Shown here: positions 1 through 64,000 of the stretch, in pieces | How positions within the stretch are numbered: position 1 is the first letter of the stretch | How the letters are laid out: every line of letters begins with the position of its first letter | Position numbers and translations under genes: made by a program | Notes under the pieces: generated by a model | The model's input: only the letters and a program-made list of their open reading frames with translations | What the model was told of the DNA's origin: nothing | Database searches by the model: none | From: Prosthecobacter dejongeii | GTDB lineage: Bacteria > Verrucomicrobiota > Verrucomicrobiia > Verrucomicrobiales > Verrucomicrobiaceae | NCBI RefSeq assembly: GCF_014203045.1 | Contig: NZ_JACHIF010000011.1 | Coordinates: 124,001 to 188,000 of the forward strand | DNA length: 64,000 nucleotides | Reading direction: 5' to 3'

Positions 1-3000
1 TGTTGGCGTTGATCGTGATTGGAGCCGTGCCAGCAAACGTAGAAGACGTGTTGTTGTTCAGGATGATTGGCTGGCTCAGAGCCAACCCGCCCGTATTGGA
101 GGAAAAAATCCCAGCGTTGGAAATCAATAAGCCACCGAATACCAATTCACCGCCGGCCGGGATGGTGCGCGCCGAGGAAAGGGTGAAGGAGCTAGAATTA
201 GGAATCGTCGCAACCGTATCGCCGTAACTAATTCCAGGACCATTGACGTTCATACCAATAACGAGACTGCCCGTGGTTCCCGTAGCAAGGTTCACGGTCG
301 CTGAGTTAGCCACTGCCTGGGAGGTAAGCCCTGTAGGTCCTGCTGTGCCCAAAGCCGCATTGCTAGCGATACCGAGGAGACCACCGTCAACGCGAGTTCC
401 CCCTGTGTAAGTGTTATTGGCGTTCAGAATCCAAACACCACCACCGCCTTTGAGCAACCTCAGAGAACCGCCATTGTCAGCAAGGATGGAATTAACTGAG
501 TTAGCATCCGTATTGGAGCCCTGCAATTCCAGAGTCTTGTTGCCACCCGTGGTGTTGACCGAACCAGCAGTATTATTCAAAAGGTTCATCAAGATGAGAG
601 GCCCGCTGCCACTGGAATCAATACGGCGAGTGCCCGTGGTACCCACAATGTTGATCACACGCGTCGTGGTTTCTCCCGGACCAACGTACATGAGGTTGGT
701 CGTAGTCGTGTTGCCAGGATTACCCAGCTCAATGACACCGCCACTCACATTCGTACCAAAGCTCGAAGAGGTGGCTCCTGCTGAACCAATCGAGGTAGCA
801 AAAACGCTCTCCTGACGAATGATCGTTTTGCCAGAGTAAGTATTGGCATCTCCAAGAATCAGAGGGCCGCTACCGATTTTACCCAAACCAGCAGTGCCAC
901 TGATCACTCCATTTAAAGTCGCGTAATCGAGATTGGTTGTGCCGTTGTCATTGACCTGGATTTCCTTCCAGCCACCCGCAGTAATGGTCGCAGCAATTCC
1001 GCTTCCGGCGGCGGTGGCGTTTTGACTGATGTTGAATGTCGTCAGACCCGTGATCGCGGTGATGTAAGAGCCCGCAGGGATATTGGTACCCGTGATAGCT
1101 TGGCCGACCGTCAATCCATTGGTGTTACCTGTAGTGATGGTGATGCCACTGTTGGCATTCGTCGTGGTGATCGTGGGAGTCGCAGCAACACCGGCCACGC
1201 CCAAGCTGAAATCTCCATTGATGGTCACATCAGCCAAAGACGTCGCTGAATTGAGGAGCAGCACACCAGCACCCAAAAAGTTTGCCGTGGATCCCCAAAC
1301 TGGATTTGCCAGAGACGTCCAGTTTACTGTCAAAGGCAGTTCACCAGCAGAGAAACCGCCGTTGCCATTCGCCACAAAACGGAATTGACCTGCCCCAGTT
1401 CCCAATGTGCGATTGAAGGTGCCTGTGCTTTCAAAAACACCGCCGCTCAACAGTAAATTACTAGCCGTCGGCAAAGACAAACCATCTTGAGCACGGAGTG
1501 CGCCCCCTGTGATGGTCGTAATGCCTGAATAACTGTTTGCATTGTTTCCCAAAATCCACAAACCACCGCCGGACTTCGTGAGGCTGAGGGCTTCATTGGC
1601 ATTGGGGTTGTTTATAAGGCGGAGATTGATCTGGTTATCTCCTGTCGAGTCGCCCTGAAGGGTAAGAGTGCGAGTTCCCGTGCCGGAAAAGGCCACTGGA
1701 GCTGTATTGTTGAAGATCATCGTCGCATTGTTAGCTGCACGAGAAAGGTTGGGAGCACCATAGCTTCCTGAAGAATCCAGAGTGCCGTTACCAGCCAGCG
1801 TAAACAAACGGTTCGTGCTGACACTAGGCGTCTGAGTGGTCTGGTAAATCGTGCCCGTAGCGCCAGTGTATTGAAGAATACCTCCGTTGAATACAAGGCT
1901 TGCGGCGTTGGTGGCATCATTGCCAGCATCCCCGGTGCCAATACCGCTCGCCACACCGATATTTGCTAAAGAAGTGACAGCCAGAGTCCCGCCGAGAATG
2001 TGTAGAGGTCCGCTGAAAGTGTTAGCAGCGGTAAGCGAAAGAGTTCCCGTGCCAGCCTTCACAAAACTCAAAGCCGCAGAGCCGTCTTGGATAACACCCG
2101 TGAAATAGCCACTTGCATTGTTGTTGCCAACTCGAAGGGTTGCTGCCGTGGCTCCATTGTTGGTAATAACGCCAGCGCCGTTGAATCCGTTAACGGAGTT
2201 TGTCGTAGAAGCAGCCGTGCCGATGTTCACACCATTAAGGTCAAAAGTAGCGCCTTGACGGACAGTCAGCCCGATATTGGTAGCACCAAGAAGACCGCCA
2301 GCAGACATTTGAAGAGTTCCCTCATTCACCGTCACGGTGCCGGATTGATTGTTGGCCGCACTCAGAACCAAAGTCCCAAGACCATTTTTGGTCAGTCCAC
2401 CCGTGGTGGTGTTTGTCATAGGAGCAGCCAAGTTCAGGATGTCACTGGAACCATCCACACGAACGACCAAGTCACCTGAACCAGCCGTGGTGACGCCTGT
2501 GCCTGTAATCGTTCCAGAACCACCTGTCTGGAGAATGCCCCCCGAAGTATTGGCACCGACATTGATGGTCAGAATTCCCGTCTGGTTAACCGTTTGGGAA
2601 CCACCAATTTTCAAGGAACTGAGGCTAATGGCACCTGTTGTGGTCTCAGCAGAGACCAAATTGTGGGCACCTGGGGCGAGTTGAGTGCCGGCAATGACGA
2701 AACCATCGTCCATGCCGTACACGGGCGTAACCAAAAGACCATTGTTGGAACGCGCAAAATCAGCCCCATTGATGTAAATACGACCATTGCCTGGAAGGGT
2801 ATTGGCAGCGGTGGTAGATAAACCTGCAATCGTCACCGATCCGGTGCCTGGAATCACATTCAACCCGGTACCCACGGAAGGTGCTGCAAGGCTGGCAAAG
2901 TTCAGTGCGGCAGTGCCACCAGCACCAGCGTTGACACGAATGGTTCCTGCGCCTGCCGATAGAGTCAATGCTCCCACGGTTTCAGTGCTTCCAGCACTTG

Positions 3001-5062
3001 CAGCCCCGTTGTATTCGAGAACACCACCCGCGACTTGGTTGAACGAATCCACGTTGAAAACAAAGGCTGCGGTATCTGGGAGAATATCAAAATTTCCAGA
3101 CGCTTCTTGAAGTTTCAAAGTTCCTCCCGAGAGGGTCGTCGAACCTGTAAAAGTATTGTTTGCGGTAGGATTCAAAACCCAAGTGCCAGATCCGATTTTT
3201 TGCAGACTCGTCACAGATGCTGGCGTGCTGTTGATCGGAATGACAGTATTGACGGTATTGTCCGCAGTGCCGGAGCCACCTAAGACTAGGGTATGAGCGC
3301 CATTCACGGTATTGAGAATGGTGCCAGTCAGCGTCAAGGCACCACTGCCATTCGAATTGATGTAGATTGGCGCTGTGGTGGTGTTCAGAAGGATCGGACG
3401 ATCTAAAGTAGCTGTTCCACCTGTGTAAGTTAGAGCTCCAGGAGTCGTCGTGGCATTGCCGATATTGATTTGGCTGGTCTGGCCAATCGCACCCACATTG
3501 CCAAAAGAAAGCGTGCCGCCATTGATGGTGGTCACCCCTTTGTAACTGCTGGCATTGCCGCCGATGATCAAGGTGCCCGTGCCGTTTTTCGTCACATTGT
3601 GAAGCGTAACTACGGGTGCCAGAATACTTCCAGTGACCGTTGTGTCTCCATTGCCGCCGATTGATAAAGTACGTGCTGTGCCATCGGATTGATTCCAAAT
3701 ATTGGCATCCAACAGCAATAGACCGTTTGAGTTGTTATTGATGGTTGTGCCGTTACTCCCGCCACCGCCGATCAATCCGTTGAGTCCTGTGAAAGACACA
3801 CCGTATCCGTTCCGGCCTGAAATGTTAAACGTGTTGTTCGTATTGAACATACGAAGGTCTCCAAAGGTGACCATCTGATTGATGAGTAGCGAAGAACTAT
3901 TCATCCCGCGTCCCACGAAAAGCCCGCCAGTCGTGTTGTCACGGATGAAAACGTTGCGATCCACGAAGCTGCCGGGAGTATCTGTGCGGACCTCTAAAGT
4001 GCCGTTGTTGATGTCCACGGATTGAGAGGTGGGGTTGATCCCCAAAGCACCGTTATCCCCAACACGAACCGTGCCGCTGTCAATTCTTAACGTTTGGGCA
4101 TAGTTGTTGCTATTGTTTTGTAACCAAAGCGTAGTCGCCAGAATATTTCCAGATTTGACAAAACGATCCCCCGCTGTGTCCAAACCCGTGATTTGCCCAC
4201 TGACAATCCAATTTCCATTGCCATAGAAAATGTTGCCTGCGCCTGCACCCAGATACACACCGCCGGTGACATTCGTGATGCCATGCGTTGCAAGAACTCG
4301 GCTCTCCGTAGCGCCCGATGCGATGGTGAGACCACCTGCGAGAGTGTTATTGCCGATGCTGATCAATGCAGCACTGGCATTGGCAGCGCCAGGACCACGA
4401 CCAGCTACAGAAATTTCGCGATTGAGAGTCAGGCCAGCCCCAATTCCAGGCCCTGCAAGAATCAAACTTCCACCCGAGAAACCAGGATTGCCGGTGTTAG
4501 CAATACCCGTCACCGAAATGGCCGTGGTTCCCAATCCCAACTGCGCCGGATTCGTCACCACCAAATTGCCCGCCTCGACGGAAAGATCCCCAGTAAAGGC
4601 ATTGCCATTATTCGTTAATACCAAAGTCCCATTGCCCGATTTGGTGAATCCCTTATTTCCAGCTAACAGGGAAGCGATCGTGGCCCGATCCCCAAAAGTG
4701 CCACGATTACCAACCTGAATGAACGGAGAATTGACTCCTGCTGCGGGCGCTAAAGTCAAAGTATTGCCTGTCAGCACATAACCACCGGAGGTGAAATTCA
4801 GCCCTCCTGCGGTAATGGCTTCTTGAAGCGTGAGTGTACCAGCAGCTCCTCCAAACACGGCTGTGTTTAGGGCGGCATTGTTCCAAGCCGCTCCGCTCCA
4901 TTGTAGGGAAGACGTATCCCAATTACCGGTTCCCCCTACCCAATTTAAATTCGCACCCTGGAGTTGCATACTCCACAGGCTGAAAGTGCTGAGCATAAGG
5001 GTGGTCAACGGCGTCTTGAGATGACGACGCATCCACTGGAGACTGGGGCTCGATTTGGACAT
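1..5062 (-). CDS. Giant autotransporter-type beta-strand repeat surface protein (5' part; gene runs off the left edge)
   Basis: One reverse frame was checked as in register at its ATG (5060-5062), in the middle (about 3130-3214) and at the window edge, giving at least 1,687 codons without the end. The N-terminus has basic residues (MRRHLK) and a hydrophobic stretch ending near MQLQGA, a plausible signal peptide, followed by NWVGGTGNWDTSS. The rest is a Gly/Asn/Thr-rich solenoid with repeated units such as GTWVLNPTANNTFTGSTTLS, the autotransporter-associated (PATR) beta-strand motif. Such repeats form surface beta-helices, often ending in an autotransporter or PEP-CTERM-like tail; that tail lies outside the window. 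Likely an exported adhesin or surface-layer-like protein. No clear Shine-Dalgarno precedes the ATG. Substrate or partner unknown. Confidence 0.85.
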   Translation of the reverse strand, partial: MSKSSPSLQWMRRHLKTPLTTLMLSTFSLWSMQLQGANLNWVGGTGNWDTSSLQWSGAAWNNAALNTAVFGGAAGTLTLQEAITAGGLNFTSGGYVLTGNTLTLAPAAGVNSPFIQVGNRGTFGDRATIASLLAGNKGFTKSGNGTLVLTNNGNAFTGDLSVEAGNLVVTNPAQLGLGTTAISVTGIANTGNPGFSGGSLILAGPGIGAGLTLNREISVAGRGPGAANASAALISIGNNTLAGGLTIASGATESRVLATHGITNVTGGVYLGAGAGNIFYGNGNWIVSGQITGLDTAGDRFVKSGNILATTLWLQNNSNNYAQTLRIDSGTVRVGDNGALGINPTSQSVDINNGTLEVRTDTPGSFVDRNVFIRDNTTGGLFVGRGMNSSSLLINQMVTFGDLRMFNTNNTFNISGRNGYGVSFTGLNGLIGGGGSNGTTINNNSNGLLLLDANIWNQSDGTARTLSIGGNGDTTVTGSILAPVVTLHNVTKNGTGTLIIGGNASSYKGVTTINGGTLSFGNVGAIGQTSQINIGNATTTPGALTYTGGTATLDRPILLNTTTAPIYINSNGSGALTLTGTILNTVNGAHTLVLGGSGTADNTVNTVIPINSTPASVTSLQKIGSGTWVLNPTANNTFTGSTTLSGGTLKLQEASGNFDILPDTAAFVFNVDSFNQVAGGVLEYNGAASAGSTETVGALTLSAGAGTIRVNAGAGGTAALNFASLAAPSVGTGLNVIPGTGSVTIAGLSTTAANTLPGNGRIYINGADFARSNNGLLVTPVYGMDDGFVIAGTQLAPGAHNLVSAETTTGAISLSSLKIGGSQTVNQTGILTINVGANTSGGILQTGGSGTITGTGVTTAGSGDLVVRVDGSSDILNLAAPMTNTTTGGLTKNGLGTLVLSAANNQSGTVTVNEGTLQMSAGGLLGATNIGLTVRQGATFDLNGVNIGTAASTTNSVNGFNGAGVITNNGATAATLRVGNNNASGYFTGVIQDGSAALSFVKAGTGTLSLTAANTFSGPLHILGGTLAVTSLANIGVASGIGTGDAGNDATNAASLVFNGGILQYTGATGTIYQTTQTPSVSTNRLFTLAGNGTLDSSGSYGAPNLSRAANNATMIFNNTAPVAFSGTGTRTLTLQGDSTGDNQINLRLINNPNANEALSLTKSGGGLWILGNNANSYSGITTITGGALRAQDGLSLPTASNLLLSGGVFESTGTFNRTLGTGAGQFRFVANGNGGFSAGELPLTVNWTSLANPVWGSTANFLGAGVLLLNSATSLADVTINGDFSLGVAGVAATPTITTTNANSGITITTGNTNGLTVGQAITGTNIPAGSYITAITGLTTFNISQNATAAGSGIAATITAGGWKEIQVNDNGTTNLDYATLNGVISGTAGLGKIGSGPLILGDANTYSGKTIIRQESVFATSIGSAGATSSSFGTNVSGGVIELGNPGNTTTTNLMYVGPGETTTRVINIVGTTGTRRIDSSGSGPLILMNLLNNTAGSVNTTGGNKTLELQGSNTDANSVNSILADNGGSLRLLKGGGGVWILNANNTYTGGTRVDGGLLGIASNAALGTAGPTGLTSQAVANSATVNLATGTTGSLVIGMNVNGPGISYGDTVATIPNSSSFTLSSARTIPAGGELVFGGLLISNAGIFSSNTGGLALSQPIILNNNTSSTFAGTAPITINAN

Positions 5063-6047
5063 GGTGGTTGGTTGGGGGTCGGAATAATCCGAATTTTCGG
5101 GAATTAAGGCGCGAGTGAAACACAAAGGTAATTCCTATTCTATCAAAAAAAGGGTTTATTTATCATTTGCCGATTTACTCTCATTTTGGGCCAATTTGTC
5201 TTTAGCTGAATGCGCTTTTGCCCATCCTTAATGAATCGATTGCATGCACAAAATCTATTCACTACCTTTAATTTAAATAAGATGTTTATTTTTCAATTAG
5301 TAAAAAAACCAAAAACCAAAAAAAATGCGAGAGGACCGCTAAATTCATTTTCACAAAATCTTATTTTAATTAAGCTGTAATCTTATTTTTTATCATTAAT
5401 GATAATCAAATTACTTATTATTAAATTCTTTTTAACCCACAATTAAATTTCACCCAAATCCGAACCAAGGCCCTGATTTTTTTTGCTAAAATCGGGAATC
5501 ACATCGGATTGATGCTCATAAAAGGCGCATTTGAGATGCTTTTAACTTGATCAGATACAAAATTTTAATTTTCTAAAAAGCATTAAATCAAAATTTATTC
5601 TTAATATTTAAACTTGAAAATTGCGTTACGCACGACTTCTTTCGCCTCTTTTTATTTTCCGCTTTTTGCAGCTTTTGGACAAATCGCCGACCTTGGATGA
5701 AGAACGGGAAAATAGAAGTAAGACTCAAGTTCCTTAGGTGAAATAAACGTGCATATAGCAATACCATTCAGATCTTCCATCATCGGCCTGGAATGTTCTT
5801 TGCTCCCCGTCCCCAGAAAAGAAGGCCTGTGAATTTTAAATTCGGCAGTCCAGAATCGAAATATTTGAGCCGCTGAGATCTTTTTGACGTCCGCACAGAT
5901 CCTGGGCCCTCTCCAAGTTACTTCATCATTTCGACAGAGTGTCACTTGGTGATTTCAGGCGGCCCGTTCTTTTGTTCCCTCGTGAGGTTTCGCAGAAGGA
6001 CCAAACCAGTGCTTGTGCTCCGCACGATAAGGGCTTTGATCTCAATT
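5063..6047. other. AT-rich intergenic region, no convincing gene
   Basis: Nearly 1 kb between the divergent beta-strand-repeat gene and the LysM gene. Positions 5100-5640 are strikingly AT-rich compared with the flanking genes and full of stops. The stretch probably holds the promoter and upstream control region of the giant surface protein. A perfect 14-bp palindrome lies at 5391-5404. A 97-codon GTG-initiated frame on the minus strand (5652-5945) has no recognisable domain and was not called. Confidence 0.6.
5391..5404. promoter_or_regulatory. Perfect 14-bp palindrome upstream of the giant surface-protein gene
   Basis: TATCATTAATGATA reads the same on both strands. It lies about 330 bp upstream of the minus-strand start at 5062, in AT-rich DNA. 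A dimeric regulator could bind here, but such palindromes also arise by chance in AT-rich sequence. Confidence 0.25.
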
Positions 6048-7580
6048 ATGGCTACGAAATACCTCCCGTTCGGTGCCTCCCGCGCCTACTGGCTGGCTGC
6101 TTTCTCCCTGAGTTTTTTACTCACCGGGTGGATTGCAGTTGCGGAATCGCTTCCCCCCGCAATTCATGTCAAACCGCCATTGCCCAGAGTAGAGCCCGGC
6201 CTCGAAAAAGCGGTGCAGTGGCGCTGGCTACCGGAGGCCTCAGACCTAGCCGTCTGGGGAGTTGCCTTACCGCCAGTTTCCACGCCTCAAACATTTTCGG
6301 CGGAATCTTCCACTCCTTCCACCCAAAAGAAACCACTGCCTCAGGGTCCCCCACAGGAAACTCAGGAATACGTGGTGGCGAAGGGAGACTCTCTTTATGT
6401 CATCGCTCGGCAGAATGGGGTCACGATCGACCAAATCAAGGCCTTCAACCAGATGAAGCGTGATGTCATCGTCGTGGGCCAAACACTGCGTATTCCTAGC
6501 CTTACGGATATTCAAGCCATGGCACCACCTCCCGCCCCGGAACCCAAACCCAAGGCACGTGCGCCTAAATCCCCACCTAAGCCTGTTGCTGAAAAAGAAC
6601 CGGAGGTAAAACTCTTGATCAAGCGCCCCCTGCCCTCCCCAGCCTCCAGCGTGGCGCGCATCGTTCTCATGCAGGCGTATCTGGATCGCCAAACATTTTC
6701 CGCTGGGCCCATCGATGGTACAGATGGCCCGTTGTATGATGCCGCATTGAGATCCTACGAAACTGCACACCCAGCAGAACTGAATTCAGAAATGGGCCAG
6801 CCAGCCGCCGTGCTTCGTGAAATGGGCGGAGCGTATGCGGAATACCAGTTAAAAGAAGAGGACCTGCGCTGGATCATCCCACAGGCCCCTGCACCGCCAG
6901 CCCACACCCGGAAATCTCGTCAAGCACCACCGCCCCCTGAGCCTGCTCTGACGTTTGAAGATCTCACCGCGCCTCCATTTCTTGCTTATCGCAGCGTCTG
7001 GGAATTTGTGGCTGAACGCTACCACTGTTCGGAATCTTTTCTGCGCCGCATCAACTCGGGGTTGAAATCCCCCATCCAAGTGGGTGCCCTGTTCTTTGTG
7101 CCCAATGTGGTGCCTTTTGAGATTGAAAATGCGCTCACAGAGCCCCTGCAACCTACGGCGGATCCTGCGGCCCCCGTCACGGCCACCATCATCAGCAATT
7201 CGCGGCTGGAAATCCGCCGCAGTGGCAAACTCATCGCCAATCTTCCGGTCTCCGTAGCCCGCCCAGGACTGCGTGGGCGTGGAATTTGGAAAATTTTAGA
7301 CGCCATCGCACGTCCCCGTCTTGTTAGCTCAGGAGATCCCGCTGCGCCCATGACTCCACCGTTGGTTCTCCCTCCAGGTCCCAATAACCCTGTGGGTCCT
7401 CTTTGGATCAATCTTGCTAAAGGCAGTGAAACCACACCTTTACCCTATGGTTTGCATGGCACCAGCATCCCTGGCTACATGACACGTCAAGAGAGTGTGG
7501 GTGGCTTTCGCATGACCAATTGGGACATCGCCAGGGCGGTGCGGCTGCTGCCTGTGGGCACGCCACTAACCTGGGAGTAA
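6048..7580 (+). CDS. LysM-domain L,D-transpeptidase-like protein with degenerate active site
   Basis: 510 aa from the ATG at 6048, chosen because an N-terminal signal segment follows directly (hydrophobic residues about 15-33, ending AVAES); the longer frame upstream starts with TTG. After a Pro-rich linker a LysM domain (about residues 107-150, EYVVAKGDSLYVIARQNGV) should bind peptidoglycan. A Pro/Lys-rich stretch and a second LysM-like segment (FVAERYHCSESFLRRINSG) follow, then a C-terminal YkuD-type fold with LHGT (H470). The catalytic signature SHGC[VI]R[ML] reads SVGGFRM at 483-489, so the histidine is Val484 and the nucleophilic cysteine is Gly486. The family is periplasmic and makes 3-3 peptidoglycan crosslinks; this copy probably binds wall without crosslinking it. 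Compare the intact enzyme at 20125-20733. Confidence 0.8.
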   Translation: MATKYLPFGASRAYWLAAFSLSFLLTGWIAVAESLPPAIHVKPPLPRVEPGLEKAVQWRWLPEASDLAVWGVALPPVSTPQTFSAESSTPSTQKKPLPQGPPQETQEYVVAKGDSLYVIARQNGVTIDQIKAFNQMKRDVIVVGQTLRIPSLTDIQAMAPPPAPEPKPKARAPKSPPKPVAEKEPEVKLLIKRPLPSPASSVARIVLMQAYLDRQTFSAGPIDGTDGPLYDAALRSYETAHPAELNSEMGQPAAVLREMGGAYAEYQLKEEDLRWIIPQAPAPPAHTRKSRQAPPPPEPALTFEDLTAPPFLAYRSVWEFVAERYHCSESFLRRINSGLKSPIQVGALFFVPNVVPFEIENALTEPLQPTADPAAPVTATIISNSRLEIRRSGKLIANLPVSVARPGLRGRGIWKILDAIARPRLVSSGDPAAPMTPPLVLPPGPNNPVGPLWINLAKGSETTPLPYGLHGTSIPGYMTRQESVGGFRMTNWDIARAVRLLPVGTPLTWE

Positions 7581-7682
7581 GAGTATCTTGAGGCGCATGC
7601 CTGTCCTCAGCCCTTGTATCTGGAGAAAGTCCGTTGTTACGTAAAGGCTACGTCGTGCGTTTACACCGTGCGTATCCTTGCC

Positions 7683-9299
7683 ATGAAGCGTTTCCTTGCA
7701 TCTCTACTCATCCTGACCAGTCTCCCAGCCTTCGCCGAGGTGACGATGCCTGCGTTTTTCACCGATGGACTCGTGCTGCAACAGGGCAAGCCTGTGGCCA
7801 TCTGGGGAAAAGCGGCTGCTGATGAAAACGTCAGCGTGACCTTCGCTGGGCAAACCAAAGTCACGCAGGCTGATCTGGAAGGAAAATGGCGCGTGACGCT
7901 GGATGCCCTGCCCGCCAATGCCACTCCGGCTGAACTCACCGTGGTAGGCAAGAATACCCTGACGTTGAAAAACATTTTGGTAGGCGAGGTGTGGCTCTGC
8001 TCGGGCCAATCCAACATGCAGTGGATGGTGTCACAGTCAGCCAATCCAGAGCAGGAAATGGCGGCAGCCCATTTTCCGCAGATTCGCATGTTCAGTGTCG
8101 AGCGTGCCACCGCCATGGAGCCTGCGGCAGATGTTAAAGGGACCTGGAAAGAGGCCAGCCCAGCCAATGTCGGACAATTTTCTGCCGTAGCGTACTTTTT
8201 CGGTCGTCATCTTCACCAGGTTTTGAAGGTGCCTGTGGGCCTCATCAATACCTCCTGGGGAGGCACCCGAGTGGAGGCCTGGACCAGCCGGGAATCTCTG
8301 GAAGAGCGTCCCTGTGCAGCTCAACTTTTGAGTGATTGGGAAGGCACCAGGCAGTCTTATGATGCAGACGCAGAAGCGAAAAAATTTGAAGCGGCCAAAG
8401 CCACCTGGAAAGAACAAGTCAAAGTTATTCAAGCCCAAAATGAGAAGCAGCCAGCTTCTCCAAAAAAGGAGATTCCTGCGGCACCTCGCCCCACGGATGA
8501 TCCCAACAAAACGCCGCATTACCCTGCCGTGCTTTTTAATGCCATGGTGGCTCCACTGATCCCCTACACCCTGCAAGGGGCCATCTGGTATCAGGGCGAG
8601 TCTAACCAAAAGCGCGCTTTCCAATATCAGGAGCTACTGCCTAACATGATCAATGACTGGCGCACGCGCTGGAATGAGGAATTCAGCTTTTACATTGTGC
8701 AACTCGCCAGCTTTGGCAACGGCCAGCCCACCACGAAAGATGCCGGTGCAGCCGATACCTGGGCTGAATTGCAGGAGGCTCAATACCTGACCGCCATCAC
8801 GCTACCGAAGACTGGCCTCGCAGTGATTAACGACATTGGCGAAGAAAAAGACATTCACCCGAAAAACAAACAGGAGGTAGGCCGACGCCTCGCCCTTTGG
8901 GCCCTGGCCAAAGACTATGGCAAAACGAGCACTGTGCCCAGCGGCCCGTTGTTTAAAAACAGCATCATCGAAGGTAGCCAGGTACGCATTCAATTCGACT
9001 ATGCGGGTGGAGGTTTAAAGACACGCGATGGCGGTGAATTGAAGCATTTTCAGATCGTCGGTGCAGACCAAAAATGGGTGTGGGCACAGGCGAAGATTGA
9101 GGGCCAGGAAATTGTCGTTTCTAGCCCTCAGGTAAGTGCCCCGGTGGGTGTTCGTTATGCCTGGGCAGCCTGGCCAGAGGGAGCGAATTTAATCAATGCA
9201 GAAGGCCTGCCAGCGAGTCCCTTCCGCACGGATGAATTCATCCTCAGCACCATGGGTGTGACCTCGCCTTTTCAGGAAGTGCTCAAGGCAGTGAGATAG
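7683..9299 (+). CDS. Sialate O-acetylesterase family protein (SGNH/SASA hydrolase)
   Basis: 538 aa from the ATG at 7683, where a signal peptide (MKRFLASLLILTSLPAFA) begins; upstream codons in the same frame look non-coding. The start matches the family pattern TMPAFFTDGLVLQQGKPVAI and a beta-rich N-terminal domain. The nucleophile motif CSGQSNMQW is at about 106-114 (Ser110), the block AIWYQGESNQ lies mid-protein, and the Asp/His pair is in GEEKDIHPKNKQEVGRRLAL. The family removes O-acetyl groups from sialic acids or other acetylated glycans outside the cytoplasm; in Verrucomicrobia such enzymes are usually part of polysaccharide use. A Lys/Glu-rich segment (about 230-275) interrupts the catalytic domain. 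The true substrate cannot be told. Confidence 0.88.
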   Translation: MKRFLASLLILTSLPAFAEVTMPAFFTDGLVLQQGKPVAIWGKAAADENVSVTFAGQTKVTQADLEGKWRVTLDALPANATPAELTVVGKNTLTLKNILVGEVWLCSGQSNMQWMVSQSANPEQEMAAAHFPQIRMFSVERATAMEPAADVKGTWKEASPANVGQFSAVAYFFGRHLHQVLKVPVGLINTSWGGTRVEAWTSRESLEERPCAAQLLSDWEGTRQSYDADAEAKKFEAAKATWKEQVKVIQAQNEKQPASPKKEIPAAPRPTDDPNKTPHYPAVLFNAMVAPLIPYTLQGAIWYQGESNQKRAFQYQELLPNMINDWRTRWNEEFSFYIVQLASFGNGQPTTKDAGAADTWAELQEAQYLTAITLPKTGLAVINDIGEEKDIHPKNKQEVGRRLALWALAKDYGKTSTVPSGPLFKNSIIEGSQVRIQFDYAGGGLKTRDGGELKHFQIVGADQKWVWAQAKIEGQEIVVSSPQVSAPVGVRYAWAAWPEGANLINAEGLPASPFRTDEFILSTMGVTSPFQEVLKAVR

Positions 9300-9399
9300 C
9301 TTCTGCGCACCCAGTCGCATGGCCCCAGGAGATCGCACAGGCTCCCCGCTTTCTCCATTGCCCACGCGCGTATGCTTTTCAAAGTAGAATCCCACCCAC

Positions 9400-11040
9400 A
9401 TGCCAACGCCCCCTTTTCACTACCAGGAATTGTTTGAACTCGGTCAGGACGATACCGAATACCGCCTGCTCACCCAAGACCACGTCAGCGTGCAAAATTT
9501 CGGCGGCAAGGAAGTTCTCTGTGTGGACCCACAGGCGCTGACTTTGTTGGCCAATCAGGCATTTCATGACATCAATTTCTTTCTGCGGCCTAAACATTTG
9601 AAACAGGTAGCAGCGATCTTGGATGATCCTGAGGCCAGTGAAAATGACCGCATGGTGGCTCTGACACTTTTGAAAAATGCGGATGTATCCTCCGCAGGTC
9701 TGCTCCCCTTTTGTCAAGACACTGGCACAGCCATCATCATGGGCAAAAAGGGCCAACAGGTGTGGACGGGTAGCAGTGATGAAGCTGCCCTCTCCAAAGG
9801 CGTGTATGAAGCCTACACAGAGAATAATCTGCGCTACTCCCAAAATGCCGCGCTCGACATGTTCAATGAGAAGAACACGGGTACGAATTTGCCCGCCCAG
9901 TTTGATCTGTATGCAACCGAAGGTGAGGCCTACAAATTCCTCTTCATCTCCAAAGGCGGAGGCTCAGCGAACAAGTCCTTCCTTTACCAGGAAACTCGCG
10001 CAGTGCTGAATCCCAAGAGCATCGTCAAGTTCCTCACGGACAAGATGCTGTCTCTGGGCACCGCAGCCTGCCCCCCTTACCACCTCAGCTTTGTCATCGG
10101 CGGCACCTCGGCGGAGGCCACGATGAAGCATGTGAAACTGGCCTCCACGAAGTACTACGATAACCTGCCCACCACTGGCAATGAGCATGGCCGCGCTTTT
10201 CGCGACCTGGAGCTGGAAGCTCAGATGCTGGAGGCTGCGCGCACCTGCGGCATCGGTGCCCAGTTTGGCGGCAAATACTTCGCGCTGGATGTTCGCGTCA
10301 TCCGCCTGCCCCGCCATGGGGCCTCCCTGCCTATCGGCATCGGAGTCTCCTGCTCCGCAGACAGGCAGGCTAAAGGCAAGATCACTCGAGACGGCGTCTT
10401 CATCGAAAAACTGGAAACGAACCCGCTGCAATACATCCCAGAAGAGCTGCGCCATCGCAAAGATACCAACGCGGTCCGCATCGATCTCAACCAACCGATG
10501 GAAGCCATCCGCGCGGAATTGAGCAAGCATCCAGTCACCACCCGTCTGCTGCTCAATGGCCCCATTGTTGTCGCGCGCGACATCGCCCATGCCAAGCTCA
10601 AAGAGCGCCTAGATGCTGGGGGTGAACTGCCAGACTATTTCAAGGCCCATCCCGTGTATTATGCGGGCCCAGCTAAGACCCCAGCGGGCATGCCCAGCGG
10701 GAGCTTCGGCCCCACCACCGCCGGCCGCATGGACAGCTATGTGGACCTGTTCCAAAGCCACGGCGGCAGCATGATCATGATCGCCAAAGGTAACCGTGGA
10801 CAGCAGGTCACGGATGCCTGCAAAAAACACGGCGGTTTCTACCTGGGTAGCATTGGTGGACCCGCAGCCATCCTGGCGAAAGAAAACATCAAGAAAGTCG
10901 AAGTCGTCGAGTTTCCAGAACTCGGCATGGAGGCCATTTGGAAAATCGAAGTGCAGGATTTCCCCGCATTCATCCTGGTGGATGACAAAGGTGAAGACTT
11001 CTTCCAGAGCGTCGGCACTGGCTGCTCCGTGAAACATTGA
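9400..11040 (+). CDS. fumA: Fumarate hydratase, class I (iron-sulfur)
   Basis: 546 aa, about the length of E. coli FumA. It interconverts fumarate and L-malate in the citric acid cycle, in the cytoplasm, using a [4Fe-4S] cluster. Cysteines fall at C105 (LPFCQDTGT), C224 ([12 protein letters not shown]) and C318 ([10 protein letters not shown]), the same numbers as the cluster ligands of E. coli FumA as I recall them. Other family landmarks are [11 protein letters not shown] and the C-terminal beta domain with [15 protein letters not shown]. It stands alone, about 100 bp after the esterase and 72 bp before the alkylation-repair pair. Class I enzymes are oxygen-sensitive; no class II fumarase is seen in the window. 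Confidence 0.95.
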
Positions 11041-11112
11041 TGGTTAGTCCCGTATCACTACCATGTCCGAAAACGGCGAGCGTGAAATGAGATTCTGCGC
11101 CATCATTGGTGC

Positions 11113-12546
11113 ATGAATCTCACGGATGACACCTGCTACACGGCGCTCCAGGCACGCGATGCGCGCTTTGATGGGGTGTTTTTTACAGGGGTGAAATCCA
11201 CGGGTATTTACTGTCGCCCTGTCTGCCCAGCGCGGACACCTGCGGCCAAGTCCTGCGCCTTTTATCCCACAGCGAGTGCGGCAGAAGCGGCGGGTTTTCG
11301 CCCCTGCCTGCGCTGCCGCCCAGAGTTGGCCCCTGGTTGTCATGGTAGTTCGCTGGCGGAAGCGATCCTGAGTAGGCTGCAAGAACGTGCTGTCGAGGGG
11401 GTGTGGCTGGCAGATCTGGACGCTGATCTCGGGTTAAGCACGCGTCAAGTGAGACGCATCCTAGAAGCCGAATACGGAGTAACGCCGGTGCAGGTGATCC
11501 AGACTCAGCGCCTGCTCCTGGCTAAGCAACTTCTCCAGGAAACAAGCCAGCCCGTGAGCGAGATCGCCCTAGCGGCGGGCTTTCGTAGCCTGCGGAATTT
11601 CAATGCCCTGTTTCAGCAGCGCTATGGGCTAGTCCCCAGTGCTTGCCGCAGGAAAGTTAGCTCAGGCAGCGATGGCATTCGCCTTCGGTTAGCCTACCGT
11701 GCCCCCCTGGCTTGGACGGCATTGATGGATTACTTCCGCAGCCGCCTGGTGCCAGGGGTGGAAGAAATCTGTGGTGCCGAATACCGCCGCACCGTCACAC
11801 TAGGAGAGGCCACAGGGTGGATGCGTGTGTGGCCGACTGAAGGGGCGGCGGTCTTGAACGTTGAAGTCTCTCCTTCTTTGATGCGACACTTGGGAGCCGT
11901 GCAGGCCCGGGTGCGGCGCATGTTTGACCTGGATGCCAGACCCGATGCCATTGAGAGCGTGCTGAAAGCCGATCCTCTTTTGGCTCCCGTCTTTGCCGAT
12001 TTCCCAGGCCTACGGGTGGGCGGTGCCTGGGATACCTTTGAGCTCGCGGTGCGGGCTGTGCTAGGGCAGCAAATCACTGTCGTTGCAGCGACCACTCTCT
12101 CTGGCCGATTGGCCGCCCGTATCGGAAGTAAAATTGAGACACCTTTCCCAAATTTACACCGCCACGCCATCCAGGCAGCCGCTTTGGATATACTCACCGT
12201 GGAGGAGATGTGCCAACTCGGGCTGGTGCGTGCGCGGGCGGAAACGCTGAAGCACCTCGCCTCTTTTGCTCTTCAAGGTGGGCTTCAATTTCCCCCAGGA
12301 TTGGATCACGAGAGCGCCGTGGCGCAGTTGGTCGAGCTCCCCGGCATCGGTCCCTGGACGGCACACTACATCGCCATGCGCGCCCTGCGTTTTCCAGATG
12401 CTTTTCCAGCCGCGGATTTAGGATTACGCAAAGCCATTGGCCAGGGTGTTTTGATCCCGACCAAGCAGGCCGAACAACGCTCGCTCGACTGGCGTCCCTG
12501 GCGCGCCTATGCCGCTGCGGCCCTTTGGAAAAGTCTTACCCCATGA
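11113..12546 (+). CDS. alkA: Ada-type regulator fused to AlkA DNA-3-methyladenine glycosylase
   Basis: 477 aa with three modules. Residues 1-75 are an Ada zinc/methyl-phosphotriester domain with the four-cysteine set C34, C38, C65, C68 (YCRPVC and FRPCLRC). Residues about 85-170 are an AraC-type double helix-turn-helix ([20 protein letters not shown]). Residues about 180-470 are the AlkA N-terminal domain and HhH-GPD glycosylase core, with the hairpin [17 protein letters not shown] and the catalytic-type aspartate in [11 protein letters not shown]. By family knowledge, the first part senses methylated DNA backbone and activates transcription while the second excises 3-methyladenine and related lesions. 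The stop overlaps the ogt start (ATGA). Autoregulation is likely but inferred. Confidence 0.92.
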
Positions 12547-13052
12547 AACCGACTCGCTATTACACCCACACATCCTCCCCCATTGGAGGCATTACCCTTG
12601 TGTCCACAGAGGTGGGACTGTGCGGCCTTTATCTCGAAGGCCAGCGCCACTGGCCGCGCGATGCGGACACCTGGGTGCGAGATGATGAAGGCGCGCGCTT
12701 TGATGCCACCTTGATGGCTCTTGCGCGCTACTTCATGGGTAAAGATCTGCGCTTTTCCCTGCCCCTGGATTGGGTCACAGGCACGCCATTCCAACAAAAA
12801 GTGTGGCAAGCTCTGTTAGAGATCCCCGCCGGTAAAACCTGGACTTACGGCCAGCTAGCGGAGCGCCTGGCAGCCCCAGCGGCGGTGCGGGCCGTAGGCG
12901 CAGCCGTGGGGAAGAACCCACTCTCCATCATCATTCCCTGTCACCGCGTGATCGGGCAAAACGGCAGTCTCACGGGTTATGCGGGAGGGCTAGACCGCAA
13001 GCGCTGGCTCCTCACGCATGAGGGCGTGGAACTCCCTGCTATGCTCCTTTAG
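12543..13052 (+). CDS. ogt: Methylated-DNA--[protein]-cysteine S-methyltransferase
   Basis: 169 aa from the ATG at 12543, which overlaps the alkA stop as ATGA, so translational coupling decides this start. The protein is a suicide repair enzyme that transfers O6-alkyl groups from guanine to its own cysteine. The active-site motif is IIPCHRVIG, preceded by the helix-turn-helix segment [23 protein letters not shown] and followed by [13 protein letters not shown]. With the Ada/AlkA fusion upstream it forms a two-gene alkylation-damage operon whose modules together equal E. coli Ada plus AlkA. The last 14 bases overlap the end of the convergent antiporter gene. Confidence 0.95.
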
Positions 13053-14913
13053 GCGGCCCGGCGGTGTCCCACGCATCTTCGGCATCCAAGTGCTGACGTT
13101 TGAGATCCTGCCGAAACACCGACTCCAAATTTTCTAAATGTTGGCGGGCCATGGAGATGTAAGTGGCCTGGTCTCCCCCATAGTGTTTGGCCAGTTCGCG
13201 CACGCTTTCTTCGTCGTAGCAGCGGAAAAGTTCCACCGCACGCACAGCCCGGTGAGCGCGGTAGCCCAGCGCGCGTAAGACATCCACACTCAGATCCAAA
13301 GAACTGCCTAACAAATCACGCCGATAGTCCATGATGCCGCGTTTGATCAGCTCATAGGCATGATTGCGACTGGTAGCCCTGGCGAGGATGCGCAGGTGAG
13401 GAAATTCATGGCGGACGAGGTCCACGATCTCCAAAGACTTCGCTTCATCATCCACCGCGCAGACGAAGATTTTCGCTTTTTCAGCCCCCGCCGCAGCGAG
13501 GAGATCTGCACGGGAAGCATCTCCATAAAATGACTTGAGACCAAAACGGCCCAGCATTTCGACCTGATCCGGGTCATTGTCCAAAACGGTCACGCCAAAA
13601 CCATTCGACTGCAAGAGACGGCCGATGATGTGACCGAAGCGACCAAAGCCTGCCAAAATCACTGGGTGATCATGGCTTTCCACCACGTCATGCTCGCGGG
13701 GCGAGGCCAGTTTAGAAAACCGAGGTTGGATGAGCCGATCATTGGCGATCAGCATCAAAGGAGTCAAAGCCATGCTGATGGCGACAGCCGCATTTAAGGG
13801 CCCCGCTAACTCGGGACCGACCAACCCTAAACCACCTGCTGTCCCGAGCAGAACAAAACAAAATTCGCCCCCCTGAGCCAGGGCGCAAGAAAAGATGAAC
13901 GAAGCGCCCCAGCCAAGCTGAAAAAGCCCACCAAGTGACAGGAGCACCAGAAACTTCACTGCGATAAGCCCGAAAACGAGGACGGCAATCAGGCCGGGCT
14001 GCGCCACCACCAAGCCCAAGTTTAACCCGGCCCCAACCGCCATGAAGAATAACCCCAACAACAGGCCTTTAAAGGGTTCCACATCCGCTTCCAATTGATG
14101 CCGATATTCGCTTTCTGCCAAAACGACCCCTGCGATAAACGTGCCCAACGCGGCAGAGAGCCCCACGAGTTGCATGAGCCATGCTACACCTGCCACCACC
14201 AGCAAAGCGACGATGGTGAACATCTCCCGCAGCTTAGATGCCGCCACATAACGGAAGACGTATCGCAGAAAGTAATGCGCCACCACGACCACAGCCACCA
14301 CGGCACCGATCGTACACAAGGTCTGTGCCCACTGCGGCAGGTGGGCCAGGGCAGATTCATGGCCATGCGCATGCTCCGCCTCCCCTGCCCCGCCATTTGC
14401 TTTCGCCAGCCAAGGTAGAGCCGCCAAAATAGGGATGACGGCAATGTCCTGAAATAACAGGACGGAAAAGCAGGCCTGACCTCCTCGGGTATTCAGCAGT
14501 TTCCTTTCCGCCAAAGACTGGATGACGATAGCGGTGGAGGACATCGTCAAAATGAGCCCCACCGTAACGGCGATAGGCCAGGTCAGCCCCAAAGCCAGCG
14601 CGATTCCTGAGACTGCAGCAGCAGTGCCCAAGACCTGCGCACTGCCGGTGCCTAAAATAGGCCCTCGCAACCGCCAAAGCAAACTCGGCCGGAGTTCCAA
14701 CCCCACGACAAAGAGCATCATCACGACGCCGAATTCCGCAAAGTGCTGCACATCTTCCACCTCACCAACCAAACCCAAAAGCGAAGGGCCGATGACGATG
14801 CCTGCCAATAGATAACCCAAGACAGATCCCAACCCCAATCGCTTCGCTATGGGCACGGCGATGACAGCAGCGATAAGATAGACAACGGCCTGAAAAAGGA
14901 ACTCGGGAGACAT
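13039..14913 (-). CDS. Monovalent cation:proton antiporter (CPA2, KefB/KefC-like) with TrkA-N domain
   Basis: 624 aa from the ATG at 14913 ([20 protein letters not shown]), chosen because the first membrane helix follows at once; in-frame ATGs at 14952 and 14973 are possible. About 12 membrane segments fill residues 1-385, with [16 protein letters not shown] early on, typical of CPA2 exchangers. A cytoplasmic Rossmann TrkA-N domain follows ([17 protein letters not shown], then the acidic strand end TVLDNDPDQ). It should move K+ (or Na+) against protons across the inner membrane, gated by nucleotide or, in true Kef proteins, glutathione adducts. A His-rich loop ([14 protein letters not shown]) lies between early helices. 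No KefF/KefG ancillary gene is next to it, so Kef-type regulation is uncertain. It converges on ogt with a 14-bp overlap. Confidence 0.88.
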
Positions 14914-15065
14914 GAAGCGTAAATCTAAAGTTTGGCAGTAAAACTCTGCCATTAAGAAGGCGGTAAACTGCACTCAACTGTCCAAAAAGCACCCTTATCA
15001 TGGTCCTTTTTGAGTCATTCCGCCCACTAGCGACGCAAATTTGCACACCACCTACCTTTTTTGAA

Positions 15066-15088
15066 TCCGAAGAATCCCATTCTTCGGA
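15066..15088. promoter_or_regulatory. Perfect 10-bp inverted repeat, 3-nt loop
   Basis: TCCGAAGAAT-CCC-ATTCTTCGGA is a perfect hairpin or operator in the divergent region. Neither strand has a T-run immediately downstream, so it does not look like an intrinsic terminator. It lies about 145 bp before the methyltransferase start and about 150 bp before the antiporter start. Confidence 0.4.
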
Positions 15089-15188
15089 ATGACTAGAATG
15101 GAGGTGAATTTTCAGAAACAAAGTTTCCTCAACAACTCAATTCGCATTTTGCCCGGCCTTATATCTCGGTTATTTTAACAAAATACTT

Positions 15189-15206
15189 CCACTTATTACC
15201 AAGTGG
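15189..15206. promoter_or_regulatory. Inverted repeat CCACTT-N6-AAGTGG before the methyltransferase gene
   Basis: Six-base arms separated by six bases, ending 25 bp before the ATG at 15232. The spacing suits binding by a dimeric repressor or activator close to the promoter. No experimental motif is known to me that matches it. Confidence 0.3.
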
Positions 15207-15231
15207 TCCCGATATTTTAAAAATAAACGAG

Positions 15232-16191
15232 ATGCCGCCTCCCTACTCCATCCTCACCGCTGAGTCGCCGGTGCTCTATCGGCGTGATTCGCATCTCTTG
15301 AATGCTTTCGACGAGTTGCTACATGACTTCCTCAGCAAAGGAGGGCCGCGCCCGCCAGAATACAGCGTGCTCAATCGCGCCGTCCGTCACTTGGGGGATG
15401 CTGTGCGTGGGGGCAGCCTGAGCCTGGAGGAAGTCTCGGATTACGTGCGCGAAATGACGCAACTGCACCTGCCTGGTACCATGCAGGCTGAGGCGCTCGC
15501 CCGCAAATATGGCTACAGCGGTGATTTTGAAATCATCGACCATATCTATACCCGGCGAACACAGACAGATCCAAATCTGCGCTTATGGGATCTTTATTTT
15601 CATAGCCAAGCGGCCCCGGTCGCTGTGCGGAATCGCAAAGCCTACTTCCAAGACTTAATGGCCAGCCACCTGGAGCATCACCCTAGGGGGCAACCCCTCT
15701 CTGTCCTTAATGTGGCAAGCGGCCCGGCGCGGGATGTGCGGGAATTTTTCATGAACACTCCCGACGCGGACGTGCAGATTGATTGTGTGGATATGGACGC
15801 TCATGCCATCGCTTATGCTCAAAATCTCTGCACACCTTGGGAATCCAGGTTGCGCTTTCACCACCGCAATGTCCTGCGTTTTGTCCCCACACGCGGGTAT
15901 GATCTCACTTGGTCTGCCGGTTTGTTTGATTATCTGAGCGATCGGCTTTTTGTCCATGTGCTGAAGGCCATGATGGCCGTGACCAAGCCCGGCGGAGAGG
16001 TGGTGGTGGGGAACTTTTCAGACTTCAACCCGAGCCGCGATTACATGGAACTGCTGGGCCACTGGCAGCTCATTCATCGCAGCCGGGAGACTTTAACCGC
16101 CTTAGCAGCCAGAGCTGGGGCCTCCCCAGACCAAATCCAAATTCACTGGGAGCCTGAAGGCGTGAATTATTTTTTACATATTCAACGCTAA
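15232..16191 (+). CDS. SAM-dependent methyltransferase, PhcB-like (fatty-acid methyl ester signal synthase type)
   Basis: 319 aa. A helical N-terminal part of about 150 residues precedes a class I methyltransferase fold: motif I SVLNVASGPARDV (about 158-170), the acidic strand end QIDCVDMDAHAIAYA, then YDLTWSAGLFDYLSDRLF and MAVTKPGGEVVVGNFSDFNPSRDYME. This set fits proteins usually named extracellular-factor 3-hydroxypalmitate methyl ester synthase (PhcB of Ralstonia). PhcB methylates a 3-hydroxy fatty acid to make a diffusible quorum signal. The assignment is strengthened by the histidine kinase and receiver/kinase genes directly downstream, the partners seen in the Ralstonia locus. The acyl substrate is unknown; another small-molecule methyltransferase remains possible. 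The start follows an AT-rich leader. Confidence 0.7.
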   Translation: MPPPYSILTAESPVLYRRDSHLLNAFDELLHDFLSKGGPRPPEYSVLNRAVRHLGDAVRGGSLSLEEVSDYVREMTQLHLPGTMQAEALARKYGYSGDFEIIDHIYTRRTQTDPNLRLWDLYFHSQAAPVAVRNRKAYFQDLMASHLEHHPRGQPLSVLNVASGPARDVREFFMNTPDADVQIDCVDMDAHAIAYAQNLCTPWESRLRFHHRNVLRFVPTRGYDLTWSAGLFDYLSDRLFVHVLKAMMAVTKPGGEVVVGNFSDFNPSRDYMELLGHWQLIHRSRETLTALAARAGASPDQIQIHWEPEGVNYFLHIQR

Positions 16192-16290
16192 ACTTTAATT
16201 CCCCATAGATCTGAAGAAAATTCGTAGAATATTGACTTTAAACCACATAGCAAGGGCGTGCTGCGCCCGGCAAAAGACCCAAAGAATTAG

Positions 16291-16318
16291 TTGCTAGCCT
16301 TTCTCGATCCAGTATAAT
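16291..16318 (+). promoter_or_regulatory. Candidate sigma-70 promoter before the histidine kinase gene
   Basis: TTGCTA (16291-16296) and TATAAT (16313-16318) are separated by 16 bp. Transcription would begin near 16325, only about 14 nt before the GTG at 16339, implying a very short leader, or use of a start further downstream. The kinase and regulator could then be transcribed separately from the methyltransferase. Confidence 0.4.
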
Positions 16319-16338
16319 TTACAATAATTATACAAATT

Positions 16339-17826
16339 GTGATTGCTCTAACAACCAAGTCACCTAATACGGCTCCGCTGCACTTCCCTGCTGCGACACG
16401 TGAGGTGCCTGTGATTTCCAGAGCAGCCCCGCCTATTGATCCAAAAATTCTCGCAGAAGCGGAAAAATCAGCTCGCTTCGAGGGAGAGCTACAAGAGCTC
16501 AATATGCGGAATGCACGATTGGGAGCCTGGTTCGTCATGCTCTTGGTCCCGTTCTGTGCGGTGTTGGATTGGCTGGCCTACCCCACGCATTTCAGGGAGT
16601 TTGTGTTGCTGCGCATTCTCTGTTCAGCCATGTGTATTCCGTTGCTCTTGGCTCTCGATCGTCCCTGGGCAGCCCGTTATCACCGCGTTTATCCCGTGAT
16701 TTTGCCCTTGCTGCCAGCCTTGGCCATCTGCCTGATGATTTACTTCTCAGGCGATGGCAGTTCCAGCTATTACGCCGGGCTCATGCTCTGCCTTGTCGGT
16801 ACCTCCTTTGTCTTTCATTGGACGTTCCGGGAGATTGGAATCACCGTCGCTCTGGTGCTGCTGTTTTATTTCGCAGCGACGATTCCCAATCTCCGTTACG
16901 ATGGTCACCTCAGCTCCATCGGTCTATTTATCAATAACACGCTCTTCATCCTGCTGACCTGCGTGATTCTTTATTGCGGCAGTCGGCAGCACCACGCCAT
17001 CCGTCTGCGGGAATTTGTGAACCGCTGCAAAGTCGAGGCGCAACGGGAGGAACTGAGCCGCCGCAATGAGGAACTTTCCGCCACACTCAAACGTCTTCGT
17101 GAAACCGAAGCTCAATTAAATCAAAGTGAGAAACTGGCCTCCATCGGTCGGCTAAGCGCTGGCATCGTTCATGAGATCAATAATCCCCTGAACTTTGTTA
17201 AATCTGCGCTTTTCGTCCTGAAGAAAAAGACCAAAAACCTCCCGCCTGAAACTGTGGAGTCCCTGGGACTCATCCTCACGGACATCGGTGAAGGAGTGGA
17301 CCGCGTGGCCTCCATCGTTTCTGACCTACGCACGTTTGCGCATCCGGAGAACAAGGGCTCCTCCCCTGTCAATTTGAGTCAAACGGTGGCCAAAGTGAAT
17401 CGTCTCATGGCCAAGCAGATCGGCGATGCAGAAGCCCTGCTACACTGCGAAGTCCCGGCGGATCTCATAGCTTTTGGAGATGAAAACCACATCATTCAAA
17501 TTTTGATCAACCTTGTTCAAAACAGTCTGGATGCCTTGCAAGGACACCCCCATCCAGAAATTACCCTGAGTGCGATGCAAGAGGGTGACGAACTCGTTTT
17601 GCGCGTTCGTGACAATGGCACCGGGATACCAGAGGAACACTTGCAGCGCATTTTTGACCCTTTCTTCACCACCAAAGAAGTAGGCCAGGGCATGGGCCTC
17701 GGCTTGAGTCTTTGTTATCGAATGATGCAGGGCATGAACGGGTCTATCACTGCGGCTAGCCAGACTGGAACCTTCACTGAATTTACCCTTCGCTTTAAAC
17801 CCGCCGCCGCCCCCGCAGCCGCATGA
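16339..17826 (+). CDS. Six-TM sensor histidine kinase, PhcS/LqsS/CqsS-like architecture
   Basis: 495 aa from a GTG; no Shine-Dalgarno is visible and a later start is possible (for example GTG at 16402). After a cytoplasmic N-terminus, six hydrophobic segments occupy about residues 61-213 with short loops and no periplasmic domain, the architecture of autoinducer kinases for hydrophobic signals. A coiled-coil linker (about 222-262) leads to the kinase core: H-box AGIVHEINNPLNF (His278), N-box NLVQNSLDAL, G1 RDNGTGIP, F-box FDPFFTTKEVGQ and G2 GMGLGLSL, all intact. It should autophosphorylate and signal to the next gene, whose ATG overlaps its stop (ATGA). The gap from the methyltransferase is 147 bp. 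A role as receptor for the methylated product is inferred from gene order. Confidence 0.85.
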   Translation: MIALTTKSPNTAPLHFPAATREVPVISRAAPPIDPKILAEAEKSARFEGELQELNMRNARLGAWFVMLLVPFCAVLDWLAYPTHFREFVLLRILCSAMCIPLLLALDRPWAARYHRVYPVILPLLPALAICLMIYFSGDGSSSYYAGLMLCLVGTSFVFHWTFREIGITVALVLLFYFAATIPNLRYDGHLSSIGLFINNTLFILLTCVILYCGSRQHHAIRLREFVNRCKVEAQREELSRRNEELSATLKRLRETEAQLNQSEKLASIGRLSAGIVHEINNPLNFVKSALFVLKKKTKNLPPETVESLGLILTDIGEGVDRVASIVSDLRTFAHPENKGSSPVNLSQTVAKVNRLMAKQIGDAEALLHCEVPADLIAFGDENHIIQILINLVQNSLDALQGHPHPEITLSAMQEGDELVLRVRDNGTGIPEEHLQRIFDPFFTTKEVGQGMGLGLSLCYRMMQGMNGSITAASQTGTFTEFTLRFKPAAAPAAA

Positions 17827-19076
17827 ATCCCCCCCCTTTAGCTAACTACCACGTGCTCTACGTGGATGATGAGGAGAAAGCGCTCCATTACTTCAGACAG
17901 ATGTTTGAGGATGAATTCATCATCCACACCGCCAGCAATGCCGCCGATGGTTACCGCATTCTAGAAAATTACGGTCCGCAGATCGGTGTGTTGCTGACAG
18001 ACCAACGCATGCCTGGAGAAAGCGGGGTCGAACTGATGGACCGTGCCCGTAGGCTGCACCCCAATCTTGTTCGCATTCTCGTCACCGCATTTACCGATTA
18101 CCAAACTGCGGTGAAAGCAGTCAATGAAGGACGCGCTTACCGTTACCTACACAAGCCCCTGGACCCTGAGCAACTGGCCGCAGTGCTACGCCAGGGGATG
18201 GAATATTACGAGACCCTGCAAGAGCGCGAAGGTCTGCTAACTCAAAATGCGGAAAACATCCGCACAACTTTGATGGCAGACCGAGTCGCAGGCATGGGCA
18301 TCATGGCTGAAGGACTGAATCACCACCTGCGCAATGCACTCACCGTCGTCCGGGCCTTCATTGACTTAGCGCCGATGAAGCTGATGGAAGAGATTGACGC
18401 GAGGCCCCCGCGCGATCCAAATTTTTGGGTCGAAACACAGCATCAGGCACAAGCACAGATTGAGCGGATCCAGACCCTGCTGAACCACTTGGCCCACGCC
18501 TCCCACGCACGGAAACTGAATCGGCAAGATACGGTGTCTCTCCCAGCTTTGCTTGAGGAGACTTTAAACACTTACATCGGCCATTTTCAGGAGAAAAACA
18601 TTCGGGTGGAGTTCGATATCTCCCCTACCCTCCCTCCGCTATTGGTACATGAGGAGCGATTCCGCCAACTTTGGCGCCTACTTTTCATTGAGGAGATCAC
18701 CCACCTGCATCCGGGAGATCGTGTGGTGGTGAGGGCCCGCATGGAAAGAGATGCCTCCGGACAAGAGCAGGCGGTGATGGTCCTCACAGACAATGGCGGA
18801 TGGGGGGCCCAAGACCGAGCCGCAAACTTGTTCGATCCCTTTTTCACCCGCAGTCGCAAGCCTGATGACTTTGGTGTCAACATGATGGCCTGCTACGTCA
18901 CCCTTCACCTGCATGGCGGCAGCATCGAGGCCAAGCGATTAGAACCTCAAGGACTTGAGCTCACCATGCGATTACCGCTGGATCCCAACCAAAGCACTCA
19001 GGAGGCCAACGATTTTTTTCTTCACGCCACCCAGCATGAGCAGCGGTGGCAGAAACGAGAAGAACTGGCGGCTTAG
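17823..19076 (+). CDS. Receiver domain fused to histidine-kinase-like domain, PhcR/PhcQ-like
   Basis: 417 aa, start set by the ATGA overlap with the kinase gene. Residues 8-125 are a complete receiver: acidic D15/D16, phosphoacceptor D60 (LLTDQRMPG), Thr in LVTAFTD and Lys in HKPLDP. The rest resembles a histidine kinase: an H-box-like GLNHHLRNALTVV (His167), then an ATPase-like domain. The ATPase boxes are worn: the N-box region reads RQLWRLLFIEEITHL without the asparagine pair, G1 is TDNGGWG, and the glycine-rich G2 is replaced by FGVNMMACY. No DNA-binding domain is present. Ralstonia PhcR is likewise a receiver with a C-terminal kinase-like domain. It probably passes phosphate on or acts by protein contact rather than as a full kinase. 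Confidence 0.8.
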   Translation: MNPPPLANYHVLYVDDEEKALHYFRQMFEDEFIIHTASNAADGYRILENYGPQIGVLLTDQRMPGESGVELMDRARRLHPNLVRILVTAFTDYQTAVKAVNEGRAYRYLHKPLDPEQLAAVLRQGMEYYETLQEREGLLTQNAENIRTTLMADRVAGMGIMAEGLNHHLRNALTVVRAFIDLAPMKLMEEIDARPPRDPNFWVETQHQAQAQIERIQTLLNHLAHASHARKLNRQDTVSLPALLEETLNTYIGHFQEKNIRVEFDISPTLPPLLVHEERFRQLWRLLFIEEITHLHPGDRVVVRARMERDASGQEQAVMVLTDNGGWGAQDRAANLFDPFFTRSRKPDDFGVNMMACYVTLHLHGGSIEAKRLEPQGLELTMRLPLDPNQSTQEANDFFLHATQHEQRWQKREELAA

Positions 19077-19129
19077 AGTCAATCCTTCTGAAATAGTGGG
19101 GAGCCTTTAAGGCGGAGCCAGACACTCCA

Positions 19130-19702
19130 CTACACCCCCAAAACTGAGCGTAGCTTTGCAGCTATATCTTCCCACTCAGCATTCCCGATGGCGGGCGTTG
19201 CTTGATCCGCAAGTGCTAAACCCTCCTCAGGTAGATTGACCCAAGAGCGACATCCCCCATAACTCTTCGAATAGGGAAAGGACCAGCGCTTGGGCAACTT
19301 GTAGGCACGCACGAGGGCCACATGCAGGCAACTCTCCTCATCGTAAATAAAGCGCTCTTTGACGATTTCTTCCTTCCAAATATGCAGAGGAGCGATGGCC
19401 TCCATCTGCGCCCAGTCAGTGACTTTCCATACCTGCTCTAGCGTAGCAAACCCATCCACATCCACACTCGTTCGCTCTTCTTCTGGGGGAAAGGAACCTG
19501 CCCCGTCAGGGGACCAAGTGAGTCGCTCGGACTGCGTATGAAACCAGGTCGGGAAAAGAAAAAACTGCCGATGCTTCCACTCGAAACCACCGCGGCCCTC
19601 ATGAATGCCGCCTTTGCGTAAAATCAGAGATTGCACTCCCTGAACCAAGGAATCGCAGACATAGGCCCACTCTTTAAATCCGACCGAAGAAGGAGAAAGC
19701 AT
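19130..19702 (-). CDS. DUF1802 family protein
   Basis: 190 aa from the ATG at 19702, chosen because family-like sequence begins there (VGFKEWAYVCDSLVQGVQSL) and the longer frame runs back over the rhodanese gene. The conserved segment ILRKGGIHEGRGGFEWKHRQ followed by FFLFPTWFHTQ is typical of DUF1802, whose function is unknown. The middle has VWKVTDWAQMEAIAPLHIW, another conserved part. No signal peptide or membrane segment, so probably cytoplasmic. It is the last of three closely spaced minus-strand genes (L,D-transpeptidase, rhodanese, DUF1802), 40 bp behind the rhodanese gene, and is probably co-transcribed with it. Confidence 0.75.
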   Translation of the reverse strand: MLSPSSVGFKEWAYVCDSLVQGVQSLILRKGGIHEGRGGFEWKHRQFFLFPTWFHTQSERLTWSPDGAGSFPPEEERTSVDVDGFATLEQVWKVTDWAQMEAIAPLHIWKEEIVKERFIYDEESCLHVALVRAYKLPKRWSFPYSKSYGGCRSWVNLPEEGLALADQATPAIGNAEWEDIAAKLRSVLGV

Positions 19703-19742
19703 TTCCGATTTCAAAACAAAGAGAAACAAACAATTAATCAGA

Positions 19743-20090
19743 TCAATAACGAGCCATCTCAGGCTCCACCAAATCCGCCCAGGCATCAATGCCGCCGCGC
19801 ATGGACTGCGCCTGCGTAAACCCATGCTGGCGTAGCCACCCCGCGGCACGCTGACTGCGCATGCCGTGGTGGCAGTAGATGATGATGTGTTCAGCAGGAT
19901 CGGTAAAACGTTGTGCTGCCAGTTCTCCGAACTGAGAGAGTGGCACTAGCTCCGCTCCTTCGATACGGCAGATCTGCCATTCATCCTCCTCGCGGCAATC
20001 CACCACTCGAGGTGGAGGGGTACCGGGACGATTCAGAAGGTAACTGGTATCATCCACACTGACTTCGAGAGGCAGTTCTACAGGAGGCAT
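19743..20090 (-). CDS. Single-domain rhodanese-like sulfurtransferase
   Basis: 115 aa, one rhodanese domain. Landmarks are the N-terminal VVDCREEDEWQICRIEGAEL, which matches the family's D-x-R-x-x-x-E/I-x-G-A pattern, and the active-site loop IIIYCHHGMRSQRAAGWL, with the cysteine that would carry the persulfide. The C-terminal SMRGGIDAWADLVEP is typical. There is no signal peptide, so it is cytoplasmic. Proteins of this size move sulfane sulfur or detoxify cyanide or sulfide; the acceptor cannot be told. It sits between the L,D-transpeptidase (34 bp upstream) and DUF1802, probably in one transcript. Confidence 0.88.
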   Translation of the reverse strand: MPPVELPLEVSVDDTSYLLNRPGTPPPRVVDCREEDEWQICRIEGAELVPLSQFGELAAQRFTDPAEHIIIYCHHGMRSQRAAGWLRQHGFTQAQSMRGGIDAWADLVEPEMARY

Positions 20091-20124
20091 GATCGCGGAA
20101 AAGCTAGGTTGACAGAATTCAGGC

Positions 20125-20733
20125 TCAGGGGCGCACCGTCACGGGAGTGCCCTGCGTGACATTGTTATAAAAAATAGCCGCCATGTGTGGGGGCATACGC
20201 ACGCAACCATGGGACGCTGGGTAGCCTGGAAGGAAACCTTCATGCATGCCGATGCCGCCCACGAAACGCATGAAGTGGTGCATCTTGGAACCTTCAAAAC
20301 GTGTCCCAGGAGGGGCTTTGTCCTTGGTTACGTCCACGTTTGCCACCACCACATTGCCTGCGCCGTCCACAAAGTCTCCGTAGAGATTGGATTTATGCCA
20401 CTGATCTTTCTGCGTGATTTTGAATCGCCCCAGGGTGGTCGCATGCTTCTCATCCCCTGTGGAAAGGGCAGATACGCCTGCGAGAGAACTGCCTTTGTAA
20501 AAATAGGCTTTTTGGTCGCTGATATCAATCACGATGCTAGGCGCACCCGCCATGCCGTCGCCATCCCAGTAGGAATCCATGTCCTGATTATACAATGCCG
20601 AATGAGGCACTGAGGTAGGAGCGAAGGCTTCCAAATATTGAGTCTGCCCCTGCGGTCCCGAAGGAGTGGTGCAGGAAGCCAAAACAGCGGCCAGAGAACC
20701 AAGGGCAAACGAGCGGAGGGCGGCTAGGGTCAT
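20125..20733 (-). CDS. L,D-transpeptidase (YkuD/ErfK family), lipoprotein
   Basis: 202 aa from the ATG at 20733. The N-terminus is a lipoprotein signal (ALGSLAAVLASC, lipobox LASC) that should anchor it in a membrane facing the periplasm. The catalytic domain starts with PSIVIDISDQKAYFYKGSSL, the common first strand, and ends with HEGFLPGYPASHGCVRMPPH, in which the catalytic His, Gly and Cys are all present. It should form 3-3 peptidoglycan crosslinks or attach proteins to the wall. This intact site contrasts with the degenerate copy at 6048-7580. First gene of the minus-strand trio; the 149-bp gap to the divergent phosphatase gene must hold both promoters. Confidence 0.9.
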   Translation of the reverse strand: MTLAALRSFALGSLAAVLASCTTPSGPQGQTQYLEAFAPTSVPHSALYNQDMDSYWDGDGMAGAPSIVIDISDQKAYFYKGSSLAGVSALSTGDEKHATTLGRFKITQKDQWHKSNLYGDFVDGAGNVVVANVDVTKDKAPPGTRFEGSKMHHFMRFVGGIGMHEGFLPGYPASHGCVRMPPHMAAIFYNNVTQGTPVTVRP

Positions 20734-20882
20734 CGGATATAAAAAAGGGGGGCGAAAAATCGTTGCTAGATAAGCTGCCAAATTGCCCCACAGGGAGGGG
20801 CCTGTCCAATGCTTCCTCAGGGAAGCCCTGGAGTGAAATCTCGCTGATATGTCGCCTTGCACGCGTGCGTTATCATTCGTCC

Positions 20883-21878
20883 ATGAATCCCATGAATCGC
20901 CGCCGCGCTCTCAAGACGCTTTTCTGCTCCAGTGTTGCCCTTTCGCTGAATCTTCGCACTCAAGCCCAGGCTGAGCTTGCTCCAGGGGCGCTGCACCTTC
21001 TTGCCATCGGTGATTTCGGCACCGGAGGCCAGGACCAGAAAATCGTCGCTGAGGCGATGAAAACATTCGTGGGCAAAGAGAAACTCACTCCCTCAGGACT
21101 CTGGTTCATTGGCGACAATGTCTATGGCCCGACCAAAGGTGGTTTCACCGTGGAAGCGCAGCGCTGGAAAGAAGAGATCGAAGACATGTACCCAGCGAGC
21201 CTCTTCCCCGGCCCTCAATGGGCGGTCTTGGGGAACCATGACTACCATGACAATCCCGGGGGGGAACAGGTACAACTGGCCTATGCCAAAAAAGCCGGTG
21301 TGCGCTGGCACATGCCTAACAAATGGTATCGCGTGGATGTAGGCAGCCCAACTCCGCTGGTGACCTTCTTGGCCCTCGACACCAATTTCCCCAAAATCAG
21401 TGGCGGGAAGGACAAAAAAACAGGAAAACCGAAGACGCACATGGCCGCGGAGGAGGAGGCGCAGCAGCTCGAATGGCTCAAGCTTGAGCTGGCCAAACCA
21501 CGTGCACCCTTCACGGTCGTTGTCGGTCATCATCCTCTTTATTCAAACGGTAGCCACAAAGACACTCAACCGCTCATCGAACAATGGGGAGATCTGCTGC
21601 AAGAACACAAAGTGCATGCCTATCTCTGCGGGCATGATCACGATCTCCAGCACCTCGAACTGGAAGGAAAATTCACCTCCTTCGTCCTTTCCGGCGGCGG
21701 TGGCGCACGCATTCGTAAGTTAACAAATGAAGCACGGAAAATGCCGTATGGGAAAGACATCCACGGTTTTACCCACCTGCAAGTCCTGCCAGATGCCCTC
21801 ACCATCACCCACTTGGGTGTGGACGGCGGCGTGCTGCACCGTTTCACCAAGAAACTCGACGGCAGTGTGGTGATGTAA
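20883..21878 (+). CDS. Exported metallophosphoesterase (purple-acid-phosphatase-like)
   Basis: 331 aa from the ATG at 20883 (a second ATG at 20892 is possible). The N-terminus MNRRRALKTLFCSSVALSL resembles a twin-arginine signal, fitting a metalloenzyme exported folded. Metal-binding blocks appear in family order: AIGDFGTGG, FIGDNVYGP, LGNHDYHDNPGG, VVGHHPLYSNG and CGHDHDLQHL. The spacing resembles tartrate-resistant (type 5) acid phosphatases with a di-iron or Fe/Zn centre. It would hydrolyse phosphate esters in the periplasm or outside the cell. Monocistronic, with a strong bidirectional terminator 35 bp after the stop. Confidence 0.88.
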   Translation: MNPMNRRRALKTLFCSSVALSLNLRTQAQAELAPGALHLLAIGDFGTGGQDQKIVAEAMKTFVGKEKLTPSGLWFIGDNVYGPTKGGFTVEAQRWKEEIEDMYPASLFPGPQWAVLGNHDYHDNPGGEQVQLAYAKKAGVRWHMPNKWYRVDVGSPTPLVTFLALDTNFPKISGGKDKKTGKPKTHMAAEEEAQQLEWLKLELAKPRAPFTVVVGHHPLYSNGSHKDTQPLIEQWGDLLQEHKVHAYLCGHDHDLQHLELEGKFTSFVLSGGGGARIRKLTNEARKMPYGKDIHGFTHLQVLPDALTITHLGVDGGVLHRFTKKLDGSVVM

Positions 21879-21912
21879 ATACCCCTGCCTCGCAGTTTGT
21901 TTTGTGCCGAAT

Positions 21913-21948
21913 AAAAAAGGCGCGACCAGCAAAGGTCGCGCCTTTTTT
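21913..21948. terminator. Bidirectional intrinsic terminator
   Basis: A 15-bp perfect stem, with A6 on the left arm and T6 on the right around a GC-rich core (GGCGCGACC), closes a 6-nt loop (AGCAAA). It works in both directions, ending the phosphatase gene on the plus strand and the 1,505-residue gene on the minus strand. Confidence 0.92.
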
Positions 21949-21960
21949 CATCTGCGTCAC

Positions 21961-24900
21961 TTAAGGGATGATCACCTGGCTGGTGCTGCCATCGGCAAAC
22001 GTCACATACACCACTATCCGGCCAGTGCTGTCCATGACAGGCTGCTCCCAACGGCGGTCCGTCTGGCCAGAGCCTGGTAGGTCAATCTTCGTCACCACTT
22101 TAGTGCCTTCAGTCGTCACCACCGATGCGCCCTTACGAAACACCAGGGACAGTGCACCGCCATTCGGAGCACTTCTCCAGAGCCCTTGGTTGTTGGCAGT
22201 GACGGCATCTCCGCCGGCCAGGTTGCCGATGATGGCATACTGGTTATTGCCGCCGACGATTGGCAGATCAAATCCACTGAAGGTCGCACCCGTTGTCCCA
22301 GGGGCAGCATCACCCACCCGGAGAGCCAACTGCATGGCTCCCGACAGATCCGTGAAGATGGCGTTCACATCCGTCGGAGCTGCGCTATTCCCATCGCCAT
22401 TGACATCCAACCAGGCTCTCCAGGCCCCACGGTTGTTGTTGTTCAGCCAGCCACCCCATGGATTCCCAACGAGGCTGCCCACGGGCAAGTTTGACACAAC
22501 TGAAGAACCATCCCCACGGCGGAGGATGCAGGTGAAACTGGCCGGGGTGGAAGCCGTGCCCCGCCAGATGCCGTCATTGCGCATGTTGGCCGCATTGTCA
22601 CCGTCCCGGTTCAAGGTAGCACGGAAAGCGACAACGCCGTTATTGCCTGAAGACGGGCGCTGGAGCCGCGCAAAGGTAGCACCGCCAGTGCCGGGGGCCG
22701 TTTCACCCGCATAGAAGACCTTCGATACCGCACTGCCCACTGGCTGATACCAGATGCCCTCTTTACTGCTGGTGGTGGTGAGAGCAGAGAAAATGAAATT
22801 GCCCTGCGCATCCATGCGGCCAGGGTCCGTGAAGCTACCAGCCACGTTTGCATACAAAGCGGTTGTGCCTGGAGCAGTCGCGCTTTCTTCCGCCACCACG
22901 CTGATGGTGGTGGTAGCACCACTGACTTGGGCACGCAGAACAGCGCTCTTGGTGCTCGCTCCTTTAAACGTCACAGACACAATGGCGTGGCCAGAATTCA
23001 CCCCGGTGCTAGCCGTGGCGTAGATACCCGAAGCAAAGCTACCGATTTTGACGCCGGCCATTCCGGGCACATCGTCATCTTCACGGAGCAGGAGACGCAA
23101 GCCCCCGCCACCAATTTCGCTCCAGAGACCGGTGTCATTAGCAGTCGTTACCCCACCAGTGCCGATGGTCATACTCGCAAGGAAACTGACCAGACCCGAT
23201 TCACTGATCCATGGCACCTCAGGAAGGGTCGCAAAGGTAGCGCTGGGTACATCTGGCACCGTGGTTCCTGTGCGAGCGAGGAGAAACAGATTTCCACCTC
23301 CCGTTTTCCAGAGACCGGAATTGCTGGTAGCAGGCACCCCTTGAAGGAAGCCAGGAAAGGCTAAAAAGCCATTTTCAGCCAAGAAACCACCCCGCCGAAG
23401 CACACCGAATTGGCCAATGTTCGAGGTGCCATCTGCCCCAGGAGCGTTGCCTGCGGTAACCACATCATCAAGCGTCGAAGGAATCGGCAAAGGAGCCTGT
23501 CCGTTCCCTGTGATGGTGAAAGTGTAGGGAGACTCATCGGCATCGTCGCTCAAAAGAGTCACCGTGGCCGTTTTCTGACCAACGGAGGCAGGATCAAAAG
23601 TAATGCTGAAGGTGGTGGTTCCCGTCAGGGCGGATACGGGAGTGACAGGCTGAGCGGTAACGGCAAAGTCTGCCGTGGCACCGCTGAGAGTGACATAATT
23701 AGGAGCCGTGCCACTCAAGTTTAAAGCAGCGGTGCCCGTATTTACGATTGTAAATGTCCGGACAACACTGCTGCCCGTCACTCCAGCATTGCCGAAATCT
23801 GTGTGATTGCCTACGGCGGCCGTGGCACTGCCATCAACAATCGCATTGCCATTGCCAGTGATCGCAATCTCCGAGCTGGCGGGGCTGCCCGTGACGACAT
23901 CGAAGAACACATCTGCGTTATCAGAATGACGACCTGAACCTATTGCCGTCCCACAAGATTCACAGGCATAATTCCCAACCATGATGTCCCCTGCAGCGCT
24001 CTTATCAATGATGGAGGCGCGCAGGTGATGGGTGCCAGTTGGCGAACCTGAGGGAAGTGTGAATGTGAAATTTAAGTCCGTGTGGGTGTTCACGGAAAAC
24101 TGGCCCGGATTGAGGTTTAAGCTCTGCAAAGTATTCCAGGTGCTGCCATTGAAGTGGAATACCTTCAAATGAATCCCATCTGTGGTGGTGTATGAACCTG
24201 AACTGGAAGGGAACCAACGAACTGAAACGCTGAGCGTGGTGGGTGTGAGGTAGGTGACATTGACATAATCAATGTGATCGTCTGTTTCGAGGGCTGTTGA
24301 GCTGGCTCCATCAGCCACTAGGATGCCATTGCCCGAGCGAGTGCCGCCAAAGACCACCAACTCAGAATCGGCGCCGCCGCCTGTGATGGCAAAGGTGTAA
24401 GGATTTTCATCGGCATCATTGTTCGCGATGCTTACCGTGGCATTTTTAAAGCCGAAACTGCTTGGATCAAAAGTGACGACGAAGGTCGTGCTACCGCTGG
24501 CTACCACCGAGCTGGCGGGCTGGGTAGAGACCGTGAAATCGGCGGCATTGGCACCGCTCAAGGTGACATAATTCGGAGCAGTGCCAGTTAGGTTCAAAGC
24601 GCCTGTACCAGTATTGGCGATCGTAAATGTTCTAGAAATGGAACCGCTGGAAACAGCCACATTGCCAAAGCTGGTGTGATCCGCCGTGGTGGGCACCATG
24701 TCACCATTGTCGATGGTGAGGCCATTACCTCTCAAGACGATTTCGGGAGAGGCAGCAGCTACATTGATGGTGACTGTAATCTCTTGGTTAAGAACCGGCG
24801 TGCCATTGTCCTGAGTCAAGAATTTGACGGTGGTAAGACCCACTTGACCCGAGGTAGGCGTCCAAGAAAAAGTGCTGCTCACGCCTGCAGACGCCAAGCC

Positions 24901-26478
24901 CGAAACTGTGGTGAAGGTGGCACCCGAGGGAATGCCAGCATTGGCAGAGAGGGTCAAGGTCTGAGCCAGATCCACATCCGAGCCAGAAACCACGAAACTC
25001 AGGTTTTGCCCAACGGTAACATTGTGGGACAACGTTGCAGTGGTGACCGGCTGGTTGTTGCCAGCTCCAACGGTGATGGTAATGGTCTCGTTATCCGAGA
25101 GATTTGGCACACCATTGTCCGTGGCACGCAAGGTCACCCCCGTGTATGTGGTGTTGTTCTGGCCAGCGGTTGGAGTCCAAGAAAAAGCGCCTGCGGGGCT
25201 TAAGGTCGCTCCAGCAGGACCATTAAACATCTGATAAGTGATACTATGGCCATCAGGGTCTGTTGCAGAGAGATTGAAGGTCAAAGTGCCTCCGTTGGCC
25301 ACAGATTTGCTGCCGACGGCTGCCAGCACCGGAGGATTGTTGCTGCCCGTAACTGTGAAAGTGACTTCCTCTGAATCAATCAGAGTCACGGAGGCATTGT
25401 CGTAAACTTCAAAGTTGACCACATAAGTTCCTTCCTGACCTGCTGTCGGAGTCCAGGCAAAGGAGGAAGAAGCACCGGTGCTAGGTCCAGTGGTTTGAGG
25501 AAAAGTCGCCCCTGTCGGCAAAGCGGAGGACCGGAGCGTCAAAGTCTGACCAGCATCCGGATCGTTCCCCGTCACCGTGAAATTTAGAGAAGTCCCGATG
25601 TTGACTGTTTTTGGCCCGATGGAAGCAAGTACGGGCGGGCGGTTAACATTGGTGGCAGTGGGATCTGCTGCGACTACGAGAACATCACGAATAGCAGTGC
25701 CACCGGAGCCATCCGTCACACGAATTTTGTAACCCCAGCGCCCAAGAGCCATGGTGGCTGTGCTGGTACCTGGAATGCCAACGGTGCCTGATGCGCTCAC
25801 ACTGATGCCTGGCATAAGGCTCGTTGGAGCGTAATCAGGGTAGGCATTGCCCACCAGATTTTGATAGGTTACAGGGGTTCCATCTGGATCCTGGCTATTC
25901 AGGTTCTGGGTGTAAGGGAAACCTCGTCCAATAATATCAATGGTAGCAGGGATCATGGTAGGTCCCGCACTGGCCTGCCCCGGTGTGTAGGCAATCTTCA
26001 ATTCCAATGACCAGGTGCTTTCAGGCACATTGTTGATACCGCTCACCCAGTTGTTGCTACTCCACCAAGCATAATAAAAACCTGCAGCTCTGCCATTCAG
26101 ATTGAAGGTAAAAGTGTCTTTTCGAATGGTGTAGGCAGCCCCTCCAAACTCAGTGCCTGTCGAGAAAGGGTTGACCGCTGTTGCCAGAGTCATTGAACCC
26201 AGTGAAGTGCCCGTGGCGCCAGATCCTGTGTAAACTTGGAAAAAGGGCGTATCTACAAAACTACCCCAACCTGTGTAAACAGTGACCGTTACCAAGCCAC
26301 TCGAATTGATGGAGTAAGACGCCGCTCCTCCACGGTAGTGAGATGCCTCTGAAATGCATGGAAACAGCATGGCTGCCGCCATAAAAAACAGACCCCAAAA
26401 ACGGGTCTGAATTTTTCCAGCGAGTCCAATCGCCGGGTTGTGCTTCCCTTTCACGCATGCGGTCTTCACATCTTCCAT
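21961..26478 (-). CDS. Large secreted multidomain protein: Ig-like, choice-of-anchor D and NxxGxxAF-type repeats
   Basis: 1,505 aa. The ATG at 26478 is supported by AAGGA seven bases upstream. A long basic N-region and hydrophobic core (WGLFFMAAAMLFPCISEA) form a signal peptide. An N-terminal domain (HYRGGAASYSINSSGLV) is followed by putative Ig/cadherin-like repeats with PPVLA, ATDPDG and FSWTPTAGQ motifs (about 280-580). Next come two similar choice-of-anchor D modules (RTFTIANTGTGALNLTGTAP and RTFTIVNTGTAALNLSGTAP), separated by a sugar- or lectin-like segment. The C-terminal 450 residues are repeats with N-x-G-[LI]-W, like NxxGxxAF choice-of-anchor proteins, ending DGSTSQVIIP. No obvious membrane anchor or sorting tail is visible at the end. 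Probably exported and surface-associated; function unknown. A decayed 3' copy lies at 29487-29715. Confidence 0.85.
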   Translation of the reverse strand: MEDVKTACVKGKHNPAIGLAGKIQTRFWGLFFMAAAMLFPCISEASHYRGGAASYSINSSGLVTVTVYTGWGSFVDTPFFQVYTGSGATGTSLGSMTLATAVNPFSTGTEFGGAAYTIRKDTFTFNLNGRAAGFYYAWWSSNNWVSGINNVPESTWSLELKIAYTPGQASAGPTMIPATIDIIGRGFPYTQNLNSQDPDGTPVTYQNLVGNAYPDYAPTSLMPGISVSASGTVGIPGTSTATMALGRWGYKIRVTDGSGGTAIRDVLVVAADPTATNVNRPPVLASIGPKTVNIGTSLNFTVTGNDPDAGQTLTLRSSALPTGATFPQTTGPSTGASSSFAWTPTAGQEGTYVVNFEVYDNASVTLIDSEEVTFTVTGSNNPPVLAAVGSKSVANGGTLTFNLSATDPDGHSITYQMFNGPAGATLSPAGAFSWTPTAGQNNTTYTGVTLRATDNGVPNLSDNETITITVGAGNNQPVTTATLSHNVTVGQNLSFVVSGSDVDLAQTLTLSANAGIPSGATFTTVSGLASAGVSSTFSWTPTSGQVGLTTVKFLTQDNGTPVLNQEITVTINVAAASPEIVLRGNGLTIDNGDMVPTTADHTSFGNVAVSSGSISRTFTIANTGTGALNLTGTAPNYVTLSGANAADFTVSTQPASSVVASGSTTFVVTFDPSSFGFKNATVSIANNDADENPYTFAITGGGADSELVVFGGTRSGNGILVADGASSTALETDDHIDYVNVTYLTPTTLSVSVRWFPSSSGSYTTTDGIHLKVFHFNGSTWNTLQSLNLNPGQFSVNTHTDLNFTFTLPSGSPTGTHHLRASIIDKSAAGDIMVGNYACESCGTAIGSGRHSDNADVFFDVVTGSPASSEIAITGNGNAIVDGSATAAVGNHTDFGNAGVTGSSVVRTFTIVNTGTAALNLSGTAPNYVTLSGATADFAVTAQPVTPVSALTGTTTFSITFDPASVGQKTATVTLLSDDADESPYTFTITGNGQAPLPIPSTLDDVVTAGNAPGADGTSNIGQFGVLRRGGFLAENGFLAFPGFLQGVPATSNSGLWKTGGGNLFLLARTGTTVPDVPSATFATLPEVPWISESGLVSFLASMTIGTGGVTTANDTGLWSEIGGGGLRLLLREDDDVPGMAGVKIGSFASGIYATASTGVNSGHAIVSVTFKGASTKSAVLRAQVSGATTTISVVAEESATAPGTTALYANVAGSFTDPGRMDAQGNFIFSALTTTSSKEGIWYQPVGSAVSKVFYAGETAPGTGGATFARLQRPSSGNNGVVAFRATLNRDGDNAANMRNDGIWRGTASTPASFTCILRRGDGSSVVSNLPVGSLVGNPWGGWLNNNNRGAWRAWLDVNGDGNSAAPTDVNAIFTDLSGAMQLALRVGDAAPGTTGATFSGFDLPIVGGNNQYAIIGNLAGGDAVTANNQGLWRSAPNGGALSLVFRKGASVVTTEGTKVVTKIDLPGSGQTDRRWEQPVMDSTGRIVVYVTFADGSTSQVIIP

Positions 26479-26856
26479 AAAGGAATCCTTGTGTAGGAAT
26501 AAAGGAAAATCAATTTCGATTTAATGCGAAATAAAAATTATAAAATCAGCCGACGATAGAAATTTCATCCTAATCTTAATGATTATTTAATTCAAAGACT
26601 TGAAATAGACAAATCCTTGATTATGAATTGATTAAATCATATCCAGCCAAGCCGAAACGTAAGGTTTGAGCAAAAAAGGCATTTGGATAAATCTTAAATC
26701 TTAAGATTTAAACGATTAAGTAACACCTAAACTAAACTAGTTGATCGAGATTTTATGACAGTATGCGGCTGCTAAAACGAGGAAAAAAGATGCCAGCTCA
26801 ACTTATAGACGCTCCACATTTCCTACAATTGGAAGGACTCTAAACCAAATGTTCCC
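26479..26856. other. AT-rich intergenic region upstream of the 1,505-residue gene
   Basis: 378 bp, sharply AT-rich compared with the neighbours, with no convincing gene. It must hold the promoter of the minus-strand multidomain protein and the end of the SCO-family transcript, which runs on the same strand. A 16-bp perfect palindrome is at 26695-26710. No intrinsic terminator was seen. Confidence 0.55.
26695..26710. promoter_or_regulatory. Perfect 16-bp palindrome
   Basis: TAAATCTTAAGATTTA is fully self-complementary and lies about 217 bp upstream of the start of the large secreted protein gene. It could be an operator; chance occurrence in AT-rich DNA cannot be excluded. Confidence 0.3.
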
Positions 26857-27705
26857 TCAACGCTTTTCACCATCATGAATGGCTTCGAGTAGATCTTCAG
26901 AAGTCCAGCGATTGTCTGAATAGAGACGCTGGATCTTCCCGTTCGAATCTATGACTAGAGTGCGTAGGGTGTGGTTGATGAGTCCCTCATCTTCCCAGAA
27001 ATCAGCCCCACAGCGAGAGGCCAAACGACGGATTTCTGGAAGCGAACCTGTGAGAAATGTCCACACCTTTGGGTCGGCCTGACAGGCCTTCGCATAACTT
27101 TTCAGCACTTGAGGGCTGTCATTGAGTGGATCTATCGTGACACAAAGTATGCTGACAGCAGACGCATCCGCACCTTTGCGAGCCTTGAGTTTTTTTTGGA
27201 AATCTCCCAGCTTTGCCATCAATAAAGGACACATTTCAGGGGATGGGCAGCGAGTAAAAAAGAAGCTGAGTACGATGGGACGTCCAGATAGCTTTGCTGG
27301 CTCAAACACCCTTGCTTCTTGGTCTTTCAAAAGAATATCTTCAAAAGAAAAGGAAGCTCCAACTTTGGCTTTAGCCACTTTCGCAGAGTGACTTTGAATC
27401 TGAGCTTTCCCACGACGCAGCACCTCAAAATGAGTGATGCGATCTTCCTTATCCGTGACCTCTAAGCTGAAGCGGACCTCATCCCCGGGCCGCACTTCCT
27501 TAAACCAACGAGTGCCCTTCACCGTAAATGGCATCACCATGGCATCCATGTAACCAGGAATGGCCTCATGTTTGATGATCATCTCTTGAGTCTCTGGGCG
27601 AAGCTCTCGAATGGTGCCTAATACCTGGAAATTTTGTGATTTCTCACCTGCAAGCGCACGCAATGAGGGAAGCAGTGCAAGGACAATGAAAGCAAATAGA
27701 CGCAT
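26857..27705 (-). CDS. CusF-like copper-binding domain fused to SCO1/SenC domain
   Basis: 282 aa from the ATG at 27705 (MRLFAFIVLALLPSLRALAG, a signal peptide); the longer frame overlaps the upstream gene. Residues about 25-64 resemble the copper chaperone CusF (IKHEAIPGYMDAMVMPF, with H46, M53, M56 and M58 as likely ligands). Residues about 115-280 are a SCO-type thioredoxin fold: LSFFFTRCPSPEMCP holds two cysteines (C153, C159) and LINHTLRTLVIDSNG the conserved histidine. The cysteines are spaced CX5C instead of the classical CX3C. SCO proteins deliver copper to cytochrome oxidase or act as thiol reductases in the periplasm. The start lies 1 bp after the stop of the thioredoxin-fold gene, so the two are co-expressed. 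Confidence 0.88.
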   Translation of the reverse strand: MRLFAFIVLALLPSLRALAGEKSQNFQVLGTIRELRPETQEMIIKHEAIPGYMDAMVMPFTVKGTRWFKEVRPGDEVRFSLEVTDKEDRITHFEVLRRGKAQIQSHSAKVAKAKVGASFSFEDILLKDQEARVFEPAKLSGRPIVLSFFFTRCPSPEMCPLLMAKLGDFQKKLKARKGADASAVSILCVTIDPLNDSPQVLKSYAKACQADPKVWTFLTGSLPEIRRLASRCGADFWEDEGLINHTLRTLVIDSNGKIQRLYSDNRWTSEDLLEAIHDGEKR

Positions 27706-27706
27706 C

Positions 27707-28162
27707 TTAGTTCCGCTTTTCTGTTTTCCCTGCTCTGGACAGCCAATCATGCAGAATTTTCGCCATGGATTCGACGGTCGCGGCATGGAATTCTAGGCGA
27801 CCGATCTCGCTGCCATCAGATCGCAGAGAAATCAGGGTCGGAAAATGGGAAACCTGGAATTTTTCCGCGAGTGCGGTGTTGGCTCTTTGTTGCTCAGACG
27901 CAAGTTTAACGCGCTGGGGAAAGTCCACCATCATTAGAATAAAAGAGGTTTCGAGAATCTTTTCGATCGTTTGGTTTTCCAAAAGCTCTTTGTCCAAGGT
28001 GACACTTCGAAGGCTCCAGTCAGAGCCCGTGAACAGCAGCAAAATAGGTTGGTCACGAGCAGTGGCTTTAACCATGGCGGCTTCCAGAGTGGGCTCGAAC
28101 GGTAGCCTGCATGCAAACAAGGGTGCTGCTAGTAAACTGAGGGCCAGGGTTATTTTCCACAT
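27707..28162 (-). CDS. Thioredoxin-fold secreted protein without active-site cysteines
   Basis: 151 aa from the ATG at 28162 (another at 28168). The signal peptide is MWKITLALSLLAAPLFA, with a Cys two residues later. The fold is recognisable from ILLLFTGSDWS, where related proteins have GSDWCxxC, and from the cis-proline loop SHFPTLISL. Here both positions are serine (DWS50-L-R-S53), so no dithiol chemistry is possible. It should be periplasmic and may act as a binding or chaperone subunit for the SCO protein encoded 1 bp downstream, or as a non-redox partner. The upstream extension of the frame crosses the divergent gene and is not coding. Copper context is inferred from its neighbours. Confidence 0.8.
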   Translation of the reverse strand: MWKITLALSLLAAPLFACRLPFEPTLEAAMVKATARDQPILLLFTGSDWSLRSVTLDKELLENQTIEKILETSFILMMVDFPQRVKLASEQQRANTALAEKFQVSHFPTLISLRSDGSEIGRLEFHAATVESMAKILHDWLSRAGKTEKRN

Positions 28163-28190
28163 TGGCATTTGGCACGAGATTGTGTGATGG

Positions 28191-29396
28191 ATGAGACTTG
28201 TCAATACGATTGCCCAGAGAATGAGCTCTTTCGTGAATCTTTCCAACATTTGGTTAGTCTGCTTGTTCATCCTAGCTTTCACAGCGGCTGCCGAAAAGCC
28301 TGCCGTATTGGTTTGTGGTGCCGATGTGGTAACGGTGGGAGATGCCTGGACGAAGATTTCCCTGATGCGAAATGAGGCGGATACACTGCTAATGCAGGGG
28401 AAGATGGACACCTTTACCGCTAAAACGACTGCCATCCTGGTCCACCTACGTTTCATGGAAACAAACGCCATCATGCTGATAGGCCGCCGCCAAAGGATTT
28501 TGCAACGCAGCCTGCTTTCTGCGGAAAGCCTGACCGATGAGATCATGCGACTGGCCCAAGAGGGCGAGGCCCGAAGCCTCGACGAAAGATGGACTGAAAT
28601 GAAAGCGGTGCTCCAACTAGCTGCGGCTCAATTCCCGGATGAGGCCCTCATGTCCACGGAACGATTTGCCCATCTTTTGCCACCGGTAAAACCTATACTG
28701 CATATCCAGATGGAGCCGCTGACGGAGCTACAGCCCGGCAAGCCTGTGCGACTGAAGTTTCAAATCGTTTATATCCAGGACCTTCGTCCTGTGGCTGGTG
28801 AAGACCTTCTTTTGACCCACGGCGCTCTTCTGCATGCAATGATATGCGACGAGTCACTAACGGACTATCATCACGAACATCCCGAGCCCACCGGCAAGTC
28901 TGGCGAATGGGAGTTGACCTTCGTGCCCCGCTTGAACCAGCCTTACCGATTGTGGATCAATGCGGTTCCAAAAGAAACAGGGCGGGAAGAATTTGCGATG
29001 AACCAGATTTCCCTTCTCTCTAACCCGAGCGCAGCAGCCAAAAAGGAAACTGTCCTTGCAGCCAATGCAGCAGAGCTAAGAGCAAAGATGGCCTGGATCA
29101 CGGAGTCCCCGCCTAAAGCTAAAGCCATCAATCGAGCCAATTTGAAGATCTTAGACGCTGCGGGAGATGCCGTCACAGACCTTGAAGATTACATGGAGGC
29201 GCAGGCACACATTGTGGGAATCCATGAAGACTTTCGCACATTGCTGCATGTCCATCCAGAAAATGAGCGTGATGAGGTGGGGGGAGAAATCCGGTTCAGC
29301 TTTAATCCACCTCAAGCTGGATTCTACAGGCTCTTCGTTCAAATCAAAAGGCAGGGAGTATTTCTCACATTCCCATTTGGGATTCAAGTGAAGTGA
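28191..29396 (+). CDS. Secreted protein with two His-rich metal-binding-like repeats, copper-cluster associated
   Basis: 401 aa from the ATG at 28191; the ATG at 28221 (MSSFVNLSNIWLVCLFILAF) would give a more usual signal peptide. After a helical part (about 50-160) come two related beta-domains. The first has LTHGALLHAMICDESLTDYH followed by HEHPEP (His210, 215, 227, 228, 230); the second has EAQAHIVGIHEDFRTLLHVH followed by PEN (His340, 345, 353, 355). Each ends with a strand pattern (PYRLWINAVP, GFYRLFVQIK). Similar H...D..F.H.HP units occur in periplasmic proteins encoded near copper genes, so a metal-related role is plausible but not shown. It is divergent from the thioredoxin-fold gene with only 28-58 bp between starts, so the promoters overlap. 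Confidence 0.7.
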   Translation: MRLVNTIAQRMSSFVNLSNIWLVCLFILAFTAAAEKPAVLVCGADVVTVGDAWTKISLMRNEADTLLMQGKMDTFTAKTTAILVHLRFMETNAIMLIGRRQRILQRSLLSAESLTDEIMRLAQEGEARSLDERWTEMKAVLQLAAAQFPDEALMSTERFAHLLPPVKPILHIQMEPLTELQPGKPVRLKFQIVYIQDLRPVAGEDLLLTHGALLHAMICDESLTDYHHEHPEPTGKSGEWELTFVPRLNQPYRLWINAVPKETGREEFAMNQISLLSNPSAAAKKETVLAANAAELRAKMAWITESPPKAKAINRANLKILDAAGDAVTDLEDYMEAQAHIVGIHEDFRTLLHVHPENERDEVGGEIRFSFNPPQAGFYRLFVQIKRQGVFLTFPFGIQVK

Positions 29397-29400
29397 TCCT

Positions 29401-29428
29401 ATGAAACTAACATTTTGTTAGGATTCAT
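29401..29428 (+). terminator. Imperfect hairpin after the His-repeat gene
   Basis: ATGAA-A-CTAACA-TTT-TGTTAG-GA-TTCAT folds into two stacked stems of 5 and 6 bp with a small internal mismatch, starting 4 bp after the stop codon at 29396. There is no downstream T-run, so intrinsic termination is doubtful; it may stabilise the 3' end. Confidence 0.3.
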
Positions 29429-29486
29429 GCGGCCACAAGGACGAAGACCGTGATGCCCATGCGTTTTTTATTGGGTCCTCTAAAAC

Positions 29487-29715
29487 TTAGGGGGTGATTA
29501 TCTGACGGTGCTGCCCATCGGCCAACGTCACGTTCCCCCTTGTGACCCGTATATTCCATTACGGGCTGAACCCAGCGCGGTCCGCTGTGTTCGATCTTAG
29601 CACATGAATCTTTTTACCACTTTGCGCTTTCCTTGGTCGTGATGCACACCTGTTCGCCGTTGGTCAACTCACCATCCTGGGGGATCCCTAACGTGCTGCC
29701 GAACGGCAAGCTCGA
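29487..29715 (-). pseudogene. Decayed 3' fragment of a paralogue of the 1,505-residue secreted-protein gene
   Basis: The minus strand reads NVTLADGQHRQIITP then a stop, matching YVTFADGSTSQVIIP at the end of the gene at 21961. Just upstream, shifted in frame, it reads WVQPVMEYTG, matching WEQPVMDSTG, and further up ITTKESAKW, matching VTTEGTKVV, interrupted by a stop codon. DNA at about 29665-29712 (ATCCCTAACGTGCTGCCGAA onward) matches 22455-22497 of the intact gene, so roughly 300 bp between the two matching blocks have been lost. There are thus frameshifts, an in-frame stop and an internal deletion. It marks an old duplication or recombination on this side of the copper cluster. Confidence 0.85.
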
Positions 29716-29787
29716 GATCTTTCGAGACCTCATTTTCTCGACGTCACACAAGCAGTGCTCCAGCTCAAGGATTGAGCCAGATTCAGT

Positions 29788-30033
29788 TCAGCGGCGCTGC
29801 ACTCGTACGTCCTCCACCTGTTGCACCTGCCGCTGCAACTCCGAGGAAGATGGAGTGCGGAGGAGGGTCACAATCATGCTGCCAAGCACGTAAATGAGCC
29901 CTGCTCCTAATCCGGCACCGATGGCGATGAGGCGGCGCTGAATGACGTTCTCCTTGGAGATCAAAGTGTAAAAACGCATGCACAGCATCACCCAAAGGAA
30001 GCAGAGGAAAAGAAGAGCTGCGGTGACGAGCAT
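29788..30033 (-). CDS. Small membrane protein of unknown function
   Basis: 81 aa with two hydrophobic segments: residues 2-18 (LVTAALLFLCFLWVMLC) and about 36-60 (LIAIGAGLGAGLIYVLGSMI). A short basic loop lies between them and a polar, coiled-coil-like tail rich in Gln, Val and Arg follows. No family was recognised. The segregated hydrophobic and charged parts and an ATG start argue for a real gene, but no Shine-Dalgarno is obvious. It is divergent from argB and follows the pseudogene fragment. Confidence 0.5.
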   Translation of the reverse strand: MLVTAALLFLCFLWVMLCMRFYTLISKENVIQRRLIAIGAGLGAGLIYVLGSMIVTLLRTPSSSELQRQVQQVEDVRVQRR

Positions 30034-30185
30034 GACGCTACTGAAACAGAGCCTCTGGGCCCTGACGAGAGAAAAAAAGGAACTTTGGAGACTAGAAACA
30101 TGGCGGATTTTTTTCAGAAATTTCCCGTTGAAGTGCTTGACGCTGCGCCTGGGTGCCTATCCTTCCCACCTTTCCCCCTTTGCCA

Positions 30186-31037
30186 ATGAACGAGCCCCAG
30201 ATCCAGAAAGCCGATGTCCTCCTCGAAGCCCTCCCTTACATGCAGGGATTCCGAGGCTGCACGTTTCTGATCAAGGTGGGCGGCAGCGCCATGGAAGACC
30301 CAGCCGTGGTGGACACCTTCTTGAAAGACGTGGTGTTTCTGGAGGCTGTGGGCATCAATCCCGTCATCGTGCATGGCGGTGGCAAGGCCATTTCTAAAGC
30401 GATGAAGGATAGCGGCCTGGAGGCCAAGTTCATCAACGGCATGCGCGTGACGGATGAGGAGACCATCAAGATCGTGGAACAGACACTGGCGCGGGTGATC
30501 AACCCCGAGATCGTCAATAAGATCAATGCCTTTGGCGGCAAAGCCGTGGGCGTGCCTGGCACGGAAGTCTTCACGGGCGAAAAAATGAAAGGCGATCTCG
30601 GCTGGGTAGGTGAAGTGAACGACTGCAAGCTGGGCCTGATCCAGGCAGCCGTGGCGGGTGAATTTGTCCCCGTGGTGTCCCCGGTTGCCCGTGAGCTAGC
30701 CAGTGGCAAAACGTTAAACGTGAATGCTGACCTCGCTGCGTGTGCCCTAGCCACACGGCTAAAGGCGACCAAGCTGATCTTTTTGAGCGATGTGCGCGGC
30801 GTCATGCGCGATCCCAAGGATGACGACACTCTGATTCCGAGCCTGGACCCGGCCGGCATCGAAAACCTGAAGAAAGAAGGCATCATCAGTGGAGGCATGA
30901 TCCCAAAGGTGGACTCTTCCTTGGAATCTCTCCGAGGAGGCGTGGGCAAGGTGCACCTCATTGACGGACGCATTCCCCACGCACTTATTTTGGAGATCTT
31001 CACGGACGTGGGGATCGGCACTGAAATTCATCTGTGA
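30186..31037 (+). CDS. argB: Acetylglutamate kinase
   Basis: 283 aa from the ATG at 30186, which gives the usual family N-terminus (MNEPQIQKADVLLEALPYMQ). Phosphorylates N-acetyl-L-glutamate, the second step of arginine synthesis, in the cytoplasm. Amino-acid-kinase signatures are clear: TFLIKVGGSAM (phosphate-binding Lys), NPVIVHGGGKAIS, INGMRVTDEETI, NVNADLAACALATRL and GMIPKVDSSLESL. The N-terminal helix of about 20 residues is of the kind found in the hexameric, arginine-inhibited enzymes, so feedback inhibition is plausible. First of argB-argD-argF; argD begins 70 bp downstream. Confidence 0.96.
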   Translation: MNEPQIQKADVLLEALPYMQGFRGCTFLIKVGGSAMEDPAVVDTFLKDVVFLEAVGINPVIVHGGGKAISKAMKDSGLEAKFINGMRVTDEETIKIVEQTLARVINPEIVNKINAFGGKAVGVPGTEVFTGEKMKGDLGWVGEVNDCKLGLIQAAVAGEFVPVVSPVARELASGKTLNVNADLAACALATRLKATKLIFLSDVRGVMRDPKDDDTLIPSLDPAGIENLKKEGIISGGMIPKVDSSLESLRGGVGKVHLIDGRIPHALILEIFTDVGIGTEIHL

Positions 31038-31107
31038 GCTTCGGTAGGAAGACAGAGGCGGATGAAGCAACAGTAGGAACGTAAGCAATTTTTTCAGGAT
31101 CAAGAAA

Positions 31108-32409
31108 ATGGACAGAATCAATGACTTTGAGCCCGCGTGGCTGGACCAGTATGTGATGCCTAACTATGGGCGCTTTCCCCTGTGGCCAGAGCGTGGTGAG
31201 GGGCCGTACCTGTGGGATAGTGAAGGCAAAAAGTACCTGGACTTCGCCAGCGGTGTGGCGTCCTGCCCATTGGGGCATGCCCATCCCGAAGTCGCAGGTG
31301 CCATCGCCGCTCAGGCGCACAAGCTCATGCAGGCATCCAACTGGTATTGCAGCAAAGGCCAGGCACAACTGGCCCGCGTGCTGGTGGAGGAAATCGTCAA
31401 GGTTCCCGGCAAATGTTTCTTCAGCAACAGCGGGGCGGAGGCGAATGAAGGCATGATCAAACTAGCGCGCAAATATGGCGTCACTAGGCCCCAGGCAGAT
31501 GGTAGCCCGCGCTATGAGATCATCACCTTCACGGGCAGCTTTCATGGGCGCACTTTCGGTGCCATGAGCGCTACCGCGCAGGAAAAGATCCATGGTGGCT
31601 TTGGCCCCATCGTGCCGGGTTTTGTCTATGCCCCTTTCAATGACGTCGAAGCCCTGAAAAAAGCCGTCACGGAAAAGACCGTGGCGATCTTTTTTGAACC
31701 TGTGCAGGGAGAAAGCGGAGTGAACCCCGCCACCCCCGAATTCCTACGCACCGTGCAGTCGCTCTGCAAACAACATGACCTGCTGATGCTGCTGGATGAA
31801 GTGCAGTGTGGACTGGGGCGGACAGGTGACTCCTGCGGCTGGCGTTCGATCGTTCCGGGCGATGAGATCCAGCCAGACTCGATTAGCTGGGCCAAGTCCA
31901 TCGGCAGCGGGTATCCCTTGGGCTCTTTCTGGATCCGTAATCGTGCCTTGGCAGATGGCGATGAAAGAAGGCTGTGCGACCTCCTTGGCCCAGGCACCCA
32001 TGGCACCACCTTTGGCGGCAGTCCCCTGGCCTGTGCGGCAGGGCTCGCGACACTGAATGTGATTCTGCGTGATCAGTTGGCGGAAAGCTCTGCGGTTTTA
32101 GGCCGCAAGATCGCCGGTGAAGTCGCTTCTTGGAAACAGCCTCTCATCACAGACATCCGCGCCTTTGGCATGCTGATCGGCTTTGAGTTGGATGAAGCCG
32201 CTTTGTTGGCTAAAGCTGCTATCAAGGCCTCTGGTAAGATCGCCTCGATCTATGTGGCGAAGGCCATGCTGGATGCTGGGCTACTGGTGGTCCCCGCGGG
32301 CCCCAAAGTGGTGCGTTGGCTGCCACCGATGAACCTCACCGAGGCTCAGGCCGCAGAGGCCCTGACGATCTTTAAAACCATCCTCGGTGAGCTATCGGCA
32401 CTTGATTGA
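31108..32409 (+). CDS. argD: Acetylornithine aminotransferase
   Basis: 433 aa, ATG at 31108 with AGGA nine bases upstream. A PLP-dependent class III aminotransferase that makes N-acetylornithine from N-acetylglutamate semialdehyde; related enzymes also act in lysine synthesis. Landmarks are FFSNSGAEANEGMIKLARK, TFTGSFHGRTFGAMS, FFEPVQGESGVNP, LLDEVQCGLGRTG (D230 near the PLP ring nitrogen) and the PLP lysine K263 in SWAKSIGSGYP. It is somewhat longer than the typical 400 residues because of an insertion around SCGWRSIVPGDEIQPDS before the active-site lysine and another near the C-terminus (KAAIKASGKIAS). It lies between argB and argF. Confidence 0.95.
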   Translation: MDRINDFEPAWLDQYVMPNYGRFPLWPERGEGPYLWDSEGKKYLDFASGVASCPLGHAHPEVAGAIAAQAHKLMQASNWYCSKGQAQLARVLVEEIVKVPGKCFFSNSGAEANEGMIKLARKYGVTRPQADGSPRYEIITFTGSFHGRTFGAMSATAQEKIHGGFGPIVPGFVYAPFNDVEALKKAVTEKTVAIFFEPVQGESGVNPATPEFLRTVQSLCKQHDLLMLLDEVQCGLGRTGDSCGWRSIVPGDEIQPDSISWAKSIGSGYPLGSFWIRNRALADGDERRLCDLLGPGTHGTTFGGSPLACAAGLATLNVILRDQLAESSAVLGRKIAGEVASWKQPLITDIRAFGMLIGFELDEAALLAKAAIKASGKIASIYVAKAMLDAGLLVVPAGPKVVRWLPPMNLTEAQAAEALTIFKTILGELSALD

Positions 32410-32469
32410 ACAGCCCCGCTCAATTGCGACCTCAGCCCTTTATTTCCGTCCCTCAAAGTCCCTTTAAAG

Positions 32470-33369
32470 ATGAAGCATCTCCTTTCCATTGAGCAGCTCA
32501 GCGCCGCTGAAATCGAAAACCTGCTCGCTCAGGCAGCCTTGTTGAAAAAGAACCGCAAGACATCCCCCCAAGTTTTGGCCGGGCAGAACTGGGCGCTCAT
32601 TTTCAGCAAGTCCTCCACACGCACTCGGGTGAGTTTTGAAGTCGGCGTGCGCGAGCTCGGCGGACAGGTCATGTTCCTTTCCTCGGCAGACATTCAGTTA
32701 GGCCGGGGCGAACCCATCAAGGACACCGCACGTGTCATGGGGCGCATGATTGACGGGGCCATCATCCGCACCTTCGCCCAGCAGGACGTGGTGGACTTCG
32801 CCGCCTACAGCGGCATCCCCACCATCAATGCCCTGACCGATGACGAGCACCCATGTCAGATCCTGGCCGATTTGCAGACCATCAACGAACGCTTCGGAAG
32901 CTGGAAGGGCAAACGCGTGGCCTTTCTGGGCGATGGGGACTGCAACGTCGCCCGTTCCTGGATCTGGGCCAGTGCCCGATTGGGTTTCGAATTGGTCATT
33001 GGAGCACCCAAGGAGTTCCAGCCAGCGGCTGATTTCATGGCCAAAATCCCCAGCGGCACTATCACGGTGACGGATGACCCGAAAGCCGCCGTGGCAGGCA
33101 TTGATGCCATCTACACCGATGTGTGGGTGAGCATGGGCAAGGAAGACGAAGCCGCTGGCCGCATCGAAACGCTGCGCCCCTGGCAGATCAATGCAGCTCT
33201 GATGCAGCATGCGAAGTCAGACGCCATCGTCATGCACTGCTTGCCTGCATATCGCGGTAAAGAGATCACTGAAGAAGTCCTCGAAGCCCAGGCTGCCGTG
33301 ATCTTTGACCAAGCTGAAAACCGTCTGCATGCGCAGAAGGCCGTGATGGTGGAACTGGCAAAAGCCTAA
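32470..33369 (+). CDS. argF: Ornithine carbamoyltransferase
   Basis: 299 aa. Joins ornithine and carbamoyl phosphate to give citrulline in the cytoplasm. The carbamoyl-phosphate loop is SSTRTRVSFE (S49-T-R-T-R53), followed by TDDEHPCQILADLQT (H127, C129, Q130) and, near the end, VMHCLPAYRGKEI, where the HCLP cysteine contacts ornithine. The DVWVSMGKEDEA segment is the moving SMG loop. All catalytic residues are present. Third gene of the arginine cluster, 60 bp after argD; argG and argH are not in the window. A thioesterase gene follows 20 bp later and may be co-transcribed. Confidence 0.96.
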   Translation: MKHLLSIEQLSAAEIENLLAQAALLKKNRKTSPQVLAGQNWALIFSKSSTRTRVSFEVGVRELGGQVMFLSSADIQLGRGEPIKDTARVMGRMIDGAIIRTFAQQDVVDFAAYSGIPTINALTDDEHPCQILADLQTINERFGSWKGKRVAFLGDGDCNVARSWIWASARLGFELVIGAPKEFQPAADFMAKIPSGTITVTDDPKAAVAGIDAIYTDVWVSMGKEDEAAGRIETLRPWQINAALMQHAKSDAIVMHCLPAYRGKEITEEVLEAQAAVIFDQAENRLHAQKAVMVELAKA

Positions 33370-33389
33370 GGCCTGAGTAAGATACAGAC

Positions 33390-33842
33390 ATGCACCGTCA
33401 TACACTCACTGACCGAGTCCAGTTCGCCGATACGGACATGGCGGGCATTGTCCACTTCTCCAATTTCTTCCGCTACATGGAGAGGGTGGAGCATGATTTT
33501 TTCCGAGCTCTCGGCATGTCCATCTGGGATAAGTCGGCTGAGATTCCAGTGGAGGAGCGGGTAGGCTGGCCGCGAGTCCATGTTTCCTGCGATTTCCGCG
33601 CTCCGCTTTTTTTTGAGGAGGAGTTCACCATGGAGCTTCTAGTGGAGCAGGTGCGCCCGCGCACGCTACGTTACATCATTCGTTTTTGGAAACAGGATGG
33701 GGAACTGAGTGCAGAAGGCAAACTGGTAGCAGCTTGCGTACGCAAAGACGCCCAAACGGGTAAAATGAAAGCGGTGGATATCCCCGAACGAATCCGCTCA
33801 CGCATCTCGGTAGCTCCGCCTGAGCTTTTGAAGCTGCCCTAG
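33390..33842 (+). CDS. Acyl-CoA thioesterase, YbgC/4-hydroxybenzoyl-CoA thioesterase family
   Basis: 150 aa hot-dog-fold protein. The N-terminal motif RVQFADTDMAGIVHFSNFFR contains the catalytic aspartate (D16) and the HFSNFFRYMERVEHDFF helix typical of YbgC-like enzymes. They hydrolyse short-chain or aromatic acyl-CoA thioesters; YbgC itself is linked to the Tol-Pal envelope complex, but no tol genes are present here. The mid-part has FEEEFTMELLVEQVRPRTLR, a regular hot-dog strand pattern. It starts 20 bp after argF, so it may sit on the arginine transcript without a metabolic link. Confidence 0.87.
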   Translation: MHRHTLTDRVQFADTDMAGIVHFSNFFRYMERVEHDFFRALGMSIWDKSAEIPVEERVGWPRVHVSCDFRAPLFFEEEFTMELLVEQVRPRTLRYIIRFWKQDGELSAEGKLVAACVRKDAQTGKMKAVDIPERIRSRISVAPPELLKLP

Positions 33843-33860
33843 CCTAAGGTCTGTGCGATC

Positions 33861-34493
33861 ATGATTCTAGAACCGACAACGGAGATTTTCATCGGTCGCG
33901 GTGAAGTGCAAAAAGGCTGTTTTAAGGCGGCTGAGGTAAGGCTTAAACTGGCCAATGGAACCCTGCTGCCTACCGACCTCTATTGGATCGAAGGCATGGA
34001 GGAGTGGCACCCTCTGAGTTCCCTGCCCCCGGAACCGCCCCCTCTGCCAGAACGTGCTCTTGAGGACGAAAAAAATCCATATCGTCCCCCACTCGCAGAG
34101 ACACTTTTGAATCCGGCACCGGTCAAGCATTCAGGCATCGGAAGACGCCTTTACCTGCTGCTCTTCATGCTCCTCACTGGCGGATTGGGCTACCTGATCG
34201 ACCGTTACCAGTTCAAGCCAGAATCCATGCTGGATCACTTGGTTGTTGTCAGTTTTTTCCTTCCCATCATTGCCCTACGGCTCAAAAATATTGGGTTTCA
34301 TCCTTGGAGTTGTCTGATCGCTGCGGTCCCTTTGGTCAGCATGATCATCCTGCTGCCCTGCCTTTTTTGCCAGGCGGGCTACGCCACGAGCCGAAAGCTG
34401 GATAAACCCGGCCGCATCGCCATGGTGGTGTTCCTGGTGCTATTCGTCGCTACCGTCGTTTTTTCCTCGGGACTTCTTCCTCAGCCCTCATGA
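33861..34493 (+). CDS. GYF_2-domain membrane protein
   Basis: 210 aa. Residues 1-60 look like a GYF_2 domain (EIFIGRGEVQKGCFKAAEVR, ending LYWIEGMEEWHPLSSL), a small domain often fused to membrane segments. A Pro-rich linker follows, then hydrophobic segments from about residue 92 (LYLLLFMLLTGGLGYLI; LVVVSFFLPIIALRL; CLIAAVPLVSMIILLPC; IAMVVFLVLFVATVVF), four in all. The arrangement resembles DUF805-type proteins. Function unknown; the GYF-like part probably binds proline-rich peptides in the cytoplasm. It begins 18 bp after the thioesterase stop and its own stop overlaps the next ATG (ATGA). Confidence 0.7.
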   Translation: MILEPTTEIFIGRGEVQKGCFKAAEVRLKLANGTLLPTDLYWIEGMEEWHPLSSLPPEPPPLPERALEDEKNPYRPPLAETLLNPAPVKHSGIGRRLYLLLFMLLTGGLGYLIDRYQFKPESMLDHLVVVSFFLPIIALRLKNIGFHPWSCLIAAVPLVSMIILLPCLFCQAGYATSRKLDKPGRIAMVVFLVLFVATVVFSSGLLPQPS

Positions 34494-35032
34494 CTTGCAC
34501 AGCCTTCATCGCCACCAGTCTAGATGGGTTCATCGCTCGCAGGGATGGGGGCATTGATTGGTTAGCCTCTGTCGAAACGGAGGGAGAGGACTATGGTTAC
34601 GCTGCCTTCATGGCCACTGTGGAGGGAATGGTCATGGGAAGAGGCACCATTGAAACCGTTGTGAATTTTCCCGAATGGCCGTATGGCGAAACTCCGGTGA
34701 CAGTTCTCACAAGTCAGCCACTTGCCGTGCCTGAAAAACTTCAGGGGAAAGTCAGCCTCCTTCCGCCAGAACCAGCGGTGGCGGTGGAGCATTTTCGCCA
34801 GCGCGGGTTTAACCATCTGTATGTGGATGGCGGCAAAACCATTCAGGGTTTCCTGGAGGCTGGTTATCTGGACCGCTTGATCATTTCACGCATTCCCATC
34901 CTGCTTGGGGATGGATTGGCATTATTCGGGGCTTTACCTCATGATGTGAAACTGCGTCATGAAGAAACACGCAGCTTTGCTTCTGGACTCGTTCAGAGCC
35001 GATATGCTGTGATGAAGACGGGGCAAAAGTAA
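34490..35032 (+). CDS. Dihydrofolate reductase-like protein (RibD C-terminal family)
   Basis: 180 aa, start fixed by the ATGA overlap with the GYF_2 gene. The fold begins CTAFIATSLDGFIARRDGGI and continues with EGMVMGRGTIETVV, PVTVLTSQPL, FNHLYVDGGKTIQGFLEAG and LIISRIPILLGDGLALFG, all typical of the stand-alone RibD-C/YyaP family. Such proteins bind NADPH and reduce unknown substrates; they are not usually the true folate enzyme. Cytoplasmic, no signal peptide. The substrate cannot be told from sequence. Confidence 0.85.
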   Translation: MTCTAFIATSLDGFIARRDGGIDWLASVETEGEDYGYAAFMATVEGMVMGRGTIETVVNFPEWPYGETPVTVLTSQPLAVPEKLQGKVSLLPPEPAVAVEHFRQRGFNHLYVDGGKTIQGFLEAGYLDRLIISRIPILLGDGLALFGALPHDVKLRHEETRSFASGLVQSRYAVMKTGQK

Positions 35033-35122
35033 GAAACCCTTTTGTTTCGACAGCTTTTTGATCCAAATAGAGGCTGCCTAACGTTTCTCACCGACGTGAA
35101 TCAAACCACCTCTCCCACTCAA

Positions 35123-35677
35123 ATGATCCCTAACTGGCTTACCTTTGCCCTTCTCACCGTGCTCTCCTGGGGCGTCTATGGCATCATCCTTCATAAGGGC
35201 CGTGGGCTGATGCCTGACGGCACACTGCCAGGACCTGAAACGGCGAATGCCAGCCTGAAAGCCTTTTTGTTTGTTGGCATCGCCTACTTTGTCGTGGCCG
35301 TGTTGGGCCCCGTTCTGGTACTTTGGCAGCGTGGCACGAACTGGAGCTTCACCAGCAGCGGTATGACCTGGAGCTTTATCGCCGGCGTAGCAGGTGCGCT
35401 CGGTGCTTTCACCTTGGTGCTGGCTCTTGGTGCCGCCGCAGCGATTTATAAAGGTGCAGCACCTGCCGCCGTGATGCCCATTGTCTTTGCTGGTGCTCCA
35501 GTGGTGAATACCGTGGTGGCCATGTTCATCCATCCGCCAGCAGGAGGTTTAAAAAGCCTTCCTTGGCAGTTCGTCACGGGCATCGTGCTGGCCGCTTGTG
35601 GGGCCTTCATGGTGGCCAAGTATGCCCCGACCAACCGCCCTGCAGCCAAGCCTGCAGGCGTCGCCGCGAAGCACTGA
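35123..35677 (+). CDS. DMT-like integral membrane protein
   Basis: 184 aa from the ATG at 35123 (MIPNWLTFALLTVLSWGVYG), chosen because the first helix starts there. About five hydrophobic segments: residues 4-20, 50-70 (FLFVGIAYFVVAVLGPVLVL), 85-112 (SFIAGVAGALGAFTLVLALG), 122-142 and 155-172. The pattern AIYKGAAPAAVMPIVFAGAP resembles one half of an EamA/DMT transporter. It is half the length of a usual 10-helix transporter, so it would act as a dimer or have another role. Its stop overlaps the CCA-enzyme start by one base (TGATG). Confidence 0.7.
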   Translation: MIPNWLTFALLTVLSWGVYGIILHKGRGLMPDGTLPGPETANASLKAFLFVGIAYFVVAVLGPVLVLWQRGTNWSFTSSGMTWSFIAGVAGALGAFTLVLALGAAAAIYKGAAPAAVMPIVFAGAPVVNTVVAMFIHPPAGGLKSLPWQFVTGIVLAACGAFMVAKYAPTNRPAAKPAGVAAKH

Positions 35678-36987
35678 TGTTCAAAGCCGCCTCCCATGTC
35701 ATCCGCACGCTGCGCAGCCACGGCCACCAAGCTTTATTAGCTGGCGGCTGCGTTCGTGATTTTTTGTTAGGCAAGGAACCGAAAGATTATGACGTAGCCA
35801 CCAGCGCCACCCCGCAGCAGGTCGTCGCTCTGTTTCCAGGGGCGCTCACCGTAGGTGCCCATTTCGGTGTGGTCATCGTCAAACATGACCACCACCAGAT
35901 CGAGGTGGCCACCTTCCGCACGGATGGCAGCTACAAAGATGGGCGTCGCCCAGAAACCGTTACCTTTGCCACGGCGGAGGAAGATGCCCAGCGTCGCGAC
36001 TTCACGGTCAATGGGCTCTTCCGTGATCCGGAAGAAGACCGCATCATTGATTATGTCAATGGCCAGGAGGATCTCGCTGCCAAGCTCCTGCGGGCGATTG
36101 GTGATGCGTCACAACGTTTTGCTGAAGATCGGCTGCGCCTAATGCGCGCGATCCGTTTCGCCACCGTGCTAGGTTTTGAAATTGAGCCCGCTACCTGGCA
36201 AGCTATCTGCGACCATGCTGAGGCCATCACCACCGTGAGTGCTGAACGCATCCGCGATGAGTTGATCAAAATCTTCCTGCACCCAAATCGGTTGCGTGGT
36301 TTTGACCTGCTGATGGACAGTGGCCTGATGGAGCGCGTGCTGCCGGAAATCCTCGTTTTGAAAGGCGTGGAGCAACCTCCGCAATGGCACCCCGAGGGAG
36401 ACGTGTTTGTGCATACCCGCCTCATGCTAAGCCTGCTGCCAGAGCAAGTTTCTCTGCCATTGGTACTCAGCGTCCTCCTGCATGACATTGCCAAGCCAGC
36501 CACCTTCACGGTGGATGAAGGCACAGGCCGCATCCGCTTCAATGGCCACGACAAACTGGGGGCTGAGATGGCGGGGGACATCCTGCGTCGGCTCAAGTTT
36601 CCCAACGATATCATTGAGCCCACACAGGTCGCCGTAGAACATCACATGGCCTTTAAGGACGTGAAGAAGATGCGTAACAGCACCCTAAAGCGCATGATGG
36701 CCCGCCCGACCTGGGACGATGAAATGGCACTGCATCGCGTGGACTGCCTGGGTTCCAATGGTTTGCTGGACAACTATGAATTCATGAAGGAAAAGGCCGA
36801 GGAATTTTCTCAGGCCCCATTGATCCCGCAAACGCTGATCAATGGTCGCGATCTTATAGAACTGGGCTGGCAGGCTGGCAAAAAGATGGGAGAAGTCCTG
36901 ACGGCGGTGCAAAATGCGCAACTCGAAGGCCTCGTGAGCACGCGGGAAGAGGCACTGGCGTGGGTCAAAGCCTACAGCCTGCAATGA
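35677..36987 (+). CDS. cca: CCA-adding enzyme / poly(A) polymerase family nucleotidyltransferase
   Basis: 436 aa from the ATG at 35677, overlapping the previous stop. The class II nucleotidyltransferase head has LAGGCVRDFLLGKEPKDYDV, with the metal-binding D37-Y-D39, then VATFRTDGSYKDGRRPETV and AQRRDFTVNGLF. The neck contains the signature RFAEDRLRLMRAIRFATVLG. A C-terminal HD domain follows (LLHDIAKPATFT). The family repairs or completes the 3' CCA of tRNAs or, in relatives, adds poly(A) tails; PcnB and Cca cannot be separated safely here, but the DGR and ED[R]xLRR-like elements favour a tRNA role. Cytoplasmic. It closes the run of plus-strand genes begun at argB. Confidence 0.85.
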   Translation: MFKAASHVIRTLRSHGHQALLAGGCVRDFLLGKEPKDYDVATSATPQQVVALFPGALTVGAHFGVVIVKHDHHQIEVATFRTDGSYKDGRRPETVTFATAEEDAQRRDFTVNGLFRDPEEDRIIDYVNGQEDLAAKLLRAIGDASQRFAEDRLRLMRAIRFATVLGFEIEPATWQAICDHAEAITTVSAERIRDELIKIFLHPNRLRGFDLLMDSGLMERVLPEILVLKGVEQPPQWHPEGDVFVHTRLMLSLLPEQVSLPLVLSVLLHDIAKPATFTVDEGTGRIRFNGHDKLGAEMAGDILRRLKFPNDIIEPTQVAVEHHMAFKDVKKMRNSTLKRMMARPTWDDEMALHRVDCLGSNGLLDNYEFMKEKAEEFSQAPLIPQTLINGRDLIELGWQAGKKMGEVLTAVQNAQLEGLVSTREEALAWVKAYSLQ

Positions 36988-37056
36988 GAGTCCCAAGAAG
37001 CGGCTAGCCCCGCGCTATTTTGTTTTTCACTTTCGAATCCCTGTTTCCCTTTTCCC

Positions 37057-37641
37057 ATGGCTGAAGTCCCCTCCACCCGCATCCTCCCCCTCGGCAGCAT
37101 TGCCCCTGAATTTGAACTTCCCGACGGCTCGGGGCAGACCTTCACGCTGGATGATGTGCGTGGCCCGCGGGGGCTGCTGATCATGTTCGCCTGCAATCAC
37201 TGCCCTTTCGTGATCCACTTAGCCAACGCTCTGGCCGCATTTGCCAAGGAACTCGATAGCCAGGGCATCGGAGTGGTAGCGATCAACTCCAACGATGTGG
37301 AAAAGTACCCCGCCGATGCCCCAGAAAAGATGTTGGAGTTCACCGCCAAATACGATTGGCAGTTCCCTTATCTCTACGATGCCGACCAGAGTGTGGCCCA
37401 TGCCTTCGTGGCCGCCTGCACGCCAGATTTTTACCTTTTCGATGGCGAGCTGAAGCTGACGTATTGCGGCCAGTTTGACGGCTCCCGCCCCAAAAATACC
37501 ACCCCGGTTACGGGAGATGACATGCGTGAAGCCGTTCGAGGAATGCTGGCCGGGGAGGCTCCCCTGCCCTCGCAGCGCCCCAGCACCGGCTGCAACATCA
37601 AGTGGAAAGCCGGGAACGAGCCGGACCACTTCACCAAGTGA
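37057..37641 (+). CDS. Thioredoxin-like / AhpC-TSA family protein
   Basis: 194 aa without a signal peptide. It starts PLGSIAPEFELPDGSGQTF, the usual redoxin opening, followed by LLIMFACNHCPFVIHLANAL, which holds a CxxC active site (CNHC). Later AACTPDFYLFDGELKLTYCG corresponds to the substrate-facing loop with a cis-proline. The CNHCPF form marks a widely spread family of peroxiredoxin/thioredoxin-like proteins of unknown partner, probably cytoplasmic. It sits alone between the CCA-enzyme gene and the type II secretion operon, which starts 89 bp after it on the same strand. Confidence 0.87.
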   Translation: MAEVPSTRILPLGSIAPEFELPDGSGQTFTLDDVRGPRGLLIMFACNHCPFVIHLANALAAFAKELDSQGIGVVAINSNDVEKYPADAPEKMLEFTAKYDWQFPYLYDADQSVAHAFVAACTPDFYLFDGELKLTYCGQFDGSRPKNTTPVTGDDMREAVRGMLAGEAPLPSQRPSTGCNIKWKAGNEPDHFTK

Positions 37642-37730
37642 TCCTACTCAGAGAACTGAGGGTGAGCCAAAACTGACCCACATTATTCCGCAACCTTGAC
37701 GGATCTCGGGCGTTTAAGCACGATTCCCTC

Positions 37731-39425
37731 ATGGCTCTGCTCTCTCTTTCTGATGTGCTTTTTCAAACCGCCAGCCAGGCCGGCTGTCGGGACCAGTCGC
37801 GTTTGCGCCATGCGCTGGATGAGGCAACGGACAAAAGGCTGCCGCTCATTGATGCGGTGCTGGATGCCAATGTGGTGGACGAAGAGAGCTTTTTCTCCAG
37901 CCTCGCCACCCACCTACGCCTGCCTTATTCCAATGAAGATTCGGCCGAGCAGGAGGGTTTACACAATCGCTTCCCCGCGAAGCTGGCGCTGAGGCACCGC
38001 ATCTACCCCGCGCATGTCTCTGCTGTGGAAGCCACGGTGCTAACCTACAATCCCTTTGACCTCAATGCCCGTCAAGCCGTGGGCCAGGAATTGCAAAAGC
38101 GCGTGCACTGGCAGATCGCCAGCCGCCACCGCATTTTGGAAGCTCTGCACCAGGGCTACGGGGTGGGAGCTGAAAACTTTGAAGAACTGCTGGAGGGCCG
38201 CGATGGCGGCGAGCAGGACGATGACATGAAGCAGGAAGTGAACGTCCTGGATGAAGCGGACGAAGAGGCCACAGTGATGAACTTTGTGAATCAGGTCTTT
38301 CGCGAAGCTTTGAAAGAACGCGCCACGGACATTCACGTAGAGCCCCTCGAGCGCGACTTGCGCATCCGCTACCGCGTGGATGGCAAGTTGATCGAAGTTC
38401 CGGTGCCGCCTAACATGCGAGTGTTGCAAAATTCTTTGATCTCTCGTTTGAAGATCATGGCACACCTAGACATCGCCGAACGGCGCATGCCTCAGGATGG
38501 CCGCATCAACTTGGAACTGGATGGCGAACCGATTGACGTCCGTGTTGCCACCATCCCCAGCGTGAATGGTGAGTCTGTCGCATTGCGTTTGCTCACCCGC
38601 AAAAAGTTCGACATGGCGGCCATCGGCCTGGATGCCGATACTGAGGCGAAGTTCCGCAAACTGCTGGCAGCCCCGAATGGCATCATCCTCATCACAGGAC
38701 CCACGGGTTCAGGCAAGAGCACCACGCTCTACACCTTGCTCAAGGAACTGAACACCAAGGATCGCCGCATCGTCACCATCGAAGACCCTGTGGAAAACAA
38801 GCTGGACGGCATCATTCAGATTGCCGTGAAGCCAGAGATTGATCTCACCTTTGCTGCCGGTCTGCGAAGCATTCTGCGAGGTGACCCGAACGTCATCATG
38901 GTGGGAGAAATGCGTGACCAGGAAACGGTGGAAATCGCCATCCGTGGCGCACTCACGGGGCACTTGGTCTTCTCCACCCTTCACACGAATGATGCCGTGG
39001 GCGGCATCTCGCGTCTGCTCGACATGGGCATCGAGCCCTTCATGGTCTCCTCCTCGGTGCGTGCCTTCCAGGCTCAGCGTTTGGTGCGTACCCTCTGCCC
39101 GCATTGCAAGGCTCCCGCGCATCATGAGGAAAGCTTCCTCCGCGCCTGTGGCTTCCCATTGGAATGGAAGGATAAACTCTTCCACCCCGTAGGTTGCCGC
39201 TCCTGCCGCAATACCGGTTTCACAGGCCGTCTCGCCATCATGGAAATCTGCCTGATGACAGAAATGCTTTCGGAGAAAATCAATCTGCGAGCCACCACCA
39301 TGGAACTCAAAGCCCAGGCCCTGAAAGACGGCATGGTCCCCATGCGCCAGTACGGCTTCCGCAAAGCCTCCCAAGGCATCACCACTTTGGAAGAGGTGAT
39401 GACCGTCACGGCCGCCAGCGAGTGA
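37731..39425 (+). CDS. gspE: Type II secretion ATPase GspE
   Basis: 564 aa. N-terminal GspE/PilB domain (about 1-150), then the hexameric secretion ATPase core: ATDIHVEPLERDLRIRYRVD, Walker A LITGPTGSGKSTTLYTLLK, Asp box IVTIEDPVENKLDG, Walker B-type NVIMVGEMRDQETVEIAIRG and His box GHLVFSTLHTNDA. A four-cysteine zinc module follows (CPHCKAP and CRSCRNTG). It powers pseudopilus assembly at the cytoplasmic face of the inner membrane, working with GspF and GspL. First gene of the operon; gspF begins 52 bp later. PilB is the main alternative, but the pseudopilin genes after it match a secretion system rather than a type IV pilus. Confidence 0.93.
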   Translation: MALLSLSDVLFQTASQAGCRDQSRLRHALDEATDKRLPLIDAVLDANVVDEESFFSSLATHLRLPYSNEDSAEQEGLHNRFPAKLALRHRIYPAHVSAVEATVLTYNPFDLNARQAVGQELQKRVHWQIASRHRILEALHQGYGVGAENFEELLEGRDGGEQDDDMKQEVNVLDEADEEATVMNFVNQVFREALKERATDIHVEPLERDLRIRYRVDGKLIEVPVPPNMRVLQNSLISRLKIMAHLDIAERRMPQDGRINLELDGEPIDVRVATIPSVNGESVALRLLTRKKFDMAAIGLDADTEAKFRKLLAAPNGIILITGPTGSGKSTTLYTLLKELNTKDRRIVTIEDPVENKLDGIIQIAVKPEIDLTFAAGLRSILRGDPNVIMVGEMRDQETVEIAIRGALTGHLVFSTLHTNDAVGGISRLLDMGIEPFMVSSSVRAFQAQRLVRTLCPHCKAPAHHEESFLRACGFPLEWKDKLFHPVGCRSCRNTGFTGRLAIMEICLMTEMLSEKINLRATTMELKAQALKDGMVPMRQYGFRKASQGITTLEEVMTVTAASE

Positions 39426-39477
39426 GGGAAATTGTACATCTTTAGAAGACAGCCTGTTTTCCTGACTCAGCCTTTTC

Positions 39478-40716
39478 ATGCCCTCTTTTACTTACATCGC
39501 CCTGAATGCCACTGGCCAGACTGTTACGGGCAGCCTTGCGGTCGGCTCCAAAGCGGAGGCTTTTCGCAAGCTGGAGGCTCAGGCCCTAACACCCGTGAAA
39601 GTAGCCGAGGAGGCAAAGTCGGCGAAGGCAACCGCAGCTTTGGCGGCGAAGGCGGAGGACAACCAACCCGTGCGACTCAAGCGTAGCCAGATCATCCTTT
39701 TCACCGAGGAACTGGCCGACATGCTGGATGGAGGGCTCCAGATTGACCAAGCCCTGCGAGTCATTGCTGAACGCCAGGAGGATGTGGGCCTGCGCAAGGT
39801 CTCCGTCATCCTGCGCGATCAGCTTCGCGAAGGCTCCACCGTAGCCAAGGCGCTGAAAAAGGCATCGCCCAGTTTTGACGAGTTGTATTGCAACCTCGTC
39901 GCTGCGGGGGAAGTCAGCGGCTCCTTGCCGGAGATCCTGCGGCGGCTTGCGCAGAACCTCATGGTGATGGCAGAACTGCAGGCCAAGGTGACCTCCGCCA
40001 TGATCTATCCGGCCTTCCTCATCGGGGCGTGCATCGTGCTGATGATCGTGTTCATGACGGTGATGGTGCCACAGATCACAGACCTCCTCGCCAAGAGTGG
40101 GCAAAAGCTGCCACTCGCCACGCAGATGCTTATCAGCTTTAACAATTTCCTAGCTCAATGGTGGTGGGTGATGCTGACGGTCATCACCATCGTTTCCCTT
40201 TCTTTTAAAGCCTACATCGCCACACCAAAGGGGCTGATGTGGTGGCATGAGACCAAACTCAAGTTGCCTCTCTTTGGCCCCGTGATTGCCACGCGATTCT
40301 ATGCCCAGTTTGCGCATTCCATGGGCAGTCTGGTTGGAAATGGCGTGCCTCTGCTCAACAGCATCCGGTTGGTTTCCAAAATCTCGGCCAATGTTTACAT
40401 CCAGTCTCTGTTAGCCAAGGTGACGAGTCTGGTGGCGGAAGGGGGCGCTCTTTCCAACTCGCTCAAAAAGGTATCCCACTTTCCCATGACGCTCATAGAC
40501 ATGATCGCCGTGGGGGAACAAACCGGCACCTTGGGCAAGTCTCTGGAAAAAGCGGCTGGCCGTTATGATAAGGAGTTGGACAAACGCATCAAACGTATGA
40601 CGGCCCTCATTTCCCCCATCATCATCGTCTTCATGGCGGTCATCGTCGGTGTCGTTGCATACTCCATCATCTCTGCCGTGTTCCAGTCCGTGAATGGCAT
40701 CAAGAGCCGGGTGTAG
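39478..40716 (+). CDS. gspF: Type II secretion inner-membrane platform protein GspF
   Basis: 412 aa. Starts MPSFTYIALNATGQTVTGSL, the usual GspF/PilC beginning, and has two tandem GspF domains. The first covers about 75-200 (IILFTEELADMLDGGLQIDQ, ALKKASPSFDELYCNLVAAG), the second about 280-400 (FAHSMGSLVGNGVPLLNSIR, HFPMTLIDMIAVGEQTGTLG). Three membrane segments are present, near 180-200 (AFLIGACIVLMIVFMTVMV), 228-245 and 385-405. The protein couples GspE motion to pseudopilin insertion. An unusual Ala/Lys-rich linker lies at about 45-65. Confidence 0.93.
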   Translation: MPSFTYIALNATGQTVTGSLAVGSKAEAFRKLEAQALTPVKVAEEAKSAKATAALAAKAEDNQPVRLKRSQIILFTEELADMLDGGLQIDQALRVIAERQEDVGLRKVSVILRDQLREGSTVAKALKKASPSFDELYCNLVAAGEVSGSLPEILRRLAQNLMVMAELQAKVTSAMIYPAFLIGACIVLMIVFMTVMVPQITDLLAKSGQKLPLATQMLISFNNFLAQWWWVMLTVITIVSLSFKAYIATPKGLMWWHETKLKLPLFGPVIATRFYAQFAHSMGSLVGNGVPLLNSIRLVSKISANVYIQSLLAKVTSLVAEGGALSNSLKKVSHFPMTLIDMIAVGEQTGTLGKSLEKAAGRYDKELDKRIKRMTALISPIIIVFMAVIVGVVAYSIISAVFQSVNGIKSRV

Positions 40717-40833
40717 CTGACGAGACCGCCTTTCCTCATGCCAAAAAACCATCCTTTTCACCTTCCAAGCCGCCACCCTTTTCATTATTTTCATCTTCTG
40801 AAAATCCACGCTTTGCCCATCGTTAATCATCCC

Positions 40834-41283
40834 ATGAATACCTCACACCCCTTCCTGCGCCACTCGCGCCAAGCCTTTACCCTCATTGAAATCGTCATCG
40901 TGTTGACGATCATTTCCATCCTGGCGGCCGGCTCCATTTACATGCTGAAAGGCAACGTGGATGTGGCCAAGGAAACCCGCGTGGATGGTGACCTGCAAAA
41001 CATCATGACGCAGATCCAGCTGTATGAGGCCCGCAACATGCGCCCACCAACGACCGAGCAAGGCCTCAAAGCCCTGGTCGAAAAACCCACCTCCGAGCCG
41101 CTGCCAGAGAAGTGGACGGCTCTCATGGAAGAAGTGCCGAAGGATCCGTGGGGACAGGAGTACAAATATCGCTACCCAGCCCAGAAATCTAAAAAAGCCT
41201 TCGATGTCTATTCCATCGGCAAAGATGGTGCTGAAGGGACTGAGGACGATATTGGCAACTGGAAAGCCTCCGCTACCAAGTGA
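40834..41283 (+). CDS. gspG: Major pseudopilin GspG
   Basis: 149 aa from the ATG at 40834; the longer frame upstream is not supported. The prepilin leader ends HSRQA followed by FTLIEIVIVLTIISILAAGS, with the conserved Glu at +5 and the hydrophobic helix. Residue -1 is Ala instead of the usual Gly. The C-terminal part is diagnostic for GspG: RPPTTEQGLKALVEKP, PKDPWGQEYKYRYPAQ and VYSIGKDGAEGTEDDIGNW, the calcium-binding loop region. It forms the body of the pseudopilus in the periplasm. It needs a prepilin peptidase, which is not encoded in this window. Confidence 0.94.
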   Translation: MNTSHPFLRHSRQAFTLIEIVIVLTIISILAAGSIYMLKGNVDVAKETRVDGDLQNIMTQIQLYEARNMRPPTTEQGLKALVEKPTSEPLPEKWTALMEEVPKDPWGQEYKYRYPAQKSKKAFDVYSIGKDGAEGTEDDIGNWKASATK

Positions 41284-41363
41284 GTTGAGTCAGTCGGTCT
41301 GCGCCTCGTTAAAAGGCGCGGAACCACGGACCATTTCTGGGGTTGGAATGAACTGACAGCCGA

Positions 41364-42065
41364 ATGATTTCCCTCACCCCCAGTCCTTATATTTCGCAAG
41401 CCCAGCCGGGTTTTCCGGCTCGGGCCCAGCGTGTAAGATCGGGTTTCACCCTGGTGGAAATTGTCATTTCCCTAACCATCATCATCGTCATTGCGGCGGG
41501 TGCGGTGCCCATGTTTAAAGGGCTGAGAGAGGAACAACAGGCGCGCGAACCCATCCTGGAGTTGGTTCGATTGGCCAAGGAGGCACGCATCCGTGCCATG
41601 AGGGAGAAACGCCCTTACCAGGTCGCCTTTTATCCTGGCGGTTTTGTCGCCTCACGCTACTTCACGCCTTACTTGCAGCTTTCTGAACTGACCACCTTTC
41701 TGCAAGAAGAAGAGGCAGGAGTTAGGCGATTAAACCCCAATTCGGATGACAATGACTCGGACCTTGATGCGGGAGCTGGGGATGTGCCGAAGACTTCCCT
41801 GCCCTTGGCCCCAACAGCCCCTAAACTGGATGATCACTGGGAAGAACACTATGACCTGCCGCAGGACGTCCAATACTCGCTGAAGTTCTGGCACGATCTT
41901 GAAGAAACATTGATCGAGGGAGAGGTGGTCAGACTTTGGGTCTTCCAGCCTACAGGCATCTGCCAACCTCTGAAAATTCATCTGGATCGTCAAAGCGCGA
42001 CCTTTGATGTGGAGTTTGGCGCCCTCACCGCAGACATCACCAAGGAGATCATCGACCTGAAATGA
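41364..42065 (+). CDS. gspH: Minor pseudopilin, GspH-like
   Basis: 233 aa. Prepilin leader ending RSG, then FTLVEIVISLTIIIVIAAGA (Glu at +5). After the helix a conserved piece EPILELVRLAKEARIRAMRE resembles GspH/FimT proteins, followed by a beta-rich domain. An acidic insertion (NSDDNDSDLDAGAGD) interrupts the globular part, and the protein is longer than a typical GspH of about 170 residues. Probably part of the pseudopilus tip complex. Its stop overlaps the gspI start (ATGA). Confidence 0.8.
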   Translation: MISLTPSPYISQAQPGFPARAQRVRSGFTLVEIVISLTIIIVIAAGAVPMFKGLREEQQAREPILELVRLAKEARIRAMREKRPYQVAFYPGGFVASRYFTPYLQLSELTTFLQEEEAGVRRLNPNSDDNDSDLDAGAGDVPKTSLPLAPTAPKLDDHWEEHYDLPQDVQYSLKFWHDLEETLIEGEVVRLWVFQPTGICQPLKIHLDRQSATFDVEFGALTADITKEIIDLK

Positions 42066-42496
42066 AGATCTCGAAAACACCTCTCTCAGGTCAACCTCAC
42101 TCAAGTTTGAGGAGCATCCCCCGCGGTTACATCCTGCTCGAGCTGATCATTGCACTCTCCATGTTCGCGATTGGTGTGCTTGGGCTGGCGAATGCACTGG
42201 GCACCTCGGTGGAGGTGGCAAACATCTTGAATAAGGACCAACGCATTCGTATCGGCATGCGGTCCTTTTTAGAAGAGGTACGGCGCAAGCCGCTCAATGA
42301 AATGTCTGCAACGGTAGCTGATGCTGCCACAGGAGTGACCTACACAAGCAGCATTGAGAGGGTGGCCTTAACGACGACTCGAGGGGAGACCTTGAGCGAT
42401 CTCTACAACCTTAAAATCATCGCAACTTACTCAGTGGGGAATGAACAACGGGAGGAAAGCGTGGACGTGTATGTTTACAAACCTGCCACCAAATAA
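42062..42496 (+). CDS. gspI: Minor pseudopilin, GspI-like
   Basis: 144 aa, start set by the ATGA overlap with gspH. The leader ends SIPRG, followed by YILLELIIALSMFAIGVLGL, with Glu at +5 and Tyr rather than Phe at +1. The short globular part contains RSFLEEVRRKPLNEM and a beta-strand end (REESVDVYVYKP). Size and position between GspH and GspJ fit GspI, the tip component that nucleates the GspI-J-K complex. The 3' end overlaps gspJ by 26 bases. Confidence 0.78.
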   Translation: MKISKTPLSGQPHSSLRSIPRGYILLELIIALSMFAIGVLGLANALGTSVEVANILNKDQRIRIGMRSFLEEVRRKPLNEMSATVADAATGVTYTSSIERVALTTTRGETLSDLYNLKIIATYSVGNEQREESVDVYVYKPATK

Positions 42497-43346
42497 ATCC
42501 ACCCAACCAAAAGTGTGGTCAAGCCTTCATCATGGCTTCACGCTGATGGAGGTCGTGATTGCATTGACCATTCTCGGCATGATCACTGGCACTCTTTTTT
42601 CCATCATCCAGGGCAGCGTGCGCGCGGCCGCTCAGGTGGAGCAACTGCAGCGGGAAAACGATGCCATCAATCGCTTCCTCGACCTATGCCGGAAGGCTTT
42701 TACCACGCTGCCCAGTACCGCCACGCTGACCCTGACCGCGCTGGACCCAAACTCCCCCACCTCTTCTGCACAAGAGCTGACGATCAGCGGCTCCACCCAC
42801 TGTTTCGGTTTTGGCCTCAGCCCCATTTCCTATGAGGACACCATTTTGGGTCTGAGACCTGACCCCAATGGAGCCACCGATGCCAATGGGCTATTAGTGC
42901 AGTACCTATGCCTTTCCCGCGAAGACCTCATCCCCGAAAGTGATGACAGCAGCATGGCCCTGCGCCAGGAAACTACGGGCCTGAGTGCGCCAGATGAACA
43001 AGGCCGCTACTGGATGCCGCTGCTACCGGATGTGGTACAGATGAAATGGCGCTTTTACAAAGAGGCCGACGAAACCTGGCTAGAAGAGTGGGACGAAACT
43101 AACTGGCCTGCCCTCATTGAATTACAGCTCGTCATGCGGGACCGCACCACACCGCTACGCATGGTCTATAGCGTGCCGACGATCACCATCGTGGCAGGCA
43201 ATGGCACAGCGACGAGCACCAGTAACGCTACCACAACCACCACAAGCCAAAACAACCCAGGAGGAAACGGTGGCAATGGACGAGGGGGACAAACGAATAA
43301 CCCCAGAACCAACCCCGATACCCCAAACTCAAATCCACAGCGATGA
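42471..43346 (+). CDS. gspJ: Minor pseudopilin, GspJ-like
   Basis: 291 aa from the ATG at 42471; GGAGG lies 15 bases upstream, and an ATG at 42441 would lengthen the leader. The prepilin motif is LHHG then FTLMEVVIALTILGMITGTL. The globular domain has VEQLQRENDAINRFLDLCRK and PDVVQMKWRFYKEADETWLE, matching GspJ folds. The last 40 residues are low-complexity (Ser/Thr/Asn then Gly/Asn-rich with NPGGNGGNGRGGQTNNPRT), an unusual tail. It overlaps gspI at the start and gspK at the end (ATGA). Confidence 0.82.
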   Translation: MFTNLPPNKSTQPKVWSSLHHGFTLMEVVIALTILGMITGTLFSIIQGSVRAAAQVEQLQRENDAINRFLDLCRKAFTTLPSTATLTLTALDPNSPTSSAQELTISGSTHCFGFGLSPISYEDTILGLRPDPNGATDANGLLVQYLCLSREDLIPESDDSSMALRQETTGLSAPDEQGRYWMPLLPDVVQMKWRFYKEADETWLEEWDETNWPALIELQLVMRDRTTPLRMVYSVPTITIVAGNGTATSTSNATTTTTSQNNPGGNGGNGRGGQTNNPRTNPDTPNSNPQR

Positions 43347-44332
43347 AGCTGCCACACCGCCAATGCGATGGAGCAGACATGATGGATCGCTCCTCCCGAA
43401 AAATAGCCTTCGACATGATGCCAAGGGTGGCTTCACAGACAGGCTCCGCCCTCATGCTCATGGTCTGGGCCCTGCTGCTGATGTCCGTCACGGTCATGGG
43501 GGTAGTGGAGTACATTCGGTTCAGCGCCGAGGAGGCCGTCTTAGCCTCGGCCGAATTTCGGGCCCTCCATTTGGCAGAGAGTGGACTGGCCGTGGGGCTG
43601 CACCCTTCAGCGAGGCGTGGAGACAAAGTGCTGAAGCAAAAGATCGGCACTGACAGTGGCTTTGACGTGGTGATCAATTATGAAGGCGCGCGCATTCCCA
43701 TCAATTACGTCACGGATGAACGATTGCGTGAGGCTGTCTATGAACTCTTTGTTAGGTGGGGACTCAACAGCGATGAAGCCAGCATCGCCAGTGAATCCTT
43801 AGCAGACTGGGTGGATCGTGATGATAATGTGCGCAGCAATGGTGCAGAAACCGCTTTTTACGAAAGCCAGCGCCTGTTTGAATTACCGCGCCAAAAGGGA
43901 TTCATCAATGTGGACGAGATGCTGCTAGTCCGTGGCATGGGCATTGTGGACCGACTGAAGCCGGACTGGCGTGAATTTTTCAGTGTCTATGGGGACGGCA
44001 CGATTGATCTGCGGACGGCGTTTAAAGAAACGCTCATCGCAGTCGCCAGAGCTTCCGAGACGGATGTGGTCAACTACATCAACCGCCGTGATGGGGCCGA
44101 CGGCATCGCCGGTACAGAAGACGACCAGCGCATTTCAGACAGTGAGGCCTACCGTCTGCTGGGGCTCACTGGAGATCGAGCCCAGGCCATGCAGGGCATC
44201 CTAACCAGTGATGATGATCTGCGCCGCATCACCAGCACGGGCTACGTGGGTGAAAAGCGCGCCCAGATCATCATCATTGCCCGCCGGGGTGAAGACAGAT
44301 CCCTCACTTACCTTGCCCGGATCGAAGAGTGA
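43343..44332 (+). CDS. gspK: Minor pseudopilin GspK-like
   Basis: 329 aa from the ATG at 43343. The leader ends ASQTG, followed by SALMLMVWALLLMSVTVMGV, without the +5 Glu, as is usual for GspK. A helical domain follows with FRALHLAESGLAVGLHPSAR, then SLADWVDRDDNVRSNGAE, GFINVDEMLLVRGMG and DGTIDLRTAF, all typical of GspK, which caps the pseudopilus tip. The repeated helix-hairpin-like parts (SEAYRLLGLTGDRAQAMQGI) also match. The start lies in the gspJ stop (ATGA), so gspH-K are translationally linked. Confidence 0.88.
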   Translation: MKLPHRQCDGADMMDRSSRKIAFDMMPRVASQTGSALMLMVWALLLMSVTVMGVVEYIRFSAEEAVLASAEFRALHLAESGLAVGLHPSARRGDKVLKQKIGTDSGFDVVINYEGARIPINYVTDERLREAVYELFVRWGLNSDEASIASESLADWVDRDDNVRSNGAETAFYESQRLFELPRQKGFINVDEMLLVRGMGIVDRLKPDWREFFSVYGDGTIDLRTAFKETLIAVARASETDVVNYINRRDGADGIAGTEDDQRISDSEAYRLLGLTGDRAQAMQGILTSDDDLRRITSTGYVGEKRAQIIIIARRGEDRSLTYLARIEE

Positions 44333-44401
44333 GTCAGATCCCCGCACTGAATCTGACTTTCCTCGCAACTCCTGACCACTTCACACGTTAAAGCCCACCG
44401 C

Positions 44402-45616
44402 ATGTCGTTTGCCGCCACTACCCTCCTACTCCCTTCACCCGATGCCACCTGGCGTGTTTGGAAACCACGGAGTATCAGTGGAGGTGAAGCTGTGGAAAAT
44501 CCCGCCTCCGTTTCCAGCCAAGGAAAACCTCTCTTGGTGGGCCTGCCAGCCACCGCCTGCCGCACGGTGGGACTCGTGCTGCCCAATGCGGATCATGAAA
44601 TTTTAGAGCAGATCATCATCACCCAGCTTGACCGCAAAGGGCTGAAGCTGGAGGGAGGCACCCATCGAAACTTTCGCTGGCATCTACTCACTCAAAACGC
44701 CTCCGTCGCCACCGTCAGTGTGGATATTTTGGCTGAGCCGTTCCCTCAAGATTTGGCTCTGCCACAAGCCTCTGACTACACTGCCGCACTGCGTCTGCTA
44801 ACGCTGCCCAACGGCAGTCTCATCATCACCGAGGAACACGGCTCCCTGGTACTCGCGGCCAATTACCAGGGAAAGCTGTACCACAGCCACCTCTTCGCCC
44901 CAGCGACAGCCTCGAATGAAGACATCGCCCAAGAAATCCAGCTCTCGCGCCTCGCACTGGAGCAAGATTTAGGCGTGGGGGGCATCACAGGTATCACCCT
45001 CGTAGGCACCTCCTGGCAGCCGGGGCAGGCCATTGATTTGGCAGCCCTGACAGACCTTCCTGCAAACATTCTCCCTCACCTCTCGCCGAATACAGATCTA
45101 GACACTCGCGCATGGCCACGACTGCTGCCTCACAGTGTGCGGCAGGCCCAAGATAGCACAGCCCGGCGCGGCAAAATGACCCGGTTCGGGATCTTAGGCG
45201 GGCTCCTTGTCATCGCCCTGGCTTTTTGTGCCTTTGCCTACTTACGCCTTCAGGAGAGGACGGCGGCAGAACTCGAAGCTGCTGTGGAGGCCACTGCGGA
45301 ACCGGCTGGCAACGTGAAAAAGACCGTCGAACGCTGGAAGGCTCTCGCTCCAGCTATCGAGCCCAAACGCTATCCCATGGTTCTGCTGGCTGAGATCACC
45401 AAACTGATGCCCCCGAGTGGCATCGTCATCCGCGAGTATGAGATCAAGGACACAGAGATTGACATTCGTGGTGAAGCCCGAGATGCGCAGATGGCCTTTC
45501 AATTCGTCGAAGACCTGCAAAAACACAAAACTCTGGGTCTCTACAAATGGACCAAACCCCAACCCACCGTGCGCGAAAAGACCGCCCAGTTCCGCGCCCA
45601 GGGTAAGCTGCAGTGA
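44402..45616 (+). CDS. gspL: Type II secretion assembly protein, GspL-like
   Basis: 404 aa. The N-terminal 250 residues have a divergent actin-like/GspL cytoplasmic pattern (GLVLPNADHEILEQIIITQL). One membrane segment follows (FGILGGLLVIALAFCAFAYL, about 262-281), then a periplasmic ferredoxin-like domain with YPMVLLAEITKLMPPSGIVI and EIDIRGEARDAQMAFQFVED, as in PilN/GspL proteins. GspL links GspE to the periplasmic pieces. The call rests on topology, length and position between gspK and a GspM-like gene, because overall sequence conservation is low. Confidence 0.72.
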   Translation: MSFAATTLLLPSPDATWRVWKPRSISGGEAVENPASVSSQGKPLLVGLPATACRTVGLVLPNADHEILEQIIITQLDRKGLKLEGGTHRNFRWHLLTQNASVATVSVDILAEPFPQDLALPQASDYTAALRLLTLPNGSLIITEEHGSLVLAANYQGKLYHSHLFAPATASNEDIAQEIQLSRLALEQDLGVGGITGITLVGTSWQPGQAIDLAALTDLPANILPHLSPNTDLDTRAWPRLLPHSVRQAQDSTARRGKMTRFGILGGLLVIALAFCAFAYLRLQERTAAELEAAVEATAEPAGNVKKTVERWKALAPAIEPKRYPMVLLAEITKLMPPSGIVIREYEIKDTEIDIRGEARDAQMAFQFVEDLQKHKTLGLYKWTKPQPTVREKTAQFRAQGKLQ

Positions 45617-45649
45617 TCCTTTCCATCCTCCTACCTCCTTTTCGACCGA

Positions 45650-46201
45650 ATGGCTCAGAAACTCACATCACGTGAAAAAAATCTACTGCTCGCCTGCGTA
45701 GGCGTGCTGGTCTTCATGGTCTTCGCCATCCTGGTGAATACTTTCCTGGGAAGACGCAGCGTGGCCCTGCAAAAAATCGCCACTTTGCAGGCCCAAAAAA
45801 GCGAAAACGATACCTGGATGGCCGACCGGGCCTTTTGGGAAAAACGCCGCGCCTGGTTGGTGGAAAAAATGCCAACGACGGAGAGCCTCGGACGCGCCCA
45901 AGGCCAGTTGCTTGAAGACCTACAAAATCAAGCTTTAGAATTTGGCTTCACCACGGAGCAACCCACGCTGCCCCCGCTAGCAGCACCTAACGAGAACTAC
46001 CGCGAAGTGACCGTCTCTGTGCGCCTGCGGGGCGACCAGACGATGGTTCTGCAATGGCTGGCCACCCTGCAATCCCCAGAGAAATTCCAAGCCGTGCGCC
46101 AACTGGAAGTGGAGATTGATACCCGTTCCCGCGAAAAGACCCCGCAAGTCGTCTGCAACCTCACCCTCGCCCGGTGGTTTAAGCCTGAACTTGGACTATA
46201 A
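45650..46201 (+). CDS. gspM: Type II secretion protein, GspM-like
   Basis: 183 aa: a short cytoplasmic start (MAQKLTSREKN), one membrane helix (LLLACVGVLVFMVFAILVNT), a coiled-coil stretch (about 35-65) and a ferredoxin-like periplasmic domain ending REVTVSVRLRGDQTMVLQWL and VVCNLTLARWF. This is the GspM/PilO plan: the partner of GspL in the inner-membrane platform. It is 33 bp after gspL and 19 bp before the next gene. Confidence 0.75.
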   Translation: MAQKLTSREKNLLLACVGVLVFMVFAILVNTFLGRRSVALQKIATLQAQKSENDTWMADRAFWEKRRAWLVEKMPTTESLGRAQGQLLEDLQNQALEFGFTTEQPTLPPLAAPNENYREVTVSVRLRGDQTMVLQWLATLQSPEKFQAVRQLEVEIDTRSREKTPQVVCNLTLARWFKPELGL

Positions 46202-46220
46202 CCCGCACCATCCACAGCTC

Positions 46221-46871
46221 ATGAAGACTACCCCACTTCGCTGCCTCTCCGTGTTGCTGCCCTCGGCTTCCTTACTCGCCGCTGAGCCCGATCCTGACCT
46301 ACCTCAGGCTTTTGATCCAGCGACTCTATCCCCTGTCGTGACCACGTCCCCCTTCACACGGATGGTGAACATGTCGGATAACTTGGTCCTCACTGGCATT
46401 GCCTACATCAATGGCAAACCCGTCGTCACCGTCTTCAATAAAGAAACGAAGCAGTCCTTCATTGTTGGCACCGAGCCTAACTTTCAGGGTTGGACGCTGC
46501 AAGAAGCCCAGCCTGCGCCCGACATCACACGCAGCCAAGCGCGCATCAGTATCGGCGGCGAAGTCGTCAGTGTGCGTTACGCAGCCCTGACCTCCAAGGA
46601 CATGAAACCAGACGCCAAGTCTGGTGAACAGCGATCTGACCGAGGCCCCTCTTCAGGAGGTGAACGTTTTAGAGGCAGCTCCCGAGGCCCCTCGGAAGAG
46701 GATCGGAAACGTTATGAATCCCTTTCAGACAAGGCTCGCGAAAAACTACGCGAAACATTTCGGGCGAAGTTTAGCGACCCCAAATTCCAAAACGCACCTG
46801 AGGAGGAAAGGCGGAATATAATGCGCAAGACGTTTGAAGACATCGAAAAAGAGGACAAAGGCCGCAAGTAA
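46221..46871 (+). CDS. Secretion-operon protein of unknown family, possible GspC equivalent
   Basis: 216 aa from the ATG at 46221; the longer frame overlaps gspM. A signal peptide (MKTTPLRCLSVLLPSASLLA) is followed by a short beta-domain: LVLTGIAYINGKPVVTVFNK and then SFIVGTEPNFQGWTLQEAQP. That pattern (L-x-L-x-G-I, x-G-x-P-x-x-x-V, then V-G) resembles the homology region of GspC or the PilP fold, which contacts the N0 domain of the secretin. The C-terminal 90 residues are charged, with a Ser/Gly/Arg-rich stretch and a helical end (SDKAREKLRETFRAKFSDPK). It lies between gspM and gspD, and no other GspC candidate is present. No membrane helix beyond the signal. The function is inferred from context. 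Confidence 0.6.
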   Translation: MKTTPLRCLSVLLPSASLLAAEPDPDLPQAFDPATLSPVVTTSPFTRMVNMSDNLVLTGIAYINGKPVVTVFNKETKQSFIVGTEPNFQGWTLQEAQPAPDITRSQARISIGGEVVSVRYAALTSKDMKPDAKSGEQRSDRGPSSGGERFRGSSRGPSEEDRKRYESLSDKAREKLRETFRAKFSDPKFQNAPEEERRNIMRKTFEDIEKEDKGRK

Positions 46872-46998
46872 TTCTAACCAAATGCATCGAACAATAGTTG
46901 CTCGATCCATCTACGCTCCACATCCCCTTCCCTCACGCCTTAGATCTTCATCAGCCACGCCGCCGTTTCTTCATTTTCCCAGCCACACCCTTTTTTTC

Positions 46999-49713
46999 AT
47001 GTTTTTCTCCCGGCTCCGTCCCCACTCCCTTAGCTCCCTGAGCGCGCTGCTGCTCATCACTGGCCCCCTCAGCGCCCAGGAAGCAGCGCCTACGCCCCCC
47101 TCAACACCCATAGGTGCCCCTGCGCCCGCCACCCCACCCACAGGAGCGGACACACCCGCACCACCGCCTGACGGTGCGCGACCTCCAGGCACCCCAGGAG
47201 AAGGTGGCTTTGGTCCTGGCGGAGGACGTTTCGGCCCAGGTTTTGGTGGGCGCCGCCGGACTGGCGAAGGCGGTCCGGGCTTTGGCAGTGCTCCAGGAGC
47301 AGGAGGCCCTGGCGGTGAAAACATTCAGAGCACCCTCGCTCAGACCATCCGCATGGAAGGTGACAGATACGTTCTGCAATTCCCAAACAATCCCGTCGCG
47401 GACATGCTCAGCATCTATGAGTTGCTGACCAACATTACCCTGGTGAAAGACACGAACATCTTCAATGAGGGGGCTCCCGTCAGCCTGGCCACCCCAAGAG
47501 CTGTGACCAAGGAAGAAGCCGTCAAACTCATCGAGGCCACGCTCCTCACCAATGGTTATGCCATCGTCATGGAGCCCGATGGTAAGAGTGCCCGTATCCT
47601 CCCCGCGCGTAATCAGAGCGCCAATGCCGTGCAGTTTTCTCACGGGGTGCGCTTTTACACCTCAGCCAAGGATCTACCCGAAGGAGAGACCATCATCACC
47701 TACTTCATGAAGTTGGCGTATCTGGATCCCGAAGAGGCTGCCACCATGCTCTCTGGCCACGTGGGCCTCAGTGTCTATGGCCGCATCACTCCCGTGCTCA
47801 CACCACCAGGCCTCCTCCTAACCGAAAGTAGCACTGTCATTAAGCAACTCATTAGCATCCAAGAGGCCATAGACATAGGCGATACAGGTTCTTCCCTGGT
47901 CACCAAATTCATTCCTGTGGAATATGCCGAGGCTGCCACCATCGCCCAGATCATTCAGGCTACCCTCACCGCTCAAGCTCAAGAAAAAGAAACCAAAGGC
48001 GTCAACACCATCCGCGGCAATGCCGCCAGCGATGGCCGTAATCGTGAAGAGCGGCAGGACAATAATAACAACAATAATAATCGCTCACAGCCACCCGTCA
48101 TCATCAACGGCCAAGTTGTTCAGGGTGGGGCTAAGACACCCATGCCAAGCGCCCAGGTGGTGGCAGACACGCGACTGAACCAAATCCTCGTCGTCTCCTC
48201 TCCTGAAGACTACACGTACATCGCCAGCTTGATCGCCGAATTCGACAAACCGCTGGTGGTAGATGAACCGTACGAGCGCAAACTGAAGTATGCCGCTGCA
48301 GTGGATGTCCTCAGCGCCATTACCGATCTCCTCCAAGACACCAACACGGGAGGAACCGTCCAGCTTCCAGGCGGCGGCACCATCCAGCAGCAGCGCACGC
48401 AGCCGCTGGCCAGCAGCAGTAGCCAGCTCCTGACAGGTCGCACCACCACCGGCACTCGTGGAGGCCAAGTTCTCGCCACCAGCGGCAGCACTTCAGACGA
48501 TACAGCCACGGCCTCCTCCGCCGGAGCTTCTCGTGCAGATCTCATTCAGGCGCCCACCGAAGACAATGCCCCCATCTCCGTGCTCGTGGGTAAAACACGT
48601 GTCGTAGCCGATCCGATGGCAAATTCGATCCTCGTCATGGGCCGCAAGGAAGCGATTGATAAGGTCAATGGCCTGCTGGACAAGCTGGACCGCAAGCCCT
48701 CCCAAGTTTACCTTTCCACCGTCATCGGCCAGCTCACGCTGGGGGATGGTTTTGAGTTCGGCGTTGACTACCTCAGTGCGCTTAACAACAAGGATGGCAC
48801 GAATTTCAGCGCCGGTGGCATCTTCAGCCGTGAAGACATCCTCAATGGTACTGCGCTGACAAGGGCCGTGGGTGATGTGCGCAACAACGCCATCACCAAT
48901 GCATTTGGTCCCGCTAAGGGCCTCAATCTTTATGGAGCCATCGGCGACAGCCTGGAGGTCTTTGTCACGGCCTTGGAGACCACCAATCGGTTTAAGGTCC
49001 TCTCTCGCCCCAGTATTTTTGCCCTGAATAATAAGAAGGCCTCCATCACCTCCGGCCAGCTCATCCCAGTGCCCGGTGAATCCACCACCAATGCCAATGG
49101 AAACAACAATGGCATCATCACCACCAATGTGGAATACCGCGATGTGGTACTAAAGCTGGAGGTCGTTCCTTTGATCAATGAAGACGGCGAAGTCACTCTG
49201 ACCATTGCCCAGGTCAACGACACCGTCATTGGCACTCAGCGTGTGGAACCCAACAACATCCCTATCATTGGCACGGAGCAGATCATCACAACGGTCACGG
49301 TACCTGATGGCAACACCATCGTCCTTGGTGGTCTCATTTCCGAACAAAACAAAAAAGACACGGAGGGCGTGCCCTTTCTCAGCCGCATCCCAGGTGTGGG
49401 AAATCTCTTCAAAGAGAACAAGGATAGCAACTCTCGCAACGAACTCATCATCTTCATCCAGCCTCAGGTTGTGACGGATAACAACTCTCTGCGCAATACA
49501 TCCTTACGCGAAGATTATCGCACCCAAGTCGGAGCCGATGCTGCTGAAAGGTTCCCCGAAAATGTGGATATTCAGGCACCACGGATCAGTGACGCCAAAG
49601 AGGCCGAAATCATCGAGACCGAGGCTCAACAAAAGCAGGGATTTTTCTCCCGCATGTTCCGCCGCAGTAATACACCCAAGGCAATCACACCCGCACCTGG
49701 TTTGAGGAGGTAA
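46999..49713 (+). CDS. gspD: Type II secretion outer-membrane secretin GspD
   Basis: 904 aa from the ATG at 46999 (MFFSRLRPHSLSSLSALLLI, a signal peptide ending near LSA). Residues about 28-115 are Pro-rich then Gly-rich, unlike usual GspD. The periplasmic N0-N3 domains follow (VADMLSIYELLTNITLVKDT; FIPVEYAEAATIAQIIQATL; VVADTRLNQILVVSSPEDYT; YAAAVDVLSAITDLLQDTNT; VVADPMANSILVMGRKEAID), with an Asn run and a Ser/Thr-rich insertion between them. The secretin core covers about 570-860 (LSRPSIFALNNKKASITSGQ; VTVPDGNTIVLGGLISEQNK; FLSRIPGVGNLFKENKDSNS). It forms the 15-fold outer-membrane channel through which folded proteins leave. Last gene of the operon, 127 bp after the previous stop. Confidence 0.94.
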   Translation: MFFSRLRPHSLSSLSALLLITGPLSAQEAAPTPPSTPIGAPAPATPPTGADTPAPPPDGARPPGTPGEGGFGPGGGRFGPGFGGRRRTGEGGPGFGSAPGAGGPGGENIQSTLAQTIRMEGDRYVLQFPNNPVADMLSIYELLTNITLVKDTNIFNEGAPVSLATPRAVTKEEAVKLIEATLLTNGYAIVMEPDGKSARILPARNQSANAVQFSHGVRFYTSAKDLPEGETIITYFMKLAYLDPEEAATMLSGHVGLSVYGRITPVLTPPGLLLTESSTVIKQLISIQEAIDIGDTGSSLVTKFIPVEYAEAATIAQIIQATLTAQAQEKETKGVNTIRGNAASDGRNREERQDNNNNNNNRSQPPVIINGQVVQGGAKTPMPSAQVVADTRLNQILVVSSPEDYTYIASLIAEFDKPLVVDEPYERKLKYAAAVDVLSAITDLLQDTNTGGTVQLPGGGTIQQQRTQPLASSSSQLLTGRTTTGTRGGQVLATSGSTSDDTATASSAGASRADLIQAPTEDNAPISVLVGKTRVVADPMANSILVMGRKEAIDKVNGLLDKLDRKPSQVYLSTVIGQLTLGDGFEFGVDYLSALNNKDGTNFSAGGIFSREDILNGTALTRAVGDVRNNAITNAFGPAKGLNLYGAIGDSLEVFVTALETTNRFKVLSRPSIFALNNKKASITSGQLIPVPGESTTNANGNNNGIITTNVEYRDVVLKLEVVPLINEDGEVTLTIAQVNDTVIGTQRVEPNNIPIIGTEQIITTVTVPDGNTIVLGGLISEQNKKDTEGVPFLSRIPGVGNLFKENKDSNSRNELIIFIQPQVVTDNNSLRNTSLREDYRTQVGADAAERFPENVDIQAPRISDAKEAEIIETEAQQKQGFFSRMFRRSNTPKAITPAPGLRR

Positions 49714-49748
49714 AGTCAAGGGGGCTCGCCTTCCAAGGCCTGCTGTAT

Positions 49749-49778
49749 CGAGCTTTTGAGGAATACCTCAAAAGCTCG
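49749..49778. terminator. 13-bp perfect hairpin after gspD
   Basis: CGAGCTTTTGAGG-AATA-CCTCAAAAGCTCG lies 36 bp after the gspD stop, and 41 bp beyond the end of the convergent gene at 49819. The stem is perfect but neither strand has a T-run next to it, so it may act in both directions with Rho or as an RNA-stabilising end. Confidence 0.5.
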
Positions 49779-49818
49779 CTCTATCCTCCACCCTGTTAGG
49801 GTGAAAATGCCTTCAAGG

Positions 49819-50055
49819 TTACCTCAGAGTCTCGGGCACCTGCCCGACTAAGCGAGGCTCTAGACCGATGTTGGTAAAGACCTCCATCAGTTCTTTGAGG
49901 CTCGCAGATTCAGGATCATCCAGTTCGAAGTACACCAGCTCATGGTGAGCATCCACCTTGTAACGGATTTTGGGAAACAGGTCCATCTGGCCTCTCAATT
50001 CCAGCAGTCTGGACTCAGCACGGAGCCCACGGGCGTAAACTTCGATTTCGATCAT
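49819..50055 (-). CDS. Small conserved protein of unknown function
   Basis: 78 aa from the ATG at 50055 (MIEIEVYARGLRAESRLLEL); the frame extends to a TTG at 50073. The sequence alternates strand-like and helical segments: MIEIEVYARG, RYKVDAHHELVYFELDDPES and LKELMEVFTNIGLEPRLVGQ. This beta-alpha-beta pattern suggests a compact ferredoxin-like or ACT-like fold. No cysteines and no signal peptide. I do not recognise the family. It lies 57 bp after the helicase gene on the same strand and may be co-transcribed with it. Confidence 0.6.
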   Translation of the reverse strand: MIEIEVYARGLRAESRLLELRGQMDLFPKIRYKVDAHHELVYFELDDPESASLKELMEVFTNIGLEPRLVGQVPETLR

Positions 50056-50112
50056 TGCGTTCTTTTTAACCAATGAGCGTGAAAACGACCAGCAAAAAAC
50101 TTGAGCTGAATT

Positions 50113-52875
50113 TTAAGCCTCCAGCAGGCGCTGAATATCATCCTGGGTGAGACGCAGTTTATCCGCACGCCCAGTCAGCAGTCCTTCGATTAAAGCAGCC
50201 TTGGTCTTTTGCATTTCCACGATGCGTTCCTCGATGGTGTCTTGGCAAATGAGCTTATGAATGAAAACAGGCTTCGTCTGACCAATGCGATGTGCACGGT
50301 CACTCGCCTGGGCCTCCGCCGCTGGATTCCACCAGGGGTCATAGTGAATGACGGTATCTGCAGTCGTGAGATTCAGCCCTGCACCGCCGGCCTTGAGGCT
50401 GATGAGAAAGACAGGCACCTCCCCTGCTTGAAAACGGCGGATAGGGGTCTCCCGGTCTTGGGTATCCCCCGTGAGTTTCACAAAGGCAATGCGTGCCGCT
50501 TTCAGTTGTTCCTCAATGATGGCCAGCATCCGGGTGAACTGGGAGAAAATGAGAACCCGATGCCCTTCATCAATGAGCTCCGGCAAGAGGTCCTCCATAA
50601 GGTAAGCGGTCTTGGCAGACTCTGCCATCTTTTGGGCAGCCTCCATCTTCAGGAGCTGCGGGTGGCAGCAGACCTGACGGAGTTTTAATAAGGCATCCAG
50701 GACGATGATTTGGCTGCGGTCCAGCCCCTGGGCACTGATGGCCTCCTTCACCCGCTGATCCATGGCTGCGCGGATGGTTTCATAAAGGTCTGTCTGCGCC
50801 TTGCCTAACTCAATGGTGTGCAGAATTTCCGTCTTCGGGGGCAGATCTTTCGCCACCGCACTTTTGGTTCGGCGCAGGAGTAGGGGCTGGAGACGGGCTG
50901 CCAATTGCTTTTGGCGTTCGGCATCGCCGTCTTTTTCGATGGGGTTGCGGTAATAACTCCGGAACGAATCGGCATCCCCCAAAATGCCTGGCATGAGAAA
51001 CTGAAAGAGACTCCACAGCTCCCCCAGGTGATTCTCGATGGGCGTGCCGGTGAGGCAAAGACGATGGCGGCTTTTCAGGGTGCCACAAACTTGAGCCATT
51101 TTACTCTTGGGGTTCTTGATATGTTGAGCTTCGTCCAAGGCGACGACATGCCATTCGACCGTCCGCAAAATATCGGCATCCCGGACTAACAAAGGATACG
51201 AAGTGATGACTAAATCATACTTGCCGATGCGGCGAAAATCACTGTGACGCTCATCTCCATGAAGCAACAGCACCCGTAAATCTGGGACAAACTTTGCCGC
51301 TTCCCGTGCCCAATTTCGCAAAACGGAAGTCGGTGCCAAAATGAGGCAGGGACGATCCATACGGCCAGATTCCTTTTCCAAAAGCAGGTGAGAAAGCGTC
51401 TGCAAAGTCTTGCCCAGGCCCATGTCGTCCGCCAGCACCCCATGCAGGCCAAACTCACGCAGGAACTGTAGCCAACTGAGCCCCTCATGCTGGTAGGGCC
51501 GCAGGGAAGCCCGCAAGCCCACAGGCAAAGATACCTGAGACATCTCCGTGAAGCCTTGAAGACGATCCTTCAAAGCAGCCAACTCGGCAGGCACTCGAAT
51601 AGGCAACCCCTCCAGGCTGGCTAGCTGGGCAGCCCGCAGTTTGTCTAATTGGAGTTTCCCGCCTTTGCGAGCCACACGTGAGGCCAGCAATTCATCCAAA
51701 AAACGCAAGAGCACCAGCAGACGCCGGGCAGGCACGGCCAAGACCGGATTTCCAGGTCCAGGGAGGGCAATGAGATACTGCTCATCCAAATTCGCCTCCA
51801 GCTCCGCCGTCGTCAGCCCGCGATCAATGCAATCCACCAGCAAGGGCACAAGAGAGATGCGCTCCCCCTGGACATTCACCCCAAGATCCAGAGCGAAACT
51901 ATCCCGGCTACCCGTCACATCTTCCACATCCGTAAACCAGGCATCATCTTCGGCCTCATGAATGCTGAAACCAAAATCTTCCGGCACCTCCACCTCCCAG
52001 CCCTCCGCTCTCAGCACAGGAACATCATCTCTCAAAAATTCAGACCAATGGAGAGACTGGTCCCTGTCACTCATGGTAAACAGCGCCGTCAGAGGCTCCT
52101 CCGCACTGGCATCAGGGATGGCTTGCATGACCGGCATCAAACGTGAACGAACGAGGTCCGTCAGCAGCAGGCGCTCCATTTTGGCATTCCGTGTCAGCGC
52201 CCGAGTCCGACCATCCTCCCCCTGCCAGCGCGCGCCAGACGACCGGCCTGGCAAAGGGAAACTTTCCGCGCAGCCGTCATACCTAACTGAAAGTTCGGCC
52301 ACGCCAATGCTGATCTGTGCATGACTAAGCTGGCTACGCCCGATCTTAATCTGAGGCCGCGCCACTGTGACGCGCCTGAGTCGCAGAAAAGGGCGCGGTT
52401 TTTCATTGTCTATCTGGACGGCATCGTCGGCCCCACTTGCGGTTCCACCAGGGGCTTTTTCTCCAACTGTGCTAGCACCTGGCCGGGCGATTTTCTCAAT
52501 GTGCTGCCGCCCCGCCTCACCTTCACACAGCAGCATCAAAGCCGCAGCGTGTTCACAAAGGGAGCCTGCGTGGCAGCTACACTCTGTCGTGAGATGAAGA
52601 TCGCCATTGGCAGCCAGGCGCAGGCGCACACGGGCTTCTTCATGCGTGAGATCGCTGCGCCCCACCGTGCCTGCCATTTCAAGTTCCTGGGCACTGATGA
52701 GCGCCACGGCATTCACCTTGGCATGAAACCGCACCCATTTCGTCGCCGCCTCAATCTGGTGCCGCTTAAAAAGCCACATCCAGGACTTGCGGCGCACTTG
52801 AGACCAAAGCTGGGGGAAAGGAAACGGATCAGGCACGCGGACGGCCTGAAATAGCGTGCAGCGCAGTCCTGCCAA
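50113..52875 (-). CDS. SWIM zinc-finger SNF2-type helicase/ATPase
   Basis: 920 aa counted from a TTG; an ATG at 52779 is the main alternative, and the true start is uncertain. Near the N-terminus is a SWIM finger (C99-S-C101, C107-E-H109). The middle (about 130-430) is a beta-rich region of the kind seen in bacterial SNF2 proteins. The ATPase lobes follow: motif I GVLADDMGLGKTLQTLSHLL, Ia CLILAPTSVLRNW, motif II VVALDEAQHIKNPKSK, III LCLTGTPIENHLGELW. Then HRVLIFSQFTRMLAIIEEQL, LISLKAGGAGLNLTTADTVI and SDRAHRIGQTKPVFIHKLI. It moves along double-stranded DNA and remodels bound proteins; the bacterial members' targets (possibly RNA polymerase or repair complexes) are unknown. The neighbouring LolA-like gene is separate. 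Confidence 0.92.
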   Translation of the reverse strand: MAGLRCTLFQAVRVPDPFPFPQLWSQVRRKSWMWLFKRHQIEAATKWVRFHAKVNAVALISAQELEMAGTVGRSDLTHEEARVRLRLAANGDLHLTTECSCHAGSLCEHAAALMLLCEGEAGRQHIEKIARPGASTVGEKAPGGTASGADDAVQIDNEKPRPFLRLRRVTVARPQIKIGRSQLSHAQISIGVAELSVRYDGCAESFPLPGRSSGARWQGEDGRTRALTRNAKMERLLLTDLVRSRLMPVMQAIPDASAEEPLTALFTMSDRDQSLHWSEFLRDDVPVLRAEGWEVEVPEDFGFSIHEAEDDAWFTDVEDVTGSRDSFALDLGVNVQGERISLVPLLVDCIDRGLTTAELEANLDEQYLIALPGPGNPVLAVPARRLLVLLRFLDELLASRVARKGGKLQLDKLRAAQLASLEGLPIRVPAELAALKDRLQGFTEMSQVSLPVGLRASLRPYQHEGLSWLQFLREFGLHGVLADDMGLGKTLQTLSHLLLEKESGRMDRPCLILAPTSVLRNWAREAAKFVPDLRVLLLHGDERHSDFRRIGKYDLVITSYPLLVRDADILRTVEWHVVALDEAQHIKNPKSKMAQVCGTLKSRHRLCLTGTPIENHLGELWSLFQFLMPGILGDADSFRSYYRNPIEKDGDAERQKQLAARLQPLLLRRTKSAVAKDLPPKTEILHTIELGKAQTDLYETIRAAMDQRVKEAISAQGLDRSQIIVLDALLKLRQVCCHPQLLKMEAAQKMAESAKTAYLMEDLLPELIDEGHRVLIFSQFTRMLAIIEEQLKAARIAFVKLTGDTQDRETPIRRFQAGEVPVFLISLKAGGAGLNLTTADTVIHYDPWWNPAAEAQASDRAHRIGQTKPVFIHKLICQDTIEERIVEMQKTKAALIEGLLTGRADKLRLTQDDIQRLLEA

Positions 52876-52927
52876 GTTCTTTTGCGAAAAGAACAGCGAG
52901 AATGAATAACCGAGTGATTCGAGAGCC

Positions 52928-53632
52928 CTACTGCTTCTCTGGCTTATCCATGGTCATGTAAGTCATGCCCTTGCGATCTCCATTGAGCGGATTGAAGGAC
53001 TGCACACGCATCTCACGTAGAGCCGTGGCATCACCGACTTTCCAGACTTTGGAAACTTCAAAACGCTTCACCAGTTTGCCGCCTTTGTTGTAGGCTTCCA
53101 TCTTCGCCACACCACCGCTATCCTGGTGGACCCAGAGATCCACAGTGTAATACGGGCCGCTAGTATCTGGGGCCGTCACGCGCACCAGCCAGCATTTGAT
53201 ACGAGCAGTGGTGAGGCGGGCATTGGCATCCAGCAACTTCACGTCTTTCCAATAAAGGAAGCGCTGAGATAGATCCTCATAATTGAAGTCCATGCCCCGC
53301 ACTGCATCCGCTCCGTTTTTCAATGGCACCTGACTGCTGCCCCCTGGTTTTACCTGCCAAAGGGTGGCGGGATTGGTCGTGAGGTCCAGATGAATGATCT
53401 CTGGCGGTTCACTGGCAAAACGGAAACGCATGACCGATTTCGTGAGTGTCAGCTCCAATGGCTCTTCTTTCCCTGTGTCATCATCCCGCAGTTTCCCGGT
53501 CATGCGGTGATCCTGCATGGCGTAACTGCGGCGGACGAGCCCCAAGATTTCTTCAGCACTGGGGGTAGGCTTGTCCTGAGCAGATGCGGTGGTGATCAGA
53601 GCTAGGGAAGCGAGAAAAAGACGACGTTTCAT
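52928..53632 (-). CDS. Outer-membrane lipoprotein-sorting (LolA-like) protein
   Basis: 234 aa from the ATG at 53632 (MKRRLFLASLALITTASAQD, signal peptide). Its mature part reads EEILGLVRRSYAMQDHRMTG and RIKCWLVRVTAPDTSGPYYT, then VDLWVHQDSGGVAKMEAYNK and VQSFNPLNGDRKGMTYMTMD. These match the family of periplasmic half-barrel proteins often named outer membrane lipoprotein-sorting proteins, related to LolA and DUF4292/MucB folds. They bind a hydrophobic ligand such as a lipoprotein acyl chain or a lipid. No LolB or LolCDE gene is nearby, so lipoprotein transport is only a family-level guess. Confidence 0.78.
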   Translation of the reverse strand: MKRRLFLASLALITTASAQDKPTPSAEEILGLVRRSYAMQDHRMTGKLRDDDTGKEEPLELTLTKSVMRFRFASEPPEIIHLDLTTNPATLWQVKPGGSSQVPLKNGADAVRGMDFNYEDLSQRFLYWKDVKLLDANARLTTARIKCWLVRVTAPDTSGPYYTVDLWVHQDSGGVAKMEAYNKGGKLVKRFEVSKVWKVGDATALREMRVQSFNPLNGDRKGMTYMTMDKPEKQ

Positions 53633-53770
53633 GAGATGCATCATAGACCCTGTGGGCAGGGCTTTCATTCAAATGTCAGTGACGAAAGACAACGGCTGCG
53701 CAGGTTTCCAGAAAGGTCTCATGCGGCTAGTAGCCGTGAAGATTCGAACATCCCTTCGTATCTGGCCTTA

Positions 53771-55144
53771 TTACGCCGTCGTCTTGCGGTCCACATTCAG
53801 GCCCATTTTACGATAAAGCGTCGCGATGCTGACGCCGAGCATGGAGGCCGTTTTTTCACGTGAGCCGTTGTTATACTTCAGTGTTTCCTGAATGAAGAGA
53901 CGCTCCTGCCCACGAATGAAATCATCCAGAGTGGACCCGATCGGCAACTGGGTAGTACCCCCCGATACCGAAGTCGTCGGGACCTCGATCTGTTGAGTGA
54001 CTTTGGCAGGAAGATCAGCCGGGCGGATGCGGTCATTTTCAGCAAACGCGCAGGCACGCTCCACGGCATTGCGCAGCTCAGAAATATTCCCTGGCCAAGG
54101 GTATTTCTCCAAAAACTCTAGAGCATATGCATCCATGCTCTTGGCACGAGAATCGGTGCGATCTGTGAGTTCTTTGAGAAAGTGGTCCACCAGAGGCTTG
54201 ATGTCTTCACACCGCTCACGCAGAGGTGGGATCTTCAATGGGACCACCGAGAGCTTGTAATAGAGATCCTCACGAAACGTGCCTTTTTTGGAAGCTTCCT
54301 CCAGGCAAATGGTCGTGCTGACCACCAGGCGAAAGTCAGAGCCATTGCTGTTGCTCCATGCACTGCGGCGGGCCTGCATCTCATCCAAGAAGGTATTCAG
54401 TTGCGCCTGGATACGGGCTGGCAGGACATGCACTTCGGCTAAGTGAACTGTCCCACCACTGGCGCGACTGAAGATACCGCCCTGGCCATTGGTATGGCCG
54501 AAAAGTTCAGCCTCAAGAGCATCTTCAGGCATGGCACTGCACTGGAGTTCTTTGAAAGGAGATCCACTGCGGCGGCTAGCCTCATGCAAAGCACGTGCGA
54601 CCATGTGTTTTCCTACGCCAAATTCCCCCTCTAGGAGTACGGGGCTGTCATTATCGGCCACACGGCGCACGATCTCAAAAATGCGTTGGATCGCATCGCT
54701 ATGGCCGATCAATTTTGAGGAGGCAGCACTTCGTACTGTAGCTGAGGTCCCCAGAATGGGGTTGGAAGTATTGGCTGTTGGATTATTCCGATTCAACGCC
54801 TGGTTAACCGTTTTAATCAGGTCTCCCAAGTCGAAAGGTTTAGTGAGGTAGTCAAAAGCCCCCAAACGCATGGCCTCGACGGCCGTTTCGACGGTCCCAT
54901 GGCCCGTGACCATGATGACAGCCGTATTTGGAAACTGGTCCTTGCACATGCTTACCAGATCCAAGCCATTGACGTCGCCAATCCTTAAATCTACGATGAC
55001 TAAATCAGGCTGCTGGCTACGAATCGCAGCCATGCCATCAATCCCAGTGGTACAGCCGAAAACGGTATGACCTGCGGCACGGCAGAGCTTGCTCATCAGC
55101 TCCAGGATAGCTGCCTCGTCGTCAATGATTACCAGTTTGGCCAT
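53771..55144 (-). CDS. NtrC-family response regulator lacking GAFTGA and Walker B aspartate
   Basis: 457 aa. An intact receiver (D8/D9, phosphoacceptor D52 in LVIVDLRIGD, T80, K102 in YLTKPFD) precedes an AAA+ domain (about 145-380) and a Fis-type helix-turn-helix (EKTASMLGVSIATLYRKMGL). The AAA+ part is eroded. Walker A is GEFGVGKH (173-180) instead of the common GETGTGKE. After ELFGH (213-217) the GAFTGA loop is missing: only 12 residues (TNGQGGIFSRAS) separate it from GGTVHLAEV, where the Walker B Asp is Ala236. Later parts (FREDLYYKLSVVPLKIPPLR, YPWPGNISELRNAVERA) are normal. It should bind DNA on phosphorylation, but probably cannot open sigma-54 promoters. No partner kinase gene is adjacent. 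Confidence 0.9.
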   Translation of the reverse strand: MAKLVIIDDEAAILELMSKLCRAAGHTVFGCTTGIDGMAAIRSQQPDLVIVDLRIGDVNGLDLVSMCKDQFPNTAVIMVTGHGTVETAVEAMRLGAFDYLTKPFDLGDLIKTVNQALNRNNPTANTSNPILGTSATVRSAASSKLIGHSDAIQRIFEIVRRVADNDSPVLLEGEFGVGKHMVARALHEASRRSGSPFKELQCSAMPEDALEAELFGHTNGQGGIFSRASGGTVHLAEVHVLPARIQAQLNTFLDEMQARRSAWSNSNGSDFRLVVSTTICLEEASKKGTFREDLYYKLSVVPLKIPPLRERCEDIKPLVDHFLKELTDRTDSRAKSMDAYALEFLEKYPWPGNISELRNAVERACAFAENDRIRPADLPAKVTQQIEVPTTSVSGGTTQLPIGSTLDDFIRGQERLFIQETLKYNNGSREKTASMLGVSIATLYRKMGLNVDRKTTA

Positions 55145-55443
55145 AAATAGTTAAAAATTGAGAGTCAATTTTGATTATTAAATATGCTAAATGCACAGCC
55201 TAGCCCAGTCAACGCCGTTTCCATTGACATAGTAAAATTGTAAGGAAGCGCGTAACACCGTGCAAGTTGAACTCCAATTCACAGGTTAACGAAGCCCGCC
55301 CCTTTTAGTTTTCCACCCATTGCCACGTAAGACAACAAGAAGCCTCTGATTTCCATTGGATGACAGCCTTTTAACAGAAATTATTGAGCTTTACTGATTG
55401 AAGTCTTGCCTCTTGGTTTGCCACCTGCTTGCATCCGCCCTTG
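55145..55443. other. Divergent intergenic region
   Basis: 299 bp between the NtrC-like gene (minus) and the coiled-coil gene (plus), moderately AT-rich. It must hold both promoters. TTGACA at 55224-55229 on the plus strand lacks a good -10 partner at normal spacing. No RNA gene was recognised. Confidence 0.4.
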
Positions 55444-56214
55444 ATGTTAAGCCTTCCCGAGAAACAAATCTACATCCTCGCCATCTCTTTTATGGCGGCT
55501 ATTTTCGTCGCGGCCTTGGTTCGCCTCTGGCTCGTCCGACGCGAAGAAGAGCGTCTTGTGAAAAACAAAGACGTTTTAGAAAAACAGATCGTTCTACAGC
55601 AGAAGGACCTCATGACAGTCCGTCAAGAATCCAATGCCTGGCGCACCGAAATGCAGCGTCAGTTTGATCTCTTTCGCCACATGGCCAGCGATCAGTTGGG
55701 AGTGGAAGAAAAGCGCTTTAACGACCTTCTGGCCCAATCCACACGCCGGGAATATGAGCTGCAGACAGCCCTCGCCTTGGCCAAAGACATGTGCATTGAG
55801 CTGCCCTCTGCCAAGGCCCGCATCCTGCATCTAGAATCTTTGCTGGGAAATCCACGCCCACCAAGCGACAATGATGGAGGCCTGCCAGTCACAAATTCGC
55901 CCGTCTGCCCGTTGCCTGATCTAGGAGGTGGTAGCCCCGATGCCCCTTTCGAAGAGCCCGAAACTGAAGCTCTTACTTTCACGGATGCACCGCCACCTGA
56001 AATCGAAAAACAAGCCGACATTCCACCTGCACCGGATGTCACCCCAGAAGAGCCTGCTCAAGCGGAAGACAGGCTCAGTGAGTTGGAGCAAAAGCTGAAT
56101 GACGCTGTAAAAAAAAACAGCTTTTTGCAGCAAGCTCTGACGACGGCGAGACTGCGCTCCCGCCCCCACTTCTCTAAGACCGTGCGCAAAACGCGGGCTA
56201 AACAACGGGCATGA
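55444..56214 (+). CDS. Membrane-anchored coiled-coil protein of unknown function
   Basis: 256 aa from the ATG at 55444. One N-terminal helix (YILAISFMAAIFVAALVRLW) anchors the protein, followed by a long charged coiled coil (about 35-135) in which VRREEERLVKNKDVLEKQIV and VEEKRFNDLLAQSTRREYEL show heptad spacing. A Pro/Glu/Asp-rich linker (about 140-205) and a second coiled coil (RLSELEQKLNDAVKKNSFLQ) follow, ending in a basic tail (KTVRKTRAKQRA). It resembles RmuC-like or cell-envelope scaffolding proteins in outline, but no family is recognised. Confidence 0.65.
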   Translation: MLSLPEKQIYILAISFMAAIFVAALVRLWLVRREEERLVKNKDVLEKQIVLQQKDLMTVRQESNAWRTEMQRQFDLFRHMASDQLGVEEKRFNDLLAQSTRREYELQTALALAKDMCIELPSAKARILHLESLLGNPRPPSDNDGGLPVTNSPVCPLPDLGGGSPDAPFEEPETEALTFTDAPPPEIEKQADIPPAPDVTPEEPAQAEDRLSELEQKLNDAVKKNSFLQQALTTARLRSRPHFSKTVRKTRAKQRA

Positions 56215-56257
56215 AGGCTAGGTCAGGCCGAGTGGGTGAGTCCGCTCGACTGATCAC

Positions 56258-57358
56258 TCAACGCCGAACTTCATCCAGAGCATCCATCAGATCCTGTTCC
56301 GTCACGTCACTGCTCACCAGGGCATCTCCCATCTTGGGCAGTAAAACGAAACGAATCTTGCCTGTCTCAAATTTTTTATCCATGCGGGTGATACGCAACA
56401 GCTCCTGTGTATCAAAACCTGCGGGTAGGCGAGTGGGCAGATCAAACTGATGAAGGAGGGAGATCATGCGGTCACAGTCACTCTGAGGTAGCCCCGCTTT
56501 TTTCACTGAGAGCCAGCCTGCAGCCCTTAGGCCAAGAGAGATCGCCTCCCCATGAAGGAGGGTGCCGTAACCAGCAGCGGCCTCAATGGCATGACCTAAG
56601 GTATGGCCGAAATTCAGCAAGGCGCGGAGCCCCTTGGTTTCAAATTCATCGGCCTCGACGATGGCGGCCTTGATGGCAATATTTTGACGAATTAATTCTG
56701 CCACATCGCCAGTCCCCTTTGCCACAGCTTCGATGAGATCCAGCATGGCGGCATCGCGAATGCAGGCGTGCTTGATGATCTCTGCAAAACCTTCATTCCA
56801 TTCCCGCTTATGCAAGGAGTCCAGCGTCGCGACGTCTGCGATCACATGCACCGGCTGGTGAAACGCCCCCACCATGTTCTTCGCGTCGGGGAGATTGACC
56901 CCCGTCTTCCCCCCCACACTACTGTCCACCTGACTCAGCACCGTGGTCGGCACCTGCACATAAGGAATGCCACGCTGGAAGATGCTAGCGCAAAAGCCGC
57001 CCAGATCCCCGATGACGCCACCGCCAAGGGCGATGACAAAACTTTTTCGGTCCAGCCCGGCGCGCACCATTTCCCCACAAACAGTCTGGGCACTCATCAG
57101 TGACTTGCTCGCCTCTCCCGCAGGGACGGTGATCAGGTGTGCCACCTTGCCAGCCGCGCGGAGACTTTGCAGCACGATTTCTGAATACAGTGGGGCCACA
57201 TTGGAGTCGGTGATGACTGCACAGCTTTTCTTCTCTGGTAAACGAGCCGCCACCTCTTGGCCGATGCTCTCTAGCAATCCCCTGCCCACCTGCACCGTGT
57301 AACTACGCGAGCCTAGGTTAACGGCGACAGACTGGATGGTGGCAGTGACTTCAGGCAT
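56258..57358 (-). CDS. aroB: 3-dehydroquinate synthase
   Basis: 366 aa from the ATG at 57358. Converts DAHP to 3-dehydroquinate in the shikimate pathway, using NAD+ and a divalent metal, in the cytoplasm. Landmarks are SVAVNLGSRSYTVQVGRGLL, VPAGEASKSL, SFVIALGGGVIGDLGGFCAS, the signature PTTVLSQVDSSVGGKTGVNL and RALLNFGHTLGHAIEAAAGY with the metal-binding histidines. MDKKFETGKIRFVLLPKMG is the usual C-terminal part. Its first 46 bases overlap the 3' end of miaA on the same strand, so the two genes are co-transcribed and translation may be coupled. Confidence 0.96.
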   Translation of the reverse strand: MPEVTATIQSVAVNLGSRSYTVQVGRGLLESIGQEVAARLPEKKSCAVITDSNVAPLYSEIVLQSLRAAGKVAHLITVPAGEASKSLMSAQTVCGEMVRAGLDRKSFVIALGGGVIGDLGGFCASIFQRGIPYVQVPTTVLSQVDSSVGGKTGVNLPDAKNMVGAFHQPVHVIADVATLDSLHKREWNEGFAEIIKHACIRDAAMLDLIEAVAKGTGDVAELIRQNIAIKAAIVEADEFETKGLRALLNFGHTLGHAIEAAAGYGTLLHGEAISLGLRAAGWLSVKKAGLPQSDCDRMISLLHQFDLPTRLPAGFDTQELLRITRMDKKFETGKIRFVLLPKMGDALVSSDVTEQDLMDALDEVRR

Positions 57359-58257
57359 GGGAAAGACGTGAGGATGGAGTTGGCCAATGACTCTGCCGTG
57401 GACTCTGCATCCAGGCAAATCGTTTGCAGCCACGTCTCACGGCGGAACCACGTGACCTGGCGCTTGGCATAACGGCGTGTAGCCTGCTGCATGGCGTCCA
57501 GCGCCGCCTCCAGACTCATCTCTCCGCGCTGGTACGCCTGCATTTCGCGCAGGCCGATCGCCTTGGCAGCCGTCAGTCCCAGGGCGGGCAATGCAGCCAC
57601 TTCGGCCAGCAGTCCCGCAGCCAGCATGGAATGCACACGGGCATTGATGCGTGAATACAGTGCCTCGCGTTCCCAAACCAGCACGCCACCACAGCCAGCG
57701 GGCTCGCTCTGGCTAAAAGTCTGGCGCAGGGTGGACTGAGGCAGCCCAGTCTGTAGGCAGATCTCCAGAGCGCGGCTGACATAACGAGGATTGGCCAAAG
57801 GAACGTTTTCAACTGCCTGCGGATCCAATTTCAAAAGCAACTCCCGAGCCTCCTGAGCGGACATCTCTGCGACCCGCGCTCGGACCTCTGGATCTGGCTG
57901 GGGGAGTGGGGCCAGCCCATGAGAGAGGGACTTGATATACAATCCGGAGCCGCCGACCAAGATGGGCAGCCGATCACGCGCCAAGATATCCGCAATCACA
58001 GGCAAGGCCAAGTCGCGATAACGCTGGGCATCGCAGCTCTGCATCAAAGGCACCACGCCGTAAAGATGATGAGGCACACGCCGCATCTCTTCCAGGCTAG
58101 GTTTTGCCGTGATGAGGTCCATGCCTTGATAGAGCTGGAAGGCGTCAGCGTTGACGATCTCCCCACCGACTTTTTCTGCGAGGGTCACAGCCAGGGCCGA
58201 CTTCCCGCTGGCAGTGGGACCCACGAGAAAGAAAGGAAGCGAAAACCGGCTCGACAT
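57313..58257 (-). CDS. miaA: tRNA dimethylallyltransferase
   Basis: 314 aa from the ATG at 58257; the frame runs upstream but the family start is MSSRFSLPFFLVGPTASGKS with the P-loop (G13-S20). It transfers a dimethylallyl group to A37 of tRNAs reading U-starting codons. Further motifs are EIVNADAFQLYQGMDLITAK, PILVGGSGLYIKSL, AKAIGLREMQAYQRGEMSLE and RYAKRQVTWFRRE. The gene is divergent from the TlpA-like gene by 33 bp. Its 3' end overlaps aroB. Confidence 0.95.
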   Translation of the reverse strand: MSSRFSLPFFLVGPTASGKSALAVTLAEKVGGEIVNADAFQLYQGMDLITAKPSLEEMRRVPHHLYGVVPLMQSCDAQRYRDLALPVIADILARDRLPILVGGSGLYIKSLSHGLAPLPQPDPEVRARVAEMSAQEARELLLKLDPQAVENVPLANPRYVSRALEICLQTGLPQSTLRQTFSQSEPAGCGGVLVWEREALYSRINARVHSMLAAGLLAEVAALPALGLTAAKAIGLREMQAYQRGEMSLEAALDAMQQATRRYAKRQVTWFRRETWLQTICLDAESTAESLANSILTSFPCLKSLPPSSLSPLT

Positions 58258-58290
58258 ATTTGCACCTAACTGACGTAATCTCTCCTGTCC

Positions 58291-59202
58291 ATGAAACCCC
58301 TGCGCCCTCTTTTTTTCATCGCCCTCCTCTGTGCCCCACTGTCTGCTCAAGAGGCGGCATCCAGTCCCCAGGAGATGATGCAGCGCCTGTTTGATCCCCA
58401 GGCTAGCAAGGCGCAATTTGAAGAGGCCGCTAAAAAAGCAGGCATGGCAGGCATCGCCCGCCAGCAAATCATTGAAGCTCGCCTCGTCTGGGGTTTGCGG
58501 AATCAAGATGCCTCATGGCTGGAAAAGATGCTGCCTGAACTGGAAGTTTTGGCCTCCAATTTTGATGCGGCCCAGTCCTCGGGCTTCAAGTCGGCGGGGG
58601 AAATTCGTTCCTTCATCTCTTACACTAAGGCCCTCATCGCCCAGAGCCAAAAGGACAACGATGCCTTTAAAACAAATATTCTAGAGGCGGTTTGGTTGAA
58701 TCCTGGACAGGCCCAACTCTTCACGCAAGTCATCGAAAAACAGCGGATGGAAGCCAAGATGGCCAACATGAAAGTGGACCTAAACCTCGTCGTCAATACC
58801 CACGATGGTGAGGCCACCACCCTGGCGGACCAACTGGGCGACAAAAAAGCCCTCCTACTGGATTTCTGGGCCTCTTGGTGCGGCCCCTGCATGCAGCTCA
58901 TGCCAGAACTGAAAAAGAAGGCAGACCTTCTTTCCAAACACGGCATCGTGGTGGCGGGGATGAATAAGGATGACCAAAATGCCCCCGCCGTAACGGCTAA
59001 AGTCAGGGAAGAACAAGACATCACCTTCCCTTGGCTCATTGAGCCTGCTGAACGCCCTTTTACCAAGTTGCTCGAGATCGAAAGCATTCCCCGCATGATT
59101 CTCATCGCTCCTGGAGGGCAGGTTTTATTCAACGGTCACCCGCAAGACCCTGCCCTGTGGATAGCCCTGCAAAAGGTGAATCCAGAGATTAAAGCACCGT
59201 AA
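58291..59202 (+). CDS. Secreted TlpA-like thiol-disulfide protein
   Basis: 303 aa. Signal peptide MKPLRPLFFIALLCAPLSAQ, then a helical domain of about 140 residues, then a thioredoxin fold with LLLDFWASWCGPCMQLMPEL (CGPC active site) and the cis-proline ESIPRMILIAPGGQV. It should work in the periplasm as a reductant for apocytochromes or other thiols; ResA/TlpA proteins have the same plan. The helical domain is not a family I recognise. Only 33 bp separates its start from that of divergent miaA, so the promoters overlap. Confidence 0.87.
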   Translation: MKPLRPLFFIALLCAPLSAQEAASSPQEMMQRLFDPQASKAQFEEAAKKAGMAGIARQQIIEARLVWGLRNQDASWLEKMLPELEVLASNFDAAQSSGFKSAGEIRSFISYTKALIAQSQKDNDAFKTNILEAVWLNPGQAQLFTQVIEKQRMEAKMANMKVDLNLVVNTHDGEATTLADQLGDKKALLLDFWASWCGPCMQLMPELKKKADLLSKHGIVVAGMNKDDQNAPAVTAKVREEQDITFPWLIEPAERPFTKLLEIESIPRMILIAPGGQVLFNGHPQDPALWIALQKVNPEIKAP

Positions 59203-59257
59203 TTGCACCTCTGCTGCCCTGCCGTTGAAACACCGGCAGGGATCGGTTGGACGACGA

Positions 59258-61138
59258 TTACTCGTGGAACTGCAGAGAGTAGAGCTTTTGATAGAGCTCA
59301 CTCGTCTTCAAAAGTTCTTCATGGTTCCCCACATCAGCCACTTGGCCGTCTTTCATGACCACGATTTGATCCGCCTGCATGATGGTGGATAAGCGGTGGG
59401 CAATGGCGATGACGGTTTTCCCTTCCGAGAGGACATGGATGGCTTCTTGGATGATTTTTTCTGTCTCCGTATCTAGCGCACTGGTGGCCTCATCCAGGAG
59501 CAGAATCGGCGCATTCCGCAAAATGGCCCGGGCGATGGAAAGACGCTGCTTTTGACCACCGGAGAGATTGCACCCAGAGTCTCCCACCACAGCATCATAG
59601 CCACCTTGCTGAGCCAGAATGAAATCATGCGCGTGGGCTTTTTTGGCAGCCGCGACGATCTCTTCCTCAGTCGCATCCAGGCGGCCGTAACGGATGTTTT
59701 CACGGATGGTATCGTGGAAGAGAAAGGTGTCTTGACTGACGAGGCCGATGTTTCCACGCACGCTGTCTTGAGTGACGGCGCGAATATCCGCACCATCCAA
59801 TAGCACCCGCCCAGAATCGGGATCGTAAAAACGAAGCAGCAGCGAAAAGAGGGTGCTTTTTCCCGCACCGCTGGGCCCGACGAGAGCATAAAACTTACCT
59901 GGAGCTAGGTCGAGATTCACGTGAGTGATGGCGGCTTTATCCAGCTTGGTCCCATCCATCTTTCCATAAGTGAAAGCCACATTTTCAAAAGTCACAGCCC
60001 CTTTGATGCGCGGTAATGAAGGAGCACCCGGCGCATCTTGAATATCCGCCGGACGATCCAGCAAGTGCACCACTTTATTCACGGCAAAGACGGTCTTTTG
60101 CATCAGCAAGTTCACCTTGCTGAGCTCTTTCGCCGGCGGGTAAATCCGCGTGAGCGACATGACGAGGACGATCAAGTCCCCTGCCCCACGTTGCTGCACC
60201 CAAAAATACACCAATCCAGCAGCGATGCCGATGGAGGCCACTGACTCCACAATCGGGCCGATCAATTCCATGGCTCGTGTCCAGCGCAGCATGTTCTTGC
60301 ACATCTCGGCATTAGCATGGTCGAACCGCTGCACCTCGTATTCCTCGCGGGCATAACCTTTCACCAGTCGAATGCCCGTGAAGGATTCATGCATAGTGGT
60401 CATCATCGTTCCCACCTCCTTCTCCTCTCGTGAGCCAGCCTTACGCACCTTCCTCCCGATGGCAATGATCGGAGCCAAACAGAGCGGGAAAATGATCAGT
60501 GACATGAGGGTGAAGAACCAATCCTTAGCGAACAACACAAAAAGAATAGTGATGATGGTGAGGGGACGATTCGTGAGCAACTGCACCAACTGCACGGCAT
60601 TGGTCTGTGCGACACGCGATTGGTTGAAGACAGTCTGCATGAGCTCCCCCGCCTTGGCATGGCTAAAGAAAGCCGGCGACTGGCGAAGAATGCTGCGAAA
60701 AACATCACTTCGAATATGAAACAACATTTTGTTACCCACCCAGGCCAGGCAGTACTTATTCAAGTACTCTAGGAACCCATTTAAAAACATCAAAATAGGG
60801 ATGCACGCACAAGCGATGATGACTCCCGTCAATCCCACAGGGGTATCAGTAGCCACACCTAACATGTCAGCCACATTCACGTTTCCAAGAAAGGGGAGGT
60901 CCAGTGGCTGTCCCAGCGTTTTACCTTGCCCATCAAGGACCAGTTGAAAAATCACCTGGAACCCCATGATCATGACGCCATTGAACGCGGCCGCAACGAC
61001 GCCGATCAAAATGCCGACGATGAATCGGCCCATCCAAGGTTTGAGGTATTGCAGGATGCGGCCGTAAGGCATCTTCAACTGCGCGATCTCAGCATCAGTC
61101 ATCTGAGATGGATTCTTCGAAAAGGGGGCTTCAGCCAT
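59258..61138 (-). CDS. ABC exporter with fused permease and ATPase (MsbA-like)
   Basis: 626 aa from the ATG at 61138 (MAEAPFSKNPSQMTDAEIAQ). Six membrane segments span about residues 30-330; the loop LFHIRSDVFRSILRQSPAFF is the coupling helix common to lipid and multidrug exporters. The ATPase part has Walker A ALVGPSGAGKSTLFSLLLRF, Q-loop GNIGLVSQDTFLFHDT, signature NLSGGQKQRLSIARAIL, Walker B ILLLDEATSALD and the H-loop IAIAHRLSTI. It would act as a homodimer in the inner membrane. Similarity to MsbA suggests lipid A or lipid export, but multidrug export fits too. Confidence 0.9.
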   Translation of the reverse strand: MAEAPFSKNPSQMTDAEIAQLKMPYGRILQYLKPWMGRFIVGILIGVVAAAFNGVMIMGFQVIFQLVLDGQGKTLGQPLDLPFLGNVNVADMLGVATDTPVGLTGVIIACACIPILMFLNGFLEYLNKYCLAWVGNKMLFHIRSDVFRSILRQSPAFFSHAKAGELMQTVFNQSRVAQTNAVQLVQLLTNRPLTIITILFVLFAKDWFFTLMSLIIFPLCLAPIIAIGRKVRKAGSREEKEVGTMMTTMHESFTGIRLVKGYAREEYEVQRFDHANAEMCKNMLRWTRAMELIGPIVESVASIGIAAGLVYFWVQQRGAGDLIVLVMSLTRIYPPAKELSKVNLLMQKTVFAVNKVVHLLDRPADIQDAPGAPSLPRIKGAVTFENVAFTYGKMDGTKLDKAAITHVNLDLAPGKFYALVGPSGAGKSTLFSLLLRFYDPDSGRVLLDGADIRAVTQDSVRGNIGLVSQDTFLFHDTIRENIRYGRLDATEEEIVAAAKKAHAHDFILAQQGGYDAVVGDSGCNLSGGQKQRLSIARAILRNAPILLLDEATSALDTETEKIIQEAIHVLSEGKTVIAIAHRLSTIMQADQIVVMKDGQVADVGNHEELLKTSELYQKLYSLQFHE

Positions 61139-61283
61139 GTGGGTAGGGAAACGGCCGCCAGCAGAGCCAGCGGGCTGCATGCGTAGCACGGGACACCCAA
61201 AGCGTCGAGATGAAGTTCGTCCTTGCCAAACGCAGATCCGTGCCCTTGAAAAACGGCTTCGCCCATCGCAACATCGCTACCTC

Positions 61284-61982
61284 ATGACTCTTTCCGATCT
61301 CAAATCCCAAGTCTGCGCAGCCAACCGTGCCCTTGAGCCCAGTGGTCTGGTGAAACTGACTTGGGGAAATGTTTCGGGTATTGATCGCGCATCCGGCCTT
61401 TGGGCCATCAAACCCAGTGGCGTGGACTACGGAGCCCTCATGCCGGAAGACATCGTGGTCATGGATCTGGAAGGCAACATCGTCGAGGGCAAGCTGCGTC
61501 CTTCTTCGGATACCAAAACGCATCTGCATCTGTATCGCGAGTTTCCAGAAATTGGCGGCGTGACCCATACCCACAGCCTGCATGCCACTGTCTTTTCTCA
61601 GGCAGGCCGTGAACTTCCTTGTTATGGAACGACTCACGCAGACCACTTTTATGGCACCGTCCCCCTCGTCCGTGCCCTGTCACCTGAAGAAGTGAATGCC
61701 GATTACGAACACTACACAGGGGTGGCCATCGTCGAGCGCCTGCGTGAACTGAAGCTCAGTCCGCTTGAGATGCCTGCGGTGCTGCAACGACACCACGCCC
61801 CATTCACCTTTGGTAAAAATGCGATGGATTCACTCAACAACAGCATCGCCCTGGAAATGTGCGCCCACATGGCCCTGCAATCCCTGGCCATGAATCCCAC
61901 TCTGGCCCCCATCCCTTCTCACATCCTGGACAAGCACCACCTGCGCAAGCACGGGCCGGGTGCCTATTATGGTCAGAAGTAG
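61284..61982 (+). CDS. araD: L-ribulose-5-phosphate 4-epimerase
   Basis: 232 aa from the ATG at 61284, one residue longer than E. coli AraD as I recall it. Catalyses L-ribulose-5-phosphate to D-xylulose-5-phosphate via a retro-aldol step with zinc. The metal ligands match: D76, H95 and H97 in GGVTHTHSLH, and H171 in LQRHHAPF. Other landmarks are LVKLTWGNVSGIDR, LWAIKPSGVDYGALMPEDIV and TTHADHFYGTVPL. No other arabinose genes are present, so it could serve pentose or ascorbate-type catabolism elsewhere. The alkB-like gene starts 25 bp later. Confidence 0.93.
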   Translation: MTLSDLKSQVCAANRALEPSGLVKLTWGNVSGIDRASGLWAIKPSGVDYGALMPEDIVVMDLEGNIVEGKLRPSSDTKTHLHLYREFPEIGGVTHTHSLHATVFSQAGRELPCYGTTHADHFYGTVPLVRALSPEEVNADYEHYTGVAIVERLRELKLSPLEMPAVLQRHHAPFTFGKNAMDSLNNSIALEMCAHMALQSLAMNPTLAPIPSHILDKHHLRKHGPGAYYGQK

Positions 61983-62007
61983 CCTTTGGAAACCCTGCAC
62001 ACGCAAA

Positions 62008-62574
62008 ATGTACTCACCGGAAGCCGAGCTCATTCCTTCCTATCTCAGCAACACGGAGGCTTCGGCACTTTACGAGGCCTTGCTGAAGAGCATCGTTTGG
62101 GATGAACGAATGAAAGCCCGCAAGACTGCGTGCTACGGACAAACTTATGATGATTCAGGGGTGGATTATCAGGTCGTGCCAATGCATCCACTTCTCGTGC
62201 CCATTTGTGAGCGACTGGTCAAAAACCTTGGCTTCCGCCCAACCAATTGTCTGATCAATTACTATGAAACGGGACGCTCCTCGATGGGTTTTCATTCAGA
62301 CGCCACCCACAATCTTGCAGAAGGCACCGGTGTCGCGATTCTTTCGCTGGGGGCAGAACGTAGCCTGACGTTTCGCAGCAAGACCGATCTAACTCACACG
62401 GTCAGTTATCCGCTGCCAAACGGTTCGTTATTCTACATGACCCAGGCGACTCAGGAGTTCTGGACTCATGCGATCAAAAAAACCGAAACAGATGACAGTC
62501 GGCTCAGCCTCACGTTTCGACACATCCTTACACCAGAAGAACTGGAACAAAAAAGAGCCACGAGGATGGGCTAG
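62008..62574 (+). CDS. alkB: AlkB-like 2-oxoglutarate/Fe(II) dioxygenase
   Basis: 188 aa from the ATG at 62008. A double-stranded beta-helix oxygenase with INYYETGRSSMGFHSDATHN (H96-x-D98, iron ligands) and WTHAIKKTE (H154, third ligand). The 2-oxoglutarate arginine(s) lie in DSRLSLTFRHIL (R165, R171). The family oxidatively removes 1-methyladenine and 3-methylcytosine from DNA or RNA; the GxxSMGFHSD form is that of AlkB homologues. Together with the Ada/AlkA-Ogt pair at 11113-13052 it gives three separate alkylation-repair activities in one window. Confidence 0.87.
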   Translation: MYSPEAELIPSYLSNTEASALYEALLKSIVWDERMKARKTACYGQTYDDSGVDYQVVPMHPLLVPICERLVKNLGFRPTNCLINYYETGRSSMGFHSDATHNLAEGTGVAILSLGAERSLTFRSKTDLTHTVSYPLPNGSLFYMTQATQEFWTHAIKKTETDDSRLSLTFRHILTPEELEQKRATRMG

Positions 62575-62603
62575 CTTCGTCCCAGTGTCGTTTCAGCGTT
62601 TTG

Positions 62604-62984
62604 CTACTTCATCTCAGGCTCCTCCTCACCTTCAGGGAGAGGATCAGCAGGAGGAGGCAGATTATCAATGGCGTTGAGAATCTTCACCCCACGCTCGACA
62701 GATTTATCCAAACGGAAGAAGATCTGCGGGGAGTTTTTCATGACGATGCGTTTGTGTACTTCTCGCTGGATGGCACCACGCTGTTTGTTGAGCTTTTCGA
62801 TGATGCTTTCCTCATTCCCAGCGGTGCTGATGATGCCTACATAGGCAAAACATTGCTTCAGGTCGGGAGTGGCCCGCACTTCATGCACGGTCAGGATGGC
62901 ATTATCCATGCGATAATGGCGCTCCAGCACCATGCTAAGCTCGCGTTTTACCAATTCGCTGACGCGTTGGACTCGTTGGGACAT
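62604..62984 (-). CDS. rbfA: Ribosome-binding factor A
   Basis: 126 aa. Starts MSQRVQRVSELVKRELSMVL, the usual RbfA N-terminal helix, and has a KH-type fold with LTVHEVRATPDLKQCFAYVG and REVHKRIVMKNSPQIFFRLD, ending in an acidic tail. It helps mature the 30S subunit and is cold-responsive in other bacteria. It lies 74 bp after infB on the same strand, the common nusA-infB-rbfA order. No truB or rpsO follows in the window on this side; alkB is convergent. Confidence 0.93.
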   Translation of the reverse strand: MSQRVQRVSELVKRELSMVLERHYRMDNAILTVHEVRATPDLKQCFAYVGIISTAGNEESIIEKLNKQRGAIQREVHKRIVMKNSPQIFFRLDKSVERGVKILNAIDNLPPPADPLPEGEEEPEMK

Positions 62985-63058
62985 GGGGATCTTTGATTGG
63001 AATGATCAACCTACCAGCGCACCGAAAAAGCGGTGCTCTGGTGGGCTGAACCATAAGG

Positions 63059-64000
63059 TTAGAGAGTCTGGGCAAACTTCTCGAGCTCGTAACACTCAAT
63101 GACGTCGTTCTCTTCGTAATCGCTGAAGCCGCTGAGTTTGATGCCGCACTCGAGGCCGTTGCGGACTTCTGAAACTTCGTCGTGGAAACGACGCAGCGTT
63201 TCGAAACCACCGTCATACACGGCCTGGCCATTGCGCAAGACGCGAGCACGCTGCTTACGATCAATGCGGCCATCTGTGACGATGGAACCACCGACGTAAC
63301 CACGGTTGACCTTGAACACCTGTTTGACCTTGGCATGACCCAGGACCTTCTCACGGGTGAGCGGGTCAAGCATTCCAGTCATGGATTCCTTCACCTGATC
63401 AATGAGTTCGTAGATGATAGAGTAAAGTTTGATCTGAACGCCTTCACGCTTGGCCACACTGAGGGCCTTGTTCTCGACCTTCGTGTTAAACCCAATGATG
63501 ACGGCGTCTGAACCCGAAGCGAGGAGCACATCAGACTCAGTGATCGGCCCCACATCGGAATGAAGGATCTTTTGATTGATCTTGTCGCTGGTGATTTCAC
63601 CCAGGCACTTGACGATGGCTTCCACAGAACCCTGCACGTCCGCTTTGAGGACGATCTTGAGGGTCTTCTTGTTGCCTTCATCAATGCTATTGAAGAGAGA
63701 TTCCAGAGTGGAGCGACGGGTGACCGTGAGCTTCTTCTGGCGCATTTCTTCCAGGCGCTCGATGCTGAGTTTCTTGACGGAGCGTTCGCTATCCATCACC
63801 ACGACTTCATCACCCACGTGAGGCATGTCGCTGAAGCCGACGAGTTCGACCGGCATACCGGGACGCACTTCCTTGATCGGCTGGCCGCGGTCATTGATGA
63901 GCGCACGGGACTTACCCCAATGAGGTCCACAAATGAAGGGCTGCCCCACTTTCAGGGTACCCTGACGGACGATGACCGTGGCCACAGGGCCTTTGCCCTC
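63059..64000 (-). CDS. infB: Translation initiation factor IF-2, C-terminal part (5' end outside the window)
   Basis: 313 codons of the 3' end; the frame stays open to the window edge, beginning EGKGPVATVIVRQGTLKVGQ. This covers domain II (GTLKVGQPFICGPHWGKSRA), domain III (LKIVLKADVQGSVEAIVKCL) and domain IV (the fMet-tRNA-binding end: RVLRNGQAVYDGGFETLRRF, GLECGIKLSGFSDYEENDVI, ending ECYELEKFAQTL). The GTPase core lies upstream, beyond the window. IF-2 brings initiator tRNA to the 30S subunit. Confidence 0.95.
   Translation of the reverse strand, partial: EGKGPVATVIVRQGTLKVGQPFICGPHWGKSRALINDRGQPIKEVRPGMPVELVGFSDMPHVGDEVVVMDSERSVKKLSIERLEEMRQKKLTVTRRSTLESLFNSIDEGNKKTLKIVLKADVQGSVEAIVKCLGEITSDKINQKILHSDVGPITESDVLLASGSDAVIIGFNTKVENKALSVAKREGVQIKLYSIIYELIDQVKESMTGMLDPLTREKVLGHAKVKQVFKVNRGYVGGSIVTDGRIDRKQRARVLRNGQAVYDGGFETLRRFHDEVSEVRNGLECGIKLSGFSDYEENDVIECYELEKFAQTL

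Follow-up and report, generated by a model that had tools for sequence, protein, structure and literature searches.

The window analysed here, a 64,000-nucleotide stretch of the Prosthecobacter dejongeii genome, contains three consecutive genes on the same strand, originally predicted to form a PhcB-PhcS-PhcR-like signalling locus. The genome gives three matches above cut-off to TIGR02599, a Verru_Chthon cassette family with no match above cut-off in any control genome, as expected of a verrucomicrobium. The features are as follows.

15232–16191, + strand: short class I SAM methyltransferase, 319 amino acids, a distant PhcB-family paralogue.
16192–16338, + strand: gap of 147 bp between methyltransferase and kinase genes (138–161 bp in three relatives that share this gene order).
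16339–17826, + strand: PhcS-type sensor histidine kinase, 495 amino acids, GTG start.
16459–17058, + strand: six-TM sensor domain, kinase residues 41–240, homologous to the PhcS N-terminal domain.
17170–17172, + strand: predicted phospho-acceptor His278 of the kinase, in LSAGIVHEINNP (in PhcS, LAAGLLHEVNNP).
17823–17826, + strand: ATGA overlap in which the kinase gene ends and the regulator gene starts.
17823–19076, + strand: PhcQ/PhcR-like regulator, 417 amino acids, with a receiver (Asp60) and a degenerate histidine-kinase-like domain.

Pfam assigned the first product to the class I methyltransferases (Methyltransf_25, 2e-8). The kinase contains HisKA (1.2e-8, with ‘HEINNPLNF’) and an intact HATPase_c (3.8e-26); six hydrophobic segments with short loops span residues 58–217 and no periplasmic domain was recognised by Pfam, as had been predicted. 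The predicted ATGA overlap of the kinase and regulator genes was also read directly; of nine relatives checked, six likewise have a 4-base overlap, one has a 1-base overlap and two have the genes 4–5 bases apart. In the regulator, Response_reg (9.8e-19) is followed by weak HisKA/HATPase_c matches, and the Pfam domain scan showed no DNA-binding domain. The anticipated fusion of a receiver to a kinase-like domain is therefore present as a domain plan, although the second part is degenerate: the histidine is retained in ‘NHHLRNAL’, and the N-box asparagine and second glycine box are missing. A second regulator (a separate PhcQ gene) is absent 3′ of the first, where the next genes lie on the opposite strand. 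Promoter and terminator scans gave chance-level results only, and the methyltransferase and kinase genes are a candidate operon across the 147-bp gap. The three genes themselves are far beyond chance, because they are 80–95% identical in the nearest species and their products match phc proteins at E values of 1e-17 to 1e-26.

Plain Pfam, NCBIfam and PDB searches did not separate PhcB from other methyltransferases, and our phc references started from a tblastn search of plasmids. This returned mostly unrelated rhizobial short methyltransferases and a single phc-like operon, from Paraburkholderia graminis, encoding a methyltransferase (468 amino acids), a six-TM kinase and two successive receivers. 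Scanning named genomes with an alignment of the P. graminis methyltransferase and its relatives yielded 80 loci, nearly all from Burkholderiales, among them Cupriavidus necator (L083) and Cupriavidus pinatubonensis (L085), the latter presumably the species to which strain JMP134 belongs. Both Cupriavidus loci have the gene order B-S-R-Q, with lengths of 463, 443, 377 and 335 amino acids in L085. We read them as phc because this order and these lengths fit the published values for PhcB (464–468), PhcR (368–374) and PhcQ (336–337 amino acids) (PMC8578825). JMP134 has a complete Phc system, 56–75% identical to that of Ralstonia solanacearum (PMC2842291). Cupriavidus PhcB serves here as the stand-in for the R. 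solanacearum protein, a choice based on gene order, protein lengths and the published identity. We then searched whole genomes of Cupriavidus, Paraburkholderia and Janthinobacterium with the window genes.

The sensor domain of the kinase gave the clearest result. An HMM built from 75 PhcS TM regions matched the window kinase at 1.3e-22, and profile–profile comparison of the PhcS and window-type TM domains agreed (99.5%, E 2.7e-22, 167 columns). Across the whole genome of P. dejongeii, a PhcS TM profile found only this kinase and one other, on contig C2. In the reverse direction, a profile of the window-type TM domain had PhcS as its first hit (1e-18 to 1e-20) in each of five betaproteobacterial genomes. 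The window kinase thus combines the PhcS layout of six TM segments and no periplasmic domain with a homologous sensor domain. The original prediction had proposed comparing the kinase TM domain with PhcS, LqsS and CqsS, and these searches place the kinase clearly nearer PhcS than a CqsS/LqsS-type kinase.

CqsS and LqsS, the kinases of alpha-hydroxyketone systems, are likewise six-TM proteins without a periplasmic domain, and their TM similarity to the window kinase is distant: the sole other nameable match of the window-type profile was a C. necator kinase adjoining a CqsA/LqsA-like synthase, at 4e-5. We rejected an assignment to this group on that difference in E value. CqsS and LqsS are partnered by a PLP-dependent synthase (CqsA/LqsA), whereas the kinase gene here lies next to a methyltransferase gene, and the window’s gene list includes no CqsA/LqsA-type synthase.

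Whole-genome searches with the regulator found PhcQ first in all three genomes (1e-25 to 1e-26) and PhcR second in both Cupriavidus genomes. The protein follows the PhcR domain plan, with a receiver slightly nearer PhcQ. As the kinase TM domain finds PhcS and the regulator finds PhcQ in such searches, the pair is, judged by sequence, a genuine PhcS/PhcQ-R-type sensor module outside Proteobacteria.

The methyltransferase is related to PhcB at a greater distance. In three Cupriavidus genomes it matches PhcB alone, with 26% identity across 239 positions, and the PhcB HMM matches the product of 15232–16191 at 1.4e-23, with homology confined to the methyltransferase domain (residues ~90–316 against PhcB 218–459). 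The motifs GYxGD, NVxxGPA, AGLFDYLSD, NP...ME....W and GVNxF are retained. At 319 amino acids, compared with 463–484 for PhcB, the enzyme lacks the PhcB N-terminal domain; this domain, which marks proteins of the PhcB clade (463–468 amino acids), is present in the C2 PhcB of the same genome. In the methyltransferase tree, the window enzyme groups with its orthologues from the genus (100/97), apart from the clade that joins PhcB with the verrucomicrobial full-length homologues (98/90). Orthology with PhcB is rejected on this separate placement. What survives of the predicted PhcB-like enzyme is its family membership, by motifs and by its only Cupriavidus relative, and we regard it as a distant PhcB-family paralogue.

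AlphaFold predicted a class I methyltransferase core in both the window enzyme and PhcB, the former being poorly predicted before residue 125, and Foldseek with the PhcB model returned generic methyltransferases. Residues 10–85 of the C. pinatubonensis PhcB model (L085:6501-7892), a part missing from the window enzyme, fold with moderate confidence into six strands that may make up a PilZ-like barrel. The superfamily of the window enzyme also includes short PhcB-like methyltransferases from Rhizobium, from Deinococcus and from a PKS on an Enterobacter plasmid, which likewise lack the PhcB N-terminal domain. Such genes elsewhere lie beside those for c-di-GMP enzymes, for a desaturase or for a PKS and, unlike the window gene, have no adjacent PhcS. 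The Enterobacter ludwigii plasmid PKS (L213:179-3316) ends in a PhcB-like methyltransferase domain. In one genome (G002, L046:5118-7228), a paralogue of the short methyltransferase precedes a fatty-acid desaturase gene with a 4-base overlap.

Distribution across the genus bears on whether the short methyltransferase makes the signal for the receptor next to it, as its dedicated synthase, in a self-contained PhcB-PhcS-PhcR-like system that perhaps uses a different ester. Co-occurrence is perfect among 25 near-complete genus genomes: 21 carry both methyltransferase and kinase and 4 carry neither, in counts that ignore phylogeny. The methyltransferase adjoins the kinase on the same strand and in B-S-R order in four species (G000, G033, G018 and G248), and the PhcB-family motifs are kept. 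These four are the only ones, however; the methyltransferase and the kinase–regulator pair are each conserved across the genus, usually at separate places, and in G237 the methyltransferase keeps this position and its exchanger-gene neighbour, with the kinase on a different contig. Together with the 147-bp gap, the position of the enzyme outside the PhcB clade and the company kept by the kinase’s nearest relatives outside the genus, this makes a self-contained system unlikely. Those relatives are accompanied, by linkage or within one genome, by another PhcB type that is in part fused to a receiver, and the methyltransferase and TM trees concur in connecting the window-type kinase clade with it. 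Since the window methyltransferase falls outside the PhcB clade and is usually unlinked to the kinase, the two could be accidental neighbours here. The claim that this is the PhcB-PhcS-PhcR locus is not supported, given the separate clade, the missing N-terminal domain and a kinase adjacency that is lineage-specific. The Ralstonia gene order is real in the window and confined to a few close relatives, its parts being unlinked in most of the genus.

A fuller locus lies elsewhere in the same genome and is kept across the genus. On contig C2 (L036:6809-12235), a PhcB of 484 amino acids, 38% identical to C. pinatubonensis PhcB (461 positions) and 40% to that of P. graminis, is followed by a hybrid PhcS of 895 amino acids (TM-HK-REC-HK) and a receiver–kinase regulator of 421 amino acids. 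The window shares with it a PhcB-type methyltransferase, a PhcS-type kinase and a receiver–kinase regulator; the C2 PhcB is full-length and the C2 kinase expanded, whereas the window kinase keeps to the plainer layout of PhcS. The predicted occurrence of Phc-type machinery outside Proteobacteria is thus better backed by the C2 locus than by the window. Because this locus is in the same genome, Phc-type communication is probably found far beyond the proteobacteria.

Of 388 genomes sampled across the phylum, 22 encode a full-length PhcB homologue, and in 20 of the loci examined a PhcS-type kinase directly adjoins a PhcB homologue. This adjacency of the TM domain’s relatives to PhcB homologues weighs against the idea that the kinase senses a non-quorum cue, such as the state of the membrane or a lipid from a host, and resembles phc through shared membrane-sensor ancestry only. 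Six-TM sensor domains do serve many ligands, and the window kinase has weak MASE8 similarity. PhcS is nevertheless the best match in whole genomes, by at least 13 orders of magnitude in the one genome with a CqsS/LqsS-type runner-up, and we consider a non-quorum role improbable and quorum sensing the likely function by homology.

In six genomes (G180, G088, G338, G369, G388 and G097; L234-L239), a type I PKS of ~2,090 amino acids (2,603 in G369) is encoded directly upstream of PhcB. The two of that type that were fully scanned have the architecture KS-AT-DH-ER-KR-ACP without a thioesterase, a domain absent from all three PhcB-upstream PKSs scanned in full. The KR-ACP end would offer a 3-hydroxyacyl-ACP, the supposed substrate of PhcB. 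A FadL/OMPP1 gene lies near PhcB in ten loci (L050-L052, L169-L172, L174, L234 and L235) and is the genome’s only FadL in 5 of the 10 genomes checked. In rhizobia, FadL is reported to affect extracellular long-chain AHLs (PMC9938287). The PKS upstream and FadL nearby suggest that, in those relatives, the substrate is an acyl-ACP and the product hydrophobic. The window’s genome has no FadL, and neither the window locus nor the C2 locus has a PKS beside it. N-terminally extended PhcB homologues were found in three loci (L184:2089-4146, L053:7498-9507 and L054:6600-8471), with a receiver domain in the first two.

Our preferred explanation, to which we give a probability of roughly 0.68, is that the window kinase–regulator pair (16339–19076) is a second, paralogous receptor arm in a Phc-type quorum-sensing network that works through a hydrophobic ester and has its fuller locus on C2. 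Signal chemistry, the enzyme feeding the receptor, the direction of signalling and the output are all parts of it that we infer. A PhcB-type enzyme would methylate a 3-hydroxyacyl-type chain to give a hydrophobic ester; its source would most likely be the C2 PhcB, and possibly the adjacent short methyltransferase, perhaps making a variant. The ester would leave the cell, enter the kinase's six-TM domain inside the membrane and alter autophosphorylation at His278, from which phosphate would pass to Asp60 of the regulator. The regulator may then act through protein contact, not DNA binding, as proposed for PhcR/PhcQ on PhcA. Counting against this explanation are the lack of FadL and of a locus-adjacent PKS, the degenerate kinase part of the regulator and the usual unlinking of methyltransferase and kinase.

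In a narrower form of the same explanation, which we place not far short of even odds, the receptor pair lost its own synthase gene or left it behind and hears the C2 PhcB product or neighbours’ esters, the short methyltransferase being an unrelated lipid-tailoring enzyme. Both trees link the window-type kinase clade with genomes carrying the receiver–PhcB fusion or their relatives (G266, G052 and G283), a PhcB search found no such fusion in the window’s genome, and the desaturase neighbour in G002 fits lipid tailoring. Against this narrower form stands the joint occurrence of methyltransferase and kinase in the genus, along with their having become adjacent in one lineage.

Compared with Phc of Ralstonia and Cupriavidus (phcBSRQ and phcA), the window has in common a six-TM kinase, a receiver-plus-kinase regulator, a PhcB-family methyltransferase and the order B-S-R. 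It differs in a short methyltransferase outside the PhcB clade, in a single regulator, closest to PhcQ, that replaces PhcR and PhcQ, and in an order limited to few species of another phylum. The signal of Phc is a 3-hydroxy fatty-acid methyl ester and its output the LysR-type protein PhcA; the window has no known PhcA, and LysR proteins are too common for an informative homology call.

In the methyltransferase tree, with full-length PhcB sampled from this phylum and the Burkholderiales, Burkholderiales PhcB nests inside verrucomicrobial sequences. Phc-type quorum sensing might be old and diverse in this phylum, with forms of PhcB that are fed by a PKS, linked to FadL or fused to a receiver, and the Ralstonia/Cupriavidus phcBSRQ a horizontally acquired branch, a proposal that we make tentatively and hold to be somewhat doubtful. 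If it is true, the window illustrates how receptor and synthase modules were duplicated, unlinked and re-paired.

Quorum sensing by fatty-acid methyl esters is known in the plant pathogen Ralstonia, in Cupriavidus and in their close relatives, and our literature search found no Phc system described for Verrucomicrobiota. The presence in this phylum of PhcS-type receptors, of full-length PhcB and of regulators to match would add a new group of signalling bacteria, with testable signal chemistry in the relatives where a dedicated polyketide synthase may feed PhcB. The verrucomicrobial Phc-type genes also suggest a possible source of the Ralstonia virulence switch.
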